The position numbers were made by a program, and so were the translations under genes. The notes beneath the pieces were generated by a model that saw nothing but the letters and a program-made list of their open reading frames with translations, was not told the DNA's origin and did not search any database. A DNA stretch of 64,000 nt from Herbaspirillum aquaticum (GTDB taxonomy: Bacteria > Pseudomonadota > Gammaproteobacteria > Burkholderiales > Burkholderiaceae_D): assembly GCF_002213425.1 (NCBI RefSeq), contig NZ_NJGV01000009.1, forward strand, positions 124,001 through 188,000, in the 5' to 3' direction. Below are positions 1-64,000 of the stretch, piece by piece. Each line of letters begins with the position of its first letter. Position 1 is the stretch's first letter.

Positions 1-1244
1 GCATCGATCTCCTGGGCCGCTGACTGGCTGCGCTCGGCCAGCCGCCGCACTTCGGCCGCCACCACCGCAAAGCCGCTGCCGTGCTCGCCCGCATGGGCGG
101 CCTCGATGGTGGCATTCAAGGCCAGCAGGTTGGTCTGGTAAGCGATGTCATCGATGACTTCGATCTTGCCGGCAATCTGCTGGATGGCTACTACCATCTG
201 CCTGACCGTTTCTGCACATTGACGTGCTTCCAGCGCTGCGGCCGCAGCGATCTGGTCGGTCTGGCGGGCGTTCCGGGCGGTGCTGAGGATGGAGGCATGG
301 ATCCGGGCCAGCGCTTCGCTGGTCTGTTCCACACCGATGGCCTGCTCGCTGGAGGCGCGCGAGAGCGCTTGCGCCGTCGCACTCACCTCTTCGGCCGTGC
401 TGACCAGCCCTTCGGCGTTGTCGCGCACCTCGGTCACGACCTGGGCCAGGCGCGTCATCGTTTTCTGGATCGCATGCATCATGCTGTCGCTGCAGCGGGA
501 CTTCAGGCTGACCTTCTGGACCAGATCACCATCGGACAGGCGCTGCATCACCGTCACCACGTCGCCGGGCTCGCCGCCCATCTGGCGCAGCAGGGTGCGG
601 GTGAGCACCCATCCCGCCAACAGCATGGCCAGCAGCACGCCGCCGGCCACCTGCAGCACGTTCTCCAGGGCGTCGCGGATGATCTCCCGTGCGCTGAGGG
701 CACCGGCTTCCCCCAAGGCGATGTTGTAGGAACGATGTCGCCCAAAGGTCACCTGGACGCCATCAACGCCCGCCCGGAACTCCAGCATCGCTTGCGACAG
801 GCTGTCCTCGATGCGGTCTGCATCAGCCACCGCCAAAAGCCGTCGCACCACTTCCTCGAAGGCGACGATGCGGGCCTGGACATCGGCCAGCATCGCGCCA
901 TCGGTCTCATCGGTGATGTAAGCCTCCGCGTACAGTTTGAGATGCCGGTTCAACCGCGTGCGCTGCACTTCGATCTCCTGCAGCAAGCGGGCGCGGTCGT
1001 GCGGATCGTGATTGAACAGGTATTGGTAAATGCGTCCCTGGATGGCATTGAAGGCGGCCTGTGCATCATCAAGCGTGGTCACGCTGGGCACCGTATTGAC
1101 CTGGGCGTAACTGGCCGCCTGGTAGACATTCTCGATCTGGCGCAAGCTGACGGCGGCCGTGGCGACCAGCCCCAGCAAGGCCAGCAGGATCAGCACCGAC
1201 AGGCGCTGGCCGACGGTCAAGGTGCGAAGTCCTGGCCTGGACAT
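1..1244 (-). CDS. Methyl-accepting chemotaxis protein, 3' end cut by window edge
   Basis: Membrane chemoreceptor that would signal through CheW/CheA. About 414 residues are visible: a first membrane helix near residues 14-31, a periplasmic four-helix-bundle-like ligand domain, a second helix near 190-210, a HAMP segment, then the cytoplasmic coiled-coil signalling domain. The conserved hairpin tip ([20 protein letters not shown]) lies close to the left edge, so the returning helix and C-terminus are outside the window. The ATG at 1242-1244 follows GGAGGAAATC, an excellent ribosome binding site. It is divergent from nothing and followed upstream by the terminator of the idn operon, so it is its own unit. 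The ligand cannot be read from sequence. Confidence 0.93.
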
Positions 1245-1385
1245 GATTTCCTCCCCCCAGAGGTGTGGCGATGGCGGTATGCCAGAGCGCGCCCCCCTCC
1301 GAGCCGCGCGCTGCCGTTTTGGCAACGAACTTATAGCGCGCAGCCAGGCTTGTCAATCAAGGCCGGCATCCACCCTGCAGGGCGG

Positions 1386-1424
1386 GAAAAACAAAAATGC
1401 CACCGCGCAACACTGCGCGATGGC
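1386..1424 (-). terminator. Rho-independent terminator of the idn/gnt operon
   Basis: On the minus strand an 11-bp stem (GCCATCGCGCA paired with TGCGCGGTGGC, one G-T pair) with a 4-nt loop is followed by TTTTTGTTTTT. It lies about 50 nt downstream of the idnD stop. Confidence 0.8.
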
Positions 1425-1473
1425 GTTCTCACTTTCCCTGACGGCAGCCCCGCAAGGAAGCCACCATGCGGGC

Positions 1474-2511
1474 TCAGTCAAAACTGATCTGCACCTTCAT
1501 CATCTTCGACCGGTCACCAGCGATCTCGAAGGCCTCCACCGCCTGGGCGATGGGATAGGTCGCGGTGATCAGGGGCTTCACGTCCACCAGCTTGCGGTTC
1601 ATCAGTTCCACCGCCATGGCAAACTCCTCATGGAAACGGAAGGCACCGCGCCAATCCAGTTCCTTGCCCACCAGCAGGTTGGCGGGGAACTGGATGTCGC
1701 CCCCCAGCCCGACCTGCACGATGACGGCTTGCGGACGCAGCGCTTCCAGCGCGCCCACCAGCGCACGTTCATTGCCGCTGGCTTCGAAGAGGACATCGAA
1801 AGTCCCCTTGTCGGCGGCAAAGGCCTTCAAGGCATCGGGCGTCTCGGCCATGTTGATGGCGCGGTCGGCACCCACCTGCAGGGCCGCTTGCAAGGGCATG
1901 CTGGCCACATCGGTGACCACCACTTCCAGCGCACCGGCGCGGCGTGCCGCCACCACCACCAGGGCGCCGATGGGACCGCAGCCGGTCACCAGCACCCGCT
2001 TGCCCACCAGCGGACCGGCACGGCGCACCGCGTGCAGCGCCACCGACAGCGGCTCGGCCATGGCCGCTTCGCCATCGGTGACATGGTCGGCCACGATGTG
2101 GGCCTGCGCACGTTCGATGATGATTTCCTGGCGGAACGCACCCTGTACGTGCGGGGTGCGCATGGCACTGCCGTAGAAGCGCATGTCCAGGCAATGATTC
2201 TGCTTGCCTTCCTGGCAGTACTTGCAAACGCCGCAGGGGCGGCTGGGCGAGATGGCGATGCGCGTGCCGGGTGCGATGTCGGTGATGGCCGAACCCACTT
2301 CGGCGATCTGGCCCGAGACTTCATGGCCCAGCACCATCGGTTCCTTGATGCGCACCACGCCGAAACCGCCGTGATGATAGTAGTGCAGGTCCGAGCCGCA
2401 GATACCGCCGGCCTTGACCTTGACCTTCAGTTGCTGCGGTTGCAGGGGGGCGGACTCCAGCGGCTGGATGCGCAGGTCGTGCGGTGCATGGATGACGAGG
2501 CCTTGTTGCAT
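1474..2511 (-). CDS. idnD: L-idonate 5-dehydrogenase, zinc-dependent MDR family
   Basis: 345 residues. Oxidises L-idonate to 5-keto-D-gluconate with NAD(P). Catalytic zinc region GGICGSDLHYYHHGG near residues 35-49 and GHEV near 62, the structural-zinc cysteine cluster CGVCKYCQEGKQNHC near 93-107, and a Rossmann GCGPIGAL near residue 178 are all present. Length is normal for the family. It is the last gene of a four-gene minus-strand operon (gntP, gluconokinase, idnO, idnD), 27 nt after idnO, with a GGAG site before the ATG. The neighbours, which handle 5-ketogluconate and gluconate, favour idonate over other polyols. Other sorbitol/threonine-dehydrogenase-like substrates cannot be fully excluded. 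Confidence 0.9.
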   Translation of the reverse strand: MQQGLVIHAPHDLRIQPLESAPLQPQQLKVKVKAGGICGSDLHYYHHGGFGVVRIKEPMVLGHEVSGQIAEVGSAITDIAPGTRIAISPSRPCGVCKYCQEGKQNHCLDMRFYGSAMRTPHVQGAFRQEIIIERAQAHIVADHVTDGEAAMAEPLSVALHAVRRAGPLVGKRVLVTGCGPIGALVVVAARRAGALEVVVTDVASMPLQAALQVGADRAINMAETPDALKAFAADKGTFDVLFEASGNERALVGALEALRPQAVIVQVGLGGDIQFPANLLVGKELDWRGAFRFHEEFAMAVELMNRKLVDVKPLITATYPIAQAVEAFEIAGDRSKMMKVQISFD

Positions 2512-2538
2512 GTTTGTCTCCGAAATGATCTCAATGAT

Positions 2539-3333
2539 TTACAAGGTAGCGGTCACGCCGCCATCCACGTAGAGGATGTGGCCGTTGACGAAGCGCGAGG
2601 CATCGCTGCCCAGGAACACGGCCGCGCCCACCAGGTCTTCCACATCGCCCCAGCGGCGCGAAGGGGTGCGGCCCACCAGCCAGTCGGTGAACTTGGCATC
2701 GTTGACCAGGGCCATGTTCATCTCGGTCTTGAAGTAGCCGGGACCCAGGCCGTTGACCTGGATGCCGTACTTGCCCCAGTCGATGGCCATGCCCTTGGTG
2801 AACATCTTCACCGCGCCCTTGGTGGCGGTATAGGGGGCGATGCCGGGACGGCCCAGTTCGCTCTGCACCGAGCAGATATTGATGATCTTGCCCGCGCCGC
2901 GCGGGATCATGTGGCGCGCTACCGCCTGGGCGGCATAGAAGACGCTGTTCAGGTTGGTGTTGATCAGGTCGTGCCAGTCCGATTCCTTGAACTCCTCCAG
3001 CGGATTGCGGCGCTGGATGCCGGCGTTGTTGACCAGGATGCCGATGGCACCGATCTCGCTTTCGATCTTCTGTACCGCCGCCTTGACTTCGTCATTGACG
3101 GTGGCATCGAAGCTGGCTTCATGAATGGTGTGGCCCTCGGCACGCAATTGCGCCGCGACGGTGGCGAGCTTGCCGGCATCGCGTCCGTTGAGCACGATGG
3201 CCGCGCCAGCCTGGGCCATGCCGCGTGCCAGCGCCAGGCCGATGCCACCGGAGGAACCGGTGATCAGCGCCAGCTTGCCTTCCAGCGAAAAGCCCTGCAA
3301 CCCTGCGGGCAAGGGGGTGGTCTTGATGGTCAT
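2539..3333 (-). CDS. idnO: Gluconate 5-dehydrogenase (5-ketogluconate reductase), SDR family
   Basis: 264 residues. Reversibly reduces 5-keto-D-gluconate to D-gluconate, linking idnD to gluconokinase. Classical SDR: cofactor motif TGSSGGIG near residues 26-33, NNAG near 107, catalytic Ser in NICSVQSELG and YTATK near 180. The C-terminus (VNGHILYVDGGVTATL) is typical of IdnO/Gno. The start follows AGAGACATC. It lies between the kinase gene (71-nt gap) and idnD (27-nt gap) in one transcription unit. The assignment rests on family resemblance plus the operon partners. Confidence 0.9.
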   Translation of the reverse strand: MTIKTTPLPAGLQGFSLEGKLALITGSSGGIGLALARGMAQAGAAIVLNGRDAGKLATVAAQLRAEGHTIHEASFDATVNDEVKAAVQKIESEIGAIGILVNNAGIQRRNPLEEFKESDWHDLINTNLNSVFYAAQAVARHMIPRGAGKIINICSVQSELGRPGIAPYTATKGAVKMFTKGMAIDWGKYGIQVNGLGPGYFKTEMNMALVNDAKFTDWLVGRTPSRRWGDVEDLVGAAVFLGSDASRFVNGHILYVDGGVTATL

Positions 3334-3404
3334 GATGTCTCTTTCTTCTTGTCGGAAATTTCAGTGTCAACACCTGCCTTGCCCTTGATGGCGCAAAACA
3401 GGAC

Positions 3405-4958
3405 TCAGTGCTGCTTTCCAGTCTCGCGCTGGAAGGCGGCGATAGCGTGATATTCCGCCTCCAGTTTGGCCGGAATGGCTGCAAAGATGGGTTGCAGGCG
3501 GCCATAGACGGCGACCGCCTCGGCCTCGGGAGCGTGATGGTTGGTGGAGCCGACCATGCCGGAGATCACCGACAGCGACGGCAGCAGGCCCAGTGCCCAG
3601 GCGCCCAGCACGGCCGCGCCCAGGCAGGACGATTCCACGCTCTCGGGCACCACCACCTCGCGGTTGAAGATGTCGGCCATCATCTGCCGCCACAGGGCCG
3701 AGCGGGCAAAGCCGCCGGTGGCCATCATGCGCTTGGTCGGGCCGACCAGTTCTTCCAGCGCGGGCAGGATGCTGTAGAGGTTGAAGATCACCCCTTCCAG
3801 GGCGGCGCGGATCATGTGGTGCTTGCCGTGATGCAGGGCCAGGCCGAAGAAGGAGCCGCGCAGGTCGGCATTCCACAGCGGGGCACGCTCGCCGGCCATG
3901 AAGGGATGGAACAGCAATCCTTCGGCACCGGGGCGCACCTTCTCGGCGATGCGGGTCAGGGCCTCATAGGGATCGACGCCCTCTTCACGCGCCGCCGCCG
4001 CTTCGGCGGTAGCCAGTTCATCGCGCACCCAGCGGAAGATGTTGCCGCCATTGTTGACGGGGCCACCGACCACCCAGTGTTTTTCGGTCAGTGCATAACA
4101 GAACAGGCGGCCATGCGGATCGGTGAGCGGCTCATCGATCACGGTACGCATGGCGCCGGAGGTACCAATGGTCACGGCCACATGGCCGATCTCGATGGCG
4201 TTCACGCCCAGGTTGGAAAGCACGCCGTCATTGGCGCCGATGATGAAGGGAGTGTCCACCGACAGCCCCAGGCGCTGCGCCATCTCCGGCGAAAGCGCCG
4301 GCAGGCGGTGCGTGGTCGGGACCGGGGTGGGCAATTGTTCGGGACGTACACCCAGCAATTCCAGCGCCCCCTGGTCCCAGGCCAGCTCGCGCAGGTTGAA
4401 CATGCCGGTGGCCGAGGCGATGGAGTGGTCCACCACCCACTGGCCGAAGAGCTGGTACAGCAGGTATTCCTTGATGCCGACGAAGCGCGCGGCCCGGTTG
4501 AAGACTTCAGGCTTTTCATGGCGCATCCACATCAGCTTGCACAGGGGCGACATGGGGTGGATGGGCGTACCGGTACGGCGGTAGATGGCATTGCCGTCGT
4601 GCTCGTGCTTGATGCGTTCAGCCCAGACCGAGGCGCGGATATCGCCCCAGGTGATGCTGTTGGAGAGCAGGCGATTGTCGGCGTCCAGCGCGATGACGCT
4701 GTGCATGGCCGCGCTGAAGGATAGCAGCGCGATCTCCTGCGGTGCGGCCTTGGCGGCCTTGACGGCGCCTGCGATGGAGGCCAGCGCGGCGGCGACAATC
4801 TGCTCCGGGTCCTGTTCCGCCATGCCCGGTTCGGTACAGAGGACCGGGTATTCCTCTGCATGCTGGGCCACCACCTTGCCATCGAGCGTGAAGACCACGG
4901 TCTTGGTGCTGGTGGTGCCGATATCGACGCCGAGCATGTAGGGTGCGGAAGAGGACAT
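3405..4958 (-). CDS. gntK: Gluconokinase, FGGY family
   Basis: 517 residues. Phosphorylates D-gluconate to 6-phosphogluconate for the Entner-Doudoroff or pentose phosphate route. It is the FGGY (Bacillus GntK-like) type, not the small P-loop GntK of enterics: N-terminal phosphate motif GVDIGTTSTKTVVF, substrate region TWGDIRA and the HPMSPLCKLMWMR stretch, then the second nucleotide half with GTSGAM and GGFARSALW. The chosen ATG (4956-4958) follows AAGGAAAATTCAC; an in-frame extension of 18 residues upstream has no ribosome binding site. It is placed between gntP and idnO. Xylulokinase is the nearest alternative, but the operon argues for gluconate. Confidence 0.9.
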   Translation of the reverse strand: MSSSAPYMLGVDIGTTSTKTVVFTLDGKVVAQHAEEYPVLCTEPGMAEQDPEQIVAAALASIAGAVKAAKAAPQEIALLSFSAAMHSVIALDADNRLLSNSITWGDIRASVWAERIKHEHDGNAIYRRTGTPIHPMSPLCKLMWMRHEKPEVFNRAARFVGIKEYLLYQLFGQWVVDHSIASATGMFNLRELAWDQGALELLGVRPEQLPTPVPTTHRLPALSPEMAQRLGLSVDTPFIIGANDGVLSNLGVNAIEIGHVAVTIGTSGAMRTVIDEPLTDPHGRLFCYALTEKHWVVGGPVNNGGNIFRWVRDELATAEAAAAREEGVDPYEALTRIAEKVRPGAEGLLFHPFMAGERAPLWNADLRGSFFGLALHHGKHHMIRAALEGVIFNLYSILPALEELVGPTKRMMATGGFARSALWRQMMADIFNREVVVPESVESSCLGAAVLGAWALGLLPSLSVISGMVGSTNHHAPEAEAVAVYGRLQPIFAAIPAKLEAEYHAIAAFQRETGKQH

Positions 4959-5018
4959 GTGAATTTTCCTTGAGAAACAAAGCAAGACGCCCGGACCAGC
5001 CGGGCGTTGCATTCAGTC

Positions 5019-6371
5019 TTAGACGACCAGGTTGAGCAACATGATGAAGATGATAGCAACAACCGAGATCAGCGTTTCCATCACCGTCCAGGTCTTGAAG
5101 GTTTCACCGACGCTCATGTTGAAGTATTCCTTGACCAGCCAGAAGCCCGCATCGTTGACGTGCGACAGGATCAGCGAACCGGCGCCGGTGGCCAGCACCA
5201 GCAGTTCCTTGTTGGTGCCGGGGATCAGGGCCACCAGCGGCGCGACGATGCCGGCACCGGTGATGGTGGCGACGGTGGCCGAACCGGTGGCCACGCGGAT
5301 CACGCCAGCCACGAACCAGGCCAGCAGCAGGGGCGAGATTTGCGCATGCACGGCCAGCTGGCCGATGGCAGTGCCCACGCCGGAGTTCACCAGCATCTGC
5401 TTGAAGCCGCCGCCGGCACCGATGATGAGCACGATGGCCGCAGTCGGGGCCAGGCTCTGGTCCACGAATTTCAGCACTTGCTGGCGGGTGAAGCCACGGG
5501 CGATGCCGAAGGTCCAGATCGCCAGCAGCAGTGCGGCCAGCAGGGCCACGATGGGGTTGCCGATGAAGTCCATCAGGTCGCGCACGGCGTGGCCTTCCGG
5601 CAGGGTGACGTCGACGAAGGTCTTGAGCAGCATCAGGAACACCGGCAGCAGCACCGTCACCAGGGTGGTGGTGAAGCCCGGCAGGTTGGTGGTCTGCGGC
5701 TCACGCGCCAGTTGCGCCATCAGTTCCTCGGAGGGCTTGATGTCGACGTAGCGCGAGATGAAGGCACCGAACAGCGGGCCGGCGATGATGACGGTCGGCA
5801 GGCCCACCAGCAGACCGTAGAAGATGGTCTTGCCGATGTCGGCGCCGAAGATGCCGATGGCCAAGAGCGGGCCCGGATGCGGCGGCACCAGGCCGTGCAT
5901 CACCGACAGGCTGGCCAGCATGGGCATGCCGATCTTGAACAGCGGCACGCCCGAGCGGCGCGCCACGATGAACACCAGCGGGATCAGCAGCACGAAGCCG
6001 ATCTCGAAGAACAGCGGAATGCCGACCAGGAAGGCGCCCATCATCATGGCCCAGTGCACGCGCTCGCGGCCGAAGGCGCGCACCAGCGTCTGGGAAATCT
6101 GGTCAGCGCCGCCGGACTCGGCCATCAGCTTGCCCAGCATGGTACCCAGGCCCAGCACGATGCCGACGAAACCCAGCACGCCGCCGAAGCCGTCCTGGAA
6201 AGACTTGACGATCTTGGGCAGCGGCATGCCGGAGATCAGCCCAAGGAAGCCCGAGGTGATGGTCAGGGCGATGAAGGGATGGATGCGCAGGCGCGTGATC
6301 ATGAGGATCAGCGCGAGGATCGCAATGACTGCATTGAACAGCAAGGTGGCGTCGTGGCTCATGCCCAGCAT
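5019..6371 (-). CDS. gntP: Gluconate:H+ symporter, GntP family
   Basis: 450 residues, very hydrophobic, about 12 membrane helices; inner-membrane importer for gluconate and probably idonate/5-ketogluconate. GntP-family features include GFLGLISGMPLPKIVKSFQDGFGG near the N-terminus and GLVPPHPGPLLAIGIFGADIGKT in the middle. The start MLGMSHD is taken because GGAG lies 5 nt before it; the next ATG (6360-6362) is a possible alternative. First gene of the operon, preceded by a leader of about 250 nt. Its promoter overlaps a LacI-type operator at 6629-6644, so the operon is expected to be repressed by the divergent regulator and induced by gluconate or a derivative. Confidence 0.93.
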   Translation of the reverse strand: MLGMSHDATLLFNAVIAILALILMITRLRIHPFIALTITSGFLGLISGMPLPKIVKSFQDGFGGVLGFVGIVLGLGTMLGKLMAESGGADQISQTLVRAFGRERVHWAMMMGAFLVGIPLFFEIGFVLLIPLVFIVARRSGVPLFKIGMPMLASLSVMHGLVPPHPGPLLAIGIFGADIGKTIFYGLLVGLPTVIIAGPLFGAFISRYVDIKPSEELMAQLAREPQTTNLPGFTTTLVTVLLPVFLMLLKTFVDVTLPEGHAVRDLMDFIGNPIVALLAALLLAIWTFGIARGFTRQQVLKFVDQSLAPTAAIVLIIGAGGGFKQMLVNSGVGTAIGQLAVHAQISPLLLAWFVAGVIRVATGSATVATITGAGIVAPLVALIPGTNKELLVLATGAGSLILSHVNDAGFWLVKEYFNMSVGETFKTWTVMETLISVVAIIFIMLLNLVV

Positions 6372-6604
6372 GGGATCTCCGATTGCCGATAGCCGATGGC
6401 GCACGATCCCCGGTTCACCGCAGCGGCGCGGCCCCGCGCATGGCGGTAGGGCGAGCGTCTCCTGCGGCCTCTCCTGGGGAAGGCACGGACATCTGCACTA
6501 TCTGCGTAGTGTTTTATTGAGGAACCCACGAGGGCTGCACTGAGTTCCGTTCCTGAGTGTGGTATGCCGCCGCCAGCTCCGCCGCCGTGTGCCCGGAGGT
6601 ACGG

Positions 6605-6620
6605 ATGTTAGCGTTAACAT
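6605..6620. promoter_or_regulatory. Operator 1 for the GntR/LacI-type regulator
   Basis: Near-palindromic ATGTTAGCGTTAACAT, resembling the enteric GntR consensus (ATGTTACC-GGTAACAT type). It lies just downstream of the predicted gntP start of transcription and 24 bp centre-to-centre from operator 2. Confidence 0.75.
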
Positions 6621-6628
6621 GGGGCGCG

Positions 6629-6644
6629 ATGATAACGCTAACAT
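6629..6644. promoter_or_regulatory. Operator 2 for the GntR/LacI-type regulator
   Basis: ATGATAACGCTAACAT, the inverted counterpart of operator 1 (14 of 16 positions after reverse complementing). It overlaps the predicted gntP -10 element, so bound repressor would block RNA polymerase. Confidence 0.75.
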
Positions 6645-6658
6645 TTTGCACGGGTCAA
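6630..6658 (-). promoter_or_regulatory. Predicted promoter of the gntP-gntK-idnO-idnD operon
   Basis: Minus strand: -35 TTGACC (6653-6658), a 17-nt spacer and -10 TTATCA (6630-6635). Spacing is ideal and the -10 is inside operator 2. Confidence 0.6.
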
Positions 6659-6819
6659 ACACTTGTTGTGTTGCGGTGCGTCAGAAGCGTGGCCTGACGG
6701 GGCGTCGCAGGGAGATAAATTGTTTTGCAGAAACACCGGAAGGGACTTCCCGGACGCCAAGAGGCCCCCGCAAGCAGGTATCATGTCGCCACCCTGAATG
6801 ACCGCCCTCCCCCGCATCC

Positions 6820-7878
6820 ATGACCCAGCGCGCAGCACCCAAGTCCAAGCCGAAGTCCCTACCCGCCGTGCGCGGCAGCCGCGCTACCGGGCGCGTCACC
6901 ATCATCGACGTGGCGGCCGAGGCCGGGGTGAGCCCGATGACGGTCTCCCGGGCGCTGAAAAATCCCGGCCTGGTGCAGGAACAGTCGCGCCAGCGCATCC
7001 TGGAAGCCATCGATCGCCTGGGCTATGTGCCCAACCAGGCCGCCTCGACGCTGGCTTCTGCACGTTCGCAGGTGATCGCGGTGCTGGTGCCGTCGCTGAC
7101 CAATGCGGTCTTCATCGAGACGCTGTCCGGCATCCGTGACTACCTGGCCGGCGCCGGCTACCAGTTCCTGATCGGCGAGACCGGCTACGTGCGGGCCAAG
7201 GAAGAGCAGCTCATCGCCACCTACCTGGCCCATGCACCAGCCGGTTTCCTGCTCTCCAGCAGCGAGCAGCACGACATCCTGCAGGCGCGCCCGGGCAGCC
7301 GCGACATCCCGGCGGTACGCATGTTAGACCTGGGGCGCAGCCAGCATGATTTCTCGGTGGGGTTCTCGCAGACGCGCGCCGGGCACGCGGTGGCCCGGCA
7401 CCTGGTGGAGCGCGGCTACCGGCGCCCGGCGTTCCTGGCGGCCCAGCTCGACCCGCGCATGATGAAGCGCCGCGAGGGTTTCCGCAAAGGTTTGCTGGAA
7501 GCCGGGATCACGCCCGAGATTGAAGTACTGCTGCCCGAGCCGACCACGGTCGACATGGGCGCACAGTTGCTGCGGCGCGTGCTGCAGCAGCACCCGGAGT
7601 GCGACTCCGTGTTCTGCTGCAATGATGACCTGGCCCTGGGCGCGCTGTTTGAATGCCAGCGCCAGGGCATCAGCGTGCCGCGCGAAATGGCCATTGCAGG
7701 CTTCAACGATCTCTCCTGGGCAGCTTGCGCCACGCCCTCCATCACTACCGTGGTCACGCCGCGTTATGACATCGGCTACAAGTCGGCCGAGATGCTGGTG
7801 CGCCAGCTCAAGGGCGAAGACATTCCCAAGGGGCGGCTCGATCTCGGCTTCGAGCTGGCGGTACGCGAGAGTACCTGA
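6820..7878 (+). CDS. gntR: LacI-family repressor of gluconate genes
   Basis: 352 residues. DNA-binding repressor with an N-terminal LacI helix-turn-helix (VTIIDVAAEAGVSPMTVSRAL near residues 26-46), hinge helix GYVPNQAASTLAS, then a periplasmic-binding-protein-like effector domain ending in the dimer/effector region. A basic 20-residue N-terminal tail precedes the HTH. It is divergent from the idn/gnt operon with two operators in between, which fits a GntR/IdnR role sensing gluconate, 6-phosphogluconate or idonate. Effector identity is inference from context. No strong Shine-Dalgarno is seen; the start is chosen because the HTH would otherwise lose conserved residues. Confidence 0.9.
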   Translation: MTQRAAPKSKPKSLPAVRGSRATGRVTIIDVAAEAGVSPMTVSRALKNPGLVQEQSRQRILEAIDRLGYVPNQAASTLASARSQVIAVLVPSLTNAVFIETLSGIRDYLAGAGYQFLIGETGYVRAKEEQLIATYLAHAPAGFLLSSSEQHDILQARPGSRDIPAVRMLDLGRSQHDFSVGFSQTRAGHAVARHLVERGYRRPAFLAAQLDPRMMKRREGFRKGLLEAGITPEIEVLLPEPTTVDMGAQLLRRVLQQHPECDSVFCCNDDLALGALFECQRQGISVPREMAIAGFNDLSWAACATPSITTVVTPRYDIGYKSAEMLVRQLKGEDIPKGRLDLGFELAVREST

Positions 7879-8126
7879 GACCGTTCGCATTCACGCTCGC
7901 ACCTGCATCCCCCACATCCGTGGACGAATCGGCGTCAATAATCCACCCATCGCCGGCTCCTGGCTCTGGACAGAAAATCGCCATTCTCTACAATCTCCCG
8001 GTGTCGTTCTGCTCTGCAAGAATGCAGCAGCACAGCAGTCCGCTGATGCAGGGATGCAGCCCCGCAGACGACATCCATATAAATAATATGTACATTTCCA
8101 AGTCCAGATCACCAGGAGCAACCCTC

Positions 8127-9887
8127 ATGCAGACATTCACCGGTCTTTGCAAACCCGCCGCCATGGCCCTGCTGCCGCTGTGCGGCGCGCTGGCCTTCTT
8201 GCCGGCCTCGGCCCAGACGGCCGCGCCGTCGGCCCCCGTGGTCAAGTACGACCTGACCTATGACATCATCAGCCCGGTCCACAGCCAGCACGGCATGGTG
8301 GCCACCGAGCAGGAGCTGGCCACCAAGGTCGGCGTGGACATCCTCAAGAAGGGCGGCAATGCCGTCGACGCCGGCGTAGCCGTAGGCTTCGCGCTGGCCG
8401 TGGTGCTGCCCAATGCGGGCAACATCGGCGGCGGCGGTTTCATGATGATCCACGACGCCAAGACCGGCAAGAACGTGGCACTGGACTTCCGCGAGATGGC
8501 CCCGCAGCGCGCCACCCGCAACATGTACCTGGACGACAAGGGCAACGTGGTGCCCGGCCGTTCGCTCTACACCCACCTGGCCGTGGGCGTACCCGGCACC
8601 GTGGCGGGCCTGTCGCATGCGCTCTCCAAGTACGGCACGATGAAGCTGTCGCAGGTGATCCAGCCGGCCATCGAACTGGCCGAAAAGGGTTATCCGGTCA
8701 GCCGCAGCCTGGCGCTGATCCTCTCGGCCGAGCGCGAACACCTGGGCCAGTGGGATTCGTCCAAGGCGATCTTCTTCAAGGAAGGCCGTCCGCTCAAGGA
8801 AGGCGAAATGCTGGTCCAGAAGGACCTGGCCAAGTCGCTGCGCCTGATCGCCAAGGAAGGTCCGAAGGCCTTCTATGACGGCGCCATCGCCAAGAAGATC
8901 GTGGCCGAGATGGACAAGCACGGCGGCCTCATCACCGCCGAGGACCTGAAGAACTACAAGGTCGTCGAACGCGTGCCGGTCTCCGGCAACTATCGCGGCT
9001 ACCAGGTCATGTCGATGCCGCCGCCGAGCTCGGGCGGCGTGCACATCATCCAGATGATGAACATCCTGGAACGCTACCCCCTGAAGCAATACGGTGCCGA
9101 CAGCGCCCAGACCATCCACCTGATGGCCGAAACCATGAAGCTGGCCTATGCCGACCGCTCCGAATACCTGGGCGATCCGGATTTCACCAAGGTTCCGGTC
9201 AAGGGCCTGACCTCGCGCGCCTATGCCGACGAACTGGCCAAGAAGATCAACCCGGACCGCGCCACGCCCTCCACCGAGATCAAGCCGGGCCAGCCGCAGC
9301 CGTATGAAAGCGACCAGACCACCCACTACTCGGTGGCCGACAAGGACGGCAACCTGGTCGCCACCACCTACACGCTGAACCTGAACTTCGGCAGCGGTAT
9401 CGTCGCCACTGGCACCGGCATCACCTTGAACAACGAGATGGATGACTTCGCCGCCAAGCCGGGCGTGCCCAATGCGTTCGGCCTCATCGGTGGGGACGCC
9501 AACGCGGTCGGCCCCTACAAGCGTCCGCTGTCGTCGATGTCGCCGACCTTCGTGCTCAAGGATGGCAAGCCCTTCCTGGTCACCGGCAGCCCGGGTGGCA
9601 GCCGCATCATCACCACCACCTTGCAGACCATCCTCAACGTGATCGACCACGACATGAACGTGGCCGAAGCCACCATCACGCCGCGTATCCACCACCAGTG
9701 GGCACCGGACCAGCTGCGCGTTGAAAAGGGCTTGTCGGCCGATACGCTCAAGATCCTGCAGGACAAGGGCCAGAAGATCAGCGTGCAGCCTTCCATGGGC
9801 CGCACCCATACCATCCAGATCCGCCAGGATGGCTTCGATGGCTTCTCGGACCCGCGCAATCCGGATGGACGAACGATGGGGTTCTGA
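8127..9887 (+). CDS. ggt: Gamma-glutamyltransferase (glutathione hydrolase), periplasmic
   Basis: 586 residues. N-terminal nucleophile hydrolase that removes or transfers the gamma-glutamyl group of glutathione and gamma-glutamyl amides in the periplasm. A signal peptide (positively charged start, hydrophobic core, SAQTA) covers about the first 31 residues. The autocleavage site lies in DQTTHYSVADKDGN, giving a small subunit that starts at about Thr398; NNEMDDF, PLSSMSPT and TGSPGGSRI, the substrate-binding motifs known from E. coli Ggt, are all present. The ATG at 8127 has AGGAG 9 nt upstream. Single-gene unit closed by a strong terminator. Confidence 0.96.
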   Translation: MQTFTGLCKPAAMALLPLCGALAFLPASAQTAAPSAPVVKYDLTYDIISPVHSQHGMVATEQELATKVGVDILKKGGNAVDAGVAVGFALAVVLPNAGNIGGGGFMMIHDAKTGKNVALDFREMAPQRATRNMYLDDKGNVVPGRSLYTHLAVGVPGTVAGLSHALSKYGTMKLSQVIQPAIELAEKGYPVSRSLALILSAEREHLGQWDSSKAIFFKEGRPLKEGEMLVQKDLAKSLRLIAKEGPKAFYDGAIAKKIVAEMDKHGGLITAEDLKNYKVVERVPVSGNYRGYQVMSMPPPSSGGVHIIQMMNILERYPLKQYGADSAQTIHLMAETMKLAYADRSEYLGDPDFTKVPVKGLTSRAYADELAKKINPDRATPSTEIKPGQPQPYESDQTTHYSVADKDGNLVATTYTLNLNFGSGIVATGTGITLNNEMDDFAAKPGVPNAFGLIGGDANAVGPYKRPLSSMSPTFVLKDGKPFLVTGSPGGSRIITTTLQTILNVIDHDMNVAEATITPRIHHQWAPDQLRVEKGLSADTLKILQDKGQKISVQPSMGRTHTIQIRQDGFDGFSDPRNPDGRTMGF

Positions 9888-9928
9888 TGCGCTGAAGCGC
9901 TGAAGCGTTTGCTTCCCTTCGCTTGAAG

Positions 9929-9963
9929 ATGGCTCCCGGATGCATGTTCGGGAGCCATTTTTT
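9929..9963 (+). terminator. Terminator of ggt
   Basis: Perfect 10-bp stem ATGGCTCCCG / CGGGAGCCAT with a 10-nt loop followed by six T residues. Confidence 0.9.
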
Positions 9964-10534
9964 ATGGAAACGCGGAATGTGACGACCCTCGATTCACGGT
10001 CATTGGCCAATTCCAGCCAAGTTTCCCTTCACTTTCGGAATTGCCGGAATGAACGTGAGCCCCCTCCGTAAAAACTTATTTTCAATCCGGCACAATAAAA
10101 TTATTCGAGTTCTTCCGGATTTTCTCTTTACTCATTCATTTCCGGTTTGATTGATTCACCCTCCATCTGAAAATCCGCTCCCATGGCGGCTCTGCGGATC
10201 ATGCCACTTTATTTTCGCGCCGGCACTTGAACATATTCGAGACACCAAAAGAAATTGTTCGAGGCAAATATCGAAATCCGAAGAAGGTCATTTCGATATT
10301 TTTTTGTTTTTGCGCTTTATTCCCTTGATCCCCTTATCAGGACAAATGCGCGCCATCACTATGGCATGCGTTTGTCACTGAACACGGCTTTCGCCCTACC
10401 AAGTCTCCATGCTTTGCGCGCCGGTCTGGCGCCTGATCATCCGGCACATCCTTTGTCCGGTTGGGGACTTGCGTTGTGCGATGCAGCCGTGCGTGACGCA
10501 GATATCGACTTGTCACCTTATAGGGAGTACCACC
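9964..10534. other. AT-rich gap with an orphan terminator; no convincing protein gene
   Basis: 570 bases with base composition clearly lower in GC than the flanking genes. Short open frames across it have no ribosome binding site and run through the hairpin at 10266-10305, so none is called. A transcript ending at that hairpin would be about 100-300 nt. Confidence 0.6.
10266..10305 (+). terminator. Strong orphan rho-independent terminator
   Basis: 12-bp perfect stem AAATATCGAAAT / ATTTCGATATTT, 12-nt loop, then seven T residues and a second T run. The nearest upstream gene, ggt, already has its own terminator about 300 nt earlier. Confidence 0.75.
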
Positions 10535-10795
10535 ATGACCGTTACCGTCCTGAAGCTGTCCGATGCGGACACCTACCTCCGGATACTGGTCGGGATCGAC
10601 ATCACCTGGCTGCTCAGCGGCCACAGCGCGAGCACCACCAGCAGCCTGCTCAAGCGCGAAATCGCTGCGTTGGTGGCCGACTACGACCGCGCCGATGCCA
10701 ACGGCAAAGCCTTCCTGATCTATACGGCGAGCTTCCTGGCCGAAGGCAAGGAACAAAAGCCAGGAACGATCCCCACAAAAAAAACAGGCAGGTGA
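10535..10795 (+). CDS. Hypothetical small protein (86 aa)
   Basis: I do not recognise the family. The ATG follows AGGGAG with good spacing, and codon use is GC-rich at third positions like real genes of the window. The product is soluble, mostly helical in appearance (KREIAALVADYDRADANGKA) with a basic C-terminal tail (KKTGR). The last codons and stop lie inside the hairpin that serves the opposite-strand gene at 10920-12242. It stands alone after an AT-rich gap. Confidence 0.55.
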   Translation: MTVTVLKLSDADTYLRILVGIDITWLLSGHSASTTSSLLKREIAALVADYDRADANGKAFLIYTASFLAEGKEQKPGTIPTKKTGR

Positions 10796-10821
10796 TGGCC
10801 TCTCGCCACCACCTGCCTGTT
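10777..10821 (-). terminator. Terminator of the CorC/HlyC-type gene
   Basis: Stem AACAGGCAGGTG(A)TGGC / GCCA(C)CACCTGCCTGTT with one mismatch; on the minus strand it is followed by eight T residues (plus strand 10777-10784). It sits about 100 nt downstream of the 10920-12242 gene. Confidence 0.8.
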
Positions 10822-10919
10822 CGCATTCACTGACCTTGTCAACGGCTGGCCGGACAAACCAGCTTGCCTCGACCGATGCCACTGGCGAACTTCAAGAGAC
10901 CGCCAGCCCCACCCGAGAT

Positions 10920-12242
10920 TCACTCACGCGCGTCGCCACCCTTCGGGTAAACCTTCACCAACACGATCTTCGGCCCCGACATGCGCTTGATGACCACATC
11001 AAAGGCCGCGAACTCGATCTTCTGTCCTTCCTTGGGCAAGTCGCCCAGCTTCTCCATCACCAGGCCGCCGACCGAGTCGATGCTGTCGTCATACTCGATG
11101 TCGATGCCCAGCATGTGTTCCAGCGTCACGATGGGCAGGCTGCCCTTGCCCAGCAAGGTACCGTCGTCCTGACGGCTCCACTCGCCGGTGTTGTGGCGGA
11201 ATTCGTCGCGGATCTCACCCACCAGGAAGCTCAACATGTTGTCCAGCGTGATGAAGCCCTGCGGCGGCTGGCCCTTCTTGCCGATGATGGCAAAGTGCGG
11301 CATGCCGGTACGGAAGCGCCGCAGCAGGTCCAGTGCCGGCAAGGCCGGCGAGATGAACTGCACGGGACGCAGGTAATCCTTCAGGTTGCTGATGGCGCGA
11401 CCATCCTGCTGCGCCAGGAAGACATCCTTCAGGTGCACCAGGCCCAACACCTGCTGGCGCTCGGCATCGAAATAGGGATAGCGCGAATAGCGGTTGCGGT
11501 AAATGATGTCGAGGTTTTCTTCCAGGCTCTTGTCATCGCCCAGGGAGACGATCTCGCTGGCCGGACGCATGATGTCGGCCACGTCCAGCTCGGCAAAGTT
11601 CAGGCTCTGCGCCAGCACGTTCCACTCGTCGCGGGTGAACTTGCCACTCTTGCCGCTCTTACCGCCTGCGCGCAGGATCAACTTGAGTTCGTCCGAGGAA
11701 TAATGCGCATCGTGGCCGTGGCCCGCACCCAGGCCGGCCACGCGCAGCAGCCAGTTGGAGCTGGCATTGAGCACCCAGATCAGCGGATACATGCCCCAAT
11801 AGAAACCATACAGCGGCACGGCACACCACAGGCCCAGCTTCTCGGGACTGCGGATGGCCATCGACTTGGGAGCCAGTTCACCGGCCACGATGTGCAGGAA
11901 GGAAATGACGAAGAAGGCGAATACGAACGACACGCCGTGAATCAGCTCCTGGTTGGTCACGCCAACCAGCGAGAAGAGCGGCTCCAGCAAGCGGGCGAAA
12001 GCAGGTTCACCGATCCAGCCCAGGCCCAGCGAGGCCAGGGTGATGCCCAATTGGCAGGCGGAGAGGTAGGCGTCCAGCTGGTTGTGGACCACGGCCAGGA
12101 TGCGGCCGCGCATGCCTTGTGTCTTTGCGATGGCCCGGATGCGCGTTTGACGCAACTTGACCAGACTGAATTCTGCTGCAACGAAAAAACCGTTCAACGC
12201 AACCAGGAAGAAGGCTGCGACGATCAGCAATATGTTTTCCAA
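10920..12242 (-). CDS. HlyC/CorC (CNNM-type) membrane protein with CBS domains
   Basis: 440 residues. Integral membrane protein of the DUF21/CBS/CorC_HlyC architecture, implicated in divalent cation (Mg2+/Co2+) export or resistance. N-terminal DUF21 domain with about four helices (ILLIVAAFFLVALNGFFVAAEFSLVKLRQTRI at the start), two CBS repeats in about residues 210-340, and a C-terminal CorC_HlyC domain. It apparently begins with TTG (12240-12242) preceded by AGGAACCCTCG, a good site, and no ATG fits better. The protein is monocistronic with its own terminator. The older name hemolysin is historical. Confidence 0.9.
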   Translation of the reverse strand: MENILLIVAAFFLVALNGFFVAAEFSLVKLRQTRIRAIAKTQGMRGRILAVVHNQLDAYLSACQLGITLASLGLGWIGEPAFARLLEPLFSLVGVTNQELIHGVSFVFAFFVISFLHIVAGELAPKSMAIRSPEKLGLWCAVPLYGFYWGMYPLIWVLNASSNWLLRVAGLGAGHGHDAHYSSDELKLILRAGGKSGKSGKFTRDEWNVLAQSLNFAELDVADIMRPASEIVSLGDDKSLEENLDIIYRNRYSRYPYFDAERQQVLGLVHLKDVFLAQQDGRAISNLKDYLRPVQFISPALPALDLLRRFRTGMPHFAIIGKKGQPPQGFITLDNMLSFLVGEIRDEFRHNTGEWSRQDDGTLLGKGSLPIVTLEHMLGIDIEYDDSIDSVGGLVMEKLGDLPKEGQKIEFAAFDVVIKRMSGPKIVLVKVYPKGGDARE

Positions 12243-12452
12243 CGAGGGTTCCTATCGGGGTTGTCAAAGGGCCCGGACACCATGAGCCGGTCCGGACTCC
12301 GTAATTTACCATGCATGGGGCATGGAACCCGATTCGTTATCAAAAAAGAAACTTATGCAAAGTCTGCATGAATGTGGCCTTGCCCGGACTGGCAAGCCAA
12401 CTGGCGGAGCGGGCTGCCCGTGACGGACCTGCCGCTCCGCGGTCCGCCCGGC

Positions 12453-13460
12453 TTAGCCGGCAAACCCTTCCAGCACGATCTTCCCCTTGGCCTTGCCCGA
12501 CTCCAGCAGCGCATGCGCGCGGCGCAGGTTCTCGGCACTGATGCGGCCGTAATGCTCGCCCGTGGTAGTGCGCAGCATGCCTTCGTCGAGCAGTTGCGCC
12601 ACCCGTTGCAGCAGCTCATGTTGACGGATCATGTCAGCGGTCTGGAACAGCGAGCGCGTAAACATCAATTCCCAATGCAGCGAAATGCTCTTGCGCTTGA
12701 GCGGCACCGCGTCCAGCGTGGCCGGGTCATCGATGAGGGCCAGCTGCCCTTGCGGCGCCAGTGCGTCGATGATCTGCACATAGTGCTGGTCGGTATGGGT
12801 CAGGCTGATGACGATATCCACTTCCGGAAAACCCAGCTGCTCCAGCTGCGGCTTGAAGGGCTGGCTGTGGTCGATCACGTGATGCGCGCCCAACTCGCTC
12901 ACCCATTGCGCCGTTTCTTTGCGTGAGGCGGTGCCGATGACGGTCAGCTGCGTCAGCTTGCGCGCCAGCTGGGTCAGGATCGACCCCACACCACCGGCGG
13001 CACCGATGATCAGCAGACGCTTGCCCTGTCCCTCTCCCTCTTTCACACCAACGCGGTCGAACAGCAGTTCCCACGCAGTAATCGCGGTCAGGGGGATCGC
13101 TGCGGCATCAGCGTGGCCCAGGCTGGCGGGCTTGCGGCCGACGATGCGCTCATCCACCACGTGCAGTTCACTGTTGGCGCCGGGACGATCGATGGCACCG
13201 GCGTAGAACACTTCGTCGCCCGGGGCAAAGAGCGTGACGGCCGCACCGACGGCACGTACCACACCGCTCACATCCCAGCCCAGTACGCGGGCTTCGCTGG
13301 CGCTGGCGCGGATCTTGGTATCGACCGGATTGACGGAGATGGCGTTGACTTCGACCAGCAGGTCATGCTCGCCGGGAACCGGATCGGGCAAAGTGGTCTC
13401 GGTCAGGGAGGCCGCATTGTCGATGGCCTGGGCTTGCGGGTTGGTGATGATGGCTTTCAT
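12453..13460 (-). CDS. Zinc-binding-family alcohol dehydrogenase / quinone reductase-like (MDR)
   Basis: 335 residues. Medium-chain reductase resembling the NADPH-dependent quinone/enone reductase branch (the adh_fam_1 type): GroES-like N-half (VNPVDTKIRAS, GWDVSGVV), Rossmann motif GAAGGVGSI near residue 158. The catalytic zinc ligands of true alcohol dehydrogenases are not evident, so NADPH-dependent reduction of a reactive carbonyl or quinone is more likely than alcohol oxidation. The start at 13458-13460 is the MKAII typical of the family; an upstream in-frame extension of 32 residues looks non-coding. It stands alone next to the MocR gene. Confidence 0.88.
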   Translation of the reverse strand: MKAIITNPQAQAIDNAASLTETTLPDPVPGEHDLLVEVNAISVNPVDTKIRASASEARVLGWDVSGVVRAVGAAVTLFAPGDEVFYAGAIDRPGANSELHVVDERIVGRKPASLGHADAAAIPLTAITAWELLFDRVGVKEGEGQGKRLLIIGAAGGVGSILTQLARKLTQLTVIGTASRKETAQWVSELGAHHVIDHSQPFKPQLEQLGFPEVDIVISLTHTDQHYVQIIDALAPQGQLALIDDPATLDAVPLKRKSISLHWELMFTRSLFQTADMIRQHELLQRVAQLLDEGMLRTTTGEHYGRISAENLRRAHALLESGKAKGKIVLEGFAG

Positions 13461-13596
13461 GGCTAAATCCTTCACGTTGAAGATCAATGGATGCAGGCAT
13501 CTTAGGACAGCGCCCACCCGACAACCACTCCCGGACCCGCGAAAGAGTTTCTTCATACAAGCGAAAATCCGGCCCCATCCAGCACCGGCCGCGGCT

Positions 13597-15168
13597 TCAG
13601 GCCAGATGCGGCTTGATCACCGCAGCCAGCTTGTCGAAGGCACGTGCGATCTCCTCATTGGGCACGCTCGCATAGCCCAGCAGCAGGCCGCGCCGTGCGC
13701 CGCGCGCATGCATGTAGTAACGCGACAGCGGCCGCACCACGATGCCGGCCGCCAGCGCCTCTTCGCAGATGAGCACGTCGTCGCATTCCTGCGGCAGGCC
13801 CAGCACCAGGTGCAAGCCGGCTTCGCCGCCGGTGATGGTCATCTTCTCGCCGAAGTGGCGATTGATGGACTGCTGCAGCAATCGTAGCCGCTCGGCATAG
13901 AGCACGCGCATCTTGCGGATGTGCGAAGCAAAGTGGCCCTCGGCCATGAAGTCGGCCAGCGTGGCTTGCAGGAACACCTGGCCGTTGCGATAGAGCTCGG
14001 CGATGCCGGTAGCAAAGGCCTTGGCCAGTGACTCCGGCACCACCAGGAAGCCGATGCGCAATCCTGGAAACATGATCTTGCTGAAGGTGCCCATGTACAG
14101 CACCCGGTCCTGCGTATCCATGCCCTGCAGCGACGCCAGCGGACGGCCACCGTAGCGGAATTCGCTGTCGTAGTCATCCTCGATGATCCACACCTTGTGG
14201 GTGGCCGCGTACTCCAGCAGCATGCGCCGCCGCGACAGGCTCATCACCATGCCCAGCGGATACTGGTGCGAGGGCGTGGTGCAGATGAAGCGCGGTGGCC
14301 GGCGCAGGTTGGCCAGGCGCATGCGCATGCCTTCCTGGTCCACCGCAATCGGCACCGACTGGATGCCCAGCGAATTGAGCACGCTGCGTGTGCCCCAGTA
14401 GCACGGGTCTTCCACCCAGGCGGTATCGCCATGTTCGCCCAGCAGCTTGACCACGATGTCGATGGACTGGTGGATGCCGGTGGTGATGAGCACCTGCGAG
14501 GGCGTGCAATTGACCGAGCGCGCCACCCGCAGGTACTCGGCGATCTGCTCGCGCAGGCCGGCATAACCGGCACCCGGCCCGTAGGTCAGCAGGTCCGAAT
14601 TGGAACGGCGCCAATGCTTGTTCTGCAGGCGTCCCCAGATCTTGTGCGGCACGCAGGTCACGTCGGGCACGCCCGGCATGAAGGCCCCCCATTGGCGCTC
14701 GCCCACGCCGGCTTGGCGTGTGAGCAATGCGCCGCGCGCCGACAGTTCGGATTTGCCGGAAGGATCGGTCAGCGGCTCCTTGCGTTCGACCGCCTCGGGG
14801 ATCTGGTCCGGCGCCGTGTCGGCCACGAAGGTCCCGGCACCGGTGCGGCTCTCCAGATAACCCTCGGCCAGCAATTGTTCATAGGCATAGGTCACCGTAT
14901 TGCGCGAGGTGCCCAGCTCCAGGGCCAGGTCGCGCGAGGACGGCAATTGCATTCCTGCCGGCAGCGTGTGGGCCAGGATGGCTTCGCGGATCAACTGGTA
15001 AATCTGGCGGTTGACGGGCATGCGCTCGCTGCCAGGCTTGGCGTTTTTGGGGGCCTTCGCTGCGCCGCTTTCGCGGCTGGCTGCCGCCTTGCCCTTGCCC
15101 GGCGCGGCCTTGGCGGAGCTGCGATTGATGCGCAGCAGCAGATAGTCGGACAAGGAGGCGAGTTTCAA
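13597..15168 (-). CDS. MocR/GabR-type regulator (GntR HTH fused to aminotransferase fold)
   Basis: 523 residues. N-terminal winged helix (PVNRQIYQLIREAI ... PSSRDLALELGTSRNTVTYAYEQL near residues 51-105), a linker, then a fold-type I PLP domain with the Schiff-base lysine in GTFSKIMFPGLRIGF and the AsnAsp-type segment IIEDDYDSEF. Likely activator of the divergent gabT, sensing GABA or a related amine through PLP. The start is TTG at 15166-15168: residues DYLLLRINRS before the HTH match family N-termini, but a linker of about 35 residues rich in Ala/Lys is inserted. An ATG 49 codons later is the fallback start. No good Shine-Dalgarno is seen. Confidence 0.9.
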   Translation of the reverse strand: MKLASLSDYLLLRINRSSAKAAPGKGKAAASRESGAAKAPKNAKPGSERMPVNRQIYQLIREAILAHTLPAGMQLPSSRDLALELGTSRNTVTYAYEQLLAEGYLESRTGAGTFVADTAPDQIPEAVERKEPLTDPSGKSELSARGALLTRQAGVGERQWGAFMPGVPDVTCVPHKIWGRLQNKHWRRSNSDLLTYGPGAGYAGLREQIAEYLRVARSVNCTPSQVLITTGIHQSIDIVVKLLGEHGDTAWVEDPCYWGTRSVLNSLGIQSVPIAVDQEGMRMRLANLRRPPRFICTTPSHQYPLGMVMSLSRRRMLLEYAATHKVWIIEDDYDSEFRYGGRPLASLQGMDTQDRVLYMGTFSKIMFPGLRIGFLVVPESLAKAFATGIAELYRNGQVFLQATLADFMAEGHFASHIRKMRVLYAERLRLLQQSINRHFGEKMTITGGEAGLHLVLGLPQECDDVLICEEALAAGIVVRPLSRYYMHARGARRGLLLGYASVPNEEIARAFDKLAAVIKPHLA

Positions 15169-15216
15169 GTGGCACCATCAAATAATTGAAATTGGCTCTA
15201 TATTACAGTGCCACTG
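15168..15216. promoter_or_regulatory. Candidate MocR operator: inverted repeat AGTGGCAC / GTGCCACT
   Basis: Perfect 8-bp arms at 15168-15175 and 15209-15216, 41 bp centre to centre (about four helical turns), in the divergent mocR-gabT promoter. A half-similar TGGCTC lies at 15193-15198. Assignment to the regulator is inference. Confidence 0.5.
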
Positions 15217-15302
15217 GAGTTTTATATTGTTTCCCGATTCAGCAATTTGCTGCACATTTCCGCGCCCTGCGGCGCATCAACGAAGCAAGATCGGAGCAAG
15301 CC

Positions 15303-16583
15303 ATGACCAGCAAGGCCACCAACCAAGAGCTGCAACAACGAAAGAACGCCGCCACCCCGCGCGGCGTGGGAGTGATGTGCGACTTCTATGCCGAGCGCGC
15401 GTCGAACGCCGAACTGTGGGATGTGGAAGGCCGCCGCTTCATCGACTTCGCCGCCGGCATTGCGGTGCTCAACACCGGCCACCGCCATCCCAAGCTGCTC
15501 GACGCCATGCGCGCCCAGCTCGACAAGTTCACCCACACCGCCTACCAGATCGTGCCCTACGCCAGCTACGTGGAACTGGCCGAGCGCATCAATGCGGTCA
15601 CCCCCGGCAACTATCCCAAGAAGACCGCCTTCTTCTCCACCGGCGCCGAAGCGGTCGAAAACGCCATCAAGATCGCCCGCGCCTACACCGGTCGTCCAGG
15701 CGTGATCGCCTTCGGCGGCGCTTTCCATGGCCGGACCATGATGGGCATGGCGCTCACCGGCAAGGTCGCGCCCTACAAGCTGGGCTTCGGTCCCTTCCCC
15801 GGCGAAGTGTTCCATGCGCCCTTCCCCAGCGCCTTGCACGGCATCACCACCGAGCAAGCGCTGGATGCGGTCAAAGCCCTCTTCAAGAACGACATCGAAG
15901 CCAAGCGCGTGGCCGCCATCATCCTGGAACCGGTACAGGGCGAAGGCGGTTTCTATGCCGCCCCGGCCGACTTCATGCGCGGGCTGCGCGCCATCTGTGA
16001 CGAGCACGGCATCCTCTTGATCGCCGACGAAGTGCAGTCCGGTTATGGCCGTACCGGCAAATTGTTTGCGATGGAACATTACGATGTCCTGCCCGACCTG
16101 ATTACCATGGCCAAGAGCCTGGCCGGCGGCATGCCGCTGTCGGCCGTCAACGGCCGCGCCGAGATCATGGACGCGCCCGCCCCCGGCGGCCTGGGCGGCA
16201 CTTATGCCGGCAACCCGCTGGCCGTGGCGTCGGCGCTGGCGGTACTGGAGGTGATGGAAGAAGAAAAGCTGCCGGCCCGTGGCCAGCGCCTGGGTGACAA
16301 GCTGCAGGAACACCTGAACGAATGGCGCTCGGCCGTGCCGCAGATCGCCGAAGTGCGCGGCGTGGGCGCGATGGTGGCGGTGGAGTTTGCCGATCCGGCC
16401 ACCGGCAAGCCCGATGCCGAGTACACCAAGAAGGTCCAACAGCATGCGTTGAACAACGGCCTGCTGCTGCTGACCTGCGGCAGCTACGGCAACGTGATCC
16501 GCTTCTTGTTCCCGCTGACGATTCCCGATACCGTCATGGACGAGGCGCTGGGCATCCTGGCCAAGGCGATCAAGCTGGCCTGA
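15303..16583 (+). CDS. gabT: 4-aminobutyrate aminotransferase
   Basis: 426 residues. PLP enzyme moving the amino group of GABA (or 5-aminovalerate) to 2-oxoglutarate, giving succinate semialdehyde. Class III aminotransferase signatures: STGAEAVENAIKIAR, FHGRTMMGMALTGK, the segment LLIADEVQSGYGRTGKLFA and the PLP lysine in ITMAKSLAGGMPLSAV. Length matches E. coli GabT (426). The ATG at 15303 follows GGAG; an upstream in-frame extension of 39 residues is poor. It leads a plus-strand run with an ABC importer and gabD, so the cluster links uptake of the amine with its oxidation to succinate. Confidence 0.95.
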   Translation: MTSKATNQELQQRKNAATPRGVGVMCDFYAERASNAELWDVEGRRFIDFAAGIAVLNTGHRHPKLLDAMRAQLDKFTHTAYQIVPYASYVELAERINAVTPGNYPKKTAFFSTGAEAVENAIKIARAYTGRPGVIAFGGAFHGRTMMGMALTGKVAPYKLGFGPFPGEVFHAPFPSALHGITTEQALDAVKALFKNDIEAKRVAAIILEPVQGEGGFYAAPADFMRGLRAICDEHGILLIADEVQSGYGRTGKLFAMEHYDVLPDLITMAKSLAGGMPLSAVNGRAEIMDAPAPGGLGGTYAGNPLAVASALAVLEVMEEEKLPARGQRLGDKLQEHLNEWRSAVPQIAEVRGVGAMVAVEFADPATGKPDAEYTKKVQQHALNNGLLLLTCGSYGNVIRFLFPLTIPDTVMDEALGILAKAIKLA

Positions 16584-16662
16584 GTCTTGCATTGCAAGGC
16601 AGCTTTCAGAACAGGGTAGACGGGCCGGACCAAGACTCCGGCCTGCGTAGAAGAGAGGATCG

Positions 16663-17805
16663 ATGATGGCAGCTCATGCAATGAAGCAATCGGCGCAAGC
16701 ACCCGCGCCGGCCGCCGGCAGCGGCACTGACGTGCTGGTGCAGTTCTGTGGCGTGAAGAAAACTTACGACGGCGAAAACCTGATCGTCAAGAACCTGGAT
16801 CTCGACATTCGTCGCGGTGAATTCCTGACCCTGCTGGGTCCGTCCGGCTCCGGCAAGACCACCTGCCTGATGATGCTGGCCGGTTTCGAATTCCCGACCG
16901 GCGGCGAGATCCGCCTCGATGGCCAGCTGCTCAATCGCGTGCCGCCGCACAAGCGCAACATCGGCATGGTGTTCCAGAACTATGCGCTGTTCCCGCACAT
17001 GACCATCGCGCAGAACGTGGCCTATCCGCTGTCGGTACGCAAGATGGATCGCGCCACCCGCGAAGCCAAGGTCAAGCAGGCGCTGGACATGGTGCAGATG
17101 GGCAAATTCGGCGACCGCTATCCGACCCAGCTCTCCGGTGGCCAGCAGCAGCGCGTGGCGCTGGCCCGCACGCTGGTGTTCGATCCGCAACTGGTGTTGA
17201 TGGATGAACCACTGGGCGCACTCGACAAGCAGTTGCGCGAACACATGCAGCTCGAACTGAAGGCCCTGCACAAGCGCCTGGGCGTGACCTTCGTCTACGT
17301 CACCCACGACCAGAGCGAAGCGCTCACGATGTCGGACCGCGTGGCCGTCTTTGACCAGGGCGTGATCCAGCAACTGGCCCCGGTCACCGAGTTGTACGAA
17401 TATCCCGACAATCAATTCGTCGCCAACTTCATCGGCGACAACAACCGTCTCAAGGGCAGCGTGGAATCGGTACAGGGCGAACACTGTACGGTGCGCCTGG
17501 CCGATGGCACCGTGGTCACCGGCCTGAACCTGCATCGCGCCCATGCGGGACAAAGCATCACCGCCTGCGTACGCCCCGAACGCATCCGCCTGGCCGCAGG
17601 CGGCAGCGCCGAACCCAACAGCATCCGCGCCACCATCGCCGGGTTGATCTATTTTGGGGATCACGTGCGCGTGCGCTGCACGGTGAAGGGGCAGGAAGAC
17701 TGCTTCGTCAAGCTCTCCCTGTCCGACCCGGCACTGGCAGGACTGAGCGAGGGCAGCAGCGTGGTCCTGCATGTGGCGCAGGATCGCCTGCGCTGCTTCC
17801 TCTGA
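16663..17805 (+). CDS. ABC importer ATPase, PotA-like (GABA/polyamine)
   Basis: 380 residues. Walker [10 protein letters not shown] near residue 60, Q-loop [12 protein letters not shown], signature [13 protein letters not shown], Walker [13 protein letters not shown] and switch histidine in YVTHDQSEA; the C-terminal third is a TOBE domain ([23 protein letters not shown]). This is the spermidine/putrescine (PotA) ATPase branch. Two adjacent ATG codons occur at 16663 after GAGAGGATCG. It sits 80 nt after gabT and is followed by binding protein and permease genes on the same strand; substrate is GABA or a polyamine by context. Confidence 0.92.
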
Positions 17806-17973
17806 TTTTTCTAACACTCCCGTTTACTTAGTTTTTGAGTTATTCCGTTTTTGTTCTTTAGTCGCACCTGATGGTCTGCAGTACCGCTCGATGAGTGAGG
17901 CAACTTAGATTGCCGCTCGGCTCTACCTTAGTTCAACACAGTCAACACGCACGATAACCAACGAGGAACAACA

Positions 17974-19017
17974 ATGAAACGCCTGACACCCGCCCTGCTG
18001 TCCCCGCTCTTCCTGGGCCTGCTCTTTTCCGGCGCGGCCTCTGCCGCAGAACTGACCCTGGTCAACTTCGGCGGCGCCAACGGTAACGCCCAGAAGGTCG
18101 CTTACGTAGAGCCCTTCCAGAAGAGCACCGGCACCAAGGTCGTGACGGCTGAATTCAACGGCGAACTGGCCAAGGTCAAGGCCATGGTCGAGGCCAAGAA
18201 GGTCAGCTGGGACGTGGTGGAAATCGACGGCGGCGACCTGACCCGCGCCTGTGATGATGGCCTGATCGAAAAGCTCGACCTGGCCAAGACCATCAAGAAG
18301 GATGACTACATCCCCGAAGCGACGGTGAGCGAATGCGGCATGGGTGCTTTCGTCTGGTCCACCGTGCTGGCCTACAACGCCGACAAGCTCAAGACCGCAC
18401 CGACCGGCTGGGCCGATTTCTGGGACACCAAGAAGTACCCCGGCAAGCGCGGCATGAAGAAGAGCGCGCAGTACAACCTGGAGTTCGCACTCATGGCCGA
18501 TGGCGTGCCGACCAAGGATGTCTACAAGGTCCTGGCCACCAAGGAAGGCGTGGATCGCGCCTTCAAGAAGCTGGATCAATTGAAACCCAACATCCAGTGG
18601 TGGGATGCCGGTGCCCTGCCGGCGCAGTTCCTGGCCTCGGGTGACGTGGTCATGGCCAATGCCTACAACGGCCGCATCGATGCCGCCCAGCGCGAAGGCA
18701 AGAACCTGAAGGTGGTGTGGGCCGGCAGCGTCTACACCCTGGATTACTGGGTGATCCCGAAGGGTTCGCCGAACAAGGCACTGGCCGAGAAGTTCATCAA
18801 CTTCGTCAGCCAGCCGGAAAACCAGAAGGTCTACGCCAACAACATCGCCTACGGCCCGGTCAACAAGGGTGCCTTGAAGATGCTGGATGCCAAGACCCTG
18901 GGCAATCTGCCGACCTCGCCGGCCAATGCCAAGGATGCGGTGCAGCTGAGCCTGCAGTTCTGGACCGACCACGGTGAAGAGCTGGAACAGCGCTTCGCTG
19001 CCTGGATCGCCAAGTAA
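17974..19017 (+). CDS. ABC importer periplasmic binding protein, PotD-like (GABA/polyamine)
   Basis: 347 residues with a clear signal peptide (cut after about ASAAE near residue 24). Bacterial extracellular solute-binding protein of the PotD/PotF cluster (TLVNFGGANGNAQK start; DVVEIDGGDL; YTLDYWVIPKGSPNK). Proteins of this branch bind putrescine/spermidine, and a related group binds GABA in Agrobacterium; with gabT and gabD beside it GABA is at least as likely. GAGGAACAACA precedes the ATG. The 168-nt T-rich gap before it could hold an internal promoter, and a strong stem-loop follows the stop. Confidence 0.92.
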   Translation: MKRLTPALLSPLFLGLLFSGAASAAELTLVNFGGANGNAQKVAYVEPFQKSTGTKVVTAEFNGELAKVKAMVEAKKVSWDVVEIDGGDLTRACDDGLIEKLDLAKTIKKDDYIPEATVSECGMGAFVWSTVLAYNADKLKTAPTGWADFWDTKKYPGKRGMKKSAQYNLEFALMADGVPTKDVYKVLATKEGVDRAFKKLDQLKPNIQWWDAGALPAQFLASGDVVMANAYNGRIDAAQREGKNLKVVWAGSVYTLDYWVIPKGSPNKALAEKFINFVSQPENQKVYANNIAYGPVNKGALKMLDAKTLGNLPTSPANAKDAVQLSLQFWTDHGEELEQRFAAWIAK

Positions 19018-19035
19018 GCCTGCACGCCGTACTGA

Positions 19036-19068
19036 CAGCGATCCCGCCCCCGACAGGCGGGATCGCTG
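19036..19068 (+). other. Intra-operon stem-loop after the binding-protein gene
   Basis: Perfect 13-bp stem CAGCGATCCCGCC / GGCGGGATCGCTG with a 7-nt loop and no T run. It probably protects the 3' end of the binding-protein mRNA from exonucleases and lets only part of transcription continue into the permease genes. Confidence 0.65.
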
Positions 19069-19101
19069 CCTTCAATTCCGCTGCCACCGGACACCCGAGA
19101 C

Positions 19102-20385
19102 ATGACCACCATCGCCACCCGCTCCGCCGCCGCCATGCCCCTGGCCGAACCTGATCCGCAGCAACTCAAGCGCGAACTGCGCGCCGCCCAGACCCGCAAG
19201 CGCCTGGGTGCGCTGGCCCTGATCGCGCCGCTGGCGATCTTCCTGCTGCTGACCTTCGTGGCCCCCATCGTAGCCCTCCTGCAGCGCGCCATCGAGAATC
19301 CGGAAGTGGCCACCACCCTGCCGCAGACCGTGGCGGTGCTCTCGAAGTGGGATCGCAAGTCGGCCCTGCCGGACCAGGCCTTTTCAGCGCTGGCGGAAGA
19401 CCTGGCCCGTGCCAAGGAAGACACGACTGCCGGCAACCTGGCACGCCGTCTCAATATCGAATTGTCCGGTGCGCGCTCGCTGGTGATGGGCACGGCGCGT
19501 GCCATGCCGCTGCGCGATGCCGATGGCAAAGCCCTGAGCCCCGCCGCCGCGCGCGAGGCCATCATCGCCCTCAATGCACAATGGGGCCAGCCGGAGGTGT
19601 GGCGCGTGATCGCCCAGAACGGCTCGGTCTATTCGCCCTACTATCTGCTGGCATCGCTGGACCTGCGCCAGAACGTCTTCGGCGACATCGAAGCGGCCGC
19701 CCCTGAATCGGCGATCTACCGCACCATCTTCGGCCGCACGCTGTGGATGAGCGCAGTGGTCACCCTCATCACGCTGCTGCTGGCCTATCCGTTGGCCTAC
19801 TGGCTTTCCACCATGCCGGAGCGCCGCGCCAACCTGTTGATGATCCTGGTACTGATTCCTTTCTGGACCTCGATCCTGGTGCGCGTGGCCGCATGGATCG
19901 TGCTGCTGCAATCAGAAGGTCTGGTCAACAAGGCGCTGATGCTGGCCGGTCTCACGCAGTCGCCGCTGGAGCTGGTGTTCAATCGCGTCGGCGTCTACAT
20001 CTCGATGACGCACATCCTCTTGCCCTTCATGATCCTGCCGCTGTACAGCGTCATGAAATCGGTGCCGCCGACCTACCTGAAGGCTGCCGTGTCGCTGGGC
20101 AGCCATCCCTTTGCGGCCTTCTGGCGCGTGTATGTGCCGCAGACTTATCCGGGCATCGGTGCGGGCGTGCTGCTGGTCTTCATCATGGCCGGCGGCTACT
20201 ACATCACCCCGGCGCTCTTGGGCGGACCGAACGAACAGATGGTGAGCTACTTCATCGCCTACTTCATCAACACCACCATCAACTGGGGCATGGCCTGCGC
20301 CCTGGGTGCCCTGCTGCTGGCGGCGACCCTGCTGCTCTATGGCGTCTACCGCCGCTTTGCCAAGGTCGATGTGGGCATCAGCTGA
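19102..20385 (+). CDS. ABC importer permease, PotB-like, with long periplasmic insertion
   Basis: 427 residues, much longer than PotB (about 285). After an N-terminal cytoplasmic stretch and first membrane helix (LGALALIAPLAIFLLLTFVAPIVALL, about residues 34-60) there is a largely hydrophilic segment of about 150 residues, presumably periplasmic, before the five remaining helices. The EAA-type coupling loop is seen in LKAAVSLGSHPFAAFWRVYVPQTYPGI. Pairs with the next gene to form the channel. The long insertion occurs in some polyamine/GABA-type permeases. Confidence 0.92.
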   Translation: MTTIATRSAAAMPLAEPDPQQLKRELRAAQTRKRLGALALIAPLAIFLLLTFVAPIVALLQRAIENPEVATTLPQTVAVLSKWDRKSALPDQAFSALAEDLARAKEDTTAGNLARRLNIELSGARSLVMGTARAMPLRDADGKALSPAAAREAIIALNAQWGQPEVWRVIAQNGSVYSPYYLLASLDLRQNVFGDIEAAAPESAIYRTIFGRTLWMSAVVTLITLLLAYPLAYWLSTMPERRANLLMILVLIPFWTSILVRVAAWIVLLQSEGLVNKALMLAGLTQSPLELVFNRVGVYISMTHILLPFMILPLYSVMKSVPPTYLKAAVSLGSHPFAAFWRVYVPQTYPGIGAGVLLVFIMAGGYYITPALLGGPNEQMVSYFIAYFINTTINWGMACALGALLLAATLLLYGVYRRFAKVDVGIS

Positions 20386-20432
20386 TGCCAGTCCGTGTCA
20401 GCTGAACCATTGAAGAATCCAAGGAGTACGCC

Positions 20433-21266
20433 ATGAACAAACCGCCCCTCTTCCCGCCCTACACCTCGCTGGTGGAACGCGCCTGGTTCTTCGCCTCGCG
20501 CGGCTTCAACCTGCTGGTGCTGCTATTCCTGCTCTCGCCCATCCTGGTGATGATCCCGCTGTCGTTCTCCGACAGCAGTTTCCTGATGTATCCCATCAAG
20601 GGCTTCTCGCTGCGCTGGTACGAGAACCTGTTCAGTTCCGACGAATGGGTGCGAGCCGCCAAGAACAGTTTCATCGTGGCTCCAGCCGCGACCGTCATCG
20701 CCACCGTACTGGGCACGCTGGCGGCGGTCGGCCTGAACAAGTCGGACTTTCGCGGCAAGGGCATCCTGATGGCGATCCTGATCTCGCCCATGATCGTGCC
20801 GGTGGTGGTGGTGGGCGTGGGTGTCTATCTGTTCTTTGCGCGCATCGGCCTCTCCGACAGCTATCTCGGCCTGATCCTGGCGCATGCCGCACTGGGTGCG
20901 CCCTTCGTGGTCACGACGGTACTGGCCACACTGCAGGGCTTCAACCACAACCTGGTGCGCGCCAGCCTGAGCCTGGGGGCCAGTCCGCTGCGCACTTTCT
21001 TCCGCATCACCTTGCCGGTGATTGCGCCGGGCCTGATCTCGGGGGCTTTGTTCGCTTTTGCAACTTCTTTCGACGAAGTGGTTCTGACCTTGTTCGTGGC
21101 CGGGCCTGAGCAAGCCACCTTGCCACGCCAGATGTTTGCCGGCATCAAGGACAACATCAGCCCGACCATCGCCGCCCTGGCGACGATCCTGATTCTGTTT
21201 TCGACCTGCCTGCTGCTGGCCCTGGAATGGCTGCGCGGGCGCAACAAGGCGGCCGCGCGCTTCTGA
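20433..21266 (+). CDS. ABC importer permease, PotC-like
   Basis: 277 residues, six predicted helices. The EAA loop ASLSLGASPLRTFFRITLPVIAPGL contacts the ATPase. Typical length for PotC. AAGGAGTACGCC precedes the ATG, 47 nt after the partner permease. Completes the importer with the genes at 16663, 17974 and 19102. Confidence 0.93.
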   Translation: MNKPPLFPPYTSLVERAWFFASRGFNLLVLLFLLSPILVMIPLSFSDSSFLMYPIKGFSLRWYENLFSSDEWVRAAKNSFIVAPAATVIATVLGTLAAVGLNKSDFRGKGILMAILISPMIVPVVVVGVGVYLFFARIGLSDSYLGLILAHAALGAPFVVTTVLATLQGFNHNLVRASLSLGASPLRTFFRITLPVIAPGLISGALFAFATSFDEVVLTLFVAGPEQATLPRQMFAGIKDNISPTIAALATILILFSTCLLLALEWLRGRNKAAARF

Positions 21267-21295
21267 GCCGGCCCCTTCTTTTACGGAGAACCGAC

Positions 21296-22753
21296 ATGCT
21301 GCAACAACTCAAAGATCCTTCCCTGCTGCGCCAGCAGGCTTACCTCAACGGCCAGTGGTGCGATGCCGACCAAGGTGGCAAGCACGAGGTCCACAATCCG
21401 GCCAACGGCAGCCTGCTGGGCAGCGTGCCCATGATGGGCGCGGCCGAAACCCGCCGCGCCATCGAAGCCGCCAACGCCGCCTGGCCGGCGTGGAAGAAGA
21501 AAACCGCCAAGGAACGCAGCGTCATCCTGCGCCGCTGGTATGAACTGATGATGGCCAATGCCGACGACCTGGCGCTGATCATGACGGCCGAGCAAGGCAA
21601 GCCGCTGGCCGAGGCCAAGGGCGAGATTGGCTACGCCGCTTCGTTCATCGAGTGGTTTGCCGAAGAAGGCAAGCGCACCTATGGCGATACCATTCCGTCG
21701 CCCTCGCCGTCGAACCGTATCGTGGTCATCAAGGAAGCCATCGGTGTCTGCGCTGCGATCACGCCGTGGAATTTCCCTGCTGCAATGATTACCCGCAAGG
21801 CCGGTCCCGCACTGGCCGCCGGCTGCCCGATGGTCTTGAAGCCCGCGGAAGCCACCCCCTTTTCGGCACTGGCCCTGGCGGTGCTGGCCGAGCGCGCCGG
21901 CATTCCGGCCGGGGTGTTCAGCGTGGTCACCGGCAGCGCCAAGGACATCGGCGGCGAGATGACCTCCAACCCCATCGTGCGCAAGATCAGCTTCACCGGC
22001 TCCACCGGCGTGGGCAAGCTGCTGATGGAACAGAGTGCATCGAGCATCAAGAAGCTCTCGCTGGAACTGGGTGGCAATGCGCCCTTCATCGTCTTTGACG
22101 ATGCCGACCTGGACGCTGCGGTGGAAGGAGCGATTGCCTCCAAGTACCGCAATGCCGGCCAGACCTGCGTCTGCGCCAACCGGATTTACGTGCAGGACGG
22201 GGTGTATGACGCCTTCGCTGCCAAGCTGGTGGAAGCGGTCAAGAAACTGAAGGTCGGCGATGGCATGGAGAACGGCGTGACGCAAGGCCCGCTGATCAAC
22301 GAGCAGGCCGTCAAGAAGGTCGAGCAGCACATCGCCGATGCCGTCGGCAAGGGTGCCCGCGTGCTGCTGGGCGGCAAGCGCCATGCGCTGGGCCACAGCT
22401 TCTTCGAACCCACCGTGCTGGCCGATGTGACGCCGGCCATGCAGGTGGCCCGCGAAGAGACCTTTGGTCCGATGGCACCGCTGTTCCGTTTCAAGACCGA
22501 TGACGAAGCGGTGGCGCTGGCCAACGATACCGAATTCGGGCTGGCCAGCTATTTCTACTCACGCGATATCGGCCGCATCTGGCGTGTGGCAGAAGGGCTG
22601 GAGTCGGGCATGGTGGGGATCAATACCGGGCTCATCTCCAATGAAGTCGCGCCGTTTGGCGGCGTGAAGCAATCGGGACTGGGGCGTGAAGGGTCGCACT
22701 TCGGGATTGATGATTATCTGGTGGTGAAGTATTTGTGCATGGGAGGGATTTGA
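21296..22753 (+). CDS. gabD: Succinate-semialdehyde dehydrogenase, NAD(P)-dependent
   Basis: 485 residues, length of E. coli GabD (482). Oxidises succinate semialdehyde made by GabT to succinate. ALDH motifs: ITPWNFPAAMITRKAGPALAAGCPM, FTGSTGVGKLLMEQ, catalytic Glu in LELGGNAPFIVFDDAD and catalytic Cys in NAGQTCVCANR; C-terminal PFGGVKQSGLGREGS. ATG at 21296 is preceded by ACGGAGAACCGAC. Last gene of the gab/ABC unit, 29 nt after the permease, followed by a strong terminator. Glutarate semialdehyde is a likely secondary substrate. Confidence 0.95.
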   Translation: MLQQLKDPSLLRQQAYLNGQWCDADQGGKHEVHNPANGSLLGSVPMMGAAETRRAIEAANAAWPAWKKKTAKERSVILRRWYELMMANADDLALIMTAEQGKPLAEAKGEIGYAASFIEWFAEEGKRTYGDTIPSPSPSNRIVVIKEAIGVCAAITPWNFPAAMITRKAGPALAAGCPMVLKPAEATPFSALALAVLAERAGIPAGVFSVVTGSAKDIGGEMTSNPIVRKISFTGSTGVGKLLMEQSASSIKKLSLELGGNAPFIVFDDADLDAAVEGAIASKYRNAGQTCVCANRIYVQDGVYDAFAAKLVEAVKKLKVGDGMENGVTQGPLINEQAVKKVEQHIADAVGKGARVLLGGKRHALGHSFFEPTVLADVTPAMQVAREETFGPMAPLFRFKTDDEAVALANDTEFGLASYFYSRDIGRIWRVAEGLESGMVGINTGLISNEVAPFGGVKQSGLGREGSHFGIDDYLVVKYLCMGGI

Positions 22754-22784
22754 TTCTCCCGTTGTGGTACTGATCAACGAAGTC

Positions 22785-22815
22785 AATCCGGCCGCGAAAG
22801 CGGCCGGATTTTTTT
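22785..22815 (+). terminator. Terminator of the gab/ABC operon
   Basis: Perfect 11-bp stem AATCCGGCCGC / GCGGCCGGATT with a GAAA tetraloop and seven T residues. Confidence 0.93.
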
Positions 22816-22835
22816 GGGTTGAATGCGAACGGCCG

Positions 22836-23030
22836 CTAGTTGCCAAACAAGGAACTGAACGGGTCCTCATAGCGCAACACACTCCCTTCGAGCATCTCCA
22901 ACGGTGTAGGACGGCGCTGGTTTTTCGTACGCACGCCTGGAGAGCATGATTCCTCCGTGCTCGCGGAGCAGGCTTCTCCGATGGGCACATCGGCTTTCGG
23001 CTTGGATTTGGTCTCGTCTTGGGGATGCAT
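22836..23030 (-). CDS. Small hypothetical protein (64 aa)
   Basis: Not a family I can name. The case for a gene is a strong GAGGAAAAA ribosome binding site directly before the ATG at 23028-23030, an AT-rich upstream region fit for a promoter, and an ending (MLEGSVLRYEDPFSSLFGN) that looks like a conserved short motif. The product is hydrophilic and proline-rich in the centre with three cysteines (positions 20, 29 and neighbours) and no membrane segment. It is convergent with gabD, whose terminator begins just beyond the stop. Confidence 0.5.
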   Translation of the reverse strand: MHPQDETKSKPKADVPIGEACSASTEESCSPGVRTKNQRRPTPLEMLEGSVLRYEDPFSSLFGN

Positions 23031-23239
23031 TTTTTCCTCATCATCGAATCGTCACTATTCGCTTCAGAATCAAATATGCCCAAATCATCCATGCGGGTGA
23101 AATAAAAAAAATTGGCGGTCAAAACAATAGATAAGAATTCCGAATATAAAGGATTCAAAAAGCTAATTTTTCTTATGAGCGCGGCAGTCGTATAACTTCA
23201 GTTCCCCCTCACCTCGACAACCCCTCGGGAGACTGAACC

Positions 23240-24571
23240 ATGCCTACCGCAGCATCACGTCACCAGCCCGTACGCGCCTCGCTGGCGGCCTTCGTCGGCA
23301 CCATGATCGAATGGTACGACTTCTACATCTATGCCACGGCCTCCGCCCTGGTGTTCGGCAAATTGTTCTTTCCCACGACCAGCGGCTTCTACGGAACGCT
23401 GGCTTCCTTCGGCACCTTCGCCGTGGGCTTCCTGGCGCGGCCGCTGGGCGGTGCTGTGTTCGGCTATATCGGCGACCGCGCAGGCCGCAAGAAATCGCTG
23501 GTCATCACGCTCCTGATGATGGGCACGGTCACGGTCCTCATCGGACTGCTGCCGACCTATGCCAGCATCGGCATCTGGGCCCCCATCGCCCTGGTCGCCC
23601 TGCGCTTCATCCAGGGCATCGCGGTGGGCGGCGAATGGGGCGGTGCCGTACTCATGGCCAGTGAACATTCGCCGGACCAAAGCCGCCGCACCTTCCTGGC
23701 CTCCTTCGCGCAGTTGGGCAGTCCGGCCGGGCTGATCCTGGCCACGCTCATGTTCAAGCTGGTAAGCAGCTTGGACAATGCCGCCTTCCTCGACTGGGGC
23801 TGGCGCCTTCCCTTCCTGATGAGCGCGCTGCTGCTGGCGGTCGGTTTTGCGATCCGGCTCTCGGTGCAGGAGTCGCCGGATTTCCTGGATGAACAGCGGC
23901 GCCGCGCCGGCGCACCCGCTGCCGCCAAAGCAGAAAGCGCCCCCCTGGCCGAAGTGCTGCACGGTGCGCCCGGACTGCTGATGCTGGCCATCGGTGCAAA
24001 CGTACTCGGAATCGCCGGCTTCTACTTTACCAATACCTTCATGTTGGTCTATACCACCCAATACCTGCATCTGGAGCGAGCCCTGGTATTGAACGGCTTG
24101 CTGCTGGTGTCGGTGATGCAATTCTTCATCACGCCTGTAGCCGCCCATCTGGCGCGGCTGTCGGGCAATCACCGTTTTCTGGTGACGATGGCGGCGCTCT
24201 CGGTCGTCTCGCCCTATGCCATGTTCTCGCTGGTCGACCTCGGTTCGCTGGCCAGCGTCACGGCCGGGGTCGCCATCGCCATCCTCTTCATCGGTGCGTA
24301 TTACGCGGTCATCGCCGGCTTCGTCAGCGAAGCCTTCCCGACGCGGATCCGCTATACCGGCATCTCCATGGCCTACCAGGTCTCGGGGGCCATCTTCGGC
24401 GGCCTCACACCGCTCTTGGGTACGGTCCTGGCCGAGCAGTTCCGGGGCCAGTGGTGGCCGCTGGCGCTGCTGTTCTCATGTATCTCGCTGCTGTCGATGC
24501 TGTGCGTGGCGCGGCTGGGCCGGGATCGCGCCATCTCCATGTCTGAACGTCTGCACGTGCAGGAGAGCTGA
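23240..24571 (+). CDS. MFS transporter, metabolite:H+ symporter (MHS) family
   Basis: 443 residues, 12 membrane helices. MHS signatures: GTMIEWYDFYIYATASALVFG in helix 1, GDRAGRKKSL in the loop 2-3, RFIQGIAVGGEWGGAVLMASEH. Relatives are ShiA (shikimate), KgtP (2-oxoglutarate) and ProP. Substrate is unknown, but the stop codon overlaps the start of the deacetylase gene by one base, so both are translated together; an acylated amine or the product of that enzyme is a reasonable guess. Ribosome binding site CGGGAGACTGAACC. Confidence 0.9.
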   Translation: MPTAASRHQPVRASLAAFVGTMIEWYDFYIYATASALVFGKLFFPTTSGFYGTLASFGTFAVGFLARPLGGAVFGYIGDRAGRKKSLVITLLMMGTVTVLIGLLPTYASIGIWAPIALVALRFIQGIAVGGEWGGAVLMASEHSPDQSRRTFLASFAQLGSPAGLILATLMFKLVSSLDNAAFLDWGWRLPFLMSALLLAVGFAIRLSVQESPDFLDEQRRRAGAPAAAKAESAPLAEVLHGAPGLLMLAIGANVLGIAGFYFTNTFMLVYTTQYLHLERALVLNGLLLVSVMQFFITPVAAHLARLSGNHRFLVTMAALSVVSPYAMFSLVDLGSLASVTAGVAIAILFIGAYYAVIAGFVSEAFPTRIRYTGISMAYQVSGAIFGGLTPLLGTVLAEQFRGQWWPLALLFSCISLLSMLCVARLGRDRAISMSERLHVQES

Positions 24572-25590
24572 TGAAAACTTTTTACCATCCCGCACAAAAG
24601 CTGCACCACCCCCAGAGCTACTTCTCGCGCGGCAAGATGCGCATACCGCAGGAAGTGCCGGAACGGCTGGACGAACTGGCCGCCCAAGCCACGCATCTTG
24701 GCTTTGCGGTACAGGCACCACCGGATGCGGGAGCAGCCGCCATCAGCGCCGTACACGCGCTGGACTATCTGCAATTCCTGCAGGAGGCGCATGCGCAGTG
24801 GATGGCCTTGCCTGATGACTGGGGCCAGGAAGTGGTCTCCAACGTCTTCGTGCGCGAACCCAATCCACTGCGTGGCGTGCTGGCCAAGGCGGCACGCTAC
24901 CTGGCCGATGGCAGTTGTCCGGTCGGGCCGCATACCTGGCAATCGGCTTACTGGTCGGCGCAATGCGCCATGGCCGGCGCGCAGGCGCTGCTGGAGGGCG
25001 AACGGCGTGCCTATGCGCTGTGCCGCCCGCCCGGCCACCACGCGCGGCGCGATGCGGCTGGCGGGTTCTGCTACCTGAACAATGCCGCCATCGCCGCCCA
25101 GATGCTCAGTGAAAAGCACCGCCGCGTCCTGATCCTCGATACCGACATGCATCACGGCCAGGGCATCCAGGAAATCTTTTACGCACGGCGTGACGTGATG
25201 TACATCTCCATCCACGGCGACCCGGAAAATTTCTATCCCGCAGTGGCGGGTTTCGAAGAGGAACGCGGCAGCGGCGAGGGGCTGGGCTACAACCTCAATC
25301 TGCCCATGCCGCACGGCTCGCCCGAAGCGGTGTTCTTTGCGCGGCTGGCGCAGGCTTGCCGCGCCATTGCGCTGTATCAGCCGGAGGTACTGGTACTCGC
25401 GCTGGGCTTCGACATCTTCGAGAAAGACCCGCAGGCCGTGGTGGGCGTGAGCAGCGCCGGGTTCGAGCGGCTGGGGCGCGAGGTCGGCGCATTGGGCTTG
25501 CCCACGCTGGTAGTGCAGGAAGGCGGTTACTATCTAGCCGGATTGCAGGACAACGCGGCACGCTTCTTTGCCGGACTGGAGTCCGCTTGA
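24571..25590 (+). CDS. Histone-deacetylase-family amidohydrolase, probable acetylpolyamine deacetylase
   Basis: 339 residues. Zinc amidohydrolase of the arginase/deacetylase fold. Active-site motifs are in order: RPPGHHARRDAAGGFCYLNN (catalytic His pair), LDTDMHHGQGIQE (zinc Asp and His), LGFDIFEKDP (second zinc Asp) and EGGYYLAGL (transition-state Tyr). Length and the loop after the first third match bacterial acetylpolyamine amidohydrolases, which release acetate from acetylputrescine, acetylcadaverine or acetylspermidine. AGGAG lies within the end of the upstream permease gene. The nearby gab/PotABCD genes support a link to polyamine catabolism. Confidence 0.88.
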   Translation: MKTFYHPAQKLHHPQSYFSRGKMRIPQEVPERLDELAAQATHLGFAVQAPPDAGAAAISAVHALDYLQFLQEAHAQWMALPDDWGQEVVSNVFVREPNPLRGVLAKAARYLADGSCPVGPHTWQSAYWSAQCAMAGAQALLEGERRAYALCRPPGHHARRDAAGGFCYLNNAAIAAQMLSEKHRRVLILDTDMHHGQGIQEIFYARRDVMYISIHGDPENFYPAVAGFEEERGSGEGLGYNLNLPMPHGSPEAVFFARLAQACRAIALYQPEVLVLALGFDIFEKDPQAVVGVSSAGFERLGREVGALGLPTLVVQEGGYYLAGLQDNAARFFAGLESA

Positions 25591-25678
25591 ATCATTACGA
25601 TCTTCCTTCGCCGAGCCCCTCATGCGCCACGATCCCGCCAGCCTGCGCCCGCCCCTGCCCGCGTTCTCCTCCGAGCGC

Positions 25679-26596
25679 ATGGACTGGAATCTGTTGCGCA
25701 CCTTCATGTTCGTGGTGCAGGAGCGCGGCGTTGGCCGCGCCGCCAGCACACTCTGCCTGAGCCAGCCGGCGGTCAGCCAGGCGCTGCGGCGGCTGGAAGA
25801 CAACCTGGGGGGCGTGCTGCTGCACCGGCGCCATGGCGAATTCCGCCTGACCCCGTTGGGCGAGGAAATCTATGCCGTGGCGCGCGAGATGTATGGCATG
25901 GTGGCGCGCATCGAGGTCGCTGCCGGCCATGCTGGCGAGGACGTGGCGGGCACGCTGCGCCTGCTGCTGATGAGCCGGGTGCAGAGCACGGCGTATGACG
26001 ATTTCCTGGCGCGATTCCATCGTCGCTATCCGCGCGTGGAATTCCGTATCGATGTCATGCAGAGCGCCGCCATTCTCGACACCCTGGCCAAGGGCAGCAG
26101 CGGGCTGGGCTTGTGTCTGTGCCGCAAGCCAGTGGATAAACTGGAACGGCGGCTGTTCCTGCGGCATCGCTATGTGCTGGTGTGCGGACGGCATCATCCG
26201 CTGTTTGCCCAACGCAGTGTCAGCATGGCCGAACTGCTGGTGCAGAATTTCGTCTGTTTTGCCAGCGACCAGCTGGGCGATACGCTCTCGCCATTGACAG
26301 TCTTTCGGGATCAGCAGGGGTTCACCGGCCATATTGTGGCCACCTCGCCGCACGTGGAAGAGATCCGTCGCCTGGTGATCGCAGGCGTCGGCCTGAGTTT
26401 CCTGCCCGAGCACCTGATCGGACCGGACGTGGCCGATGGCCAGTTGAAGGAACTGCCACTGGGCGGGCCGGTGGCCGAGATCGACGTCTTCCTGACCTGG
26501 CATGGAGGGCGCAAGCTGTCTGCGCCGGAACAAGCATTTCTGTCGTCCTTCGAGCGATTCCTCCAGCGGGTGCCGCTGGAGGTCAGGACGGCGTGA
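25679..26596 (+). CDS. LysR-family transcriptional regulator
   Basis: 305 residues from MDWNLLRTF, the usual LysR N-terminus; an upstream in-frame ATG at 25622 would add 19 residues and neither start has a clear ribosome binding site. Winged HTH in VGRAASTLCLSQPAVSQALRRLEDNLGG (about residues 18-45), then two effector-binding lobes. It follows the deacetylase gene on the same strand, so it probably controls the permease-deacetylase pair and itself. Followed by tandem hairpins. Confidence 0.88.
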   Translation: MDWNLLRTFMFVVQERGVGRAASTLCLSQPAVSQALRRLEDNLGGVLLHRRHGEFRLTPLGEEIYAVAREMYGMVARIEVAAGHAGEDVAGTLRLLLMSRVQSTAYDDFLARFHRRYPRVEFRIDVMQSAAILDTLAKGSSGLGLCLCRKPVDKLERRLFLRHRYVLVCGRHHPLFAQRSVSMAELLVQNFVCFASDQLGDTLSPLTVFRDQQGFTGHIVATSPHVEEIRRLVIAGVGLSFLPEHLIGPDVADGQLKELPLGGPVAEIDVFLTWHGGRKLSAPEQAFLSSFERFLQRVPLEVRTA

Positions 26597-26663
26597 ACGG
26601 ATGACGATGAGCCTGCTCAGGAGCACGTTGGCTTGCGCTTGCTGACACCTTGGCATTCAAGCT

Positions 26664-26685
26664 AAAAGAGCGAAATTGCTCTTTT
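26664..26685. terminator. Palindrome/terminator-like hairpin 1
   Basis: AAAAGAGC / GCTCTTTT, perfect 8-bp arms, 6-nt loop, T run built into the right arm; works on either strand. About 70 nt after the LysR stop. Could equally be an operator. Confidence 0.5.
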
Positions 26686-26715
26686 CATCGTGTTTGAGTC
26701 GATTATTTCTTTAAC

Positions 26716-26734
26716 AGAGCAATTTTGCTCTTTT
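26716..26734 (+). terminator. Palindrome/terminator-like hairpin 2
   Basis: AGAGCA / TGCTCT with a 4-nt loop followed by TTTT; core nearly identical to hairpin 1, 49 bp away centre to centre, and extended by TTAA on both sides. Confidence 0.45.
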
Positions 26735-26900
26735 AACTAAAAACATCTCAACACAGCAGTGGCCGATTGTTCGTCGCCAAGCGCCAAGCGCTTTACCCGG
26801 CGTTTACACATTCAACCAAAAATACAACCAGATTTTTACGTCCCCCATCCTACATTGACGTCTCCTCCACTACGGACCGGCCCAAGCCCGTCCCCCGTTC

Positions 26901-27638
26901 ATGAGACCGATCGCCATCCTCCAGCATGAAAGCACGCAGGGTCCCGGTGTCCTGCTCGATCATCTGGAACAACACGCCCTGCCCTATCGCCTGTTCCATC
27001 CCGCCGCAGGAGGCGATGCCCCGCGCGATGCCAGCCAGTTTTCCGGCATCGTCACGCTGGGCAGCGACCGCAGCGTCAATGAAGACCTGCCCTGGATCCA
27101 CGCCGAACACGCTCTCCTGCAAGATGCCCTGGCCCGCGACGTTCCGGTGCTGGGCCACTGCTTCGGGGCCCAATTGCTGGCCCGCGCCATGGGCGCGCAG
27201 GTCAGCCGCAACCTCTGCGCCAACATCGGCTGGAGCCCGGTCTGGGTCACGCCGCCCGCGCAGCAGCACATGGGACTGGCTCGCCAGGTCACCATCTTCA
27301 ACTGGCATTACGACACCTTTGAAATTCCCGTCGGCGCCGTGCGCACCATGTATGGCAGCCACTGCCTCAACAAGGGATTCATGCGCGGCAGGCAATGGGG
27401 TTTCCAGGGGCATCTCGAAGTGACCGAAGAGAGCGTGCGCAGCTGGTGTGCCGCCGGTCGCGGCGAACTGCTGCGTGCATGCGGCCCGGCTGCACAGAGC
27501 CAAACACAGATCCTTGACCAGTTGCCGGAGCGCATCGCCGCCCTGCGCCTGGTCGCCGACCAGGCCTACGCGGCCTGGACACGCCAGCTGGACCGCCCCC
27601 TGCGCATTTCAGTGCGGGCACCCGCGTATTACGGATGA
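26901..27638 (+). CDS. Class I glutamine amidotransferase-like protein
   Basis: 245 residues. Stand-alone GATase1 domain: catalytic Cys in VLGHCFGAQLLARAMG (about residue 93), His in WGFQGHLEVTEE (about residue 174), with Glu following. Resembles the GMP-synthase-glutaminase-like subfamily and, more loosely, gamma-glutamyl-amine hydrolases (PuuD type). Given neighbouring GABA/polyamine genes a gamma-glutamyl-polyamine hydrolase role is possible but unproven. No clear Shine-Dalgarno before the ATG; no earlier start is available. Confidence 0.82.
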   Translation: MRPIAILQHESTQGPGVLLDHLEQHALPYRLFHPAAGGDAPRDASQFSGIVTLGSDRSVNEDLPWIHAEHALLQDALARDVPVLGHCFGAQLLARAMGAQVSRNLCANIGWSPVWVTPPAQQHMGLARQVTIFNWHYDTFEIPVGAVRTMYGSHCLNKGFMRGRQWGFQGHLEVTEESVRSWCAAGRGELLRACGPAAQSQTQILDQLPERIAALRLVADQAYAAWTRQLDRPLRISVRAPAYYG

Positions 27639-27650
27639 GCCCGGCAGCGC

Positions 27651-28541
27651 TCAGAGGAATGCAGGATGCGCCCGCAAGCGGCTCACGGCCAGATCGATGA
27701 AGGCGCGCACCTTGGCCGGCGAGCGCCGTCCTTCCGGATAGAGCACGTGGATAGGCAGGGGCGGCTCTTCGAACTCGCGCATGACCCGCTGCAGGCGCCC
27801 GGCCTGCAGGTCGGCCGCCACCTGGTAGGCCAGCACGCGCGTCAAGCCCCAGCCCTGGCGGGCAGTGCTGATGGCGGCTTCATTGGTATTGGTCTGCAGG
27901 GCCGCGTCGATCACCACACGCTGGCCATCGGCAAAGCGCCATTCCGGCGAAGCCCAGGCGCTGGTGGACGTGACGATGCGATGCTGCTTCAGATCGGCGG
28001 GCGAGGTCGGCGTGCCATGCTGGCGCAGATAGTCGGGTGAGGCACAGATCACGCGGCTGACCGAACCGACCTGGATGGCCGTGAATCCCGAATCCGGCAG
28101 ATGGCCGATGCGCACCGCCACATCCATCCCCTCTTCCACGATGTTGACCGGGCGATCCACGAAGAACGTGCGCGCCCGCATGCCCGGATAGAGATCGAGA
28201 TATTCCGTGACGATGGGCAGCACATGCAACTGCCCGAACAGCAGGGCCGCCGTCACCGACAGCGTGCCCGAGGGCTGGTCGTAATGACCGGCCGCGGCCG
28301 CTTCGGCTTCAGCGATTTCGGCCAGGATGCGGCGGCAGTCTTCCAGATAGCGGGCCCCGGCTTCGGTGGTCTTGACCGAGCGCGTGGTGCGCACCAGCAG
28401 CCGCGCACCGACCAGCTCTTCCAGCCCCGCCACGGTGCGGGTGATCACCGGCGCACTCAACTGCATCTGCCGCGCCGCCTTGGCAAAACTGGCGGTCTCG
28501 GCCACTTGCACGAAGATTCGCATTGCCAGCCATCGGTCCAT
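27651..28541 (-). CDS. LysR-family transcriptional regulator
   Basis: 296 residues. HTH in FAKAARQMQLSAPVITRTVAGLEELVGARLL (about residues 19-49) followed by a substrate-binding-like domain. Of the CrgA/DmlR-like branch (DRWLAMRIFVQVAETASF start). ATG at 28539-28541 has GGAAGGCAC directly upstream; a longer in-frame extension of 50 residues is not supported. Lies 91 nt downstream of the fusion oxidoreductase on the same strand and convergent with the amidotransferase gene, so it may control the fusion gene/GST unit. Confidence 0.9.
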   Translation of the reverse strand: MDRWLAMRIFVQVAETASFAKAARQMQLSAPVITRTVAGLEELVGARLLVRTTRSVKTTEAGARYLEDCRRILAEIAEAEAAAAGHYDQPSGTLSVTAALLFGQLHVLPIVTEYLDLYPGMRARTFFVDRPVNIVEEGMDVAVRIGHLPDSGFTAIQVGSVSRVICASPDYLRQHGTPTSPADLKQHRIVTSTSAWASPEWRFADGQRVVIDAALQTNTNEAAISTARQGWGLTRVLAYQVAADLQAGRLQRVMREFEEPPLPIHVLYPEGRRSPAKVRAFIDLAVSRLRAHPAFL

Positions 28542-28632
28542 GTGCCTTCCTTGCCTGCCTGTCGGAGAAGGTCGCATTATGCCCTCTTCAGCGGCATCCG
28601 GAGCGGGACTTTCCAAAGCCTTCATCTCGCCC

Positions 28633-30696
28633 TCACAGCGCCAGCTCCAGGCGCCGCGCATCCGTGCCAGATGGCTTGGCCGGACGCGCACAGCACAGCA
28701 GCACCTCGCCTTCGCCCACGCTGGCCTGCGGCGGCTTGAGGTAAGTCACTTCGCCACCCAGCAAACGGGTGCGGCAAGTACCGCAGTGGCCTTCGCGGCA
28801 ACTGAACTCGGGCGAGAGGCCGCGTGCTTCGGCCAGCTCCAGCAAGCTGCCGGAATCAGGTGTCCAGCGGGCTTCCTTGAGGCTTTCCATGAAGATCACG
28901 GGCACGGCCGTGTCCGCCACCGGTGGCAGCGGCACGGCCGCCGTGACGGTGTTTCCCGTGCGGGTGAGCGAGGCTGGACCAAAGGCTTCGGCATGGATGC
29001 GCTCGTCATCGATGCCGAATCCGCGCAAGCCGTCATAGAGCCCCTGCATGAAGCCGCCCGGACCGCACAGGTAAAACTCGTAATCGCCAAACGGCAGGCT
29101 GCGCGAGAGCAGGTTCATGTCGATACGGCCGGCGGCGTCGAACGCGTCGCCCTCGCGGGCGTCGGTGGTGTCACTGAGCACCCGTACCAGCTGGACCGCA
29201 CCGCGTGAGGCCGCCACCAGCTCGGCCAGCTCAGTGTCGAAAGCGCGCTCGCCCAGCGTACGGGCGGCATAAAACAAGATGGCCGGGCGCATGCGCTGGC
29301 GGCGCAGTCCTTCCTGGACGAGGTGGCGCAGCATGGCCATCATCGGCGTAATGCCCACGCCTGCGGCCAGCAGCACTACCGGCCGGTCCGAGGCGGTATC
29401 GAGGATGAAGTCGCCCGCCGGGGCGCGCGCCTCGATGCGGTCGCCCTCGCGCAGCTGCGCATGCAGGTACTGCGACACCACGCCCTCGCGCTTGACGCTG
29501 ATGCGGTAGTGCCCCTCGTGCGGCGCCGAGGACAAGGTGTAAGTGCGGATCAACGGCGCGGTCCCGGCCTCGGTCTGCACCCGAATCGGCAGGTGCTGGC
29601 CCGGCAGCGCCGGCAGCAGCCCGGCGCCATCATCGGCCACCAGGTGGAAGGAACGGATGGTGTCGCTTTCCTGCACGATGCGCGCCACCTTCAGGCTGCG
29701 CCACTGGCCCGCCAGGGCCTGGGCGCGCAGGCGCTCGGCGGCTAGCTGCCAGTCGCCCGTCATGACCGCATACGGCGAAAAGGCGTGCTCCTGGAACGCC
29801 CAGCGCAAGGCCAGTGCTGCAGGACGGCGCACGATACGCTGCGGGCGGAAGGTCCACAGCCGCTCGGCCCCCTCGAAGGCGGCGATCTCGGGGGAATCGA
29901 GGATCACCTCGGCCTGCCCGCTCATCTGCAAGACATCGCCCGAGGCATAGTCCACAAAGAGCAAACCCGCACGGCCATTGAGCACGATGTTGCCCAGGGT
30001 GGAAAAGAACAGGTTGCCGTTGAAGTCCGGCACGGTCAGCACGCCCTCTTCATCGACCCGGACGAACCCCGGCTTGCCGCCCCGATGCGAGACATCCACC
30101 TGGCGCCGTCCTTCCAGGTCGGCATAGGTGGCCACGAAGAAGGCATCGGCGCCGGCGATCAAGGCACGGGCTGCTTCGTCCAGTGTGGCCAGCCTCTCGA
30201 CCTGGTCGGTGCGCGCCTCGCCCGGCTCGCGGGCAAAGGAATAGTCGCGCAGCTGGATGTAGCGCGGGCAATTGCCGAAGCTCTGGTCCACCTGCACGCG
30301 CCATCCGTCGGCCAGCGGCGCGAGCACGCCATTCATCCGGTTGCGGCGCCGCGTGTGCATCTCGATGCCCAGCAGGCCGACCGGCGCGCCTGCGGCCATG
30401 CCGGCGGCGGCCGGGTCGCAGGCGGCGGGACGGGCGTGCATGTCCAGCTGGGTCGGCGCAGGCGAGGCCAGGAAACCCGGATGGCCTTCGAGGAAGGTGG
30501 CCCATGCATCGCCCGACGCATCGACGCTGCCCACTACGATGAAGGGCAGCTGGCCGTAGAAATCACGGTGCTGCTCGGGCATGAAGTCGCGGACCACGCG
30601 CTGCCCCACGGACTCCATCTTGTCGGCCACGCCGAGTTGCGCTTGCAGTTGTTTCTCACCGGCATGCCAGGTCGGTAGCTTGGGGAAAGTGCTCAT
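28633..30696 (-). CDS. Fusion flavoprotein: PNPOx-like domain, ferredoxin reductase domain, 2Fe-2S ferredoxin domain
   Basis: 687 residues. N-terminal third is a pyridoxamine-5'-phosphate-oxidase-like FMN split barrel (about residues 40-310, with DAFFVATYADLEGRRQVDVSH and FFSTLGNIVLNGRAGLLF). The middle (about 350-580) is an FNR-type reductase with flavin motif RTYTLSS and NAD motif GVGITPMMAML. The C-terminus (about 600-687) is a plant-type ferredoxin with FSCREGHCGTCRTR and a fourth Cys in LLCCARP. Electrons probably pass from NAD(P)H to FAD to the iron-sulfur cluster. The physiological substrate is unknown. The ATG follows GAGAGGTCCGTC; a GST gene is 68 nt upstream in the same direction. 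Confidence 0.9.
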   Translation of the reverse strand: MSTFPKLPTWHAGEKQLQAQLGVADKMESVGQRVVRDFMPEQHRDFYGQLPFIVVGSVDASGDAWATFLEGHPGFLASPAPTQLDMHARPAACDPAAAGMAAGAPVGLLGIEMHTRRRNRMNGVLAPLADGWRVQVDQSFGNCPRYIQLRDYSFAREPGEARTDQVERLATLDEAARALIAGADAFFVATYADLEGRRQVDVSHRGGKPGFVRVDEEGVLTVPDFNGNLFFSTLGNIVLNGRAGLLFVDYASGDVLQMSGQAEVILDSPEIAAFEGAERLWTFRPQRIVRRPAALALRWAFQEHAFSPYAVMTGDWQLAAERLRAQALAGQWRSLKVARIVQESDTIRSFHLVADDGAGLLPALPGQHLPIRVQTEAGTAPLIRTYTLSSAPHEGHYRISVKREGVVSQYLHAQLREGDRIEARAPAGDFILDTASDRPVVLLAAGVGITPMMAMLRHLVQEGLRRQRMRPAILFYAARTLGERAFDTELAELVAASRGAVQLVRVLSDTTDAREGDAFDAAGRIDMNLLSRSLPFGDYEFYLCGPGGFMQGLYDGLRGFGIDDERIHAEAFGPASLTRTGNTVTAAVPLPPVADTAVPVIFMESLKEARWTPDSGSLLELAEARGLSPEFSCREGHCGTCRTRLLGGEVTYLKPPQASVGEGEVLLCCARPAKPSGTDARRLELAL

Positions 30697-30764
30697 GACG
30701 GACCTCTCGAAAAGACAGTGCAAGCAATCGCCGTGACGACGGCCAGGGAAATGGGCCCGGACAA

Positions 30765-31385
30765 TCAGGCCTGGGTAGCCCGCAGGCCAGCGGCCGTGCG
30801 CGGGAAGGGTACGAAGCCCGGCAGGGCCTCGATGCGCTCCAGCAAGCCCAGCACGGCCGGATAGGCGCTCAGGTCGACGTTGCCCTCGGGTGCGCCGGCC
30901 AGGTAGCTGTAGACGGCCACATCGGCGATGGTCGGGTGATCGGCGGCCAGCCACTGGCGCGTTGCCAGATGCTGCTCCATGCGGCCCAGCAGCAGGTGCG
31001 CGCGCTGGATCACTTCTTCCGGATTGAAACGGGCGCCGAAGACGGTAATGAGGCGTGCGGCGGCCGGGCCATAGGCCAGCTCACCGGCGGCCACCGACAG
31101 CCAGCGCTGCACGGCGGCGGCGCCCTTGGCATCCTCGGGCAGCCAGTCGGTGCGGCCGGCCTTCTTGGCCAGGTAGACCAGGATGGCGTTGGAGTCGGCG
31201 ATGACGACTTCCCCATCTTCCAGCACCGGCACCTGGCCGAAGGGATTCAAGGCGAGGAAGGCCGGCTGCTTGTGGGCGCCACCGGCCAGGTCCACGTGAA
31301 CCAGCTCGGCCTCCAGGCCCAGCAGCGAAGCGAACAGGACGGCGCGATGAGCGTGGCCGGAGAGGGAGAAATGATGGATCTTCAT
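30765..31385 (-). CDS. Glutathione S-transferase family protein
   Basis: 206 residues. Thioredoxin-like N-domain ([23 protein letters not shown]; cis-Pro and Ser-type contact in [21 protein letters not shown]) and all-helical C-domain ([24 protein letters not shown]). Would conjugate or reduce electrophiles using glutathione; exact class not certain. AGGAGCCCTCCC precedes the ATG. Probably co-transcribed with the downstream fusion oxidoreductase, suggesting a joint role in detoxification or redox chemistry. Confidence 0.92.
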
Positions 31386-31524
31386 GGGAGGGCTCCTGGT
31401 GGGTTGGGTCGGTCAGGGAGTTGTTCCTTGACCGTGACGCCAGTGTGGAGCCAAGCGCAGATGAAGAGAATCCGTGCCATCGGCACTTCTTTATTGCACA
31501 GGCAGGAATAATGCAGCGGAAATG

Positions 31525-31556
31525 AAAACGGCTTCCGGTGACAAGCCGGAAGCCGT
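31525..31556 (-). terminator. Terminator of the MFS exporter gene
   Basis: Perfect 11-bp stem ACGGCTTCCGG / CCGGAAGCCGT, 7-nt loop, four T residues on the minus strand; about 45 nt past the MFS stop. Confidence 0.7.
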
Positions 31557-31598
31557 CAGGCGCTCACACCGGGCCAGCACGGGACCCGGCGTATCCGT

Positions 31599-32867
31599 TC
31601 AGAAATGCGCATTGCCCCCGACCGGCGCACCGCCGCCGCGCGGTCCATAGCGCAGCGTCAGCAAGGTGCCGAGCGTAATGGCGATGAGGGCGAAGATCGG
31701 TCCGCCCAGCGCGCCCACATGGTCCACCAATACGCCGCCGCCGATGGCGCCACTGGCGATGGCCACCTGGAAGGCGGCCACCAGCAAGCCACCCGCACCT
31801 TCTGCGTGGTCCGGCGCAGCCCGCACGATCCAGGTCTGGAAGCCGACCGGGAAGGCCCCGAAGGCGAAGCCCCACAGCGTGATGGCGATGGCCGCCACCA
31901 GCGGCGAGCTGCCTGCCACCCACAGGGAAGCGGCCAGCAGCGCGATGAGCGTGCCGCCGCTGACGATGGCATAGCGTTCGCTGCGTTCAGCGATGAAGCC
32001 CCCGGCAAAGTTGCCGAAGAAACCGCCCACGCCATAGCCCAGCAGCACGGCCGAGATCGTCGCCACCGACATGTGGGTGATCTGCTCCATCAGGGGGCGG
32101 ATGTAGGTGAACCCGGCAAAGTGGCCGGAGACCACCAGCAGCACCGCCAGCAGCGCCACCCGCACATCCTTGCGGCCCAGTAGTTCGGCCAGCACCTTGA
32201 GGCTGGGATGGTCCTTGGGCGGCAGGCGCGGAATGGCGATCCACTGGATCGCAAAGGCCACCAGGCTCACCACGCCGGCTGCCACAAAGGCGCTGCGCCA
32301 GCCCCACAGGTTGCCCATGTAGGCGCCGATGGGCGCAGCACACACGGTAGCCACCGAGACCCCGGTGAGGATCAGCGACATGGCGCGTGCGAAGAGATGG
32401 TCCGGTACCAGGCGCATGGCCAGCGCCGCCGCCATCGACCAGAAGCCGCCCAGCGCCACGCCCAGCAGCACGCGCGCTACCAGCAGGACCGGCAGGCTGG
32501 GCGCGGTCACGGCCAGGACATTGGACACCAGCAGCAGCAGGGTCAGCATCAGCACCACGCGCTTGCGGTCGATGTTGCGGGTCAGCAGCGGGATGCTGGG
32601 GGCGGCCACGGCACCGACGATGGCCGTGGCAGTGACGGCCTGGCCGGCCGCGCCGTCGGAGACGTGCAGGTCGGTGGCGATGGCCGTCAACAGGCTGGCG
32701 GGCAGGAATTCAGCAGTGACCAGGCTGAACACGCCCAATGCCAGGCTGGCAATGCCGCTCCAGTTGGCCGGGATGTCTTGCGCTGCCTTGTGGGCAGGCG
32801 CCGCAGGGCCGCTGGCCGGGGCCGCCGTCTCGGTCAGCGGGGCCTCGATGATGCCGGGGTTGGACAT
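31599..32867 (-). CDS. MFS transporter, DHA1 family (NepI/AraJ-like exporter)
   Basis: 422 residues, 12 helices after a 35-residue Ala/Pro-rich cytoplasmic tail. Similar to the NepI purine ribonucleoside exporter and arabinose-exporter branch (FSLVTAEFLPASLLTAIATDLHVSDGAAGQAVTATAIVGA; GVALGGFWSMAAALAMRLVP). Probable efflux of a nucleoside, sugar or drug. AAGGTTTTCCC precedes the ATG. Divergent from the AraC-type gene with only about 90 nt between starts, so that regulator is its likely controller. Confidence 0.9.
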   Translation of the reverse strand: MSNPGIIEAPLTETAAPASGPAAPAHKAAQDIPANWSGIASLALGVFSLVTAEFLPASLLTAIATDLHVSDGAAGQAVTATAIVGAVAAPSIPLLTRNIDRKRVVLMLTLLLLVSNVLAVTAPSLPVLLVARVLLGVALGGFWSMAAALAMRLVPDHLFARAMSLILTGVSVATVCAAPIGAYMGNLWGWRSAFVAAGVVSLVAFAIQWIAIPRLPPKDHPSLKVLAELLGRKDVRVALLAVLLVVSGHFAGFTYIRPLMEQITHMSVATISAVLLGYGVGGFFGNFAGGFIAERSERYAIVSGGTLIALLAASLWVAGSSPLVAAIAITLWGFAFGAFPVGFQTWIVRAAPDHAEGAGGLLVAAFQVAIASGAIGGGVLVDHVGALGGPIFALIAITLGTLLTLRYGPRGGGAPVGGNAHF

Positions 32868-32956
32868 GGGAAAACCTTTCTTGTGACGTTTTATGACTGG
32901 GTAGCGCAGTCTATGGTTAAATGTCTGGACTTTCCATGCCGATATTTCGCAAAGAT

Positions 32957-33961
32957 ATGACTATTCGTCCAAATCTCCCGGAAATCACGGAGTGCGCCCC
33001 CAAGGACCGTCCCGCCGATGGCGTCGATCCCCTGACCGAGATCCTGCTGGGCCTGCGGCTCGATGGCGTCGAGTACGCCCGCTATGTGCTGCACGAGCCC
33101 TGGGCAGTGGCCTTCCCGGCGCGGCGCGAGGCGACCTTCCACTTCATCGCCCAGGGCAGTTGCTGGATACAGGTCGGCCAGCAAGACTGGCTGCAGCTCA
33201 ATGCAGGCGATGCGGTACTGCTGCCGCGCGGCTCGGCGCATGCGCTAGCCAGTGCGCCTGCCCTGCCGACGGTGGCGATCGGCAAGCTGGCACGCAAGGC
33301 GGTGGCGGACAATCTGTTCCTGGTCGATGACAGTGCGCATGCCCAATCCGATACCGGCATGGCCACGCCGCCTACGCATGTGGTGTTCTCCGGTACGCTG
33401 CGCTTCAACCTCGACCCGCTGCACCCGCTCTTGATGATGATGCCCGAGGCCATGCGTGCCTGTGACCTGGCCCAGCGCGATCCGGCGGTGCTGGCCCTGC
33501 TCGATGCGATGGAGCGCGAAGTGGCCCTCAATCGCATCGGTGCCTGCGGCATCCTGGCGCGCCTGGCCGACGTGCTGGCCGCCAGCATCATCCGTGGCTG
33601 GGTGGAATGCGCCTGCAGCGATGCCAGCGGCTGGATCGCAGCCGTGCGCTGCCCCTTGGTCGGACGGGTGCTGGCGGCGGTGCACCAGCATCCGGAACGC
33701 GACTGGTCAGTCAATGAACTGGCGGCCTTGATGGGAGCCTCGCGTTCCAGCTTCATCGAGAAGTTCTCGGCCACCGTGGGCGAGACCCCGGCCAAGTACG
33801 TGGCCCGCGTCAAGATGTTCCAGGCGCGCCACTGGATCGCCCGCGACGGCTTGCGGGTGGCGGTGGTGGCCAACCGCCTGGGCTACGATTCGGAAGCATC
33901 GTTCAGTCGCGCTTTCAAGCGCATCATCGGACATCCGCCCAGCGCCGCGCGCCTGTCCTGA
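32957..33961 (+). CDS. AraC-family transcriptional regulator with cupin N-domain
   Basis: 334 residues from MTIRPNLPE; in-frame ATGs at 32921 and 32936 are alternatives, none with a strong ribosome binding site, and the short form fits the family best. N-terminal cupin_6 sensor (DPLTEILLGLRLDGVEYARYVLHEPWAVAFP ... FHFIAQGSCWIQ), C-terminal double HTH (WSVNELAALMGASRSSFIEKFSATVGETPAKYVARVKM; VAVVANRLGYDSEASFSRAFKRIIGHPPS). Divergent from the exporter gene. Confidence 0.9.
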   Translation: MTIRPNLPEITECAPKDRPADGVDPLTEILLGLRLDGVEYARYVLHEPWAVAFPARREATFHFIAQGSCWIQVGQQDWLQLNAGDAVLLPRGSAHALASAPALPTVAIGKLARKAVADNLFLVDDSAHAQSDTGMATPPTHVVFSGTLRFNLDPLHPLLMMMPEAMRACDLAQRDPAVLALLDAMEREVALNRIGACGILARLADVLAASIIRGWVECACSDASGWIAAVRCPLVGRVLAAVHQHPERDWSVNELAALMGASRSSFIEKFSATVGETPAKYVARVKMFQARHWIARDGLRVAVVANRLGYDSEASFSRAFKRIIGHPPSAARLS

Positions 33962-33969
33962 GAGCCTTG

Positions 33970-33996
33970 CAGGGCGTGCGTTTGCGCCCTGGTTTT
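33970..33996 (+). terminator. Probable terminator of the AraC-type gene
   Basis: 7-bp stem CAGGGCG / CGCCCTG with an 8-nt loop and four T residues. Confidence 0.5.
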
Positions 33997-34133
33997 GCGC
34001 ATCGGAAATATTGCCGGAAGGGATGTGTGAAGAAGCCTTCATTTCCCCTGTACTCGCCCATTGCGCTTGGCTATGATCGCTAGCGGGGACTAGCCTGCCG
34101 GGACAGGCGGATGGCAAAGCGCAAGGGGACGCT

Positions 34134-35294
34134 ATGCATTATCAGATCGTGCACGCCTTCGGGGCCGGAGTGTATTGCGTCTTCATCGCGCTGTTCCTGC
34201 TGGCCGCGCGCATCCCGCGCACGCCGCCCGGTGCCAACTGGTTTGCCGCTGCCATCAGCTGTGCCTTGCTGGGCCGGCTGGCGGTGCTCTATCTCACGCC
34301 GCTGGGTGAACTGGCACTGGCCAATCCGGTGTATGGCAGTTTCCTGATCTTGGAGAAGGTGCTGCTGGTGATGGGCTTCGTGCGCTTCTTCGAGCTGCAA
34401 CATCGCACCATGCTGGTACGCGCCATCTGCGTGAGCGCCGCCGTTGCCGAACTGTGGATGCTGTGGTCCAACAACCAGCTGGCCCTGCCGCTCATCAAGA
34501 GCACCAGCTATGCCCTCTTCAACGTCTTCGTGCTGGCCAGCCTGAGCTGGATGCTGCTGCGCGACGACATCGATTGCCCGCGCCTCATCCGCCGCTGCAT
34601 GGCCACTGCCTGCATTGCGCTGACGGTGCACTGGGCCAGCGGTGGCCTGGTCGGGCACTTCTATCCGCCCTGGCTGCGCTATGGCTTCCTGCTGGGCACG
34701 GCGCTGGTGGCGCTGCAGTACATGAGCCTGCTCACGGCCATCCTGGCACTGTTCCACCGGCGCCTGCTGCAGGCCGAGGCCAAGGCCCTCAAACTGGCAT
34801 TCAAGGATCCGCTCACGGGCCTCTACAACAAGCATTTCATGAACAACCTGTTCGACCAGGCGCTGCTGCTGGCCACGCGTCCGCATCACCTGGTGGCCGT
34901 GTATTACATCGACCTGGACAACTTCAAACCCGTCAATGACCAGGCCGGGCATGCGGTCGGTGACAAGGTCTTGATGTGCGTGGCGCAGCGCTTGAAGGAG
35001 GCCGTGCGCAGCACCGACATCTGCGCCCGGCTGGGCGGGGATGAATTCACCGTGATCGCCACCCAGCTGGAGCGCCAGGACCAGGCCCCGGAAATCGCCA
35101 AGAAGCTGCTGGCCAAGCTGGCCGCCCCCATCGAGGTCGGACACCAGCAATTCGTCCTGGGCGCCAGCATCGGCATCAGCCTGTATCCCAGCCATGGACA
35201 AGACCTGTCGCGGCTGCTGGAGCAGGCCGATGCGGCCATGTATCACGTCAAGCACCGGGGAAAGAGCGGATATGAACTTTACACCGCAGGATAA
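34134..35294 (+). CDS. Membrane-anchored diguanylate cyclase (GGDEF)
   Basis: 386 residues. About six to seven membrane helices in residues 1-215 form an uncharacterised sensor, then a GGDEF domain (KDPLTGLYNKHFMNNL ... RLGGDEFTVIA ... GASIGISLYP). The active-site GGDEF is intact and an inhibitory I-site RSTD lies exactly five residues before it, so it should make c-di-GMP with product feedback. AGGGGACGCT precedes the ATG. No EAL domain. Stands alone, convergent with the outer-membrane protein gene 15 nt away. Confidence 0.92.
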   Translation: MHYQIVHAFGAGVYCVFIALFLLAARIPRTPPGANWFAAAISCALLGRLAVLYLTPLGELALANPVYGSFLILEKVLLVMGFVRFFELQHRTMLVRAICVSAAVAELWMLWSNNQLALPLIKSTSYALFNVFVLASLSWMLLRDDIDCPRLIRRCMATACIALTVHWASGGLVGHFYPPWLRYGFLLGTALVALQYMSLLTAILALFHRRLLQAEAKALKLAFKDPLTGLYNKHFMNNLFDQALLLATRPHHLVAVYYIDLDNFKPVNDQAGHAVGDKVLMCVAQRLKEAVRSTDICARLGGDEFTVIATQLERQDQAPEIAKKLLAKLAAPIEVGHQQFVLGASIGISLYPSHGQDLSRLLEQADAAMYHVKHRGKSGYELYTAG

Positions 35295-35309
35295 GGCGCA
35301 GCGCGCCTG

Positions 35310-36056
35310 TCAGAAGCCCACTTGCAGCCGCATGGTGAAGGTACGCGCACTGAGGGTGGCATTGCTGCCGAACAGGTAGGCGGCCTCGTATTTCACGAAC
35401 TGATGCCCCATGCGCAGCGTACCGAACAGCGCCGGTCCGGCGCGATGCGACTGCTGATCGCGCGTGGCCCAGTGATCCCATCGTCCCAGCTCGCCGAAGC
35501 CCTGCAGCCCGAAGTTGAACCAGGGCCGCCAGTGCTGACGCACCTGCCATTGATAGACCAGTTGTGTCGGTCCGTCGCGCTGGCTGCGGTAGTCCCGCTG
35601 CAGGAACAGGTTGGCGTTGAACTGCGTGCGCCACCATTCGGTTTGCAGCGCCGGTCCCCACTCCAGTGAATAGCCGTCGCGCTGGCTGTTGCGATACTGG
35701 CCGACATCAGTGTGGATGGCCAGGTCGAAGGGATATTCCCCTTGCGTGAGCAGGACATCGTTCTGCCAGTTCATGCTCAGCATCTGCGTGCCCTGCACGG
35801 CATCCTGCTGGGTCACGCCATACAGCTCGGTGTACCAGCGCGAATTGACGCCATAAGCGATCCCCAGCTCGGGCGAGCCGATCGGCGGGCCGACGCTGGC
35901 CTTGGCGTTCCAATACTTGTAATCCAGCGTCCACTGGCCGGGGTCGGAATAGACGCTGACCAGGTAGTAGCCGGTGCCGGCCTGCGCCGGCCGCACCCCG
36001 GCGGCCAGCAGCAGCACGGCCAGCACCAGGCCGGCACGCCCGTTGCGCTTGTGCAT
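35310..36056 (-). CDS. Hypothetical outer-membrane beta-barrel protein
   Basis: 248 residues with a signal peptide (LVLAVLLLAAGVRPAQA, about residue 26). The mature part alternates aromatic and polar residues in many short strands and ends in Phe (FTMRLQVGF), typical of a beta-barrel. I cannot name the family. GGAG lies 6 nt before the ATG at 36054-36056; a GTG directly before it is an alternative. Follows the exported hydrolase gene by 14 nt on the same strand, so both are probably one unit acting in the envelope. Confidence 0.8.
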   Translation of the reverse strand: MHKRNGRAGLVLAVLLLAAGVRPAQAGTGYYLVSVYSDPGQWTLDYKYWNAKASVGPPIGSPELGIAYGVNSRWYTELYGVTQQDAVQGTQMLSMNWQNDVLLTQGEYPFDLAIHTDVGQYRNSQRDGYSLEWGPALQTEWWRTQFNANLFLQRDYRSQRDGPTQLVYQWQVRQHWRPWFNFGLQGFGELGRWDHWATRDQQSHRAGPALFGTLRMGHQFVKYEAAYLFGSNATLSARTFTMRLQVGF

Positions 36057-36070
36057 CACTGGCTCCGGAG

Positions 36071-37150
36071 TCAGCGGGCGGGCAGGCCCTGGATGAACTG
36101 CGTCAGCTCGCGCACGTAGAAGCGCGCCATGCCGGTGGTGCCATGGCCACGCGTCTCGGCGCTGGCCGGGATCAGCAGCAGCTGTGCGCCCGGCACTTCC
36201 TTCAGCGCGGCCTGCATGATGCCGGTCTCGGGCGGGTTGCGTTCATCGTCGGCGGAATTGATGGCCAGCACCGGCACCTTGATCTTCGACAGACCCGGCG
36301 CGGCGTTGTAGTCGGCCGAGGAACCCCACTGGTAGATGAAGTCATTGGCATCCGCCGTCACCGGCGCGGCCAGGCGCTCGTCGACCAGCTTGTCGGCCTG
36401 GGCATGGGTGCCGGCCATGGCCTGGTAGGCCAGCGTGCCGCCATTGGTGGCGAAGACGAACATGTTGTTGGCCAGGCGCAGCGACGGCGGCTGGGTGGTG
36501 TAGTTGCCGTTGTTCCAGGCCGGGTCCTGCTTGATCGACTCCACCAGCATGCGCCGCATCATCCAGTTGCGGCTGGCCATTTCGGTCGGCTGCGAGGCCA
36601 TCGGTACCAGGCCATCGGCGAAGCCGGGATAGGTACCGCCCCAGATCCAGGTCTGCATGCCGCCCATGGAATTGCCGATGATCAGGCGCAGGTGCGAAAT
36701 GCCCATGCCCTCGGTCAGCATGCGGTATTGCGCCAGTACCATGTCGTCATAGTTGTATTGCGGGAAAGCCGCGCGCAGGCCGTCGGAGGGCTTGGTGGAC
36801 TTGCCCACGCCGATGCCGTCCGGAATGATGATGAAGTACTTGCTGGCATCCAGTGGCTGGCCGGGACCAAAGAGCTGGCCGCCGAAGTCCTTGGACAGCA
36901 TCGCACCGGCGCTCTGGTAGGTGCCGTGCAGCACCAGCACCGCCGGATTGCTGCGCTCGCCCAGGGTGACGTAGTGCAGGCGCAGGTTCTCCAAGGTCTG
37001 GCCGGTATGGAACTGGAAGTGCGGCGCCACCCAGCTGCCTTCCACCGGCTTGGCCGGTTCGGCAGCGCAAAGCGGCGCAGCAGCCAGCAGCAGGCTGGCA
37101 GAGGTGAGCAACAGGCGGGCCGCCCGGCGCAGGCTTGAGGTCAGGTTCAT
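36071..37150 (-). CDS. Exported alpha/beta hydrolase, MetX-like fold
   Basis: 359 residues with signal peptide (LLLTSASLLLAAAPLCAAE, about residue 30). The alpha/beta-hydrolase core resembles homoserine O-acetyltransferase: LRLHYVTLGERSNPAVLVLHGT, nucleophile elbow GNSMGGMQTWIWGG, Asp in NSADDERNPPE and His in TRGHGTTG. Because it is exported and lacks the biosynthetic context, it is more likely an esterase/lipase-like hydrolase than a methionine-pathway acyltransferase. AGAGAGACCTC precedes the ATG. Transcribed with the barrel protein gene. Confidence 0.88.
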   Translation of the reverse strand: MNLTSSLRRAARLLLTSASLLLAAAPLCAAEPAKPVEGSWVAPHFQFHTGQTLENLRLHYVTLGERSNPAVLVLHGTYQSAGAMLSKDFGGQLFGPGQPLDASKYFIIIPDGIGVGKSTKPSDGLRAAFPQYNYDDMVLAQYRMLTEGMGISHLRLIIGNSMGGMQTWIWGGTYPGFADGLVPMASQPTEMASRNWMMRRMLVESIKQDPAWNNGNYTTQPPSLRLANNMFVFATNGGTLAYQAMAGTHAQADKLVDERLAAPVTADANDFIYQWGSSADYNAAPGLSKIKVPVLAINSADDERNPPETGIMQAALKEVPGAQLLLIPASAETRGHGTTGMARFYVRELTQFIQGLPAR

Positions 37151-37401
37151 GAGGTCTCTCTGGTCTGTTTATTGTCAAAAATAGTCGACGCACCGCCCCT
37201 TTTCCCAAGGGCTGGTACGGCGCAGGCCAAAGTATGTAACAACTGTAAGAGAACGTGTTGCAACTCGAATCTTTTCGAGGTCAAGCTGGTCTATTGCCAT
37301 ACCCGCTCCCGTGTGAAGACCTCCATAGGGCAGCATGCGCGAGCCGGACCCTCATTCAAAAAACGTCGGGAACCAGCCCAACTTTCGATCAGGAAAAAAT
37401 C

Positions 37402-37617
37402 ATGAAAACACTGCACAAGATCGCTGCCATTTCCATCACTGCCATTGCGCTCACCGCCATGACCGGCTGCAGCAACATGAGCACCCGCGACAAGAACACC
37501 GCCATCGGGGCCACCGTCGGTGCCGTGGGCGGCGCCATCCTCACCGGCGGCAGCGGCATCGGTACCGCCGGCGGTGCGGCCGTGGGCGGCGTGATCGGTC
37601 ACCAGATCGGCCGCTGA
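37402..37617 (+). CDS. Small glycine-zipper lipoprotein (OsmB-like)
   Basis: 71 residues. Lipobox MTGCS gives a lipid-anchored mature protein of about 48 residues, almost all glycine-zipper: AIGATVGAVGGAILTGGSGIG and AAVGGVIGHQIGR, two membrane-inserting segments typical of OsmB/SlyB-type envelope stress lipoproteins. AGGAAAAAATC before the ATG is a strong site. Monocistronic. Probable envelope-stress or osmotic response role; inference from family only. Confidence 0.9.
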   Translation: MKTLHKIAAISITAIALTAMTGCSNMSTRDKNTAIGATVGAVGGAILTGGSGIGTAGGAAVGGVIGHQIGR

Positions 37618-37621
37618 TCCC

Positions 37622-37651
37622 CGTCAAGTTTCGTCAAGTTTCGTCAAATTT
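37622..37651 (+). repeat. Three tandem 10-bp repeats CGTCAAGTTT
   Basis: Two identical copies (37622-37631, 37632-37641) and one with a single change (37642-37651), directly after the lipoprotein stop. Confidence 0.85.
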
Positions 37652-37652
37652 G

Positions 37653-37703
37653 CGCGGCGAATGCCGCGCGCAGCATCGCCAGGGCGGTCTTCGGGCCGCC
37701 CTT
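37653..37703 (+). terminator. GC-rich hairpins after the lipoprotein gene
   Basis: GCGCGGC / GCCGCGC (loop GAAT) and AGGGCGG / CCGCCCT follow each other; only a very short T stretch follows, so termination strength is uncertain. Confidence 0.4.
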
Positions 37704-37735
37704 GTCGCGTCTGGAGAGGGCCATGGCGGGCACCG

Positions 37736-38461
37736 CTAGACGGCCAGGAAGCCGCCGTCCACCGGCACCACCGCCCCCGTGAGCATGGCCGCATCCCTTG
37801 AGAGCAGCATGGCGATGCTGCGCGCCACGTCCTCGGCGGAAGCGAAGCGCTGCAAAGGATGGCGCACCATCATCGGTGCCGACTTGGCCGGATCGCTCCA
37901 GGCTGCCTCGGCCAGTTCGGTCAGGGTGATGGTCGGCGCCACCGCATTGACGCGGATACCATGCACGCCCAGTTCCTTGGCCAGTACCCGCGTCGCGCCT
38001 TCCAGGCCGGCCTTGGAAGCGGCATAGCAGAGATGCTCGGCGAAGCCGCGATGGCCGGCAATGGAGGTGATGTTGACGATGGCACCCCCGCCACCAGCCG
38101 CGATACGGGCCAGGGCGAAGGCCTGGCAGGTGATGAGGGCGGCGCGCAGGTTGACGCCCAGCACGGCCTCATAGCCTGCATCGGTCATTTCCGTACTGGA
38201 TTGCAGCACGTTGATGCCGGCGCTGTTGATGAGGAAGTCCGCGGTGCCGGCCTGTGCCATGGCGCGCCGGGCGGCCGCCGGATCGGCCAGGTCGACCTGT
38301 ACCGAACGGCCGCCGATTTCCTCCCGCAAGCTCGCCAGGTCGCTGGCCGTGCGTGACAAAGCGATCACCTCGGCGCCGCGCTGCGCCATCAACCTGGCAC
38401 AGGCGCGGCCTATGCCTTTGCCGGCGCCGGTGATGATGACCGACGTTCCTGAAAATTCCAT
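37736..38461 (-). CDS. SDR oxidoreductase, L-xylulose-reductase (DCXR)-like
   Basis: 241 residues. TGAGKGIGR near residues 11-19, ALSRTASDLASL, NSAGIN, catalytic Ser in ITSIAGH and Tyr/Lys in YAASK: all SDR active residues are there. The pattern of the first 90 residues is that of dicarbonyl/L-xylulose reductase, which interconverts ketopentoses and pentitols. Last gene of the ribitol-type operon, 14 nt after the kinase gene. It may handle a second pentitol (xylitol, arabinitol) or a side product. GGAGACAAGCAG precedes the ATG. Confidence 0.85.
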   Translation of the reverse strand: MEFSGTSVIITGAGKGIGRACARLMAQRGAEVIALSRTASDLASLREEIGGRSVQVDLADPAAARRAMAQAGTADFLINSAGINVLQSSTEMTDAGYEAVLGVNLRAALITCQAFALARIAAGGGGAIVNITSIAGHRGFAEHLCYAASKAGLEGATRVLAKELGVHGIRVNAVAPTITLTELAEAAWSDPAKSAPMMVRHPLQRFASAEDVARSIAMLLSRDAAMLTGAVVPVDGGFLAV

Positions 38462-38475
38462 CTGCTTGTCTCCAT

Positions 38476-40131
38476 TCAGTGAGACGCTGCGGCGGGCGCG
38501 GACTGCGCCGCCAACAGCGGGGCCAGGCTGTCGCGTACCTCGCGCGCCAGTTGCTGGCTCTTGAGAAAGGCCTGATAACGCACCTCATGCAGGCGGCCGA
38601 TGGCCTCCCCCACTGGCGCATTGCGCCCGGCCACGCTGGACATGGATGCCATCGCGGTCTGCAGGTCGGCATGCGTGCCGGCCGCGACCGCCGCCAGCAT
38701 GGCCGATCCCAGCAGCACCGGCTCCGGGCAGGCGGTGATTTCCACCGGCAGGCCGGTGGCATCGGCCAGCAACTGGCGCGTCAGCGGATGCGTACCGGCA
38801 CCGCCCGAGACCGAAATGCTGGCGATGCGCACCCCGCATGCCGCCTGCGCTTCGATGATCTGGCGCAGGCCGTAGCCCAGGCTGCACAGTCCCGCCACAT
38901 AGAGCGCCACCAGGCTGTCGATGTCGTGCTCCATGCCCAGCCCCAGCAGCACCGCACGGGCCTGCGGATCGGCCAGCGGCGAACGGTTGCCGAGGAATTC
39001 CGGCACCACGTTGAGCTGTCCGGCCAGCCACACCGCCTGCGCCGGTTGCGCCACCGACGCCAGCGCGCGCGCGGCCAGCCACTGCGGCAATTCCATCCCT
39101 TCAGCGGCGGCCAGCTGGCGCGCTTGCGGCGTGGCCGGATGCAGCGTGAGCAGATGATCGATGGCCGCGCCCGCCGCAGACTGCCCGCCTTCGTTGAGCC
39201 ACATGCCGGGCGCCATGGCGTTGTAATACGGACCCCACACCCCGGGCACGAAGACGGCTTCGGCATTGCTGGTCATGGTGCAGGAAGACGTACCGAACAC
39301 ATAGGCCATGCAAGCTGCTGCATCCTCCGCACCACCGCGCGCAGCGACCGTGCCGACGCCGCCCGCATGCGCATCGATCAGTCCGGCCGCCACCGCGATG
39401 CCGGGCCGCAACTGCAATTGCTGCGCAGCCTCGGGCGACAAGCCGCCATTCAAAGCGGTACCGGGCCACACCACTTCCTGGCCAATGCGCGCAAAGCCTT
39501 CCTCGGCCAGATCGCCCAGGCCGATGCGGCGGAAGTAATCGGCATCCCATCGTCCTTCATGCGCCAGATAAGTCCACTTGCAGGTCACGGTACAGGACGA
39601 GCGCTGCAGCGAACCCGTCGCCTTCCAGGTCAGGAAGTCGGTGAGATCGAAGAACTGAGCAGCGCCGAAATACACCTCCGGCAAGTGCTCCTTCAACCAC
39701 AGCAGCTTGGGCGTCTCCATCTCCGGCGAGATCACGCCACCCACATAGGACAGCACCGCATGCCCGCCCGCATTGATGCGCTGCGCCTGCTCCAGCGCAC
39801 GGTGATCCATCCACACGATCACATCGCGCTCGGGATGGTCGGCATCGCCCACGCCGGCCGGCGCGCCTTGCACGACCAGCGAACAGGTGGCATCCACGCC
39901 GATGCCGGTGACGCTCTGCGGATCAATGCCGGCCTTGGCAACGGCACCCCGCACCGCGTGGCATACCGCGTCCCAGATCTGGGCACTGGATTGTTCGACG
40001 CGCGCGCGGCGCTCGTCGCGGAAGAGATCGATGTCATGTTTGGCGCTGCCACACAGCTTGCCGCTGCGATCAAATACGCCGGCCCGGGCCGAGCCGGTAC
40101 CGACATCGATGCCGATCAGATAGGTCTCCAT
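38476..40131 (-). CDS. FGGY-family pentulose kinase, probable D-ribulokinase
   Basis: 551 residues. FGGY kinase: LIGIDVGTGSARAGVFD phosphate motif at the N-terminus, WMDHRALEQAQRIN, and the C-terminal ATPase half with SVSGGAGTHPLTRQLLADATGLPV. Belongs to the FGGY pentulose (5C_CHO kinase) branch that phosphorylates D-ribulose and related ketopentoses. Placed 46 nt after ribitol dehydrogenase, whose product is D-ribulose, hence D-ribulose to D-ribulose 5-phosphate. CGAGGAAAG precedes the ATG. Confidence 0.9.
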   Translation of the reverse strand: METYLIGIDVGTGSARAGVFDRSGKLCGSAKHDIDLFRDERRARVEQSSAQIWDAVCHAVRGAVAKAGIDPQSVTGIGVDATCSLVVQGAPAGVGDADHPERDVIVWMDHRALEQAQRINAGGHAVLSYVGGVISPEMETPKLLWLKEHLPEVYFGAAQFFDLTDFLTWKATGSLQRSSCTVTCKWTYLAHEGRWDADYFRRIGLGDLAEEGFARIGQEVVWPGTALNGGLSPEAAQQLQLRPGIAVAAGLIDAHAGGVGTVAARGGAEDAAACMAYVFGTSSCTMTSNAEAVFVPGVWGPYYNAMAPGMWLNEGGQSAAGAAIDHLLTLHPATPQARQLAAAEGMELPQWLAARALASVAQPAQAVWLAGQLNVVPEFLGNRSPLADPQARAVLLGLGMEHDIDSLVALYVAGLCSLGYGLRQIIEAQAACGVRIASISVSGGAGTHPLTRQLLADATGLPVEITACPEPVLLGSAMLAAVAAGTHADLQTAMASMSSVAGRNAPVGEAIGRLHEVRYQAFLKSQQLAREVRDSLAPLLAAQSAPAAASH

Positions 40132-40177
40132 CTTTCCTCGCTGGTTTGGAAATGGGCCACCTGCCGCGTTGACTGAC

Positions 40178-40909
40178 TCACACGCGATCGAAATTGGTGG
40201 GGAGCACGAGCATATCGCGGATGGTCACGTTGCGGTTGCGGGTCAGCATGTACTCGACCGCATCGGCCACTTCCGAGGGCTCGATCAGGCTGCCCGATTC
40301 CTTGGCCAGGCGCAGGTTCTCTTCCGGCCAGTCGGCCAGCAGTGCCGAGATCACCGGGCCGGGCGAGACCTGGCCGACGCGCACGCCATGGGGAATCATC
40401 TGGCGTCGCATGGTCTGCACGAAGCAGGTGATGGCCCATTTGGAACCCGCATAGACCGGCTCCCAGTAAGTCGGGAAATGCCCGGCCACCGAGCAGGTGA
40501 CGATGATGTCGCCGGTCTTGCGCGCGATCATGTGCGGCGCCACGGCATGCACGTTCTTCATCACCGCATTGACGTTGAGGTTGAGCATCTTGTCGATGGC
40601 CTCGGGCGTGGTATCGACCAGCTCGCCGCCGATGTAGGTACCGGCATTGCAGTAGAGGATGTCGATGTGGTCGACCTTGGCCAGGATCTCCGGCACCATC
40701 GCCGCGCAGTTGTCGGCGTCCAGCAGGTTGGTCACCTGGGGGATCGCTTGCGGACCCAGCCGTGCGGCCAGTTCGTCCAGGGCCTTGGCGTTCCAGTCCA
40801 CCATCACCACGGTCACGCCATTGGCCAGCAGCTTTTCGGTGGTGGCCAGGCCGATGCCGGAGGCGGCACCGGTGATGACGGCGATCTTGCCATCGAGAGA
40901 TTGGGTCAT
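40178..40909 (-). CDS. rbtD: Ribitol 2-dehydrogenase, SDR family
   Basis: 243 residues. Oxidises ribitol to D-ribulose with NAD. Strong resemblance along the whole length to Klebsiella ribitol dehydrogenase: VITGAASGIGL near the N-terminus, NAGTYIGGELVDTTPEA, the distinctive WEPVYAGSKWA active-site segment, VGQVSPGPVISALLADWP and the end NVTIRDMLVLPTNFD. AAGGAGACAGAAC is a strong ribosome binding site. Lies between the ABC permease (53-nt gap) and kinase genes, which forms a complete uptake-oxidation-phosphorylation route. Confidence 0.92.
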   Translation of the reverse strand: MTQSLDGKIAVITGAASGIGLATTEKLLANGVTVVMVDWNAKALDELAARLGPQAIPQVTNLLDADNCAAMVPEILAKVDHIDILYCNAGTYIGGELVDTTPEAIDKMLNLNVNAVMKNVHAVAPHMIARKTGDIIVTCSVAGHFPTYWEPVYAGSKWAITCFVQTMRRQMIPHGVRVGQVSPGPVISALLADWPEENLRLAKESGSLIEPSEVADAVEYMLTRNRNVTIRDMLVLPTNFDRV

Positions 40910-40961
40910 GTTCTGTCTCCTTGTGAATGAAATTGAGTATGAAAAAAAGGAATGGAAAAGC

Positions 40962-41948
40962 TCAGCGCCATTCCCGGGCGATATAGATGGCCAGCAGGAT
41001 GATCACGCCGCGAATGATGTCCTGCAGGTAGGGATTGATGCCCATCAGGTTCAGGCCATTGTTGAGGATGCCCAGCAGCACCGCACCAATGAGCGTACCG
41101 ACCACCAGCCCGCGTCCACCGGCGATGGCGGTACCGCCGAGCACCACGGCGGCAATCGCATCGAGCTCAAAGCCCACGCCCGCATTGGGCTGGCCCGACA
41201 TCAGGCGGCCCGTGAGGATGATGGCGGCCAGGCCCGAGGTGAAACCGGAAATCGCATACACCGCCAGCTTGATGCGCGTGGTCTTTACGCCCGACAACCG
41301 CGCCGCCATCTCATTGCCGCCGATGGCATAGACGTGGCGACCAAAGGGCGTGCGCTGCAGCAGCACCCAGGCCAGTGCGTAGACCACCAGCATCAGGATC
41401 ACCGGCACCGGGATCATGCCGATGCGGCCCACGCCGAACCACGAGATCCAGCCGGGCAGGCCCGAGATCGGATAGCCTCCCGAGTAGATCAGCCCGACCC
41501 CGCGCGCCACGCCCATGGTGGCCAGCGTGACGATGATGGCCGGCATGCGCCCCCACGCCACCAGCGCGCCGTTGAGCAGGCCGATGCCTACCGCCAGCGC
41601 CACCCCGGCCAGCAATGCCAGCGGTGCAGGCAGGCCGCTGTTGACGATCAGCCCGGCCGACAAGGTGCCGGCCAATGCCATGGCCGCACCCACCGACAGA
41701 TCGATGCCGCCCGTGAGGATGACGAAAGTCATGCCCACAGCGAGGATGCCGACGATGGACACCTGGCGCAGCACGTTGAGCCAGTTGGAGACGGTGAAGA
41801 AATTGTCCGAAGCCAGCCCCATCAGGAGCGAGACCACGACCAGCCCGGCCAGCGGCAGTGCCAGCGGTGAATGGATCAGGGCGCGCCAGCGCGCCTGCGA
41901 AGAGGCGCGCACGGGGGCGTTGCCCAGGGTATTTGCGTCATGCTGCAT
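40962..41948 (-). CDS. Sugar/polyol ABC importer permease, RbsC-like
   Basis: 328 residues, eight to ten helices, the single-permease ribose/xylose type ([47 protein letters not shown]). The ATG at 41946-41948 lies inside the end of the ATPase gene (11-nt overlap), preceded by GGAG, implying translational coupling. Homodimer partner of the ATPase at 41938-43440. Substrate by context: ribitol or another pentitol. Confidence 0.92.
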
Positions 41949-43440
41949 GGTGGAGTCTCCCGGTGGTGGCATGGGTCATGATCTCTTCGGCGGTGACGGC
42001 ATCGCCTTCGACGGTGGCCACGATGCCGCCGCCCTTGAAGACGCAGACCCGGTCGGACATGCCGACCACCTCCGGCAACTCGGAAGAAATCATGATGATG
42101 GAATAGCCCTGCGCGGTGAATTCGCGCATGAGCTGGTAAATCTCGGCCTTGGCGCCCACATCGATGCCGCGTGTCGGTTCATCGAAGATCAGCACCTGCA
42201 TGTTGTGATTGATCCAGCGCGCGATCACCACCTTCTGCTGGTTGCCGCCGGACAGGGTATCGACCCGCGCCTGGGCATCAGGCGCCTTCACGCGTACGCG
42301 CTGCATGGCGATGCGCGTCGCTTCGGCTTCACGGCGGCGATCCAGGAACAGGCCCGCCGCGCGATACTTGCCGTAATTGTTCAGCGAGATGTTGTGCAGG
42401 ATCGGAAAGCTTGTAATGAGCCCCTGCTCCTTGCGGCTTTCCGGGAGCAGGCCGATCCCCGCTTGCAGGGCTTGTGCCGGATCGGTAAAGCGCAACGGCA
42501 CACCGCGCATGGAGAGCTTGCATTGCACCGCCGGATGCGCGCCCAGCATGGCCAGCACGGTCTCGGTGCGGCCCGAGCCGACCAGGCCGGCAAAGCCCAG
42601 GATTTCGCCGCGCCGCAACCGGAAGCGCGATACCGGGCCATTGCGCTTGAGCTGCAAGGCCTCCACCTCCAGCACCACATCGCTTTCGGGGGCGGCCGCG
42701 GCCTTGGGCGGGAAGCAGTTCTCGATGCGCCGCCCCACCATCATCTCCACCAGGCGCGACTGGTCCACTTCGCTGACAGCACAGGTGCCGATGTAGGCGC
42801 CATCGCGCAGGACGGTGATGCGGTCACAGATCTCGAAGATTTCTTCCAGATGGTGCGAGATGAAGATGATCGCCACGCCCTGCTCACGCAGGCCGCGCAT
42901 CACCTTGAACAGGTGCTCGACCTCACCGGGCGTGAGGGTCGCGGTCGGCTCATCCAGCACCAGCAGGCGGGCATCGAGCGCCAGTGCCTTGGCAATCTCG
43001 ACGAACTGCTGCTGCGCCACCGAGAGCTTGCACACCGGCACATCCAGCGGAATCTCCACACCCAGCTGCGCGATGATCTGCGCCGCGCGGCGCTTCATGG
43101 CCGCACGCTGCAGCAGGCCGAAGGAGCTGCGCAGCTCGCGTGCCAGGAACATGTTGTCCACCGCATCCAGGTAAGGAATCAGCGAGAATTCCTGGAACAC
43201 CACACCGACACCGGCGGCGATGGCCTCGTGATAGCTGGCAAAACGGCAGGCCTGGCCATCGATGCGGATTTCGCCGCCATCGGGCGTGACGATGCCGCAC
43301 AGGATCTTCATCAGGGTGGACTTGCCCGCGCCGTTCTCGCCCAACAGCGCGTGCACCTCACCGGCGCGCACCTGCAGGTCCACGCCGCGCAGCACCGTCA
43401 CCGGGCCGAAGTTCTTCTTGATACCAGTCAGTTGGAGCAT
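41938..43440 (-). CDS. Sugar/polyol ABC importer ATPase, RbsA-like (two ATPase domains)
   Basis: 500 residues with two tandem ATPase domains. First: [35 protein letters not shown]. Second: the Walker A is degenerate ([11 protein letters not shown]) and the signature [15 protein letters not shown] precedes [13 protein letters not shown], as is normal for this family. The ATG at 43438-43440 follows GGAGGCAGCC; five codons upstream is another possible start. Follows the binding protein gene after a 58-nt gap with a hairpin. Confidence 0.93.
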
Positions 43441-43465
43441 GGCTGCCTCCATCAAGGGAAAGGGA

Positions 43466-43492
43466 GGCGCGGCAACCCAGGGCTGCCGCGCC
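43466..43492 (-). other. Stem-loop after the pentitol binding-protein gene
   Basis: Perfect 9-bp stem GGCGCGGCA / TGCCGCGCC, 9-nt loop, no T run; sits between binding-protein stop and ATPase start, as the hairpin at 19036-19068 does in the gab operon. Confidence 0.6.
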
Positions 43493-43498
43493 AGCGGC

Positions 43499-44419
43499 TT
43501 ACCAGCTGAAGCCGGCCGCGTTCTTCTTGGTCACCGGCATGACGTCGATGGGCACTTCCTTGGGCACCACGCGTGCGCCCCACTTCTTGGCCAGCGCCAT
43601 GGCCAGGCCCACGCGCACCTGGTCGCGCGGGAATTGCGCGGTGGTTTCGATGAAGGGGCCGCCATCGGCAATGGCTTTGACGGCTTCCGGAGCACCATCC
43701 ACCGAGGTCAGCTTGATGTCCTTGCCGCTGCCCTGGATGGCGGCCAGCGCGCCCATCGCACCGCCGTCATTGACGGAGAAGATGCCCTTGAGGTTGGGAC
43801 GCGACTGGATCATGTTCTCCACCACGCCCAGCGCCACCGAGCGGTCCTGACGGCCGTTCTGGGTGGCCACCAGCTTGATGTCCTTGTATTCGCCCAGGGC
43901 CTGCTTGCAGCCTTCCACGCGCTGCAGGATGGGCACCACGGGGATGCCGTCGAGGATCGCCACTTCACCCTTGCCGCCGATGGCATCAGCCAGCGCACGG
44001 CAGGATTGGTAACCGGCGTCCTTGTTCTTGGAACCGACGAACATGTCCACCGGACCGGAGGCATTGGCATCGACCGCCACCACGATCACGTTGCGCGCCT
44101 TGGCCGCTTTCACTGCCGCTTCCACGCCAGCGGAGTCGGTCGGGTTGATGAGCAGGATGTCGATGTTCTGCTGCAGCATGTCTTCGATGTCGGCGATCTG
44201 CTTGGCCACGTTGTGGGCGGCATCGGTGACGATGACCTTGGCACCGAAGGACTTGGCCGCATCATCCAGGGCCTTTTTCATCGAGACGAAATACGGGTTG
44301 TTCATTTCCTGGAAGCTCATGCCGATCTTGAGCTTGGACAGTTCCTGGGCGCCTGCCGGCGCGGTGAACGCCACCAGCGTGGCGGTGGACAGGGCCAGTG
44401 CGGTCAGTGCTTTCTTCAT
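43499..44419 (-). CDS. Sugar/polyol ABC importer periplasmic binding protein, RbsB-like
   Basis: 306 residues with signal peptide ([23 protein letters not shown], about residue 24). Periplasmic-binding-protein type I with [46 protein letters not shown] and [19 protein letters not shown], the ribose-binding arrangement. ATG at 44417-44419 follows GGAGACTGCA; longer in-frame start is unlikely. First gene of the importer-catabolism operon. Likely ligand ribitol or another pentitol. Confidence 0.93.
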
Positions 44420-44551
44420 TGCAGTCTCCATTGTTGTTGGTCGTGTGCTTGATGACGGGATTGCCCGGCATGCTCGTTGCGAAGTGACAGGCAACACCTG
44501 TCCTGTTCCGGAAAGCGGGGGCTTTCCTGAATGCGGTTTCCCTGACAAGGA

Positions 44552-44578
44552 AATGATTTAAATGATTTAAATTATTTA
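44552..44578. repeat. Three tandem 9-bp AATGATTTA repeats in the pentitol operon promoter
   Basis: Two identical copies and one variant (AATTATTTA) at 44552-44560, 44561-44569 and 44570-44578, 9 bp apart, about 135-160 bp upstream of the binding-protein start. Direct-repeat layout fits AraC-type half-sites, but the link is inference. Confidence 0.6.
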
Positions 44579-44594
44579 CGGCAAGCGGCCGACG

Positions 44595-45479
44595 CTATCC
44601 GGTCGCGGCAAAGAGGCCATTGCTGGCGAAGGTATTGCGGAACTCCGAAGGCGACATGCCCTTGATCTTCTGGAAGTGCCGGTTGAAGTTGGAGAGATTG
44701 GAAAACCCGGTCTCGTAGCAGATGTCGGTGATGCGCGCTTCCGGGTTGTTGAGCAGCGCCAGGCAGGCCAGGTCCACGCGCAGCTGGTTCTTGTAGCGCA
44801 CCAGCGTAGTCCCGGTGTGGCGCTTGAAGGCGCGCGAGAAGGTGCTCAGGTTCTGCCCCACCATGTCGGCCAGGTCCTGTTCGCCGATGTCATCGGTGAG
44901 GTGTTCGCGCAGGTAGGCGATGGCGCGGTTGAGACCGCTGCTGTTCACGCCCGACAGGTCCAGCTTGTAGGAGAGGCTGGCCAGCACTTCCGGCTCGGGC
45001 GAATTGGCCAGCACGTCGAGGATTTCCCAGAACAGGGCGAGCCGCTTCAGGCCGCGCTGGTCGATCAGGCGCTGCATCAGCGGGCGTACCGTGTCGCTGG
45101 TGGCGGCATCGAACAGCAGTCCGCGATGGCTGCGTTCGAGCAGCGGCATGATGGCTTCCATCTCGGGAATGCTGGCGGCGCATTGATCCACCAGCTGCTC
45201 GGGGAACTGGATCACCAGCGAGCGCACTGGGACCACCTCATCGCGGCCGATGTCGGAGATCCAGTTCTGCGGAAGATTGGGGCCGGTCATCACCAGCTGG
45301 CCCGGCGCGAAGTCGCCGATGTGGTCACCGACGTAGAAACGTCCCGAAGTCGCCACCACGAGGTGGATCTCGTACTCCGGATGGTAGTGCCAGCGCACGG
45401 TACGGAAGGGGTAGCCGTGCATCCATGCCGCAAAGGATTCGCCCTTGCGGATATGGACCAGTTCCAGGTCGGGCTGCAT
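44595..45479 (-). CDS. AraC-family transcriptional regulator of the pentitol operon
   Basis: 294 residues. N-terminal cupin sensor (VRWHYHPEYEIHLVVATSGRFYVGDHIGDFAPGQL) and C-terminal double HTH (IGEQDLADMVGQNLSTFSRAFKRHTGTTLVRYKNQLRV; ITDICYETGFSNLSNFNRHFQKIKGMSPSEFR). The ATG at 45477-45479 has GAGGAGACACG upstream. Same strand as, and 175 nt upstream of, the binding-protein gene; hence the likely activator of the ABC-rbtD-kinase operon. Confidence 0.9.
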   Translation of the reverse strand: MQPDLELVHIRKGESFAAWMHGYPFRTVRWHYHPEYEIHLVVATSGRFYVGDHIGDFAPGQLVMTGPNLPQNWISDIGRDEVVPVRSLVIQFPEQLVDQCAASIPEMEAIMPLLERSHRGLLFDAATSDTVRPLMQRLIDQRGLKRLALFWEILDVLANSPEPEVLASLSYKLDLSGVNSSGLNRAIAYLREHLTDDIGEQDLADMVGQNLSTFSRAFKRHTGTTLVRYKNQLRVDLACLALLNNPEARITDICYETGFSNLSNFNRHFQKIKGMSPSEFRNTFASNGLFAATG

Positions 45480-45659
45480 CGTGTCTCCTCTCAATCGAGA
45501 GCATTTTCCTTATTGAAACTGACAAATCGCTGTTGTCAGTTTTCTTCATGTACTGCATCTTAGTGCCCCTCTGGCTGCGGCTTCTACATCACCAGCGAAG
45601 CAGGACTGATACTTTTTTGCGCAAAAAGGCTCGGAGAATGAAATACACTGCACGGCAGC

Positions 45660-45685
45660 AAAACGGCCCTGCAAGGCAGGGCCGT
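45660..45685 (-). terminator. Terminator of the SDR gene at 45709-46410
   Basis: Perfect 10-bp stem ACGGCCCTGC / GCAGGGCCGT with a 3-nt loop; four T residues (TTTT after GT) on the minus strand. Confidence 0.65.
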
Positions 45686-45708
45686 CGTACGGGGTCAGGT
45701 TGGCTGTA

Positions 45709-46410
45709 TTACACCGAACGCATCAGTCCGCCATCGACCTTGATGTTCTGTCCGGTGATGTAGCCCGCACCGGTGGAAGCGAGGAAGGCGATGGTCGCGG
45801 CCACTTCCTCGCTGGTGCCATAGCGCTGCATGGGCACGCCGGCGCGGCGTTCCTCACGCTGCGGCAGGCTGTCGATCCAGCCGGGCAGGACGTTGTTGAT
45901 GCGGATGTTTTCCGGTGCGTACTTGTCGGCGAAGAGCTTGGTGAACGCGGCCAGCCCGGCACGAAATACGGCTGAGGTCGGGAACATGTCGGAGGGCTCG
46001 AAAGCCCAGGCCGAGGAGATGTTGATGATGGAGCCGCCACCCTGCGACTGCATCAGCGGCGTCACCAGGCGTGTGGGACGGATGACGTTGAGCAGGTAGG
46101 TATCCATGCCGCGGTGCCAGTCTTCGTCGGTGATGTCGAGGATGGGCGCACGCGGACCATGGCCGGCGCTGTTGACCAGCACGTCCACGCGGCCCCAGCG
46201 GGCCACGGCCTGGTCGACCAGCTTCTGCAGGTCCTCCACTGACTGGTTCGAGCCGGTCACGCCGATGCCGCCCAGCTCGGCGGCCAGCGCCTCGCCACGG
46301 CCGGAGGAAGACAGGATGCCGACCTGGAAGCCATCGGCCGCCAGGCGGCGCGCGGCGGCGGCACCCATGCCGCTGCCGGCGGCGGTGATCAGGGCTACTT
46401 TGCTGCTCAT
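45709..46410 (-). CDS. SDR-family protein with altered catalytic Tyr/Lys
   Basis: 233 residues. SDR cofactor motif ITAAGSGMGAAAARR and NSAGHG are present and the catalytic Ser is in NISSAWAFEP, but where the family has Tyr-x3-Lys the sequence reads SAVFR in DMFPTSAVFRAGLAAFTK. Such SDRs are usually weak or different in activity, or use other residues. AGGAGTTTCC precedes the ATG. The end (YITGQNIKVDGGLMRSV) is normal. Function unknown; it is upstream of the AraC gene on the same strand but has its own terminator. Confidence 0.88.
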   Translation of the reverse strand: MSSKVALITAAGSGMGAAAARRLAADGFQVGILSSSGRGEALAAELGGIGVTGSNQSVEDLQKLVDQAVARWGRVDVLVNSAGHGPRAPILDITDEDWHRGMDTYLLNVIRPTRLVTPLMQSQGGGSIINISSAWAFEPSDMFPTSAVFRAGLAAFTKLFADKYAPENIRINNVLPGWIDSLPQREERRAGVPMQRYGTSEEVAATIAFLASTGAGYITGQNIKVDGGLMRSV

Positions 46411-46627
46411 GGAAACTCCTTGTGGATAAGTGATCTTGCCGCACGGGAAATCATGACGTCCTGCGCGGGATTGGCGATTGTAGTGCGTGTCGATGCCGCG
46501 TGCAGGGGACGAGAAGCACAATGGGTGATCCGGAATTTGTCATGTCCCTGTTGCATTTCTGGGGCATCATCGCGCACCATTGCGCAGCCCGGCCCTCGTG
46601 CGGCCCCATGAACGTAGCGGAAGTCCC

Positions 46628-47344
46628 ATGCAAATCATCGCCAACATCAATCTCGAATCCCTGCTCGATACCTCCATCAGCCTGACCGCCGCCTTCATCC
46701 TGGGTGGCCTGATCGGGCTGGAACGCCAGTACCGGCAACGTACCGCCGGCCTGCGCACCAATGTGCTGGTGGCCCTGGGCGCGGCGGTCTTCGTCGACAT
46801 GGCCAATCGCATGGGCGGTCACGAAGGGGCGGTGCATGTGGTGGCTTATGTGGTGTCGGGCGTGGGCTTCCTGGGCGCGGGCGCGATCATGCGCGAAGAA
46901 GGCAACGTGCGCGGCATCAATACCGCCGCCACCTTGTGGGGCTCGGCCGCAGTGGGAGCAGCGGCGGGGGCGGACCTGATCCTGGAAGCGATCCTGGCCA
47001 CCCTCTTCGTGCTGGCCGCCAACACCCTGCTGCGCCCGGTGGTCAACACCATCAACCGCAAGCCGCTGGATGTGCCTTCGGTGGAAGTGACCAACACCAT
47101 CCACCTGATCGTGGAGAGTGCACACCAGAAGCGCGTGCTGACCGCCGTCACCGACATGCTGGAGCAGAGCCGCCATCCTACGCATGGACTGAACGTGCGG
47201 CCCTTTACGGAAGATGAAGTCGAGATGGAAGCCACCCTGGCGGCGACCTCCGTGGATGGCGATGAACTCGATGCCCTGGTGGAACGCTTGCTGGCCTTGC
47301 CGGCGGTGAAGCAGGCATTCTGGACGCCGAGCACGACCGATTGA
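46628..47344 (+). CDS. MgtC/SapB-family membrane protein
   Basis: 238 residues. N-terminal membrane domain with four to five helices containing the MgtC pattern (TAAFILGGLIGLERQYRQRTAGLRTNVLVALGAA ... GVGFLGAGAIMREEGNVRGINTAATLW) and a soluble C-terminal domain of about 90 residues. MgtC proteins are linked to Mg2+ limitation, ATP synthase control and intracellular survival; the biochemical role is debated. GGAAGTCCC precedes the ATG. Monocistronic, convergent with the lipid operon. Confidence 0.9.
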   Translation: MQIIANINLESLLDTSISLTAAFILGGLIGLERQYRQRTAGLRTNVLVALGAAVFVDMANRMGGHEGAVHVVAYVVSGVGFLGAGAIMREEGNVRGINTAATLWGSAAVGAAAGADLILEAILATLFVLAANTLLRPVVNTINRKPLDVPSVEVTNTIHLIVESAHQKRVLTAVTDMLEQSRHPTHGLNVRPFTEDEVEMEATLAATSVDGDELDALVERLLALPAVKQAFWTPSTTD

Positions 47345-47367
47345 TGATTGATTGATGTCCGACCGGA

Positions 47368-47790
47368 TCAGTAGGGGGTGGCCCTGAACTTCCCCCGCAA
47401 CCACTTCACCGGCGCACCAATGACCGGCAACTTCTGCCACAGCTCTTCAGCCGCATCCCAGTAATCGCGATGCTCGGTGACCAGCCCCGCTGCATCGAAG
47501 CGGAAATGCGTGGCCCCGAGCACGGTGTAGAAACGTCCCTTGAGACGAAACTCGAAACGCCAGGTAGCGAAGGCCTGCTGCCCCTGCCCCATGCGCTCCA
47601 GGATCACGAAGCGCGGATCTTCGGTGGTCTCGAACATGTGCGCAAAGATGGCGCGGATGGAACGCAGGCCCTTGATGTCGTTGAAGGGATCCTTGAACAG
47701 GGCCTCTTGTGAATAAAATTCACCAATCCGTTCCAGGCTGCCAGGGTCCAGCGCGCCATACCAGTCCAGCAAGCGGTCAAGATGCTGCAT
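47368..47790 (-). CDS. NTF2/SnoaL-like protein of the lipid operon
   Basis: 140 residues of the cone-shaped NTF2 fold (LDWYGALDPGSLERIGEFYSQEALFKDPFNDIKG; FRFDAAGLVTEHRDYWDAAEELW). No catalytic role can be assigned; in related clusters such a protein always accompanies the SDR gene. ATG at 47788-47790 starts 2 nt after the SDR stop, so it is translationally coupled. Last gene of the six-gene operon. Confidence 0.88.
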   Translation of the reverse strand: MQHLDRLLDWYGALDPGSLERIGEFYSQEALFKDPFNDIKGLRSIRAIFAHMFETTEDPRFVILERMGQGQQAFATWRFEFRLKGRFYTVLGATHFRFDAAGLVTEHRDYWDAAEELWQKLPVIGAPVKWLRGKFRATPY

Positions 47791-47792
47791 GG

Positions 47793-48653
47793 TCAGCTCA
47801 GCATGAAGCGCTGGAACAGCATGAAGCGTAGCCGGAACGGCAGCAGCCGCAGGATCTTCAACCAAGCCGTGAAGCGCCGCGGGAAGTGGATCTCGAAGCG
47901 GCCTTCGGAGATCCCGCGCCAGATCGCGGTGGCCGCCTGCTGCGGCGTCTGGATGGCCGGCATGGGAAAGTCGTTCTTGTCGGTCAGGTCGGTCTTCACG
48001 AAGCCCGGATTGATCAGGTACACGTTCAATCCCTTGGGCCGCAAATCGCTATAAAGAATTTCCGCAAGATTGATCAATGCCGCCTTGCCGGGACCATACA
48101 CGGTCGCCCCCGGCAGCCCCACATAACCGGCCACGCTGGCCACCAGCGCAATGCCGCCGCTGCCACGCGCCAGCATGTCGGGCAGCGCCGCACCGAGTGC
48201 CGAATAGACGCTGGCGACGTTGGTGCGCAAGGTATGTTCGGCTTCGTCTTCCTGGACTTCCCAGGTGCGCTCGGGGCGATACTTGGCCGCACAGAACACC
48301 AGCAGGTCGATGCCGCCGAAGGCTTCCACGATGCGGGCATGCTGGTCGCGCCAGGCATCGTGGCAGAGCACATCCAGTGGTGCGATGAAGGCATTCTTGT
48401 GGGCCGCCGCCACCTCTTGCAGCACGTCGGCACGGCGCGCCGACAAGGCCACGCGGGCACCCGCCTGCAGCGCCTGGCGCGCCAGCTCGGCACCGATGCC
48501 GCTGGAGGCACCGACCAGCCAGATGCGCAGGCCACGCAGGTCACTGACCGGTTGGTTCATCGGACCAAACAACACGGCCGGGCGAGAAATCGGGACGCGC
48601 TCGTCGGCGGTGCCGGCGGCCTCCTTGGCCAGGGGCTTGGACTGGGTATTCAT
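47793..48653 (-). CDS. SDR oxidoreductase of the lipid operon
   Basis: 286 residues with a 40-residue N-terminal extension, then IWLVGASSGIGAELARQAL (cofactor), VFCAAKYRPE, catalytic Ser in VASVAGYVG and YGPGK. The C-terminal stretch (ISEGRFEIHFPRRFTAWLKILRLLPFRLRFMLFQRFM) is basic and hydrophobic, suggesting membrane association, as expected for lipid substrates. Strong AAGGAGGGCGT site; its ATG overlaps the DUF3833 stop (ATGA). Confidence 0.9.
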   Translation of the reverse strand: MNTQSKPLAKEAAGTADERVPISRPAVLFGPMNQPVSDLRGLRIWLVGASSGIGAELARQALQAGARVALSARRADVLQEVAAAHKNAFIAPLDVLCHDAWRDQHARIVEAFGGIDLLVFCAAKYRPERTWEVQEDEAEHTLRTNVASVYSALGAALPDMLARGSGGIALVASVAGYVGLPGATVYGPGKAALINLAEILYSDLRPKGLNVYLINPGFVKTDLTDKNDFPMPAIQTPQQAATAIWRGISEGRFEIHFPRRFTAWLKILRLLPFRLRFMLFQRFMLS

Positions 48654-49219
48654 ACGCCCTCCTTGCGGAAGAACAGCGTGACCTGGCCCACTTCCACACC
48701 GAACTTGCTCATGCTGGTGCGGTTGATGAGGGTACGTTCATCCATCTGGTACATCCAGTCATCCATCTGGACTTCGTATTGCTTGTCATTGACCGGCAGC
48801 AGCAGCGTGTAATTCCAGTGCAGCGCATTGCCGGCGGTCTGGCCGATGGCCTCGCCGATGACATCGCCGGCACGGCCGCGCCAGCTGTTGTCGCCCTGGC
48901 GTACCAGGGTCCAGACGCGTGTCTGGGTTTCGCCATCGTCATAGCGGAATCGTTCGTCCAGGGTCAGCGTATTGCCCTCCACGGTACCGGTCACGACCAC
49001 ATGGAAGCGTCGTGCCACTTCGCCACCGCGCTTCTGGAACATGCCCCAGGCTTCGGTGCGCCCCTTGAAGAACACCGCCGGATCGAACACCGGCGTCTTG
49101 CTGGCGTAGTCCGACAATTTCTGCGAGGCACAGCCGCCCAGTGCCAGCGCCAGCAGCGCCAGCACGATTCCCTTCCACAGGCGCGCGGGCAGGCCCGTAC
49201 GCATCAGTTTGGCATCCAT
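48650..49219 (-). CDS. DUF3833 lipoprotein
   Basis: 189 residues. Lipoprotein signal (VLALLALALGGCAS, lipid Cys about residue 31), then a beta-rich DUF3833 domain (FFKGRTEAWGMFQKRGGEVARRFHV; WNYTLLLPVNDKQYEVQMDDWMYQMDERTLINR). Function unknown; the family travels with CFA-like methyltransferases. AAGGAGTGAGTC precedes the ATG; 3 nt from the methyltransferase stop. Confidence 0.9.
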   Translation of the reverse strand: MDAKLMRTGLPARLWKGIVLALLALALGGCASQKLSDYASKTPVFDPAVFFKGRTEAWGMFQKRGGEVARRFHVVVTGTVEGNTLTLDERFRYDDGETQTRVWTLVRQGDNSWRGRAGDVIGEAIGQTAGNALHWNYTLLLPVNDKQYEVQMDDWMYQMDERTLINRTSMSKFGVEVGQVTLFFRKEGV

Positions 49220-49222
49220 GAC

Positions 49223-50434
49223 TCACTCCTTGTGCAAGAGGAATTGCACGACATCGGTCTGGCCTTCATCGAAGCCCACTTCGCAGAACACGTAATACAG
49301 CTGCCACAGGCGGCGGAAGCGCTCATCGAAACCTTGCGCGGCGATGGTCTCGCGCTGGGCCAGGAAAGCGTCATTCCAGCGGCGCAGGGTTTCGGCGTAA
49401 TCACGGCCGAAATGGAAACGGTCGCGCGTGGCCAGCCCGGCACGCTGGGCGCAGCGCGAGAAGCGCTCATGGCTGGGCAGCATGCCGCCGGGGAAAATGA
49501 ATTCACGAATGAAGTCGGCACTGTCGCGATAGCGTTCGAACACGGCTTCATCGATGGTGATCGACTGGATCAGGGCGTGGCCACCGGGTTTCAGGCGCGC
49601 CGAGACCGTATCGAAATACGTTTGCCAGAAGCGCTCGCCGACGGCTTCGAACATCTCGATGGACACGATGGCATCGTATTGCCCGTCCAGATCGCGGTAG
49701 TCGCACAGTTCCAGATGGGCCAGATGATCGAGCTGCTGGTGGCGCATGCGCTCCTGGCCGAAGGCCAGTTGCGCCGGCGAGATCGTCACGCCATGCACGC
49801 GGATGCCCAGGCGCGCCGCATGTTCGGCAAAGCCGCCCCAGCCGCAGCCGATTTCCAGCACGCGGTCGCCGGCACGCAGGCCGAGCTGGTCGACGATGCG
49901 CTGGTACTTGGCGGCCTGTGCCGAGGCCAGGCTCTGGCAGGGTTCGGTGAAAATGGCCGACGAATAGGTCATCGTCGGGTCCAGCCACAGGCGATAGAAA
50001 TCGTTGCCCAGGTCGTAGTGCGCATGGATATTGCGGCGGCTGCCGCTGCGCGTGTTGGAGCGCAGCAGGTGGCGCAGGCGATACCACAGCGAGGCCAGGC
50101 GTCCGCCTTCGACCGCGCTGGAGAGCATCGCGCGGTTGCGCATGGCCAGGCGCAGCAGCGCGGCCAGGTCGGGCGTCTCCACCCAGCCATTGCCGTAGGC
50201 TTCACCGAAGCCGATGTCGCCGGCACGCAGGATGGCACCGCAGGCACGCCAGTCGAGGATGCGCAGTTGCGCGCTGGGCGGCTGGCGCAGGTCGCCGAAG
50301 GTCAGCGTGGTGCCATGCGGCGTGATCAGTTCAAGATGGCCGTGATTGAGGCGTTCCAGCATCGCCAGGAACAGGCGGGCCGAAATCGGGCCGGCACGGC
50401 GGCCGGTAGTCTGCAGTGCGGGGCTGTTGTTCAC
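49223..50434 (-). CDS. CFA-synthase-like SAM-dependent fatty-acyl methyltransferase
   Basis: 403 residues. SAM-binding motif VLEIGCGWGGFAEHAARLG near residue 185, GVTISPAQLAFGQERM and the acyl-binding C-terminal half of cyclopropane fatty acid synthases (FIFPGGMLPSHERF; YYVFCEVGF). Compared with E. coli Cfa, Glu239 and Tyr317 positions are kept but Cys139 is Ser (MTYSSAIF) and His266 is Gln (LIQSITI), so ring closure is doubtful; a C-methylating role as in UfaM or UfaA1-type enzymes is more likely. Starts with GTG (50432-50434) after AGGAAACCCTATC, overlapping the DUF1365 stop by 4 nt. Confidence 0.88.
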   Translation of the reverse strand: MNNSPALQTTGRRAGPISARLFLAMLERLNHGHLELITPHGTTLTFGDLRQPPSAQLRILDWRACGAILRAGDIGFGEAYGNGWVETPDLAALLRLAMRNRAMLSSAVEGGRLASLWYRLRHLLRSNTRSGSRRNIHAHYDLGNDFYRLWLDPTMTYSSAIFTEPCQSLASAQAAKYQRIVDQLGLRAGDRVLEIGCGWGGFAEHAARLGIRVHGVTISPAQLAFGQERMRHQQLDHLAHLELCDYRDLDGQYDAIVSIEMFEAVGERFWQTYFDTVSARLKPGGHALIQSITIDEAVFERYRDSADFIREFIFPGGMLPSHERFSRCAQRAGLATRDRFHFGRDYAETLRRWNDAFLAQRETIAAQGFDERFRRLWQLYYVFCEVGFDEGQTDVVQFLLHKE

Positions 50435-51285
50435 GATAGGGTTTCCTTTCCAGAAGAAGGTCCTGTGGCGGCGACGCGCTCGGGCTTGCTGAACCAGGGC
50501 ACGCGCTTGCGCCACAACAGCAAGGCCTGCCAGTGGATACGGGCGACCACACCCAGGGTCAGCAGCGGCTGGGCACACAGCGCGCCGAAGGCCGTGGCCG
50601 CGGTCAGGGGATGCAGGTGGCCGCCCACCGAGGTGCGCATCAGGGGTTGCAAGCCCTGCGCGACTTCCGACGGGTGGCCGTGGTCGTAATAATCGATGCC
50701 GACGAAGGCGGTGTTGCCGCCAGCCTCCGCACGCCGTGCCTGGTCGCGGAAGCGGAAACGATAGAAACCGCGTACTTCGCAGAAGGGCGAGACGTGCATC
50801 AGCTTGTTGCACACCAGCCGCGTGTGCTCGTCGATGGCGCCCTCATCCGGCGCCGAGAGCAAATAGTGCTGGGTCTCGCCAAAGGTGTTGTTGACCTCCG
50901 CCAGTACCGCACGCAGCTGGCCCGCGCCGTCATGGCACAGGAAGAAACTGACCGGATTGAAGACGAAGCCGAACAGGCGCGGAAAGGTCTGCAGCCAGAT
51001 GGCACCGTCATGCGGCAGGCCCGCCTGTTGCAGGTGGCCACGTACCCAGGCAGCCAGGTCGCTGCCATCGCGCGGACCATAGTCGCGTGTACGCACGCAC
51101 ATCAGGCGGCGGCGATCCACCCCGAACCAGGCGTTGCCGGCTTGATGGAGGCGCGCAAGATCGAGGCGCACGCAGAACACCGGATAGACGAACTTGTGCA
51201 GCACCGGACGCAGGCGCTGGTGCATCACCTGCCCGCTCAACAACAGCGCGGGCGCGTCGGTGCGGGCGGTCGGCGACGTGTTCAT
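50431..51285 (-). CDS. DUF1365 protein
   Basis: 284 residues. DUF1365 family: LLSGQVMHQRLRPVLHKFVYPVFCVRLDL start, RLFGFVFNPVSFFLCHD, VNNTFGETQHYLL and KLMHVSPFCEVRGFYRFRF. Unknown function; consistently next to the FAD oxidoreductase and CFA-like gene in proteobacteria and needed or suspected for unusual lipid synthesis. The ATG overlaps the upstream stop (ATGA). Confidence 0.92.
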   Translation of the reverse strand: MNTSPTARTDAPALLLSGQVMHQRLRPVLHKFVYPVFCVRLDLARLHQAGNAWFGVDRRRLMCVRTRDYGPRDGSDLAAWVRGHLQQAGLPHDGAIWLQTFPRLFGFVFNPVSFFLCHDGAGQLRAVLAEVNNTFGETQHYLLSAPDEGAIDEHTRLVCNKLMHVSPFCEVRGFYRFRFRDQARRAEAGGNTAFVGIDYYDHGHPSEVAQGLQPLMRTSVGGHLHPLTAATAFGALCAQPLLTLGVVARIHWQALLLWRKRVPWFSKPERVAATGPSSGKETLS

Positions 51286-52592
51286 AGCGCGGCCCAATGC
51301 GGCGTCACGCCGAAGTCCTGGATGACACGCAAGGCCGACTTCAGGCCATCTTCATGGAAACCGTAACCGGTCCACGCACCGGCGAACCATGCACGGTGCT
51401 TGCCCTGGATCTCCGGCAGGCGGCGCTGGGCGTCGATGGCGGGCTGGTCAAACACCGGATGCTCGTAGTCGAAACGTCCCATCACGGTAGCCGGATTGGG
51501 CGACTGCGGCGGATTCAAGGTGAGGACGATGTCGGTCTTGCAGGGCAAGTCCTGCAGGCGGTTGAGCCAATAGCTCACGCACACGGCGCGGCTGCCGTCG
51601 CTGTGGCGCGAACCGAGGTAATTCCAGGCCGACCAGACCTTGTCCAGGTGCGGCATGAGCGAAACATCGCTGTGCAGCCAGGCGGTATTGGCCTGGTAAC
51701 GCACGGCCGAGAGCACCTGATGTTCTTCGATGGTGGCGTCTTGCAGCAGGGCCAGGGTCTGCGGTGCGTGGGTGGCGAAGACCACGGCATCGAACTGTTC
51801 TTCGCGCGGCTCGGCGCCGCCGCTGCGCACCAGCACTCCCTGCTCGTTGCGGGTGACACTGGTGAGGCGGCTGCCCAGGCGGACATCGTCGAGGGTGGCG
51901 GCGATGCGGCGCACGTACTCACGCGAACCGCCGCGCACCGTGCGCCAGCGCGGCCGGTTGTTGACCTGCAGCAGGCCGTGGTTGATGCAGAAGCGCAGGA
52001 AGGTCGCTGCCGGGAAATCGAGGATGTCCGAGGGCGAACTGGACCAGATCGCCGCCGCCATCGGGATCAGGTAGGCATCCCCGAAGAGGACGCCATAGCC
52101 GCCCTCCTCCAGCAAATGGCGCAAGCTGATCGGGCGCCCCTCACAGGCCGCCAGGTTGGCATGGGCCGCACGGTTGAAACGCAGGATGTCGCGCAGCATC
52201 CCCAGGAAGGCGGGTTGCAGCAAGCGCTTGCGCTGGGCGAAAACGGTATCGAGGTTGGTGCCGGCCCATTCGAAGCTGCCTTCATCCATCGACACCCCGA
52301 AAGACATGTCGGTATCGTAGGTATCGACCTTCAGTTCCTCGAACAGCGCAATCAGGTTGGGATAGGTCCAGTCGTTGAAGACCAGGAAACCGGTATCGAC
52401 CGGAAACGGCACGCCCTCCGGCGCGATGTCCACCGTATTGGCATGGCCGCCCAGCGTGGGCGCAGACTCGAACAGCACCACCTGGTGCTTGCGTGCCAGC
52501 AGGTAGGCGCTGGCCAGCCCGGAAATGCCGGCGCCGATGACGGCGATGCGCTGTTGGCTGCCCTGCCCGTTGGCTGCTGCGTTTGGATTCAT
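51282..52592 (-). CDS. FAD-dependent amine-oxidase-like oxidoreductase (fatty-acyl desaturase/oxidase candidate)
   Basis: 436 residues. FAD-binding GAGISGLASAYLLARKHQVVLFESAPTLGGHANT at the N-terminus, covering the dinucleotide motif and the GG doublet, PVDTGFLVFN, and the C-terminal FAD clamp WFAGAWTGYGFHEDGLKSALRV. Relatives act as flavin-dependent lipid oxidoreductases; in the furan fatty acid pathway of Rhodobacter a related flavoprotein desaturates methyl-fatty acyl chains. First gene of the operon, 226 nt from the divergent TetR gene. Ribosome binding site weak. Confidence 0.9.
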   Translation of the reverse strand: MNPNAAANGQGSQQRIAVIGAGISGLASAYLLARKHQVVLFESAPTLGGHANTVDIAPEGVPFPVDTGFLVFNDWTYPNLIALFEELKVDTYDTDMSFGVSMDEGSFEWAGTNLDTVFAQRKRLLQPAFLGMLRDILRFNRAAHANLAACEGRPISLRHLLEEGGYGVLFGDAYLIPMAAAIWSSSPSDILDFPAATFLRFCINHGLLQVNNRPRWRTVRGGSREYVRRIAATLDDVRLGSRLTSVTRNEQGVLVRSGGAEPREEQFDAVVFATHAPQTLALLQDATIEEHQVLSAVRYQANTAWLHSDVSLMPHLDKVWSAWNYLGSRHSDGSRAVCVSYWLNRLQDLPCKTDIVLTLNPPQSPNPATVMGRFDYEHPVFDQPAIDAQRRLPEIQGKHRAWFAGAWTGYGFHEDGLKSALRVIQDFGVTPHWAAL

Positions 52593-52771
52593 GAAAACTT
52601 GCCCGCCTCTGTCTTTGTTATTGAAGTTCTGCCGTTGCCAGTCCTTGGGAATGTTCTCCCGCCCTGCTGGCCCGTGCTGCGTTTGGTGACCCGGGGCGGC
52701 GCTTGCTGTGGGGCTTTTTGGCCACCGGCGCCGCTTATTTGCTTCTCATCCTTGATTTAGGTGCTAAGATT

Positions 52772-52819
52772 ACTACCAAATAAAAATAAAATCTACTAAT
52801 TAGTAACTTAAACTACCAA
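52772..52819. promoter_or_regulatory. Candidate TetR operator region
   Basis: Perfect 12-bp palindrome TACTAATTAGTA (52794-52805) flanked by direct repeats ACTACCAA at 52772-52779 and 52812-52819, exactly 40 bp apart, in the AT-rich divergent promoter. Confidence 0.55.
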
Positions 52820-53427
52820 TGAGTATTTTCGGCAAACTGAGCTTCAAGGACCAAGCCTTCAAATTACGGGAGAACGCCATCCTGGATGCCGCCACGACCG
52901 TCCTGGGCAGCAAGGGCTATGACCTGATGACCATGGACGACGTGGCCGGTGCAGTGGGCATCTCCAAACCCAGCCTGTACAAGCATTTCAAGTCCAAGGA
53001 AGAGCTGGTTGGCGAGACCATGCTGCGTCTCATCGATGGCGCCATTGACCAGCTGGCGCAGCTGGAGGACATCGCCAGCCCGCGCGGCAAGCTCGAAGCG
53101 ATGCTGGAATGGGCGCTGCGGGTGCGCCTGGAAGGAGGTCTGCCCTTCCTGCCCTCCACCAGCGCGCATGTGCGCGAGATGCTCATGCGCAACGTGAAAT
53201 ACGTCATGCGTGTGCTCAAGCTCAACGGGCAACTGGAAAAGCTGGTGAAGGAGGCGCAGAAGAATGGCGAGCTCGATGCCGCCCTGCCCAGTGATGTGGT
53301 GTTGTACAGCTACTACGCACGCACCTGTGACCCGGCGGTGGATTACCTGCAGAAGTTCAGCAAGATGAACAATGAAGAAATCGTGAAACACATGTTGCAC
53401 GTGGCCTTCAACGGCTTCACGAAGTAA
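52819..53427 (+). CDS. TetR-family transcriptional regulator
   Basis: 202 residues. N-terminal HTH (AILDAATTVLGSKGYDLMTMDDVAGAVGISKPSLYKHFKSKEEL, about residues 20-63) and an all-helical ligand domain. Divergent from the lipid operon, likely its repressor and its own. No Shine-Dalgarno precedes the ATG, so a leaderless or weakly translated mRNA is possible. Clusters of this kind elsewhere often carry an ECF sigma factor with ChrR; none is seen here. Confidence 0.9.
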   Translation: MSIFGKLSFKDQAFKLRENAILDAATTVLGSKGYDLMTMDDVAGAVGISKPSLYKHFKSKEELVGETMLRLIDGAIDQLAQLEDIASPRGKLEAMLEWALRVRLEGGLPFLPSTSAHVREMLMRNVKYVMRVLKLNGQLEKLVKEAQKNGELDAALPSDVVLYSYYARTCDPAVDYLQKFSKMNNEEIVKHMLHVAFNGFTK

Positions 53428-53471
53428 GGCAGGGTGCCGCCCGCTCAACGGCGGCGCCTGCCCCGCATGAC

Positions 53472-54338
53472 TTACAGACCGTAGCAGCGCACCGCAGTCG
53501 TCCCCCACAGCTGCTCCTGCTCGGCCGCCGACAGCCGCGTGGCCGCCCACTCGCGGACCACGCCCGCCACCTTGGCATAGGAAGCGGCCAGCAGGCATAC
53601 CGGCCAGTCCGATCCAAACATCAGGCGTTGCGGGCCGAAGGCTTCCAGCGCCGTGTCCAGGCACAGGGCGATATTGTCGTAATCCTTCTGCCGCAATCCG
53701 CGCAACCAGTCCGCCTCGGTGACCAGTCCCGACAGCTTGCAGGCCACATGCGGCATGGCGGCCAAGGCGCGCAACTGGCGTTTCCATTCATTGAAAGAAG
53801 CTTCACTGCGCCCGAAGTCAGCCAGGGCCGGCTTGCCCAGGTGATCCAGCACCAGCCAGTGGGCGTCATGGCGGGCACAGAAGGCCTGCACCTCGGCCAT
53901 CTGCCTGGCATGGACCAGCACGTCATAGACCAGCCCCTGCTGCTGCAGCCACTTGATGCCGGCATTGAAGGCCGGCGCCTCCAGGAAGGCGGTGACGTCG
54001 GCTTCGTCCTGGACCTGGTGGCGAAAGCCCACCAGCTTGTCGCGTCCCCATTGGGCCACATTGGCCGCCAGGTGCGGCGAGGACAGGTCTTCCCAGCCCA
54101 CCACCCCGGCAATGCGGCGATCGGCCCGGGCCAGGTCCAGCAGGAAACCGGTCTCCTCGCGCCCGGCGCGGGCCTGCACGGCGATCGACGCATGCAGCCC
54201 TTCAGCATCGAGCACCGGATGCAGCTGTCCCGGCAGGCGATCACAGGCCAGCAATTCCATGCCCTTTCCGATCCAGGGATAGTCGTCGGCGCGATAGCGC
54301 CAAAAGTGCTGATGGGCGTCGATACGGAGGGGTTTCAT
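53472..54338 (-). CDS. L-fucono-lactonase, COG3618 amidohydrolase
   Basis: 288 residues. Amidohydrolase barrel: metal motif DAHQHFW at the N-terminus, VVGWEDL, LDHLGKPAL and FGSDWPV with the conserved Asp. COG3618 members next to fucose genes hydrolyse L-fucono-1,5-lactone to L-fuconate, the step between fucose dehydrogenase and FucD. Located after the ABC binding-protein gene on the same strand with a gap carrying terminator-like and regulatory sequence, so it may have its own promoter. Confidence 0.88.
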   Translation of the reverse strand: MKPLRIDAHQHFWRYRADDYPWIGKGMELLACDRLPGQLHPVLDAEGLHASIAVQARAGREETGFLLDLARADRRIAGVVGWEDLSSPHLAANVAQWGRDKLVGFRHQVQDEADVTAFLEAPAFNAGIKWLQQQGLVYDVLVHARQMAEVQAFCARHDAHWLVLDHLGKPALADFGRSEASFNEWKRQLRALAAMPHVACKLSGLVTEADWLRGLRQKDYDNIALCLDTALEAFGPQRLMFGSDWPVCLLAASYAKVAGVVREWAATRLSAAEQEQLWGTTAVRCYGL

Positions 54339-54384
54339 GGCGCAGTCTCGGGAGGGAGGAGGAGAATGAAGCGTTTCCGCATCC

Positions 54385-54434
54385 CTTAGTTTTTTCTGGA
54401 CGAAAACTTAGAAACGGGAAACGAAAAACTTAAG
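54385..54434. promoter_or_regulatory. Three copies of a GAAAAACTTAG-like motif before the lactonase gene
   Basis: GAAAACTTAG at 54402-54411, GAAAAACTTAAG at 54423-54434 and, on the minus strand, GAAAAAACTAAG at 54385-54396. The same motif recurs before the ABC ATPase gene (58294-58348). Confidence 0.55.
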
Positions 54435-54460
54435 GATTTCCCCGGACCGTGCCGGGGAAA
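54425..54460 (-). terminator. Terminator-like hairpin after the fucose binding-protein gene
   Basis: Perfect 9-bp stem TTTCCCCGG / CCGGGGAAA with a 6-nt loop, then on the minus strand TCCTTAAGTTTTT, a broken T run. Probably partial termination. Confidence 0.55.
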
Positions 54461-54480
54461 CCGCAGGATGCCAGACGGGA

Positions 54481-55419
54481 TCAGTCGTACAGCACTTCCT
54501 TGATCTTGGGATCGTCGATGTTGCTCTTGTCGTACCAGTAGAAGCCGGTATCGATGACCTTGGGCAACTTCTCGCCCTTGATCGCCTTGACCGCCGCTTC
54601 CACGGTCTTGTAGCCGATGCCCACCGGGTTCTGGGTGATGGCACCCGCCATCACGCCTTCACGGATGGCATCCTTCTGCTGCTTGCCGGAGTCATAGCCG
54701 ATGATGATGATCTTGCGCTTCATCTCCTTGACGCCATTGACCACACCGATGGCCGAACCTTCGTTGGTGCCGAAGACACCCTTGATCTTGGGATAGGCCT
54801 GCAGGATGGACTTGGTGACTTCGGTCGACTTCAACTGGTCACCCGCGCCATATTGCACGCTGACCACCTTGATCTTGGGATAGTTGGCCTTGATGCGCTC
54901 CAGGAAGCCATCGCGGCGATCCACACCGGTACGGCTGGTCTGGTCGTGGGCCACCACGGCCACTTCGCCTTCCTTGCCGATCAGTTCGGCCATCTTGTCG
55001 GCGGCCAGCGCCGCAGCGGCACGGTTGTCGGTCGTGGCGGTGGTCACGGGGATGTCGCTGTCCACGCCCGAGTCAAAAGCGACCACCGGAATCTTGGCGG
55101 CTTGCGCCTTCTTCAGCAGGGGGATGGCGGCCTTGCTGTCCAGGGCGGCAAAACCGATGGCTTGCGGCTTCTTGGCCAGGGCGGCAGAGAGCATGTCGAT
55201 CTGCTTGTCGACCATGGCCTCGGTTTCCGGACCTTCGAAGGTGACCTTCACCTTCAGATCGCGGCCGGCCTGGTCGGCACCGGCTTTGACTGCCTGCCAG
55301 AACTGGTGCTGGAAGCCCTTGGAAATGAGCGGCACATACACTTCCTGCGCGTGCGCAGCCGAAGTGCCGACAGCGAAGGCCAGGCCCAGGGCAGCGGCCA
55401 GTAACTTGTTCTTGAACAC
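54481..55419 (-). CDS. Sugar ABC importer periplasmic binding protein (L-fucose candidate)
   Basis: 312 residues with signal peptide (LLAAALGLAFAVGTSAAHAQ, about residue 24). Periplasmic-binding-protein type I fold (YVPLISKGFQHQFWQAVKAGADQAGRD; VAFDSGVDSDIPVTTATTDNRAAA). Starts with GTG (55417-55419) after AAGGAGACGTACC. Distal to permease and ATPase genes. Ligand by context: L-fucose or a related 6-deoxy/aldose sugar. Confidence 0.92.
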   Translation of the reverse strand: MFKNKLLAAALGLAFAVGTSAAHAQEVYVPLISKGFQHQFWQAVKAGADQAGRDLKVKVTFEGPETEAMVDKQIDMLSAALAKKPQAIGFAALDSKAAIPLLKKAQAAKIPVVAFDSGVDSDIPVTTATTDNRAAAALAADKMAELIGKEGEVAVVAHDQTSRTGVDRRDGFLERIKANYPKIKVVSVQYGAGDQLKSTEVTKSILQAYPKIKGVFGTNEGSAIGVVNGVKEMKRKIIIIGYDSGKQQKDAIREGVMAGAITQNPVGIGYKTVEAAVKAIKGEKLPKVIDTGFYWYDKSNIDDPKIKEVLYD

Positions 55420-55451
55420 GGTACGTCTCCTTTTGTTATCGATGATGGAGT

Positions 55452-55472
55452 GCCGGAAATGGCGCTTCCGGC
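55452..55472 (-). other. Small stem-loop between permease and binding-protein genes
   Basis: Perfect 7-bp stem GCCGGAA / TTCCGGC with a 7-nt loop, no T run; may tune expression of the binding protein relative to the permease. Confidence 0.4.
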
Positions 55473-55501
55473 GGGGCTTGCATTACTACAGGGAAATCAT
55501 G

Positions 55502-56542
55502 TCATGCACGGCGGCGGCGGCGCAGGATGTCCAGGTACACGGCCAGGATGATGATGACGCCGGTCACCACCGTCTGCCACTCCTGCGCCACCGACATGAT
55601 GCGCAGGCCATTGACCAGCACGCTCATGATGAAAGCACCGATGATGGTCCCCAGGATGGTGCCGGTGCCGCCCGAGAGCGAGGTCCCGCCGATCACTACG
55701 GCGGCAATCGCATCGAGCTCGTAGCCCTGCCCCAGCGCGGGCTGGGCCGAATTGAGGCGGGAGGCGATGATGAGACCGGCGATGCCGCAGATGGCGCCCG
55801 AGAAGGTATAGACCGCGACCTTCCAGAAATCCACCTTCACGCCCGACAGGCGCAGCGCTTCCTCGTTGCTGCCCAGGGCAAAGGTATAGCGTCCGAACAC
55901 CGTCTTGTTGAGGATGACCGAGGCCGCGATGGCGACGATGAACAGGATCAGCACCGCATTGGGAATGGGCAGCGAGGGAATGAGCTCGCCGATCAACGAA
56001 TCCTGGGCGATGGCCGAGAAGCCCTCGGTATCGTTGAAGTAGATCGGGCGCGTACCGGAGATCACCAGCGACAGGCCCTTCAACAGCATCATCATGCCCA
56101 GCGTGGCAATGAAGGGCGGCACCTTCAGCTTGGCGATCACCATGCCGGAGATCCAGCCTGAGAGCGCGCCGAAGAAGATCGCCGCCGCAATGCCCAGCGG
56201 CAGCGGCATGCCCCAGTTGGTCAGCACCACACCGGCCATGACGGCACAGAAGGTCATCATGGTGCCCACCGACAGGTCGATGCCGGACGTGATGATGACG
56301 TAGGTGCAGGCAATGGCCAGCACGCCGTTGACGGCGGTGGACTGCAGGATGCTGACCAGGTTGTCCACCTCCATGAAGTTGGGCGAGGCGAAGCTGAAGA
56401 ACAGGATCATCAGCAGCAGGCTGGCAAAGGCCAGCAGCTTCTGGCGCGCCGCCGGATTGAAGAAGCGGGCGCGTAGGCCCGAGGGGGAAGCGGTATTGGC
56501 CATGGTGGATGCGGAAGGGGCGGAGTGGATTTGGTTTGCCAT
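55502..56542 (-). CDS. Sugar ABC importer permease, RbsC-like (L-fucose candidate)
   Basis: 346 residues, eight to ten helices after a 35-residue cytoplasmic tail. CTYVIITSGIDLSVGTMMTFCAVMAG and GGTSLSGGTGTILGTIIGAFIM are typical of the monosaccharide permeases. Basic C-terminus LRRRRRA. 71 nt after the ATPase gene. Confidence 0.92.
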   Translation of the reverse strand: MANQIHSAPSASTMANTASPSGLRARFFNPAARQKLLAFASLLLMILFFSFASPNFMEVDNLVSILQSTAVNGVLAIACTYVIITSGIDLSVGTMMTFCAVMAGVVLTNWGMPLPLGIAAAIFFGALSGWISGMVIAKLKVPPFIATLGMMMLLKGLSLVISGTRPIYFNDTEGFSAIAQDSLIGELIPSLPIPNAVLILFIVAIAASVILNKTVFGRYTFALGSNEEALRLSGVKVDFWKVAVYTFSGAICGIAGLIIASRLNSAQPALGQGYELDAIAAVVIGGTSLSGGTGTILGTIIGAFIMSVLVNGLRIMSVAQEWQTVVTGVIIILAVYLDILRRRRRA

Positions 56543-56613
56543 GATCGGTGTGTCTCTCTTGTCAGGTCTTGGGGCCCGGTGTTGCTTGTGACTTGTGGCC
56601 TGTGGCTTGCGGC

Positions 56614-58170
56614 TTATTGCGCCACGGCCGATTCGCGCTGCGTGGCCAGTTGCATGATGTTTTCCTGGGTGGCGTCGGCACGTGCCAGTTCACCCGTGAC
56701 GCGGCCCTCGCACATGACCAGGATGCGGTGGCTCATGCGCAGCACCTCGGGCAGCTCGGAGGAAATCATCACGATGGCCTTGCCCTGTTCGGCCAGGGCA
56801 TCGAGCAGCTTGTAGATCTCGCTCTTGGCACCGATGTCGATGCCGCGCGTGGGCTCATCGAAGAACAGGATGTCGCAGTCGCGCAGCAGCCACTTGGCAA
56901 TCACGATCTTCTGCTGGTTGCCGCCCGAGAGCAGGCGCGCCTGCTGCTCCACCGAGGGGGTCTTGATGGCCAGCTGGCGCACGTAGCCCTGTGCCACTTC
57001 GCGGATGGCGCGCTGGTCCATGAAGCCGGCCTTGGTGAAGCGGCCCATGCTGGAGAGCGCGATGTTGGCCTGCACGTCCATGCCCACGGCCAACCCGAAA
57101 TGCTTGCGGTCTTCCGACAGGTAGCCGATGCCATGCGCCACTGCATCGGCCGGCTGGCGGATCACGGCCTTGCCGCCGTGGATGATGATCTCGCCCGACT
57201 CCAGCGGATCGGCACCGAAGATGGCGCGCGCCACCTCGGTGCGACCCGCGCCCATGAGGCCGGCAAAACCGAGGATTTCGCCCCGCCGCAATTGGAAGCT
57301 GACGTCACGGATGGCGCGGCCGCGATTGAGCCCGCGCACCTCCAGCACGACCTCGTTGCCGGATGTATCGGGCGGCATGCGTTGCTCGCCATCGAGCGCG
57401 CGGCCCACCATCATGGAGATGATGGTGTCCATGGAGGTGCCCTGCATGGGGACGGTAGCGATGTACTTGCCATCGCGCATGACGCTGACGCGATCGGCGA
57501 TCTGGCGCAGCTCGTCCATCTTGTGGGAGATGTAGACGATGCCCACGCCCTCGGCCTGCAGGTCGCGGATGATGCGGAACAGCTCGGCGATTTCGGCGTT
57601 GTTCAGGGCCGCGGTCGGCTCATCCATGATCAGTACGCGCGAATCGAAGGAGAGCGCCTTGGCGATCTCCACCATCTGCTGGCGCGCCACGGTGAGCTCG
57701 CCCACCGGCGTGCGCGGATCCATGTCCAGCCGCATGCGCGCGAAGATGGCCGCAGCCTGGCGATTCAGTTGTTCTTCGTCGATGATGAGGCCGAAGCCCT
57801 TGCGCGGCTCGCGGCCGATGAAGATGTTCTGCGCCGCTGACAGGTGGTTCATCAGGTTCAATTCCTGATGGATGATGCCGATGCCCAGCGCCTGCGCCTG
57901 GCGCGGCTCGGCGATTTCCACCGGCTTGCCGTCGAGCAGGATGTCGCCGCTGTCGCGCTGGTAGACGCCGGAGAGGATCTTCATCAGCGTGGATTTGCCG
58001 GCGCCGTTCTCGCCCATCAGGGCGTGGACTTCACCGGCCACCAGTTCGAACTGGCAATTGTCCAGCGCCAGCACGCCGGGAAAGCGCTTGCTGACATTGC
58101 GCAGGAGAATCAGCGGTGTAGCCGCTGCCGTCGCTCCTGCGCGGGCTGTTGTCTCGTGTTCTTGTTGCAT
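56614..58170 (-). CDS. Sugar ABC importer ATPase, two ATPase domains (L-fucose candidate)
   Basis: 518 residues. First ATPase domain: [36 protein letters not shown]; second: degenerate Walker [40 protein letters not shown]. RbsA/MglA-type. The ATG at 58168-58170 follows GAGGTGAGC; a GTG two codons earlier is an alternative. 174 nt separate it from the mutarotase gene, with motif copies that suggest a separate promoter. Confidence 0.92.
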
Positions 58171-58293
58171 GCTCACCTCGGATGCGGATGCATTGCCGGC
58201 CTGGGCGGGACCATGGCCATCGTCTGCGCGACTCTTCGTTCGCTGCTGTTGGGGGACTGCGTTGACTGCCTGCTTCCTACTGTACCGCCTTGC

Positions 58294-58348
58294 GAAAAAC
58301 TTAGAAAGCGATTTGCAAAGTCTAAACTTTGCGACACTGAAAACTTAA
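58294..58348. promoter_or_regulatory. GAAAAACTTAG motifs and a palindrome before the fucose ABC genes
   Basis: GAAAAACTTAG at 58294-58304, GAAAACTTAA at 58339-58348 (overlapping the mutarotase stop) and, between them, the perfect inverted repeat GCAAAGT / ACTTTGC at 58315-58321 and 58326-58332. Confidence 0.55.
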
Positions 58349-58689
58349 TCTTCCTGCGCGCCCAGATCGAAGATGCGCGTCATCGGCACCCACTTCTGTC
58401 CGGCCGGGGTCCACGGCGTGGGCGCCTGGAAGCGCCACATCAGCTCTTCCCACGCCCGCACCTTGGGGTCGCTTTCGCTTGCGGCCGCCATGGCAGCGGC
58501 GTCGAAGACGCTGTCATCGGTTTCCATCACCATCATCATGCGCGTGCCCAGGCGGTAGATCTCCATGCCGGTCACGCCCTGGCGGCGCAGGTGATCCGCA
58601 ATCTCGGGCCAGATGCGCTGGTGATGCCGCTCATACTCGGCGATGAGGGCCGGATCATCCTTGAGGTCGAGGGCCAGTACGGTACGCAT
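58345..58689 (-). CDS. Rhamnose-mutarotase-family protein, probable L-fucose mutarotase
   Basis: 114 residues, dimeric alpha/beta-barrel (DUF718) family. LDLKDDPALIAEYERHHQRIWPEIADHLRRQG and GTRMMMVMETDD carry the conserved His and Tyr/Trp of RhaM. Would speed up anomer interconversion of the sugar before the dehydrogenase. GAGGCCGCC precedes the ATG, within 7 nt of the dehydrogenase stop. Fucose is inferred from neighbours; true RhaM acts on L-rhamnose. Confidence 0.88.
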   Translation of the reverse strand: MRTVLALDLKDDPALIAEYERHHQRIWPEIADHLRRQGVTGMEIYRLGTRMMMVMETDDSVFDAAAMAAASESDPKVRAWEELMWRFQAPTPWTPAGQKWVPMTRIFDLGAQED

Positions 58690-58696
58690 GGCGGCC

Positions 58697-59491
<795 letters not shown>

Positions 59492-59516
59492 TCATCTTGT
59501 GATGGGGGAGCCGGCC

Positions 59517-60794
59517 TCAGCCCCGGAAGCGGTACTGCTCCAGGGAAGCGGGCTTCATTTCGATCGAAAATCCCGGCAAGGCAGGCGGCATGTAGGCGGC
59601 ATTGCGGATCACGCAGGGATCCACGAAGTGTTCGTGCAGGTGATCCACGTATTCGGTCACGCGCCCTTCCTTGCTGCCGGAAATGCACAGGTAGTCGATC
59701 ATCGACAGGTGCTGCACATACTCGCACAGGCCCACGCCACCGGCATGCGGGCAGACCACCTTGCCGTATTTGGCGGCCATCAGCATGACGGCCAGGATCT
59801 CATTGACGCCACCGAGGCGGCAGGAATCGATCTGCACCACGTCGATGGCATCGCGCATAATGAACTGCTTGAACAGCACGCGGTTCTGGCACATCTCGCC
59901 GGTGGCGACCTTGACCGCGCCGATGCCTGCGCGGATCTTGCGGTGGCCTTCCACGTCATCCGGACTGGTCGGCTCCTCAATGAACCAGGGTTGCGCGAAG
60001 GCCAGCTCGTTGACCCAGTCGATGGCCTGGTCCACTTCCCATACCTGGTTGGCATCGATCATCAGGTTGCGGCCAGGGCCCAGCACTTCGCGGGCGATGC
60101 GCACGCGGCGCTTGTCGTCTTCGAGGTCGCGGCCGACCTTGAGCTTGACGTAGTTGAAGCCCTGGTCGATGGCTTCCTGGCACAGGCGGCGCAGCTTGGC
60201 ATCGTCATAGCCCAGCCAGCCGGCCGAGGTGGTGTAGCAGGGATAGCCTTCCTGCTCCAGGATCCGCAGGCGTTCGGCCTTGCCGGCCTCCTTTTCGCGC
60301 AGCAGGGCCAGCGCTTCGTCCGGGGTGATGCAATCGGTGATGTAGCGGAAGTCGATGGTACGCACCAGTTCCTCGGGCGACATCTCGGCCACCAGTTTCC
60401 ACACCGGCTTGCCCGCAGCCTTGGCCCACAGGTCCCAGGCGGCATTGACCACCGCGCCGGTGGCCAGGTGGATGGCGCCCTTGTCCGGGCCGATCCAGCG
60501 CAGCTGGCTGTCGGAGGTGACGTGGCGCCAGAAGCGGCCCATGTCGGCGGCAATCCAGTCCAGCTCCAGGCCCACCACCAGGTGCTCCATGGCGCGGATG
60601 GCGGCACAGCAGATCTCGTTGCCACGGCCGATGGTGAAGGTCAGGCCGTGGCCCTTCAGTTGCTCATTGTCGGTATCGAGGATGACGTAGGCGGCGGAAT
60701 AATCCGGGTCCGGATTCATGGCGTCCGAACCATCCAGCGATTGCGAAGTGGGGAAGCGTACGTCCAGCACGCGCAGGGCAGTAATCTTGGTCAT
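59517..60794 (-). CDS. fucD: L-fuconate dehydratase, enolase superfamily
   Basis: 425 residues. Removes water from L-fuconate giving 2-keto-3-deoxy-L-fuconate. Mg2+ and acid/base residues are present: YVKLKVGRD (KxK), MIDANQVWE, WFIEEPTSPDD, GEMCQN and CPHAGGVGLCEYVQHLSM (His). Length and the GSDAMNPDPDYSAAYVIL start match the family of Xanthomonas FucD. AGAGACCG precedes the ATG. First gene of the catabolic run, divergent from the IclR gene 360 nt away. Confidence 0.94.
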   Translation of the reverse strand: MTKITALRVLDVRFPTSQSLDGSDAMNPDPDYSAAYVILDTDNEQLKGHGLTFTIGRGNEICCAAIRAMEHLVVGLELDWIAADMGRFWRHVTSDSQLRWIGPDKGAIHLATGAVVNAAWDLWAKAAGKPVWKLVAEMSPEELVRTIDFRYITDCITPDEALALLREKEAGKAERLRILEQEGYPCYTTSAGWLGYDDAKLRRLCQEAIDQGFNYVKLKVGRDLEDDKRRVRIAREVLGPGRNLMIDANQVWEVDQAIDWVNELAFAQPWFIEEPTSPDDVEGHRKIRAGIGAVKVATGEMCQNRVLFKQFIMRDAIDVVQIDSCRLGGVNEILAVMLMAAKYGKVVCPHAGGVGLCEYVQHLSMIDYLCISGSKEGRVTEYVDHLHEHFVDPCVIRNAAYMPPALPGFSIEMKPASLEQYRFRG

Positions 60795-60902
60795 CGGTCT
60801 CTAGCGTGGATGCCGCTGCGGTGGCGAGCCGCGGCCGGCGGGGCCCTCCGTCACGGAAAGCCGGGATGATCGTCTCCGGGGCGGGGCCCCTCTTTTGTAT
60901 TT

Positions 60903-60935
60903 ACTCACAAATAAAATATCATTTCATCTGTGAGT
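60903..60935. promoter_or_regulatory. Operator candidate near fucD with inverted repeat and IclR-like motif
   Basis: ACTCACA / TGTGAGT arms at 60903-60909 and 60929-60935 enclose ATAAAATATCATTTCAT (60911-60927), whose reverse complement matches the 61044-61060 site at 14 of 17 positions. Confidence 0.55.
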
Positions 60936-61039
60936 TGCAGAGCATAACCTCGATTATCCTCCCACTGCAGCGCCAGCCCGATGAAGTTTCCGCTCTGATT
61001 GATATCATTTTCGGAATGACGAGCTGGGGCGATGGAATC

Positions 61040-61064
61040 ATTCATGAAAAAATATTTCATGAAT
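61040..61064. promoter_or_regulatory. Operator candidate near iclR: perfect 25-bp palindrome
   Basis: Perfect 10-bp arms ATTCATGAAA / TTTCATGAAT with a 5-bp centre, about 90 bp before the regulator start. IclR family operators are such AT-rich inverted repeats. Confidence 0.7.
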
Positions 61065-61154
61065 AAAATGGATTTTTCATCAAAATCACCTACAATCCGG
61101 CCCCAGAAACGCACCGTTTTTGCGATCCCGCTCCCTATTGCGCCCCGAAACGCC

Positions 61155-62006
61155 ATGCCCAGAACCCGCAAAATCAATCCTGCCGAGGCCCCTGCCATAC
61201 AGACGGCCGCCGACCATGAAGAGGAAAGCGCCAGCGGCAAGACCCGCTATGCCGCGCCGGCGCTGGACAAGGGACTGGATATCCTGGAGTTGTTGAGCCG
61301 CTCGGAACAGATGCTGACCCTGAACCAGATCTCGCGACAGCTGGGGCGCAGCGTCACTGAAATCTTTCGCATGGTGGTCACGCTCGAACAGCGCGGCTAC
61401 CTGGTGGCCGACAACGATCATTACCGCCTGTCGCTGAAGCTGTTCGAACTGGCGCACCATCACCAGCCGATCCGCTCACTGGTCAGCACCGCCCTGCCCC
61501 ACATGCGCGAGCTGGCCAACCGCGCCATGCAGTCCACGCACCTGACGGTCTATGAGGCGGGACGGGTGATCGTGGTGGCGCAAGTCGACAGCCCCGAACG
61601 CTGGGCCTTCGGACTGAAGGTCGGTGCGCTGGTGAGCCTGACCGATACGGCCTCGGGCCACGTGCTGCTGGCCTTCCGCGACGAGGCCGAACGCGCCGGC
61701 ATGCTGGCTGCGCACGTGCGCATGGATGGCGAACAGGAAATCGAGACGGCGCAACTGATGCGCCAGATCGAGGACACGCGCAAACGCGGCCACTCGCGCA
61801 TGGAAAGCCGGCAGATCCGCGGCGTCATCAACCTGTCCTACCCGGTGATGGGGGCCAACAACCGCATGCTGGCGGCTTTGAACGTGCCCTACATCGAACG
61901 CATCGACAAGAAGGTCAACCCCAGCCTGGATGAGGTGCAAGGCATCGTCCAGGAAGTCTCGGCGCGGCTGTCGCGGCTGATGGGGGATTCGAGTTTCGGG
62001 TCCTGA
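61155..62006 (+). CDS. IclR-family transcriptional regulator of the fucose genes
   Basis: 283 residues. A charged N-tail, winged HTH (LDKGLDILELLSRSEQMLTLNQISRQLGRSVTEIFRMVVTLEQRGYL, about residues 38-84) and IclR effector domain (VYEAGRVIVVAQVDSPERWAFGLKVGALVSLTDTASGHVLLAF). The ATG at 61155 is chosen because upstream in-frame starts (61032 and 61047) would run through the operator palindrome. Divergent from fucD; likely effector L-fucose, fuconate or a keto-deoxy acid. Confidence 0.9.
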   Translation: MPRTRKINPAEAPAIQTAADHEEESASGKTRYAAPALDKGLDILELLSRSEQMLTLNQISRQLGRSVTEIFRMVVTLEQRGYLVADNDHYRLSLKLFELAHHHQPIRSLVSTALPHMRELANRAMQSTHLTVYEAGRVIVVAQVDSPERWAFGLKVGALVSLTDTASGHVLLAFRDEAERAGMLAAHVRMDGEQEIETAQLMRQIEDTRKRGHSRMESRQIRGVINLSYPVMGANNRMLAALNVPYIERIDKKVNPSLDEVQGIVQEVSARLSRLMGDSSFGS

Positions 62007-62060
62007 ATCCGGACCCGGTGGAAGAGTTGCGTGCGGGGAGGCCGCACGCGCGTGGCGGCC

Positions 62061-62942
62061 TCAGCCGGCGAAGCGCACTTCGGGCAAGCCGCGCACATCC
62101 AGTCCCGGCACGCTGAAGAGGCCTCCGGCGAGCGCATCCTCGGCGCGCTGTTCGGCGCTCATGCCCTCGTAGGCGGTGGTCACGAACAAGGTATCCAAGG
62201 CCGCACCGCCGAAAGCCACGCAGGAAGGCTGCGCCGTGGGCATGTCGATGATGCGGTCAATGCGGCCATCCGGCGCGAAACGCACCACGCGCGCACCACC
62301 CCACTGGGCATTCCACAGGTAGCCGTCCGCATCGACGGTCGACCCATCGGGGCCGCCCGGCTGCTGCGCCAGGTCGGCGAAGAGGCGCTGATGGCCCACC
62401 GCACCGCTGGCGGTGTCGTAATCACACACCATGATCTTGCCGGCCATGGAGTCGCAGTGATACATCAGCTTGCCATCGAGGCTGAAGCAGATGCTGTTGG
62501 AAATGGCGATGCCCGGCAGCGCCAGGCGCTCCAGGCTCAGGTCGGCATTGAGGCGATAGAAGCTGGCGATGGGGGCGCGGCCCGCATCTTCATTGAGCGT
62601 ACCGAAGACGAAGCGGCCCTGGCGATCGCAGCGACCATCGTTCAGGCGCGTGCTCGGCAGGTCATCTTCGATGCGGCAGATCGGGCTGATTTTCCCGCTA
62701 TCCAGCTCGAAGAAGGCCAGGCGCGAGGCCAGTCCGATCAGCAGGCGCTGCGGATCGGCCGTGAAGGCAAAGCAGCACAGGCGTTCCGGCATGGCCCAGC
62801 TGCGGGTGGCACCGCTGGCGGGATCATGGTTCCACAGGCGGGAAGCATGGATATCGGTCCAGAAGACCGTCTGCGAGCGCTCGCACCACAGCACGCCTTC
62901 GCCCAGTTCATGATGTCCGTCGACCAGCAATTGCGCATTCAT
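62061..62942 (-). CDS. SMP-30/gluconolactonase-family lactonase
   Basis: 294 residues. Six-bladed beta-propeller: LGEGVLWCERSQTVFWTDIHASRLW with the metal Glu, RLNDGRCDRQGRFVFGT (Asn/Asp metal site), SNSICFSLDGKLMYHCDS and PDGSTVDADGYLWNAQWGG. Hydrolyses a sugar lactone. Convergent with the IclR gene. Could be a second lactonase for the fucose pathway or for arabinose/galactose oxidation. GGAATCCCG precedes the ATG at 62940-62942. Confidence 0.9.
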   Translation of the reverse strand: MNAQLLVDGHHELGEGVLWCERSQTVFWTDIHASRLWNHDPASGATRSWAMPERLCCFAFTADPQRLLIGLASRLAFFELDSGKISPICRIEDDLPSTRLNDGRCDRQGRFVFGTLNEDAGRAPIASFYRLNADLSLERLALPGIAISNSICFSLDGKLMYHCDSMAGKIMVCDYDTASGAVGHQRLFADLAQQPGGPDGSTVDADGYLWNAQWGGARVVRFAPDGRIDRIIDMPTAQPSCVAFGGAALDTLFVTTAYEGMSAEQRAEDALAGGLFSVPGLDVRGLPEVRFAG

Positions 62943-62974
62943 CGGGATTCCGCCTACCAATCAAGTCAATGAAA

Positions 62975-62994
62975 CAAACGATATAAATTGTTTG
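62975..62994. promoter_or_regulatory. Inverted repeat before the SMP-30 gene
   Basis: CAAAC / GTTTG with a 10-bp AT-rich centre, 33 bp upstream of the start; possible operator or promoter element. Confidence 0.35.
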
Positions 62995-63025
62995 AAGGAC
63001 GCCATGAAACGTCCGTCACAACGAC

Positions 63026-63051
63026 AAAAAAGGGTGGGCTTGCGCCCACCC
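63026..63051 (-). terminator. Terminator of the porin gene
   Basis: 8-bp stem GGGTGGGC / GCCCACCC with a 4-nt loop and six T residues on the minus strand, about 55 nt past the porin stop. Confidence 0.9.
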
Positions 63052-63104
63052 TCAACTACATCAAGACCACCTCAGGAAGGATTACATTACTGCTGTTCGT
63101 TGCA

Positions 63105-64000
63105 TCAGAACGAGTGGGCGATACCGAAGTAACCGCCGGTCTGATTGGTGCCCTTGCCACCGCCGGTGGAGCTGTCTGCTTCCAGCGAATAGTTGGCGTT
63201 GTTGCCATTGCGCATGGTGCCAGCGCCCACGTACAGCAGGGTGCGCTTGGACAGGAAGTAGTTCACGCCGGCCATGAACAGGTTGGCGCTACCGTTACCA
63301 TTGTTCGCATTGACGTGGAACACCGAGCCGACCAGTTGCAGTTGCGAGGTCACGTCGTAGTTCGCACCCAGCCAGTAATGGTTAACGCGATCCGGTGCGC
63401 CGCTGGCGACGTTGACATCGGGCGCACGCAGGTTCTCATAGCCCAGGAACAGCTTGAGCTTGTCGATCTTGTAGGTACCGCCCAGGATCAACTCTTTGGA
63501 GGTGTCATACACGTCGGTGTAGCGACCGTTGGGGTCACGCACCACGTCATAGATACCGCGCAGCTCCAGGCCATTGTTCTGGTAGACCAGGGACAGACCG
63601 TCCTTGCGACCGTACTTGGTGCTGGTACCACCCTTGCTGAACGAGCCCGCTGCTTCACCCAGGCTGGTCTGCAGGGTAGCGCCGAAACCACCGAAAGTCG
63701 GGGTGGTGTACTCGATCACGTTGCTGGCGCCGGGCCAGTTACGACCGCGCACCAGGTTGGCGGTGCCGATCCATTGCTGGCCGGTCGGATCGAGGAACCA
63801 GACGTCATTGTTGATGAACAGGTTCTTACCCAGCTTCAGGGTACCGGCGTTAGCCGACGACAGACCGACGTAGGAACGACGGTTGAACAGTGAGGTACCG
63901 TTGATGTCGGTACCGTTCAGGCCGCCGGTGGTGGAGCCAAAACCGGACTCCAGCAGGAAGAAGGCATTGGTACCGCCGCCCAGATCTTCCGTACCCTTGA
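63105..64000 (-). CDS. Gram-negative general porin, 5' part cut by window edge
   Basis: About 298 C-terminal residues of a trimeric 16-strand porin of the betaproteobacterial (Burkholderia OpcP/Omp38-like) family: FNRRSYVGLSSANAGTLKLGKN, VIEYTTPTFGGF, RTLLYVGAGTMRN and the terminal Phe of YFGIAHSF recognised by the Bam machinery. Diffusion channel for small solutes. Signal peptide and start are beyond position 64000. Codon use is strongly biased, as for a highly expressed gene. Confidence 0.93.
   Translation of the reverse strand, partial: KGTEDLGGGTNAFFLLESGFGSTTGGLNGTDINGTSLFNRRSYVGLSSANAGTLKLGKNLFINNDVWFLDPTGQQWIGTANLVRGRNWPGASNVIEYTTPTFGGFGATLQTSLGEAAGSFSKGGTSTKYGRKDGLSLVYQNNGLELRGIYDVVRDPNGRYTDVYDTSKELILGGTYKIDKLKLFLGYENLRAPDVNVASGAPDRVNHYWLGANYDVTSQLQLVGSVFHVNANNGNGSANLFMAGVNYFLSKRTLLYVGAGTMRNGNNANYSLEADSSTGGGKGTNQTGGYFGIAHSF

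Follow-up and report, generated by a model that had tools for sequence, protein, structure and literature searches.

Furan fatty acids are membrane lipids tied to singlet-oxygen protection. In Rhodobacter sphaeroides, three proteins together suffice for formation of the 9M5 furan fatty acid, namely UfaM, a member of the CMAS family, the flavin protein UfaD (RSP1091) and the DUF1365 protein UfaO (RSP1090), with RPA2569 (M), RPA2571 (D) and RPA2570 (O) as their equivalents in Rhodopseudomonas palustris (PMC7380195). The Rhodobacter and Rhodopseudomonas genes (RSP1091-1087 and RSP2144; RPA2571-2569) belong to RpoE-ChrR (ECF11) systems, in which an ECF sigma factor is paired with a zinc anti-sigma factor, and in Rhodobacter the pathway responds to singlet oxygen and is elevated when chrR is mutated. 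In Pseudomonas, the genes for UfaM, PhrB, FolE and CryB are light-induced under LitR-type regulators (PMC9758184). Earlier work thus links furan fatty acid genes to RpoE-ChrR or LitR; in the present case they appear to be handed to a TetR-family regulator, together with photolyases.

The window analysed is a 64 kb stretch of a Herbaspirillum genome that is 100% complete. It contains the following genes:

47368-47790, minus strand: SnoaL/NTF2-like protein, the operon's final gene (PF12680)
47793-48653, minus strand: short-chain dehydrogenase, SDR (PF00106), in a position kept in relatives
48650-49219, minus strand: DUF3833 lipoprotein (PF12915, 236.5 bits; lipobox LGGC)
49223-50434, minus strand: ufaM-like SAM-dependent fatty acyl methyltransferase, CMAS family (PF02353, 276.7 bits; GTG start)
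50431-51285, minus strand: ufaO-like DUF1365 protein, predicted O2-dependent furan-forming step (PF07103, 248.9 bits)
51282-52592, minus strand: ufaD-like FAD oxidoreductase, predicted to be the acyl desaturase in making furan fatty acids (Pfam Amino_oxidase/NAD_binding_8)
52819-53427, plus strand: divergent TetR-family regulator (PF00440 TetR_N, 59.9 bits)

All six tightly packed minus-strand genes and the TetR gene of the original prediction are present and assigned to Pfam families, and its three overlapping junctions are those between ufaD and ufaO, ufaO and ufaM, and DUF3833 and SDR, each of 4 bp. A 3-bp gap separates ufaM from the DUF3833 gene, and by sequence reading the SnoaL/NTF2-like gene starts with the ATG at 47790, 2 bp past the SDR stop. 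Comparison of the cluster across the family, as had been proposed, revealed the same gene order in most of 80 family genomes, a recurrence that argues against a chance arrangement. DUF1365 is encoded by a single gene in a genome-wide search of the source genome. DUF2878 is absent from the operon itself and, among the loci examined, was seen only in gamma-type clusters. On the other side of tetR, an L-fucono-1,5-lactonase gene adjoins it on the opposite strand (window 53472-54338; 494 bits, above the NCBIfam cut-off) and displays no sign of regulon membership.

The assignment to furan-type lipid chemistry is supported by the gene content, as the UfaD, UfaO and UfaM families form a complete set whose D-O-M order equals that of RPA2571-2570-2569. 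The protein at the ufaD position shares 42-47% identity over 417-429 aa with its counterparts in alphaproteobacterial D-O(-M) loci, and UfaD, UfaO and UfaM share 45-47%, 33-37% and 43-49% identity, respectively, with D-O-M loci of other classes (L284, L285, L288, L299). The CMAS family is common to CFA synthases and the source genome harbors a second, stronger CMAS gene elsewhere, which could mean that the window protein produces cyclopropane or 10-methyl fatty acids, with no furan coming from the operon. We consider this improbable, given the complete UfaD and UfaO complement and the scores of the window protein, which fall far under the NCBIfam CFA synthase cut-offs (262 vs 600 and 255 vs 400 bits). 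These low scores, along with a separate and stronger CMAS gene, make a furan fatty acid the likely product of the operon. In the proposed pathway, UfaM would methylate an 18:1 chain of membrane phospholipids at its double bond, UfaD would desaturate the product, and UfaO would insert oxygen and thereby close the ring of a methyl-furan fatty acid.

The RpoE-ChrR loci have homologues of ufaD, ufaO and ufaM in common with the window, and Rhodobacter-like loci also share DUF3833, SDR and an MFS gene, the last of which is located at a second locus in Herbaspirillum. They differ in the regulator, where Herbaspirillum has a TetR protein with tandem palindromes. A genome-wide search of the source genome did not find ChrR (best E 0.74), and none of 195 genomes of the family contains a ChrR reaching the curated cut-off; weak matches in the family (best 42 bits vs a cut-off of 124.5) mostly cover the cupin part only and were not counted. 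The original prediction placed TetR in the stead of RpoE-ChrR, naming an RpoE/ChrR pair elsewhere as the finding that would speak against it; our search returned no such pair, and TetR lies beside ufaD. Likewise, no LitR-like MerR-B12 regulator was detected in the source genome or in sampled congeners at 1e-20.

DUF1365 occurs in 114 of the 195 family genomes, with the slot beside ufaD occupied by a close TetR in 27, by a divergent TetR of ~45% identity in 6, by MerR-B12 in 42 and by neither in 39. Close TetR and MerR never stand together beside the operon in these genomes, and TetR adjoins the operon in 27 of the 28 with a close TetR. Five TetR genomes additionally hold an unlinked MerR-B12 regulator, and control could be shared there. 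In several loci of other classes, it is ECF and ChrR genes that stand divergently in this slot: both lie beside ufaD in L282, confirmed by Pfam, while L299 combines a sigma factor identified by Pfam with a ChrR identified by motif, and ECF/ChrR were recognized by motif in L283 and L288. A tree of concatenated D, O and M sequences unites 26 TetR operons, including that of the window, in one clade (support 0.99), with a second group of four TetR operons placed separately. Together, the census and the tree point to shared enzymes and an exchanged regulator: the slot beside ufaD was swapped and the enzymes were kept. The predicted regulator swap is hence correct and general, not a local oddity. 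Within Betaproteobacteria, TetR-ufa operons range over Herbaspirillum, Duganella, Undibacterium, Cupriavidus, Chromobacterium and others.

The AT-rich operator region noticed between ufaD and tetR contains a specific, conserved palindromic operator, as predicted from the following boxes (no strand assigned):

52772-52787: weak third operator-like box on the ufaD side, inferred (PWM 2.3 bits; same 20-bp register)
52792-52807: predicted operator box 1, TCTACTAATTAGTAAC (PWM 26.5 bits, best in the window; conserved in same- and other-genus genomes)
52812-52827: predicted operator box 2, ACTACCAATGAGTATT, over the tetR start codon (PWM 22.3 bits; 20 bp from box 1)

Across close TetR loci, the tetR-ufaD gap carries a palindrome of consensus GCTACTAATTAGTAGC, usually repeated 20-21 bp apart. 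In most of these loci none of 50 dinucleotide shuffles matched it; L059 and L060, where this did not hold, have misplaced start calls. Boxes 1 and 2 are the top two PWM matches of the window, the next reaching 3.9 bits. A box is situated near the tetR start in 72 of 80 named loci, usually at -25/-26 and/or -5, the latter being the position of box 2, which recurs in many of them. In 0.37 Mb of TetR loci, the PWM finds 38 sites above 20 bits and 29 tandem pairs; the loci carrying other regulators, 1.1 Mb in all, have none of either. The gap operator was recovered in the same-genus genomes searched and in 18 of 18 other-genus genomes searched; a pattern search of eight same-genus genomes yielded 35 matches vs 2 for the reversed pattern, palindromic sites being counted twice. 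Of the 79 close relatives of this TetR that could be assessed in Betaproteobacteria, 78 adjoin ufaD. With the palindrome conserved as well, the link of TetR to the operon amounts to more than proximity.

These operators also bear on the possibility that an ECF-ChrR or LitR-type regulator elsewhere controls the operon and that TetR merely tunes itself. Homologous operons are so controlled in other bacteria, with ECF and ChrR directly beside ufaD in L282, but searches of the source genome found neither a ChrR above E 0.7 nor, at 1e-20, a MerR-B12 regulator, and the operators are common to distant loci. TGATC is absent from the ufaD-tetR gap as well, in a scan that is weak by itself, since the motif as written matched only 2 of 10 other-class loci, ChrR-linked ones included. 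We regard control from elsewhere as very improbable. A scan for a sigma-70 promoter consensus in the gap returned none.

With TetR taken as the regulator of the operon, the operator leads to further genes. A second site in the source genome (G000 C1:21324), composed of two boxes 21 bp apart, directly precedes a Chalcone_3-MFS-DPRP set, and the same site precedes this set in four relatives (G059, G026, G101, G116). In most other genera, the Chalcone_3 and MFS genes separate ufaM from DUF3833, which suggests that a part of the ufa operon was split off and kept its operator. The DPRP protein of the C1 operon has four cysteines at 365/453/456/469, spaced 88/3/13, and thus resembles PhrB, with cysteines at 350/438/441/454 (PMC3204975), so that it looks like an FeS-type bacterial photolyase/cryptochrome. 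It shares Pfam DPRP and the four-Cys spacing with the FeS-BCP photolyases Agrobacterium PhrB and R. sphaeroides CryB (PMC3204975); unlike theirs, the gene of this protein is linked to TetR boxes. The gene set, the predicted operator and the putative membership of the C1 operon in the regulon are well supported by computation.

A CPD photolyase gene of the source genome (C38) is preceded by GCTACTGGTTGGTAGC (14.2 bits), and its ortholog in Herbaspirillum AP02 (G101) by GCTACCAATCAGTAGC at the corresponding place (22.5 bits). One-mismatch matches to the operator pattern in the source genome occur at the level of the reversed-pattern control, and we kept a match only where the boxes were in tandem or an ortholog supported it. 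Given this background and a score of only 14.2 bits, the membership of the CPD photolyase rests on position and ortholog, and the gene probably belongs to the TetR regulon. In Pseudoduganella guangdongensis (G155), boxes precede a photolyase gene, an FeS-type DPRP gene and a TspO-FolE-BLUF set, folE being found among box-marked genes only in Pseudoduganella; in some genera, a photolyase gene directly follows tetR or the operon. Several pattern matches in relatives made no sense in context and were set aside (L192, L193, L195, L183, L185, L188, and L191/L194 in a prepilin-peptidase-like region). Tandem boxes 20 bp apart were also observed in the source genome at C25:444617 (L179:4617-4652), before an ORF of 107-111 aa lacking a Pfam match and positioned upstream of an ArsR-family gene; this ORF is a possible further regulon member.

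The LitR/PplR/PmlR regulon of Pseudomonas has similar targets, comprising ufaM with an FAD oxidoreductase and an SDR, phrB, cryB and folE (PMC9758184). This match with light-induced genes suggests that the TetR regulon resembles that light response. The regulators differ, as Pseudomonas relies, according to the same source, on a MerR-type LitR and a LOV photoreceptor, whereas the source genome yielded no LitR-type MerR-B12 gene. Judging by the shared operators, the genes would be co-regulated in a TetR regulon that works like the LitR/CarH regulon without being a member of it.

A transfer of control to a small ligand is not supported as originally stated, because the regulon targets argue that light damage remains the stimulus: since the regulon includes photolyases, and in one relative also FolE, TspO and a BLUF protein, the stimulus is likely still light or photo-oxidation. 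An AlphaFold2 model displays a normal TetR fold with a helical C-terminal domain (mean pLDDT 90.1). The top Foldseek matches are fatty-acid- or acyl-CoA-responsive TetRs (FadR, AibR), which favors a metabolite signal, but at 15-22% identity. In comparison with B. subtilis FadR, M. tuberculosis FasR and AibR, the window protein has a like fold (TM about 0.65 to FadR), other targets and a CDP motif of its own; its scores stay below the curated FadR and FasR equivalog cut-offs (25 of 200 and 38 of 330 bits, respectively). An oxidised lipid or a similar ligand is possible. TetR might even sense a fatty acid, acyl-CoA or oxidised lipid in the service of membrane-lipid homeostasis and not of light stress, in line with its closest folds and with a lipid operon as main target; the generic nature of the fold matches and the photolyases of the regulon, joined in one relative by BLUF, FolE and TspO, make this rather unlikely.

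The CDP motif (Y-x-R-x-C-D-P) contains Cys170, the sole cysteine of the window TetR, which does not vary among 52 aligned relatives or the 45%-identical TetRs and is modelled at a break between two predicted helices. This invariance renders direct redox sensing a candidate equal to a ligand. TetR may accordingly be a one-cysteine redox switch that releases DNA upon modification of Cys170 by singlet oxygen, peroxide or an electrophile, a suggestion we put forward tentatively, as C-D-P invariance could also be structural. Both grades are shares within the signal question of the preferred explanation and not alternatives to it as a whole.

That explanation, a furan-lipid operon and photolyases under a dedicated TetR in a light or photo-oxidative response, is in our view probable. 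The divergent TetR would act as dedicated regulator of the ufa operon, binding as a dimer to tandem 16-bp palindromes 20-21 bp apart and repressing both tetR itself and the ufa promoter. Such boxes would also control the chalcone-isomerase-like/MFS/FeS-type photolyase operon and probably the CPD photolyase elsewhere in the genome. Under light or photo-oxidative stress, a signal, either Cys170 oxidation or binding of an oxidised acyl compound, would release TetR, and the singlet-oxygen-related protective lipid and the DNA photorepair enzymes would be made together. From these data we infer that TetR represses and does not activate, and likewise what condition induces the regulon and what the signal is. 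More speculatively, and with less than even confidence, the single-cysteine TetR can be envisaged as a third independent light/singlet-oxygen control system, sensing photo-oxidation directly and coordinating furan-lipid synthesis with two kinds of photorepair across Betaproteobacteria. Searches of open-access papers returned no prior report of a TetR with DUF1365, ufaO or photolyase, and a TetR-type regulator of a furan operon has apparently not been described before. This compact, testable regulator-operator system offers a way to find the signal that non-phototrophic bacteria read as light damage.

Related arrangements were observed beyond the close TetR group. TetRs of ~45% identity stand beside ufa operons with other palindromes (L071-L074, L075-L076), such as TTCGTGACTGATCAGTCACGAA in L071; L071-L074 lack the box and branch apart in the operon tree, and this group looks like a second, independent TetR takeover. 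Between the gene of a different TetR and that of the small membrane protein following it lies a single palindrome similar to the operator (L181, L190, L196, L197; 12-17 bits). It may serve this other TetR as its own operator, and we left it out of the regulon; an operator overlap between two TetR families is possible. Where neither TetR nor MerR-B12 lies close to the ufa operon (39 family genomes, e.g. L080-L083, L096-L098, L107 and L108), its neighbours in some cases are glutathione peroxidase or photolyase-like genes. Finally, an entire TetR-ufa operon is carried on the 689-kb plasmid p2 of Cupriavidus pinatubonensis (L251), and the operon may therefore be transferable.
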